Below are positions 1-12,682 of a stretch of 12,682 nt of DNA, piece by piece (position 1 is the first letter of the stretch; each line of letters opens with the position of its first letter). The position numbers and the translations under genes are program-made. Source of the stretch: an uncultured Oscillospiraceae bacterium (GTDB taxonomy: Bacteria; Bacillota; Clostridia; Oscillospirales; Oscillospiraceae); NCBI GenBank assembly GCA_934636305.1, contig CAKUAM010000057.1:1-12682 (forward strand), read 5' to 3'. The notes beneath the pieces were generated by a model. The model had not been told where the DNA came from and did no database searches. It worked only from the letters and a program-made list of their open reading frames with translations.

Positions 1-482
1 GGGCTGTCTCCAATGGCATGGAGAAGATGACCCGGTCGCTGTGGAGACTGGATATTGTGCAGCGGCGAACTCCCTTTGCGGTACCCGACCGCTGTACGAT
101 ACCGGATATGAACCTGCATTGCGGTGCTACCCGGCTTCAAGCCGTGAACGCTGTGTGCAGCGTAGCCTGCCTTGCGTGGACCGGCCGGGAAAGGAAAGCT
201 GATGCGTCCAGCGCTCATGGCCTTGAGCACGGGCGATATTTCCTTGAAAGACGGTCTGCAAAAGAGGATAAGAGCCAGAGGAACCTGTTGTGGAAATCAC
301 CTAGGCTGTCGAAAGGGCCTCTATGGGATTGCGGTACGGACTAAGTGGCAATCGGGTAGTGGTTATGGCAACAAACCAACTGCAGCATGAAAGGGAAACC
401 GCCTCCATCGGCGACGAGAGGATGCTCCCGGGGAAAACAAACCCGACCTAAGCCGTAAGATTAACCATAGAGGCTGCCATTG
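1..482 (+). ncRNA. ole: OLE RNA (ornate large extremophilic RNA), 5' end uncertain
   Basis: This is a long stretch without a credible gene directly upstream of an OapA-type membrane protein gene and dxs, which is the classical place of OLE RNA. In the family it forms a membrane-bound ribonucleoprotein with OapA, linked in Bacillus halodurans (Halalkalibacterium) to tolerance of short-chain alcohols, cold and excess magnesium. Helices visible by eye are 57-65 with 89-97 (nine pairs, one G-U), hairpin 132-135/141-144, hairpin 148-153/158-163 with a UGUG loop, 191-197 with 239-245 enclosing hairpin 213-217/224-228, 277-281 with 318-322, and 429-432 with 442-445. AATGGCA at 12-18 is complementary to TGCCATT at 475-481 and may join the two ends. 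Family members are typically near 600 nt, so this copy is either compact or begins left of the window. The identification rests on gene context plus structure, not on a covariance-model search. Confidence 0.85.
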
Positions 483-514
483 CGCAACTTCATTAAAGTT
501 TACATAATTTTTAC

Positions 515-519
515 GGAGG
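515..519 (+). promoter_or_regulatory. Ribosome binding site that fixes the oapA start
   Basis: GGAGG lies five bases before a TTG codon at 525. The same frame is open back to another TTG at 480, but that codon has no Shine-Dalgarno sequence and sits inside the possible end-closing helix of the OLE RNA. TTG 525 is therefore the likely start. Confidence 0.75.
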
Positions 520-524
520 CTGTT

Positions 525-1118
525 TTGGCTGCTGCAAAAAAGAAAAAGGGTGGGAAATCGTCCCGGCCCGATTATAAATGGATTGCGCTGATTTTCCTGA
601 CAACTGTGCTCATTTCGGCGCTGATGAGCTTCGTCTCGTCGAATCTGCTCGACGGTGCGGGGCTGTTTCTTTCGTTTGGAATCCTGATCGGTATTGTGCT
701 GATCGGCATTATTTTTGATATCATCGGCGTAGCCGTGACGGCGGCGGACGAAGCGCCGTTCCATGCCATGGCGTCCCGGAAGGTTCCGGAGGCAGAGGAT
801 GCGCTGCGCCTGATCCGCAACGCAAACAAGGTTTCCTCCTTCTGCAATGACGTCATCGGCGATATCTGCGGCGTTATTTCCGGCTCGGCGGCAGCAGTCA
901 TTGCCGCGCGTGTTTTTCTGCTGAGCAAAAGCGGCTCGGAGATTTTCCTGACGCTGCTTTTGTCCGCGCTTGTCTCCGGCATGACGGTCGGCGGCAAGGC
1001 ATGCGGAAAAACGCTCGCCATGAACTCCAGCACAAGTGTGGTGCGCACGGCAGCACGTGTCATCTGTTTTTTCCGGACGCTGCCGAAGCGTCTGCAGCGC
1101 AGACACGCAAAAAAATAG
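525..1118 (+). CDS. oapA: OLE-associated membrane protein OapA
   Basis: This 197-residue protein starts at TTG 525. It has a very basic N-terminus (KKKK at 5-8), hydrophobic segments at about 19-37, 46-72, 113-132 and 137-157, and an Arg/Lys-rich tail suited to holding RNA at the inner face of the membrane. D109 and D113 form a DxxxD arrangement at the edge of the third segment, a feature described for OapA proteins. A conserved-looking block with D75-E76 follows the second segment. OapA is the membrane partner of OLE RNA and in B. halodurans affects magnesium and alcohol sensitivity; its molecular activity is not settled. It sits 3' of the RNA and 5' of dxs, matching the known arrangement. 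The family call comes from context, size and topology, without an alignment. Confidence 0.87.
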   Translation: MAAAKKKKGGKSSRPDYKWIALIFLTTVLISALMSFVSSNLLDGAGLFLSFGILIGIVLIGIIFDIIGVAVTAADEAPFHAMASRKVPEAEDALRLIRNANKVSSFCNDVIGDICGVISGSAAAVIAARVFLLSKSGSEIFLTLLLSALVSGMTVGGKACGKTLAMNSSTSVVRTAARVICFFRTLPKRLQRRHAKK

Positions 1119-1130
1119 AGAATCGTCTCA

Positions 1131-1210
1131 GGATGTATCTGAAAACTGCCAGCATGCCCATTGGCGGCTCCTTCTGCGGCAGGGCGTATCGTCTGCTTTC
1201 AGATACACCC
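1131..1210 (+). repeat. Long inverted repeat in the oapA-dxs gap, probable leader stem-loop
   Basis: The arms TGTATCTGAAA at 1134-1144 and TTTCAGATACA at 1197-1207 are perfect reverse complements. Allowing one mismatch, they extend to 14 positions (1131-1144 with 1197-1210). Inside, CTGCC 1146-1150 can pair with GGCAG 1178-1182, and GCC/GGC can form a small inner hairpin around CATT. The 3' arm ends a few bases before the dxs Shine-Dalgarno sequence (GAGG 1217-1220). No U-run follows, so it is not a plain intrinsic terminator. It may be an RNA-processing or stability element, or control dxs translation; the role is inference. I do not recognise a known riboswitch in it. Confidence 0.65.
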
Positions 1211-1225
1211 TGCATTGAGGTTTGC

Positions 1226-3064
1226 ATGATTTTAGATTCCATCCATTCCAGACAGGATCTGCTTGCGCTGGGCAGCGATCAGCTTGATGCGCTGGCCGGT
1301 GAGATCCGGCAGTTCCTTGTCGATTCCATCAGCCGCACAGGCGGCCATCTGGCGTCAAATCTCGGCATTGTCGAGACGACGCTTGCCATCCACCGCGTCT
1401 TTGATACCAGCCGGGACAGGCTGGTCTTTGATGTCGGGCATCAGTGCTATGTACATAAGCTCCTGACGGGCCGTATGGAGGGCTTTTCCTCTCTGCGGCA
1501 GAAGGGCGGCATGTCAGGCTTTCCGAAGCCGTGTGAGAGCGTGCACGATGCGTTTATTGCCGGTCACGCCTCCAATGCCGTTTCTGTGGCGCTCGGCATG
1601 GCGCGGGCCCGGACACTCCAGCAGGAGGATTACCGCGTGGTGGCGCTGCTGGGTGACGGTGCGCTGACGGGTGGCCTTGCCTATGAGGGCTTCAACAATG
1701 CTGGGGCCAGCCGTGAGCCGCTGATCGTCATTCTCAACGACAACGGCATGTCCATCACGCCAAACGTCGGTGCAATTTCCCGCTATCTCGCGCAGGCGCG
1801 TCTGCAGCCCGGATATCTTGATCTCAAGCTGCGCTACCGCAGCCGGACAGCGCAGGATCCGTTTGGCCGGCGGCTTTACAAGATCACCCATAAGGTCAAA
1901 AGCCGGATCAAGCGCTCGATCCTTGGCACAACGCTCTTTGAAAATCTTGGCTTTACCTATCTCGGCCCGGCAGACGGGCATGACATTGCACAGATTGAAT
2001 CGCTGCTCCGCACGGCGGTCGCGCTGCAGGAGCCGGTTCTGATCCACCTCATCACCAAAAAGGGCAAGGGCTATGCCCCGGCGGAAAAGACGCCGCAGGA
2101 TTTCCACGGCGTGGGAAAATTTAACCCGGATACGGGCCGGACAAGCACCGCGCCGGCAGTCTCGTTCTCTGATGCATTTGGCCAGCAGATGTGCCGTCTG
2201 GCGGCAAGCGACAAATCCATCTGCGCCATCACTGCAGCCATGCAGCATGGCACGGGGCTCGATTCCTTTGCAGAGGTCTATTCCAGGCGCTTTTTTGACG
2301 TCGGCATTGCCGAAGGGCATGCGGTCTGCATGGCGGCTGGTCTTGCCAAGCAGGGGATGAAGCCTGTTGTTGCAATCTACTCCACATTTTTGCAGCGTGC
2401 GTATGACATGCTGCTGCACGATGTTGCACTGCAGCAGCTGCATGTGGTTTTTGCCGTTGACCGCAGTGGTCTTGTCGGTGAGGACGGCGAGACACACCAG
2501 GGGATGTTTGATACCGGGTTTCTGCGGCAGATCCCGGGCATGCGGATCTACTGTCCGGCCAGCTTTCAGGAGCTGTGCGAGGATCTGCAGGCAGCCGTGT
2601 ATGACTGCGCAGGTCCAGCGGCGATCCGCTATCCGCGCGGCGGCGAGGGCATCTACCGGCAGAGCACCAGCCAGACGCTGCTGCGTCCTGGCCGGGACTG
2701 CACCATCGTCTGCTACGGAACCATGGTCAATGCGGCATTGGAGGCCGCAGAGCTTTTGCACAGGCGCGGCATTTCAGCAGAGATTCTGAAGCTGCGCACC
2801 ATCGCGCCTGTCGATTATGACGCAATTGAGGCATCCGTCCGGCGGACCGGACGTGTATTTGTCATAGAAGAAACATCCGACCGCGCCTGCGTCGCAGATG
2901 AGATATTCTCCAATCTGGCGCAGCGCGGCGCTGCGGCGCTGTGCCGCAAACAAAATCTTGGCCGCGGATTTATCCCGCATGGCCGCGTCAGCGAGCTGCT
3001 GGCCGCTGCCGGGCTGGACGGTGCGTCCGTCGCACAGATGATACAGGAGGAACTGTCCCGATGA
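1226..3064 (+). CDS. dxs: 1-deoxy-D-xylulose-5-phosphate synthase
   Basis: Dxs condenses pyruvate with glyceraldehyde 3-phosphate to make DXP, the first step of the MEP isoprenoid pathway and a precursor for thiamine and pyridoxal phosphate. The 612-residue product has the usual family length. The thiamine diphosphate motif is GDGALTGG at 143-150 with downstream NDNG at 171-174. The pyrimidine-domain block around DVGIAEGHAV (358-367) carries the catalytic glutamate E363; the family's usual AEQHAV reads AEGHAV here, a variant I believe occurs in Clostridia. DRSGLVGEDGETHQG (412-426) and a C-terminal transketolase-type domain follow. The frame is open far upstream, but ATG 1226 is chosen because GAGG at 1217-1220 precedes it by five bases and the protein then begins at the normal family start. 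It overlaps tlyA by ATGA. Confidence 0.96.
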   Translation: MILDSIHSRQDLLALGSDQLDALAGEIRQFLVDSISRTGGHLASNLGIVETTLAIHRVFDTSRDRLVFDVGHQCYVHKLLTGRMEGFSSLRQKGGMSGFPKPCESVHDAFIAGHASNAVSVALGMARARTLQQEDYRVVALLGDGALTGGLAYEGFNNAGASREPLIVILNDNGMSITPNVGAISRYLAQARLQPGYLDLKLRYRSRTAQDPFGRRLYKITHKVKSRIKRSILGTTLFENLGFTYLGPADGHDIAQIESLLRTAVALQEPVLIHLITKKGKGYAPAEKTPQDFHGVGKFNPDTGRTSTAPAVSFSDAFGQQMCRLAASDKSICAITAAMQHGTGLDSFAEVYSRRFFDVGIAEGHAVCMAAGLAKQGMKPVVAIYSTFLQRAYDMLLHDVALQQLHVVFAVDRSGLVGEDGETHQGMFDTGFLRQIPGMRIYCPASFQELCEDLQAAVYDCAGPAAIRYPRGGEGIYRQSTSQTLLRPGRDCTIVCYGTMVNAALEAAELLHRRGISAEILKLRTIAPVDYDAIEASVRRTGRVFVIEETSDRACVADEIFSNLAQRGAAALCRKQNLGRGFIPHGRVSELLAAAGLDGASVAQMIQEELSR

Positions 3065-3870
3065 AGCATAAGGAACGGCTGGACGTGCTGCTTGTCGCGC
3101 GGAATCTGGCAGAATCGCGCAGCAAAGCGCAGGCCATGATTATGGCGGGGGAGGTTTATGTAAACGAGCAGAAGGCCGACAAGGCCGGACTTGAGATCAA
3201 CGTGGATGAAAATCCTGTTATTGAGGTCCGCGGCAGCACCTGCCCGTATGTCAGCCGCGGCGGCTGGAAGCTGGAAAAGGCGCTGCGGGATTTCCATGTA
3301 GATCCGAACGGCTTTGTCTGCAGCGACTCAGGCGCGTCGACGGGTGGCTTTACCGACTGTCTGCTGCAGCAGGGGGCAAGCAAGGTGTTTGCCATCGATG
3401 TCGGCTACGGCCAGCTGGCGTGGAAGATCCGCTCGGATCCGCGTGTGGTTGTGATGGAGCGGACGAACATCCGCTATGTGACACCGGAGGATCTGGGCGA
3501 GCCGCTGGATCTTTCCGTGGTGGATGTCTCGTTTATATCGCTGCGCATCGTCCTGCCGGCCATCAAGCGGCTGCTCAAGCCCACCGGGCAGGTGCTCTGT
3601 CTCATCAAGCCGCAGTTTGAAGCCGGAAAAGAGAACATTGGGAAAAAGGGCGTCGTCCGTGACCCGGCCGTCCATGCACAGGTGCTGCAGAGCTTTATCG
3701 CGCTTGCCAATGAGCTGCAGCTGACCATCCGGGATCTGACCTATTCGCCGGTCAAGGGCCCGGAGGGGAATATTGAGTTTCTCGCGCATCTTTCCATGCA
3801 GCCGGGGGAGGATCATTATCCGCCGGTTGCAGAGCTGGTGGAACAGGCACACAAAGCTTTGAAAGGTTAA
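3061..3870 (+). CDS. tlyA: TlyA/YqxC family rRNA (cytidine-2'-O)-methyltransferase
   Basis: This 269-residue protein has an N-terminal S4 RNA-binding domain (about 4-62) and an FtsJ-like Rossmann methyltransferase domain. The junction is the conserved SRGGWKLEKAL at 65-75, and the SAM-binding loop begins DSGASTGGFTDC at 89-100. K70, D155 (VDVSFISL), K183 (IKPQFE) and E239 fit the catalytic K-D-K-E tetrad of 2'-O-methyltransferases. Characterised TlyA proteins methylate 16S and 23S rRNA, which affects capreomycin susceptibility; older annotations call them hemolysin A. The start ATG 3061 overlaps the dxs stop as ATGA, and AGGAGG at 3045-3050 lies ten bases upstream inside dxs, which suggests translational coupling. 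Which rRNA positions are modified here cannot be read from sequence. Confidence 0.93.
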   Translation: MKHKERLDVLLVARNLAESRSKAQAMIMAGEVYVNEQKADKAGLEINVDENPVIEVRGSTCPYVSRGGWKLEKALRDFHVDPNGFVCSDSGASTGGFTDCLLQQGASKVFAIDVGYGQLAWKIRSDPRVVVMERTNIRYVTPEDLGEPLDLSVVDVSFISLRIVLPAIKRLLKPTGQVLCLIKPQFEAGKENIGKKGVVRDPAVHAQVLQSFIALANELQLTIRDLTYSPVKGPEGNIEFLAHLSMQPGEDHYPPVAELVEQAHKALKG

Positions 3871-3876
3871 CTTGCT

Positions 3877-4746
3877 ATGAAAATCGTCGTCTCCCCGAAC
3901 CCATACCGGGACAAACAATTCAGAAATGCCAGACAGGCCGTCAATATCCTGAAGGAGGCGGGGGCGGAGGTTGTGCTCTGCCTGCCGTTCGACGTGGATA
4001 AAAGCTTTGAGATCCCGGCGGATCTGCATTTCCGCGACATTCAGAAGGAAATCCGCACGGCGGATCTGCTGATCTGCTTTGGCGGCGACGGAACAATTCT
4101 GCATTCCTCCAAAATCGCCACAGAGCATGGGATTCCCATTCTTGGCGTCAATATCGGCACAATGGGCTTCATCGCGGAGCTGGAGGCTGGGGAGATTGAG
4201 CTTCTGCGGAAAATTCCAACCGGCGAGTACTCCATCGACGAGCGCACCATGCTGGATGTCACCGTTACAGGCAGCAGCCGGCAGGTTCTTCTGCACGAGA
4301 CGGCGCTCAACGACGCGGTCATCACCAAGGGTGCAATCGCGCGCGTCGTTCAGCTTGGGATTTATTGCGACGGCATTGAGGCCACAAGCTTTTCCGGCGA
4401 CGGCGTGATTTTGTGCACGCCAACGGGCTCCACAGCATATTCCATGTCGGCCGGCGGCCCGATCATTGAGCCATCCGCGAAAAACTTCCTCATCACGCCG
4501 ATCTGCGCGCACGCCATGCTGGCAAAAAGCATCGTCGTCGCGCCGGAACGCGTTGTCACAGTCAAGGTCGGCAAGGTCGGACGGCACAACGCGTTTTTGT
4601 CTGTGGACGGCGGACGGGCGTTCCGGCTGAATGTCGGCGACGAGATCACTGTAAAAGGCGCCAGGAAGGTCACAAAACTTGTCCGGCTAAAGGATATCAG
4701 CTTTTTTGAGATACTCAACAAGAAATTCATCGAAAAAATGAGGTAA
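3877..4746 (+). CDS. nadK: NAD kinase
   Basis: NadK phosphorylates NAD to NADP using ATP in the cytoplasm. The 289-residue protein has the diagnostic GGDGT motif at 69-73, an LND motif at 144-146, and the glycine-rich TPTGSTAYSMSAGGPI at 181-196 that shapes the active site. Length is normal. The start is ATG 3877, six bases after the tlyA stop; its ribosome site is modest (AAGG 3864-3867, nine-base spacing) and lies inside the end of tlyA, which points to translation coupled with the upstream gene. The tlyA-nadK-argR-recN order is common in Clostridia. NADP supply also serves the MEP pathway enzymes downstream of Dxs, although that link with dxs is inference. Confidence 0.96.
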   Translation: MKIVVSPNPYRDKQFRNARQAVNILKEAGAEVVLCLPFDVDKSFEIPADLHFRDIQKEIRTADLLICFGGDGTILHSSKIATEHGIPILGVNIGTMGFIAELEAGEIELLRKIPTGEYSIDERTMLDVTVTGSSRQVLLHETALNDAVITKGAIARVVQLGIYCDGIEATSFSGDGVILCTPTGSTAYSMSAGGPIIEPSAKNFLITPICAHAMLAKSIVVAPERVVTVKVGKVGRHNAFLSVDGGRAFRLNVGDEITVKGARKVTKLVRLKDISFFEILNKKFIEKMR

Positions 4747-4753
4747 CACCCAT

Positions 4754-5209
4754 ATGAAATCAAAACGGCAGGAGAAGATTCTGGAACTGATCCTCGACCA
4801 CAGCGTCCAGACGCAGGAGCAGCTGCTGGCAGAGCTGGAATCGGCGGGTTTCCATACCACGCAGGCCACCATTTCACGCGATATCAAGCAGCTGCGTATC
4901 ATCAAGGAGCTTGGCCCGGACGGCACGTACCGCTATTCCACGGCGCCGAAGCCTGCAGAGCATACGTTTTCCGCCAAGCTGAACCTGATCTTCCGGCAGT
5001 GCATCACAAGTGTGGACTATGCACAGAACATGATCGTGGTCAAGACCATGCCGGGCCTTGCCAGCGGCGCTGCCTCCGCGATCGATAAGCTGAACATTCC
5101 GGAAATGCTCGGCACGCTTGCCGGCGATGACACCTGCTTTGTCGTACTGAAGGACACGCAGTCCGCGGCAGAGCTCTGCGCGGAAATCCAGGAGCAGATC
5201 CAGCACTGA
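4754..5209 (+). CDS. argR: Arginine repressor ArgR/AhrC
   Basis: This is a 151-residue hexameric repressor/activator of arginine biosynthesis and catabolism that binds ARG boxes when loaded with arginine. The N-terminal winged helix-turn-helix carries QATISRDIKQL at 37-47, matching the family recognition element. The C-terminal arginine-binding and oligomerisation domain ends with the signature GTLAGDDT at 120-127, whose aspartates contact arginine in the family. Start ATG 4754 follows GAGGT at 4740-4744 with nine-base spacing, the motif overlapping the nadK stop. No arginine genes are nearby, so its targets lie elsewhere; the argR-recN neighbourhood is a conserved Firmicutes arrangement rather than a functional pathway. 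Confidence 0.95.
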   Translation: MKSKRQEKILELILDHSVQTQEQLLAELESAGFHTTQATISRDIKQLRIIKELGPDGTYRYSTAPKPAEHTFSAKLNLIFRQCITSVDYAQNMIVVKTMPGLASGAASAIDKLNIPEMLGTLAGDDTCFVVLKDTQSAAELCAEIQEQIQH

Positions 5210-5217
5210 ACACAGAC

Positions 5218-5224
5218 AGGAGGG
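5218..5224 (+). promoter_or_regulatory. Ribosome binding site that fixes the recN start
   Basis: AGGAGGG is one base before ATG 5226 but seven bases before ATG 5232. Only the second spacing is normal, and the resulting N-terminus (MLSTLHIEN) matches RecN proteins, so 5232 is taken as the start. Confidence 0.8.
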
Positions 5225-5231
5225 TATGCAC

Positions 5232-6905
5232 ATGCTTTCCACCCTGCATATTGAAAACATTGCCGTCATTGAGCGCGCGGAGATCGGCTTTGACCATGGG
5301 TTCAATGTCCTGACCGGCGAGACCGGCGCGGGCAAATCCATCGTGATTGACGCCATTTCTGCCATTTCCGGCGAGCGTGCGTCGCGGGAGATGATCCGGA
5401 CAGGAGCTGCGCAGGCGTTTGTGAGCGCGATTTTTACGAACGTGCCTGAGCTTGCGTGGTTCGCGGAAAACCAGGTGCCGTATACGCCGGAGGTGTCTGT
5501 CTCACGCGAGATTTTTGCAGACGGAAAAAATGCCTGCCGTGTCAATGGCCGCCCGGTTACGGTTGCCACGCTGCGAAAGCTCGGCGTCCAGCTGATCCAG
5601 ATCCACGGCCAGCATGACTCGCAGCAGCTGTTTGACGAGCAGACGCACATTGGCTATCTTGATCTGTTTGCGCGCGATGAGGCGCTTCTGGCCCGCTATC
5701 AGGCGGCGTACAGCAAGGCCTCTGCCGTGCGGCAGGAGATCCGGCGGCTTTCCATGGATGAATCGGAGAAGCTGCGGCTGGTTGAGACGCTGCGGTTCCA
5801 GATCGACGAGATTGCGCGCGCAGAGCTGCAGCCCGGCGAGGAGGAGGAGCTGCTGGACAGGCGGAAGATCCTGCAGAACGCTGAGAAGCTGACAGACGCT
5901 ATCGAATCTGCAGTGGCTGCGCTGTATGGCGACGAGAGCGCCGACGGCGCCGCGGCCATGATTGCAAACGCTGCGCATGCGCTGGAAAAGGTCAGCCGCG
6001 TGTCGGACGATATGCGTGCGCTGAGCACAAGCCTTACCGATCTTATGTATACCGCGCAGGATCTTGCTGAGCAGCTGCGCGATAAAAAGGACGATCTGAC
6101 ATATTCCGCCGACGAGCTGGAAACGCTGGAGGAGCGGCTGGATGTCATTCACAAGCTCAAGCGCAAATATGGCAGCAGCATTGAGGAGATTCTTGCCTTC
6201 CAGGCAAAAGCGCAGCAGCAGCTGGGGGACGTGGAGTTCGCGTCCGACCGCATTGCGCAGCTGCAGAAGCAGCTGACGCAGCTGGATGAAACGCTTCGGA
6301 AGGAGGGCCTTGCGCTGCGTCAGGCGCGGCAGGCCGCAGCCAGGCAGCTGCAGGCCGCAATTACCTCAGAGCTTACGCAGCTCGATATGCCGAAAATTCA
6401 GTTTGTCTGCGAATTTTCCGAGCAGCCGCCGCAGGAAAATGGAATGGACGCGGTGCGCTTTCTGATGTCCGCAAATGTCGGCGAGTCGCTGCGGCCGTTA
6501 TCCAAGGTTGCCTCCGGCGGTGAGCTTGCACGCATTATGCTTGCCATGAAAAATGTCCTGGCCGCGGAGGAATCCGTGGGGACAATGATCTTTGACGAGG
6601 TTGACGCCGGCGTCAGCGGTCGCGCAGCGCAGAAGGTCGCCTATAAGCTCTGGACGGTCAGCCATGGCCGGCAGGTGCTGTGCGTGACGCATCTGCCGCA
6701 GCTGGCCGCTATGGCGGACGCAGAATACACCGTCGAAAAGCGCGTGGAAAACGGCAGAACGTATACGCACATTCTGCATCTGGACGATGCAGGCCGCCGG
6801 CAGGAGCTGGCACGGCTCATCGGCGGCAGCATGATTACAGAAACAACGCTGGCCGGCGCGGCAGAGCTGCTGCGTCTGGCCGAGGAAACTAAAAGAGGAG
6901 TTTAA
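5232..6905 (+). CDS. recN: DNA repair protein RecN
   Basis: RecN is an SMC-like ATPase that acts early at DNA double-strand breaks. The 557-residue product has the Walker A motif GETGAGKS at 29-36, a Q-loop region with IHGQHDSQQL, and a long central helical part rich in Glu, Gln, Leu and Arg consistent with the coiled-coil arms. The ABC signature lies in KVASGGELAR at 425-434 and the Walker B in IFDEVDAG at 453-460, followed by the conserved CVTHLPQLAAMAD. Length is typical (about 550). The gene lies 22 bases after argR and ends one base before the start of the SLH-protein gene, so it is almost certainly cotranscribed with both. No LexA or DinR box is visible because there is no intergenic promoter space. 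Confidence 0.96.
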   Translation: MLSTLHIENIAVIERAEIGFDHGFNVLTGETGAGKSIVIDAISAISGERASREMIRTGAAQAFVSAIFTNVPELAWFAENQVPYTPEVSVSREIFADGKNACRVNGRPVTVATLRKLGVQLIQIHGQHDSQQLFDEQTHIGYLDLFARDEALLARYQAAYSKASAVRQEIRRLSMDESEKLRLVETLRFQIDEIARAELQPGEEEELLDRRKILQNAEKLTDAIESAVAALYGDESADGAAAMIANAAHALEKVSRVSDDMRALSTSLTDLMYTAQDLAEQLRDKKDDLTYSADELETLEERLDVIHKLKRKYGSSIEEILAFQAKAQQQLGDVEFASDRIAQLQKQLTQLDETLRKEGLALRQARQAAARQLQAAITSELTQLDMPKIQFVCEFSEQPPQENGMDAVRFLMSANVGESLRPLSKVASGGELARIMLAMKNVLAAEESVGTMIFDEVDAGVSGRAAQKVAYKLWTVSHGRQVLCVTHLPQLAAMADAEYTVEKRVENGRTYTHILHLDDAGRRQELARLIGGSMITETTLAGAAELLRLAEETKRGV

Positions 6906-6906
6906 T

Positions 6907-8124
6907 ATGAAGGCCCGGAAGCTTTTATTTGCACTTCTGACCATACTGCTTCTTTGTGCATCGGTCCATGCAGCTTCATATTCGGATGTATCCGACGCGC
7001 ATTGGGCGCACGATCAGATTGCGTACCTTGAAACGGAGATTGCCGGCTATCCGGATGGAACCTTCCGCCCGGACGCTCCCGTTTCGCGCGCAGAATTTGT
7101 AACGCTGCTTGCCCGCATTGCGTTCCCGGACGAGTGGAAGCAGGCCTCCGGCGGAGCGTGGTGGCAGGCTGCATATGAGGTCTGCACCGCGCACAATCTG
7201 CTTGCCGCAGTCACCGGCAGCCGCACGCAGGCCATGCCGCGCGGCGAAATTGCATCCGTGCTTGGGACGTTCTGCCATGGCTGGGGCGGCATCAATGAAA
7301 GAGCCGACGCCGCAGAGCAGGCCGTGATTAACTGGAAGGAGCAGCGCATGCAGAGCCGGGAGTGGCAGCCGCTGTTTTCTGACACGGCAGACATGGAGCG
7401 CAGCAGCACCGACCTGCGCACGTGCGCCAATCAGGGCTTGCTGACCGGGTATCCAGACAGCAGCTTCCGGCCCAAAAATGGCGTGACCCGGGCGGAGGCT
7501 GCGGCCATTCTCGCCCGGCTCAAGGCGCAGCTTGCCATGCGGGAAAAGAGCCTTTCCTACGTCTGCACCGTCGGGCAATCCTGGCTGATGCAGGACACAA
7601 GCGGGCAGAATGCGGCGCTGGCCCTTTATGCGCCGCTCAGCGGAAAAGAAATTCAGACGGTCCATATTCAAAAGGACAATCCGGTATCCTTGCTGTCGGG
7701 CCAGCTTCTGACCGGCTCTGACGGTATATATGTCTGGGGCCTTGCGGGTCTGTACCAGCGCAGGGGCAATACGCTGGAGCAGATCACCTCGGATCCCGTT
7801 CTGGATTTCTGCTGGTACGGCGACAATACGCTCTATTATCTGAGCTGGGAGGCATCCGAGCCCGTTCCGACGTATTATTCTGCCGCCATGTATTTCCCGT
7901 GCGCGTCCAGGGTAATGAAGCTGACAAAAACAGGACAGACTGCCGAGGCCGTTGTCCTGGCCGAGCGTGACGAGGAAAACTCCATGCAGAATCTGACGGA
8001 TATCTGCGTGGAGAGCGGAACAGTCTATGTGGCAGGCTCCTACTGCATGGGCATGATGGACGTGCATACTGCGCTCTATGAGGCAAAGGACGGCAAGCTT
8101 GTCGTTGTATTCGGAGAATACTGA
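6907..8124 (+). CDS. Secreted S-layer homology (SLH) domain protein with unrecognised C-terminal domain
   Basis: This 405-residue protein has a Sec-type signal peptide (basic KARK, hydrophobic 6-18, probable cleavage after VHA at 20-22). C17 is preceded by Leu rather than Gly, Ala or Ser, so I do not call a lipobox. SLH repeats appear at about 25-71 (GYPDGTFRPDAPVSRAE), weakly at 83-121, and at 157-205 (GYPDSSFRPKNGVTRAE). Such repeats bind pyruvylated secondary cell-wall polymers, so the protein is probably held at the cell surface. Residues 215-405 contain repeated short beta-like strands with Trp, Tyr and Gly (for example YVWGLAGLYQ, LYYLSW) suggesting a propeller-like fold; I do not recognise the family. 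AGAGGAG at 6894-6900 is the ribosome site, inside recN. A cell-wall protein tied to recN is unexpected; it may simply ride on the operon. Confidence 0.85.
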   Translation: MKARKLLFALLTILLLCASVHAASYSDVSDAHWAHDQIAYLETEIAGYPDGTFRPDAPVSRAEFVTLLARIAFPDEWKQASGGAWWQAAYEVCTAHNLLAAVTGSRTQAMPRGEIASVLGTFCHGWGGINERADAAEQAVINWKEQRMQSREWQPLFSDTADMERSSTDLRTCANQGLLTGYPDSSFRPKNGVTRAEAAAILARLKAQLAMREKSLSYVCTVGQSWLMQDTSGQNAALALYAPLSGKEIQTVHIQKDNPVSLLSGQLLTGSDGIYVWGLAGLYQRRGNTLEQITSDPVLDFCWYGDNTLYYLSWEASEPVPTYYSAAMYFPCASRVMKLTKTGQTAEAVVLAERDEENSMQNLTDICVESGTVYVAGSYCMGMMDVHTALYEAKDGKLVVVFGEY

Positions 8125-8150
8125 GACGTCATTGACATCATTTAAGATCC

Positions 8151-8179
8151 TTGACATTTTTATTCTATGGATGTAGAAT
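8151..8179 (+). promoter_or_regulatory. Sigma-A promoter of the blaI-type repressor operon
   Basis: A perfect -35 TTGACA (8151-8156) is separated by 17 bases from TAGAAT (8174-8179), one mismatch from the -10 consensus. The spacer and -10 are covered by the first operator, as expected of an autorepressed promoter. It lies 26 bases after the SLH gene stop; no terminator separates the two. Confidence 0.82.
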
Positions 8180-8199
8180 AATTCTACAAATATAGAATA
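8161..8199. promoter_or_regulatory. Two tandem operators, probable BlaI-family binding sites
   Basis: Site 1 is ATTCTA (8162-8167), six bases, TAGAAT (8174-8179). Site 2 is ATTCTA (8181-8186), six bases, TAGAAT (8193-8198). Their repeat period is 19 bp, close to two helical turns. Each core reads CTAnnnnnnTAG with partial TACA/TGTA halves (site 1 has TGTA on the right, site 2 has TACA on the left), resembling the BlaI/MecI/CopY TACAnnTGTA core. Site 1 covers the -10 hexamer and site 2 the likely transcription start, so bound repressor would block initiation. The assignment to the adjacent repressor is inference from position and symmetry. Confidence 0.8.
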
Positions 8200-8218
8200 A
8201 AAATGGAGAGGATCTTTT

Positions 8219-8599
8219 ATGCTATCTTCCGTTCGTCGGCTGCCGGACGCCGAGCTGGCCGTGATGCAGGCCATCTGGGCCGAAACGCCGCCGGTTTCGC
8301 GCGCGCAGATCCACGTACACCTGGAAGCGGCGCAGCACCCCATGGCGGAGACAACGCTTCTGACGCTTTTGTCAAGACTGGCAGAAAAGGGCTTTGTCCG
8401 CGTCGAGCGCACGGGCCGCAGCGCAAGCTATGTCCCGCTTGTCTGTGCGCAGGACTATCTAGCCCAGCAAAGCCGGCGCTTTCTTGACCAGCTGTGCGGC
8501 GGGAGCATGCCGGCCTTTGCTGCTGCGCTCTGCGGCGGCGGACTGACCAGGCAGGAGCTGCAGCAGCTGCGGGAGCTTCTGGAGCGCGATGCATTATGA
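8219..8599 (+). CDS. BlaI/MecI/CopY family transcriptional repressor
   Basis: This 126-residue cytoplasmic repressor has the family's opening LPDAELAVMQAIW (8-20) and winged-helix core, with recognition-helix region ETTLLTLLSRLAEKGFV (44-60) followed by a wing at VERTGRSASYVPL. The C-terminal part (about 78-126) is the dimerisation helix bundle. In BlaI and MecI the repressor is inactivated by proteolysis when the partner sensor is triggered; the scissile position cannot be placed with certainty here. Start ATG 8219 has GGAGAGG at 8205-8211, seven bases upstream. The gene overlaps the M56 protease gene by ATGA, and twin operators lie in its own promoter, so the pair is probably autoregulated. 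No beta-lactamase or copper gene is adjacent, so the regulon is unknown. Confidence 0.92.
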   Translation: MLSSVRRLPDAELAVMQAIWAETPPVSRAQIHVHLEAAQHPMAETTLLTLLSRLAEKGFVRVERTGRSASYVPLVCAQDYLAQQSRRFLDQLCGGSMPAFAAALCGGGLTRQELQQLRELLERDAL

Positions 8600-10059
8600 G
8601 TACAGGCATTCTTTGGCGGGTGCTTCTTTCCGCCTTTGCTGCCGTCATGCTGACCTGGCGCGTCTGGGACCGCACGAATAAGGAGCTGCATCCCAAGGAC
8701 GAAGCAGCTCCCCGCTACCTTCCGTATGCGGTGGATATGCTGCCGCTGATTGTGCTGGCGCTTGTGGTCGTATCCCTTGCGGCGGGCGGGTGGAAGCTGG
8801 CGGCGCAGGAGCTTCTGAGCATTCTGCTGGTCATTTTTCTGCAGGTCTGCGTGTATGACGCTGTCCTTCTTGCGCTGCTGCCGTTTCTGCGGCGGCACAT
8901 CAGCGCCAGAACCTGCGCGCTTTTGTGGCTGCTGCCGAATTATCTGTATATTCTGAACTACAACTTCTATACGCGTCTGCTGAAGCCGAACTGGGTCGTG
9001 TACACAAAAGGGACGCTTGCCTATGTGCTGCTGGCCGTGTGGGCGGCTGGATTTCTGCTTGTGATGGGCTGGAACACACTTTCCCATCTGGTGTTTCGTG
9101 CGCAGCTGCTTAAAAATGCTGTGCCGGTCCATGAGCCGGAGGTGCTGGCTATCTGGCAGCAGGAGCTGACACGCGCCGGGATTGGAACCTGCAAATGCCG
9201 CCTGGTGCGTTCGGCGCGAACGGCGACGCCCTTGACAATCGGGCTTTTTTCGCGTACAACCTGCGTGGTGCTGCCGATGCGCGGCTATACGCCGGAGGAG
9301 CTGACCCTTGCGCTGCGTCATGAACTGATCCACATTGGGCGCGAGGATGCACGGGGAAAGTTTTTCCTCGTATTCTGTACGGCCATGTGCTGGTTCAATC
9401 CGCTTTTGTGGATTGCCATGCGCAAAAGCGCGGACGATTTTGAACGCAGCTGTGACGAGACGGTGCTGCTTGGCGAGGATCGCAGCGTGCGCCGGCAGTA
9501 CGCCTCGCTTCTTCTGCAGACGGCGGGCGACGAGCGCGGCTTTACAACGTGCCTGTCCGCCTCGGCAGCGGCGCTGCGGTACCGGCTCAAGAGCATTATG
9601 GAGCCCGCAAACAGGCGCTCCGGTGTGATATTGGCAGGCGTGCTGTTTTTCGTACTGCTTCTGAGCTGCGGGCGCATCGCCCTGGCATACGATGGCCAGA
9701 CAGGAGCCGTCCGGATTTTTCAGGGGCAGGCGTTCTCCGCCTTTTCCGTCCGTACCGCACGCCAGTGGGACACAGCGGGAGATACCGATCTGCGCTGTAC
9801 AGACGAAGCTTCGCTCTGCAGCTATCTTTCCGGGCTGGAGCTGTGCGAGCTGACCGGGGATTACGATTTTTCAGAGGACTCGCGGGAGCTGACTCTGATT
9901 TTTGACACGCCGCAGGGTGTGCTCGGCGTGACGCTCTATGACCGGGCAGTCCGGCTGTCCCCCCTGTACGGCGAGAAGCCGCGCGCACAGACCTGGTATC
10001 TGCCGGAGGGGATAAGCTGGACCCAGATCGACAGCTGGCTGCAGCCGGAAACAGCGTAA
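8596..10059 (+). CDS. M56-family membrane metallopeptidase, BlaR1/MecR1-like sensor protease
   Basis: This 487-residue integral membrane protein has hydrophobic segments at about 5-21, 46-64, 73-97, 105-122, 138-158, 254-274 and 342-360. The cytoplasm-facing zinc protease domain has HELIH at 242-246 (H242, E243, H246), with FNPLLW (267-272) and ERSCDE (283-288) supplying the likely third ligand region, as in BlaR1/MecR1. After the last membrane segment, residues 365-487 form an extracytoplasmic domain rich in Asp, Leu and Tyr that lacks the SxxK and related motifs of the penicillin-binding sensor of BlaR1, so beta-lactam sensing is unlikely. ATG 8596 is chosen because it overlaps the repressor stop; an upstream in-frame ATG at 8494 lies inside the repressor gene. 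By family analogy it relays an envelope signal by cleaving, or triggering cleavage of, the repressor. Confidence 0.9.
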   Translation: MSTGILWRVLLSAFAAVMLTWRVWDRTNKELHPKDEAAPRYLPYAVDMLPLIVLALVVVSLAAGGWKLAAQELLSILLVIFLQVCVYDAVLLALLPFLRRHISARTCALLWLLPNYLYILNYNFYTRLLKPNWVVYTKGTLAYVLLAVWAAGFLLVMGWNTLSHLVFRAQLLKNAVPVHEPEVLAIWQQELTRAGIGTCKCRLVRSARTATPLTIGLFSRTTCVVLPMRGYTPEELTLALRHELIHIGREDARGKFFLVFCTAMCWFNPLLWIAMRKSADDFERSCDETVLLGEDRSVRRQYASLLLQTAGDERGFTTCLSASAAALRYRLKSIMEPANRRSGVILAGVLFFVLLLSCGRIALAYDGQTGAVRIFQGQAFSAFSVRTARQWDTAGDTDLRCTDEASLCSYLSGLELCELTGDYDFSEDSRELTLIFDTPQGVLGVTLYDRAVRLSPLYGEKPRAQTWYLPEGISWTQIDSWLQPETA

Positions 10060-10072
10060 CCGGAAGAAATGG

Positions 10073-10101
10073 TTGACAAAGCAGGTTCTTCTCGCTATAA
10101 T
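10073..10101 (+). promoter_or_regulatory. Consensus sigma-A promoter of the T-box/tyrS operon
   Basis: TTGACA (10073-10078), a 17-base spacer and TATAAT (10096-10101) match the vegetative promoter consensus exactly. Transcription would start near 10108-10110, placing the whole T-box leader in the transcript. The promoter begins 13 bases after the M56 gene stop. A strong promoter is expected where control is by termination in the leader. Confidence 0.92.
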
Positions 10102-10108
10102 TCAAATA

Positions 10109-10378
10109 CAATATCGTGACAGTGATGAAGGGAAGAAGTATCCTGCAAGACGTCTGCAGAGAGTTTCCGGTTGGTGCAAGGAAACAGGCGCAGCAGGGGA
10201 ATACATCCCGGAGCTGCCCTCTGAAAGGTATGTTGGCCGAGTAGGGGTGTGTCGGGTGCGCCCGTTATCGCGCAGGGGCGTGTTGGCGCTCCGTAAGGTC
10301 GTTTCCGTGAGGGGGCGGCAAACCAGAGGTGGTACCGCGATCATTCGCCCTCTGCTCGTTTGAGCAGGGGGCGTTTTT
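10109..10378 (+). ncRNA. Tyrosine T-box riboswitch leader
   Basis: This leader senses uncharged tRNA(Tyr) and turns on downstream genes when tyrosyl-tRNA is scarce. Stem I shows an AGTA element (10137-10140), the distal-loop signature with AGAGAG and GGTTGGTG (about 10158-10177), and the specifier GAA-TAC-A with TAC, a tyrosine codon, at 10202-10204. The T-box proper, AGAGGTGGTACCGCG, is at 10325-10339. Its TGGT bulge pairs with an ACCA 3' end, which fits the discriminator A of tRNA(Tyr). CAGAGG 10324-10329 can pair with CCTCTG 10349-10354 to form the antiterminator, which excludes the terminator. Tyrosyl-tRNA synthetase lies downstream, agreeing with the specifier. The 5' boundary is inferred from the promoter. 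Confidence 0.96.
10346..10378 (+). terminator. T-box-controlled intrinsic terminator
   Basis: A 12-bp stem (10346-10357 with 10362-10373, one G-U pair) closes on a GTTT loop and is followed by five T residues. Its 5' arm contains the CCTCTG needed for the antiterminator, so the two structures are mutually exclusive. Confidence 0.95.
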
Positions 10379-10396
10379 GACACAAAGGAGCAGTCT

Positions 10397-10696
10397 ATGC
10401 GGCAGAAAACCTGTTCCGCCTGCGGCGGGAAAATGCAGAATATCGGAAATATGGAGCTGCAGAAGGGGAGGTTCAGCGTTCTCTTTGGCCACTGGGATCA
10501 GCTCCTGGCAGGCACGCTGGACGTAGACGTGGAATGCTGCACGCACTGCAGAAAGCTCGAGTTTTACCTGCTTGGCGACGCCAAGGCGCCGGAACCGAGC
10601 GGCATCGGGCAGACTGCCTGCCCTTATTGCGGCGAGACGCACGACATGGACGACGCCATCTGCCCGCACTGCGGCAAACGCCTGATGGAATTGTAA
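10397..10696 (+). CDS. Small zinc-ribbon protein
   Basis: This 99-residue cytoplasmic protein has three cysteine pairs: CSAC (6-9) with CTHC (48-51), probably one zinc site, and a C-terminal CPYC/CPHC pair forming a second compact zinc ribbon. The segment ending CRKLEFYLLG resembles short Firmicutes zinc-ribbon proteins annotated as nucleic-acid binding, but no function can be assigned. Start ATG 10397 has AAAGGAG at 10384-10390, six bases upstream. It is the first gene behind the T-box terminator, so its expression should rise with uncharged tRNA(Tyr). It lies 25 bases before the next gene's start codon. Confidence 0.82.
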   Translation: MRQKTCSACGGKMQNIGNMELQKGRFSVLFGHWDQLLAGTLDVDVECCTHCRKLEFYLLGDAKAPEPSGIGQTACPYCGETHDMDDAICPHCGKRLMEL

Positions 10697-10721
10697 ATCC
10701 CCCTACTTGATGGAGGAAGCC

Positions 10722-11234
10722 ATGAAAAAGTCACACAAAATCCTGCTGGTACTCGCTCTTTTGGTCGCAGCCGCGGTCGTGATCGTGATATCAAATCTGC
10801 CCATAGCCAAAACGCAGGAGGCGGTGGGAGAGCTGCTTCGGAAGAAGCTTGACCTCCCGCAGGACGCTGTCATAACCTGCGCTGGAGACTATACGGCGGA
10901 TGCGTATACAATGCTCTGGTTTAGAATACAGAATCAGGACATGACGCTTTATCGGGCTGTGGACTGCCGTGTGCTGAATAACGGAGGCTATTGGGTGAAA
11001 AAGATATACACCCCCAGCGCATACGCGCGGAATATCGTGCACGTTGTATGGCGGTATACATGCGATATTGTTCTCATCAACAATTCCGACTGCCGTTCGA
11101 TCGTTTATCATACCTCTTACGATGAGGAGAAAACGGAGCTTTCGTCCGGAGACATTCCGTATATCTTTTTATTGCCGCAGTCTGGCTACTTCACATGCGA
11201 TTTTCTGGACGCTGCCGGAAACAGCATCCGATAA
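10722..11234 (+). CDS. Hypothetical membrane-anchored or secreted protein
   Basis: This 170-residue protein starts with a basic MKKSHK, then a hydrophobic stretch (about 7-24), without a clear lipobox or cleavage site, so it is either a single-pass anchor or a signal peptide. The exported part (25-170) is rich in Tyr, Asp and Cys, with tracts such as TMLWFRIQNQ and GYFTCDFLDAAG that suggest a small beta-rich domain. I do not recognise the family. The start is ATG 10722 because GGAGG (10712-10716) precedes it by five bases; the upstream TTG 10707 and ATG 10710 overlap that site. It reads visibly more AT-rich than its neighbours, hinting at acquisition. It sits between the tyrosine T-box and tyrS. 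Confidence 0.72.
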   Translation: MKKSHKILLVLALLVAAAVVIVISNLPIAKTQEAVGELLRKKLDLPQDAVITCAGDYTADAYTMLWFRIQNQDMTLYRAVDCRVLNNGGYWVKKIYTPSAYARNIVHVVWRYTCDIVLINNSDCRSIVYHTSYDEEKTELSSGDIPYIFLLPQSGYFTCDFLDAAGNSIR

Positions 11235-11279
11235 TTATTAAAAATTAAAAATTTTTCAATCATAGAAGGAGAAATCACA

Positions 11280-12506
11280 ATGGGTATTTACGAAGAACTG
11301 CAGGCCAGAGGCCTTGTCAAGCAGGTCACAAACGAGCCGGAGATCCGCGAAATGGTCAATGCCGGCAAGGCTAAATTCTATATTGGCTTTGACTGCACGG
11401 CAGATTCCCTGACCGCCGGCCATTTCATGGCGCTGACGCTTATGAAGCGTCTGCAGATGGCGGGCAACCAGCCTGTCGCGCTCATCGGCGGCGGCACGAC
11501 CATGATCGGCGACCCGTCCGGCCGCACCGACATGCGCAAGATGCTCACCAAGGAGGACATCAATCACAACGCTGAGTGCTTCAAGCGGCAGATGGAGCGC
11601 TTCATTGACTTCGGCGAGGGCAAGGCCATCATGGTCAACAATGCCGACTGGCTGCTAAACCTCAATTATGTTGAGCTGCTGCGTGAGGTCGGCGCATGCT
11701 TCTCGGTCAACAACATGCTCCGCGCCGAGTGCTACAAGCAGCGCATGGAAAAGGGTCTGAGCTTCCTGGAGTTCAACTACATGATTATGCAGTCCTACGA
11801 CTTCTATCATCTGTTCCAGCATTACGGCTGCAACATGCAGTTCGGCGGCGACGATCAGTGGTCGAACATGCTGGGCGGCACAGAGCTCATCCGCCGCAAA
11901 CTTGGCAAGGACGCACACGCCATGACCATCACGCTTCTGACCGACTCACAGGGCAAGAAGATGGGCAAGACTGCCGGCAACGCCGTCTGGCTCGACGCGA
12001 ATAAGACCAGCCCCTTTGCGTTCTATCAGTACTGGCGCAATGTCGATGACGCCGACGTCATGAAGTGCATCCGCATGCTGACGTTCCTTCCGCTCGAGCA
12101 GATCGACGAGATGGATCACTGGGAGGGCAGCCAGCTCAACCGCGCAAAGGAGATTCTTGCCTATGAGCTGACGCAGATGGTGCACGGCGAGGAAGAAGCC
12201 AAAAAGGCGGAGGCCTCGGCCAAGGCGCTCTTTGGCGGCAGCGGCAACAGCGAGAACATGCCCTCGACAGAGCTGACAGACGATGATTTTACGGACGGTA
12301 CGATCGATACGCTGACGCTTCTTGCCAAGTGCGGTCTGGCCGCCTCCAAGGGCGAAGGACGCCGGCTGGTCCAGCAGGGCGGCATCAGTGTGAATGATGC
12401 AAAGGTCACAGATTTTGCAACGACGTTTGAAAAATCTGTCTTTGCCGGCGACGGAGCCATCATCCGCAAAGGCAAAAAGGTATTCCACAAGGCGTTTGTG
12501 AAATAA
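11280..12506 (+). CDS. tyrS: Tyrosyl-tRNA synthetase (class I)
   Basis: TyrS activates tyrosine with ATP and charges tRNA(Tyr). The 408-residue product has FYIGFDCTADSL at 33-44 (the YxGFDPTADSL block), the HIGH-equivalent reading TAGH at 45-48, IGDPSGR at 76-82, GGDDQWSN at 189-196 and the KMSKS-equivalent KMGKT at 227-231, a normal TyrS form. A C-terminal S4 domain follows (about 340-405). Thr40 of the nucleotide-binding site is kept, but the first HIGH histidine (His45 in the Bacillus stearothermophilus enzyme) is Thr. Start ATG 11280 has GAAGGAG at 11265-11271, eight bases upstream. Control by the tyrosine T-box is likely, with readthrough across two small genes. The preceding gap (11235-11263) is very AT-rich and has no clear promoter. 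Confidence 0.95.
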   Translation: MGIYEELQARGLVKQVTNEPEIREMVNAGKAKFYIGFDCTADSLTAGHFMALTLMKRLQMAGNQPVALIGGGTTMIGDPSGRTDMRKMLTKEDINHNAECFKRQMERFIDFGEGKAIMVNNADWLLNLNYVELLREVGACFSVNNMLRAECYKQRMEKGLSFLEFNYMIMQSYDFYHLFQHYGCNMQFGGDDQWSNMLGGTELIRRKLGKDAHAMTITLLTDSQGKKMGKTAGNAVWLDANKTSPFAFYQYWRNVDDADVMKCIRMLTFLPLEQIDEMDHWEGSQLNRAKEILAYELTQMVHGEEEAKKAEASAKALFGGSGNSENMPSTELTDDDFTDGTIDTLTLLAKCGLAASKGEGRRLVQQGGISVNDAKVTDFATTFEKSVFAGDGAIIRKGKKVFHKAFVK

Positions 12507-12514
12507 TATTTTTC

Positions 12515-12546
12515 CAACAGCCCGGCTATGATATGCCGGGCTGTTG
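12515..12546 (+). terminator. GC-rich hairpin after tyrS, likely terminator without a U-tract
   Basis: CAACAGCCCGGC (12515-12526) and GCCGGGCTGTTG (12535-12546) form a perfect 12-bp stem around an eight-base loop, eight bases after the tyrS stop. No T-run follows on the + strand, and on the minus strand the hairpin is followed by A residues, so termination may be incomplete or the hairpin may stabilise the 3' end. Confidence 0.6.
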
Positions 12547-12553
12547 CATGTGA

Positions 12554-12570
12554 TTAACAAATATTGTTAA
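12554..12570. repeat. AT-rich 7-bp inverted repeat
   Basis: TTAACAA (12554-12560) and TTGTTAA (12564-12570) are perfect reverse complements around ATA. Its function is not known; it could be a protein-binding site for a promoter of a gene beyond the window, or chance in AT-rich DNA. Confidence 0.45.
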
Positions 12571-12585
12571 ATGGACAACGAATTT

Positions 12586-12625
12586 CAACATTTTCTTTTT
12601 TGTCCCGTCAAAAAAGAAAATATTG
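12586..12625. repeat. 17-bp near-perfect inverted repeat, A/T-rich stem-loop
   Basis: The arms 12586-12602 and 12609-12625 match as reverse complements at 16 of 17 positions around a TCCCGT loop. The one mismatch becomes a G-U pair in a minus-strand transcript, a slight hint that the element acts in RNA read leftward. It may belong to the convergent 3' ends here or to a dispersed intergenic repeat. Confidence 0.6.
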
Positions 12626-12626
12626 A

Positions 12627-12670
12627 GAAAAGAAAAAAGACGACCGGGGGGATTCCGAATTTCCCCCCGG
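12627..12670 (-). terminator. Probable intrinsic terminator of a minus-strand gene to the right
   Basis: CCGGGGGGA (12644-12652) and TCCCCCCGG (12662-12670) form a nine-bp GC-rich stem around a nine-base loop. Read on the minus strand, the stem is followed after five bases by a T-rich tract (complement of the A-run at 12627-12638), the layout of a Rho-independent terminator. The gene it would serve lies outside the window. Confidence 0.55.
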
Positions 12671-12682
12671 AACCCCCTTGAA

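Follow-up and report, generated by a model that had tools for sequence, protein, structure and literature searches.

The 12,682-nt stretch of DNA analyzed here (the window) begins with a noncoding region that ends shortly before the gene for a small membrane protein, and the question that it raises is whether the two form an OLE RNP locus and, if so, what such a pair would do in its host. OLE is among the largest bacterial RNAs with unknown biochemical function. In Halalkalibacterium halodurans, it is described as joining OapA, OapB, OapC, and bS21 in a particle at the membrane, which helps cells to grow when exposed to cold, alcohol, or Mg2+ stress (PMC12265935, PMC9723947, and PMC12054373). 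The literature on this organism also describes the RNA as binding each of these four proteins and as needed under carbon-source stress, and OLE RNA is reported to form dimers (PMC12286853). We consider a canonical OLE-oapA locus, of which the window contains the 3′ three quarters of the RNA, with an inferred role as a membrane particle, to be the best explanation of the data as a whole (probability of about 93%). That the window belongs to an OLE locus is evident from its sequence, structure, conservation, and gene order.

An OLE RNA at the start of the window

A covariance search with the Rfam OLE model (RF01071; gathering score, 50 bits) produced a highly significant match at positions 1–496 of the forward strand (287.8 bits, E = 2e-81). 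The match includes positions 1–482, where the first-pass annotation had placed an OLE RNA 5′ of OapA and recognized the documented OLE RNP locus, a proposal that the score and the conservation and covariation described below bear out. The match spans model positions 151–616 of 616, and its 5′ end is cut by the window edge, which itself lowers the score. Since the match begins at model position 151, ~150 nt of the OLE 5′ end precede the window. Every model position that the window covers was matched. The OLE 5′ domain with the OapA sites (P2 and P4a) and the OapC k-turn falls outside the window; in the near relatives G002 (POC01) and G132, OLE matches the whole model (1–616).

The covered part was compared with 38 other OLE RNAs (loci L081–L089 and L108–L136; the partial L137 was excluded), 30 of which come from a single family, that of the 150-genome count presented below. 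Ten of the 38 sequences carry the two-word orientation motif on neither strand and were oriented by the Infernal strand; ten more OLE matches from this family, for which no locus was fetched, are absent from the comparison. The covered part contains 152 columns that are conserved in 37 or all 38 of these RNAs, and the window OLE departs from none of them. When the window and 19 homologues were aligned, 70 of 117 consensus pairs had at least one both-sided, pair-keeping change. A hairpin at approximately 401–422 (forward strand), located by the model alignment and the position of its GGCGAC tip (410–415), is also kept; all 20 sequences compared have the same bases at G410, G411, A414, and C415. 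We take this hairpin to be P13, the OapB-binding site of the literature.

The dense secondary structure that had been ascribed to this region stands on the covariation but finds less support in folding energy: for the single sequence 1–482, the energy is weakly unusual (z = −2.15), and 3 of 100 shuffles fold equally well or better. Dense secondary structure alone is thus insufficient as proof of OLE. Judged from the aligned sequences, the structure of the window OLE appears to be more than chance would produce, and the comparative evidence for it is stronger than the folding energy.

The truncated view of the RNA raises the possibility that the window contains a decayed, nonfunctional OLE copy beside a working OapA. 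The integrity of the OLE 5′ end is out of view at the window edge, and OLE scores in the family are often lower (316.6 to 504.8 bits) than those in other hosts (up to 561.9 bits), both of which would be compatible with decay. However, the absence of departures at the conserved columns and the compensatory changes among relatives make decay highly improbable. An apparently decayed pair, moreover, looks quite different: in G209 (L154), a genome of the Clostridium senegalense genus, the OLE match is 381 nt long with two large gaps, and the adjoining oapA has an early in-frame stop. OLE and oapA seem to be degenerating in parallel in that genome, although a sequencing error is possible.

OLE variants 1 and 2, described from the TANB77 and RF39 clades (PMC11332333), belong to the same RNA family and likewise come from gut bacteria. 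In contrast to these variants, the covered part of the window OLE has no large deletion relative to the Rfam model and therefore appears to be of the full-length type.

OapA, the membrane partner

The oapA gene (525–1118, forward strand) starts with TTG, is preceded by ACGGAGG at 513–519, and encodes a 197-aa membrane protein. Its earlier description as an OapA-like protein with a DxxxD pair and basic ends proved accurate. In an alignment with 31 homologues, drawn from the best 80 loci with homologues and 38 to 87% identical to the window protein, D109xxxD113 is invariant in all 32 sequences, and the basic ends are present. Searches of NCBIfam and Pfam matched no OapA family model, so the identity of the protein rests on this level of identity and on the invariant residues shared with the 31 homologues.

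The membrane domain of OapA is predicted to adopt a CNNM/CorB-like fold, which it would share with the MpfA/CorB CNNM Mg2+ transporters (7m1t and 7cff). The Pfam match to CNNM (PF01595) is below threshold (18.8 bits versus a cutoff of 28.4), in agreement with the published kinship of OapA and CNNM proteins. OapA differs from the transporters in this subthreshold score and in that no CBS or CorC_HlyC domain was matched by Pfam within its 197 aa; the full-length proteins of G001 and G002, unlike OapA, do carry tandem CBS and CorC_HlyC domains. OapA is CNNM-like, yet it is not a CNNM family member by the Pfam cutoff.

Relatives also appear to encode the two other Oap partners. The solved OapB (7k9b) is matched by a 95-aa gene that lies between map and infA in G002 (E = 1.6e-8) and by a 102-aa gene at the same place in G003 (6.1e-5). 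An L7Ae-type protein is encoded between rpoC and rpsL in G002, which has a separate YlxQ-type gene after nusA. The usual places of YbzG and YbxF are assumed here, the rpoC-rpsL interval being the one where we would expect YbxF/OapC. These matches point to OapB in G002 and G003 and to OapC, for which gene context was checked in G002 only.

The OLE match stops 28 nt upstream of oapA, which lies on the same strand, and the OLE 3′ end in the window shows no clear poly-U run. Both features would suit a cis-regulatory, riboswitch-like leader of oapA-dxs, in which case OLE would not be an independent RNA. Such a leader is most improbable, since the OLE family is matched across all model positions in the window and RNA and gene are not always neighbors elsewhere: in G039 (L146, 312–4062), a 786-aa gene separates OLE from oapA, and one of the two OLE copies in G159 precedes dxs without oapA. 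In H. halodurans, too, OLE is reported to act in trans, as a particle.

Co-occurrence of OLE, OapA, and MpfA-type proteins

OLE was found in 57 of the 58 OapA-bearing genomes tested (9 of 10 and 48 of 48), counted as presence per genome and not as adjacency. In the exception, RUG14158, oapA lies at a contig end, and the last 57 nt of OLE are retained with 96.6% identity. Among 150 genomes of RUG14158's family, OLE is present in 40 and OapA in 41, i.e., in the same 40 and in RUG14158; neither was found in the remaining 109. RNA and protein are closely co-inherited in related genomes, and this family-wide pattern (40 genomes and one contig-end case, n = 150) supports the view that they constitute one device.

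We used the CorC_HlyC domain as a marker for MpfA-type proteins; it is present in 10 of the 41 OapA-bearing genomes of the family compared to 99 of the 109 others. The published OLE-MpfA anticorrelation therefore holds within RUG14158's family, although shared ancestry and incomplete assemblies limit the weight of these counts. The genus of RUG14158 is represented by three genomes, and two of them are exceptions in which the OLE device and an MpfA-type protein coexist: the RUG14158 and POC01 proteins (424 and 441 aa, respectively) have CNNM, CBS, and CorC_HlyC domains, and no CorC_HlyC was found in G132. The anticorrelation fails in the Clostridium senegalense genus, where CorC is present in seven of seven genomes and OLE in four of the seven.

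The anticorrelation, the CNNM-like predicted fold, and the invariant DxxxD could all be accommodated if OapA alone were an active MpfA-like ion transporter and OLE RNA merely a membrane-anchored accessory. We consider this unlikely given that RNA and protein are present together or absent together throughout the family, save for the contig-end case. Disruption of OLE RNA, OapA, or OapB is, moreover, reported to cause the same sensitivity to cold, alcohol, and Mg2+ (PMC9723947).

According to the preferred reading, a membrane particle made of both components, the host OLE RNA would dimerize, as inferred from H. halodurans, and the dimer would dock on OapA dimers. In this particle, which would adjust divalent-cation handling and stress responses, OapA would supply the CNNM-like membrane component, and the regulation that MpfA proteins achieve through their CBS and CorC domains would fall to OLE RNA together with OapB and OapC. 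The specific proposal of a CNNM ion exporter in which OapA forms the membrane half and OLE RNA corresponds to the CBS/CorC regulatory half is tentative, and we are more inclined to doubt it than to accept it; the idea of such a replacement has already been put forward (PMC11332333 and PMC12265935). Since the RNA device and MpfA coexist in two of the three nearest-relative genomes, they may have complementary rather than redundant roles. If true, the nearest relatives of the host could help to separate the roles of the OLE device and MpfA.

Genes around OLE and oapA

The downstream order dxs-tlyA-nadK-argR-recN, which the first-pass annotation had named, was confirmed by NCBIfam or, for nadK, by Pfam only, with scores above the cutoffs. 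All five genes are on the forward strand: dxs (1-deoxy-D-xylulose-5-phosphate synthase, 1226–3064; TIGR00204, 670 bits), tlyA (TlyA-family rRNA methyltransferase with S4 and FtsJ domains, 3061–3870; TIGR00478, 279 bits, and Pfam), nadK (NAD kinase, 3877–4746; PF20143 and PF01513), argR (arginine repressor, 4754–5209; TIGR01529, 137.6 bits, and Pfam), and recN (DNA repair protein, 5226–6905; TIGR00634, 529 bits). The start codons of dxs and tlyA were picked by eye. NCBIfam equivalogs matched nadK, all below the cutoff.

The first-pass annotation had OLE-oapA heading an operon, which is an effect of the window edge. The window begins inside OLE, and in G132, xseA, xseB, and ispA (exonuclease VII large and small subunit and polyprenyl synthetase domains) lie upstream of OLE; OLE is therefore not the head of the gene cluster. 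The usual neighborhood is xse-ispA-OLE-oapA-dxs-tlyA-nadK-argR-recN, the part to the left of OLE being known from relatives only. In H. halodurans, the genes of the OLE locus are reported to form one transcript (PMC12265935).

As described in PMC12265935 and PMC11332333, the H. halodurans OLE RNP has an RNA of the same family with the same immediate neighbor, oapA, and likewise lies among isoprenoid, translation, and DNA repair genes and argR. H. halodurans is an alkaliphilic Bacillus, whereas the host of the window is a GC-rich bacterium (57.5% GC for the window and 55.4% for its OLE part) near uncultured Oscillospiraceae/Ruminococcaceae of rumen and gut; the locus also differs in that the 5′ quarter of OLE is not within the window. 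It had been suggested that such a GC-rich host may broaden the sampling of OLE. It does not do so by much, given the 40 OLE-positive genomes in the family and a 2024 survey that reports OLE in most major Bacillota classes, uncultured gut clades included (PMC11332333). The locus is a good new example of an already described system and not a new system, and the known view of the OLE mechanism is unchanged by it. A canonical OLE from a GC-rich Oscillospiraceae-like host nevertheless provides a divergent sequence for comparative work.

Nearest relatives and other observations

Over aligned columns, the window OLE is 79% identical to that of G132 (L131/L156) and 77% identical to that of POC01 (L089). 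The DNA of the window is 78.5% identical to RUG14158 over 6 kb, from which we infer that the host and RUG14158 belong to one genus. By blastn, the stretch from OLE to recN is colinear with the window in both G132 and G002. Beyond recN, they diverge: in G132, a T-box and tyrS follow directly, unlike in the window, where genes for an SLH-domain protein, BlaI, and M56 lie between recN and the T-box. The SLH protein is present in G002 as in the window, whereas BlaI was not found by tblastn in a 12-kb stretch of G002, where the M56 match was weak.

Several OLE loci in other genomes are unusual. G159 (Clostridium senegalense JC122; L138, L139, and L151–L153) has two full-length OLE matches and is alone in this among 99 OLE-positive genomes. 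One copy is at the usual xseA-ispA-OLE-dxs place, with no oapA and 306 nt from OLE to dxs; the other is elsewhere, near transporter genes, and is accompanied by the only oapA found. The 786-aa protein of G039 scores just above the cutoff for a solute-binding-protein family (PF01547, 26.4 bits versus 26). Long OLE matches were observed at L140 (G114; 833 nt), L141 (G018; 841 nt), L142 (G120; 762 nt), and L143 (G199; 845 nt); most others span roughly 580 to 690 nt.

The remaining window genes are those for the SLH-domain protein, the BlaI/M56 pair, a zinc-ribbon protein, a 175-aa protein that matched no NCBIfam family, and tyrS. The BlaI-type repressor gene overlaps that of the M56 (BlaR1-like) peptidase (8219–10059; Pfam), and the pair sits between the SLH protein gene and a T-box leader (10116–10355; 99 bits). 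A UAC (Tyr) codon lies at what we take to be the specifier place of this T-box. The zinc-ribbon and 175-aa genes (10397–11234) precede tyrS and may have been brought under tyrosine control. The T-box of G132 is directly upstream of tyrS, without these two intervening genes, and in G002, ~750 nt separate the T-box from tyrS.
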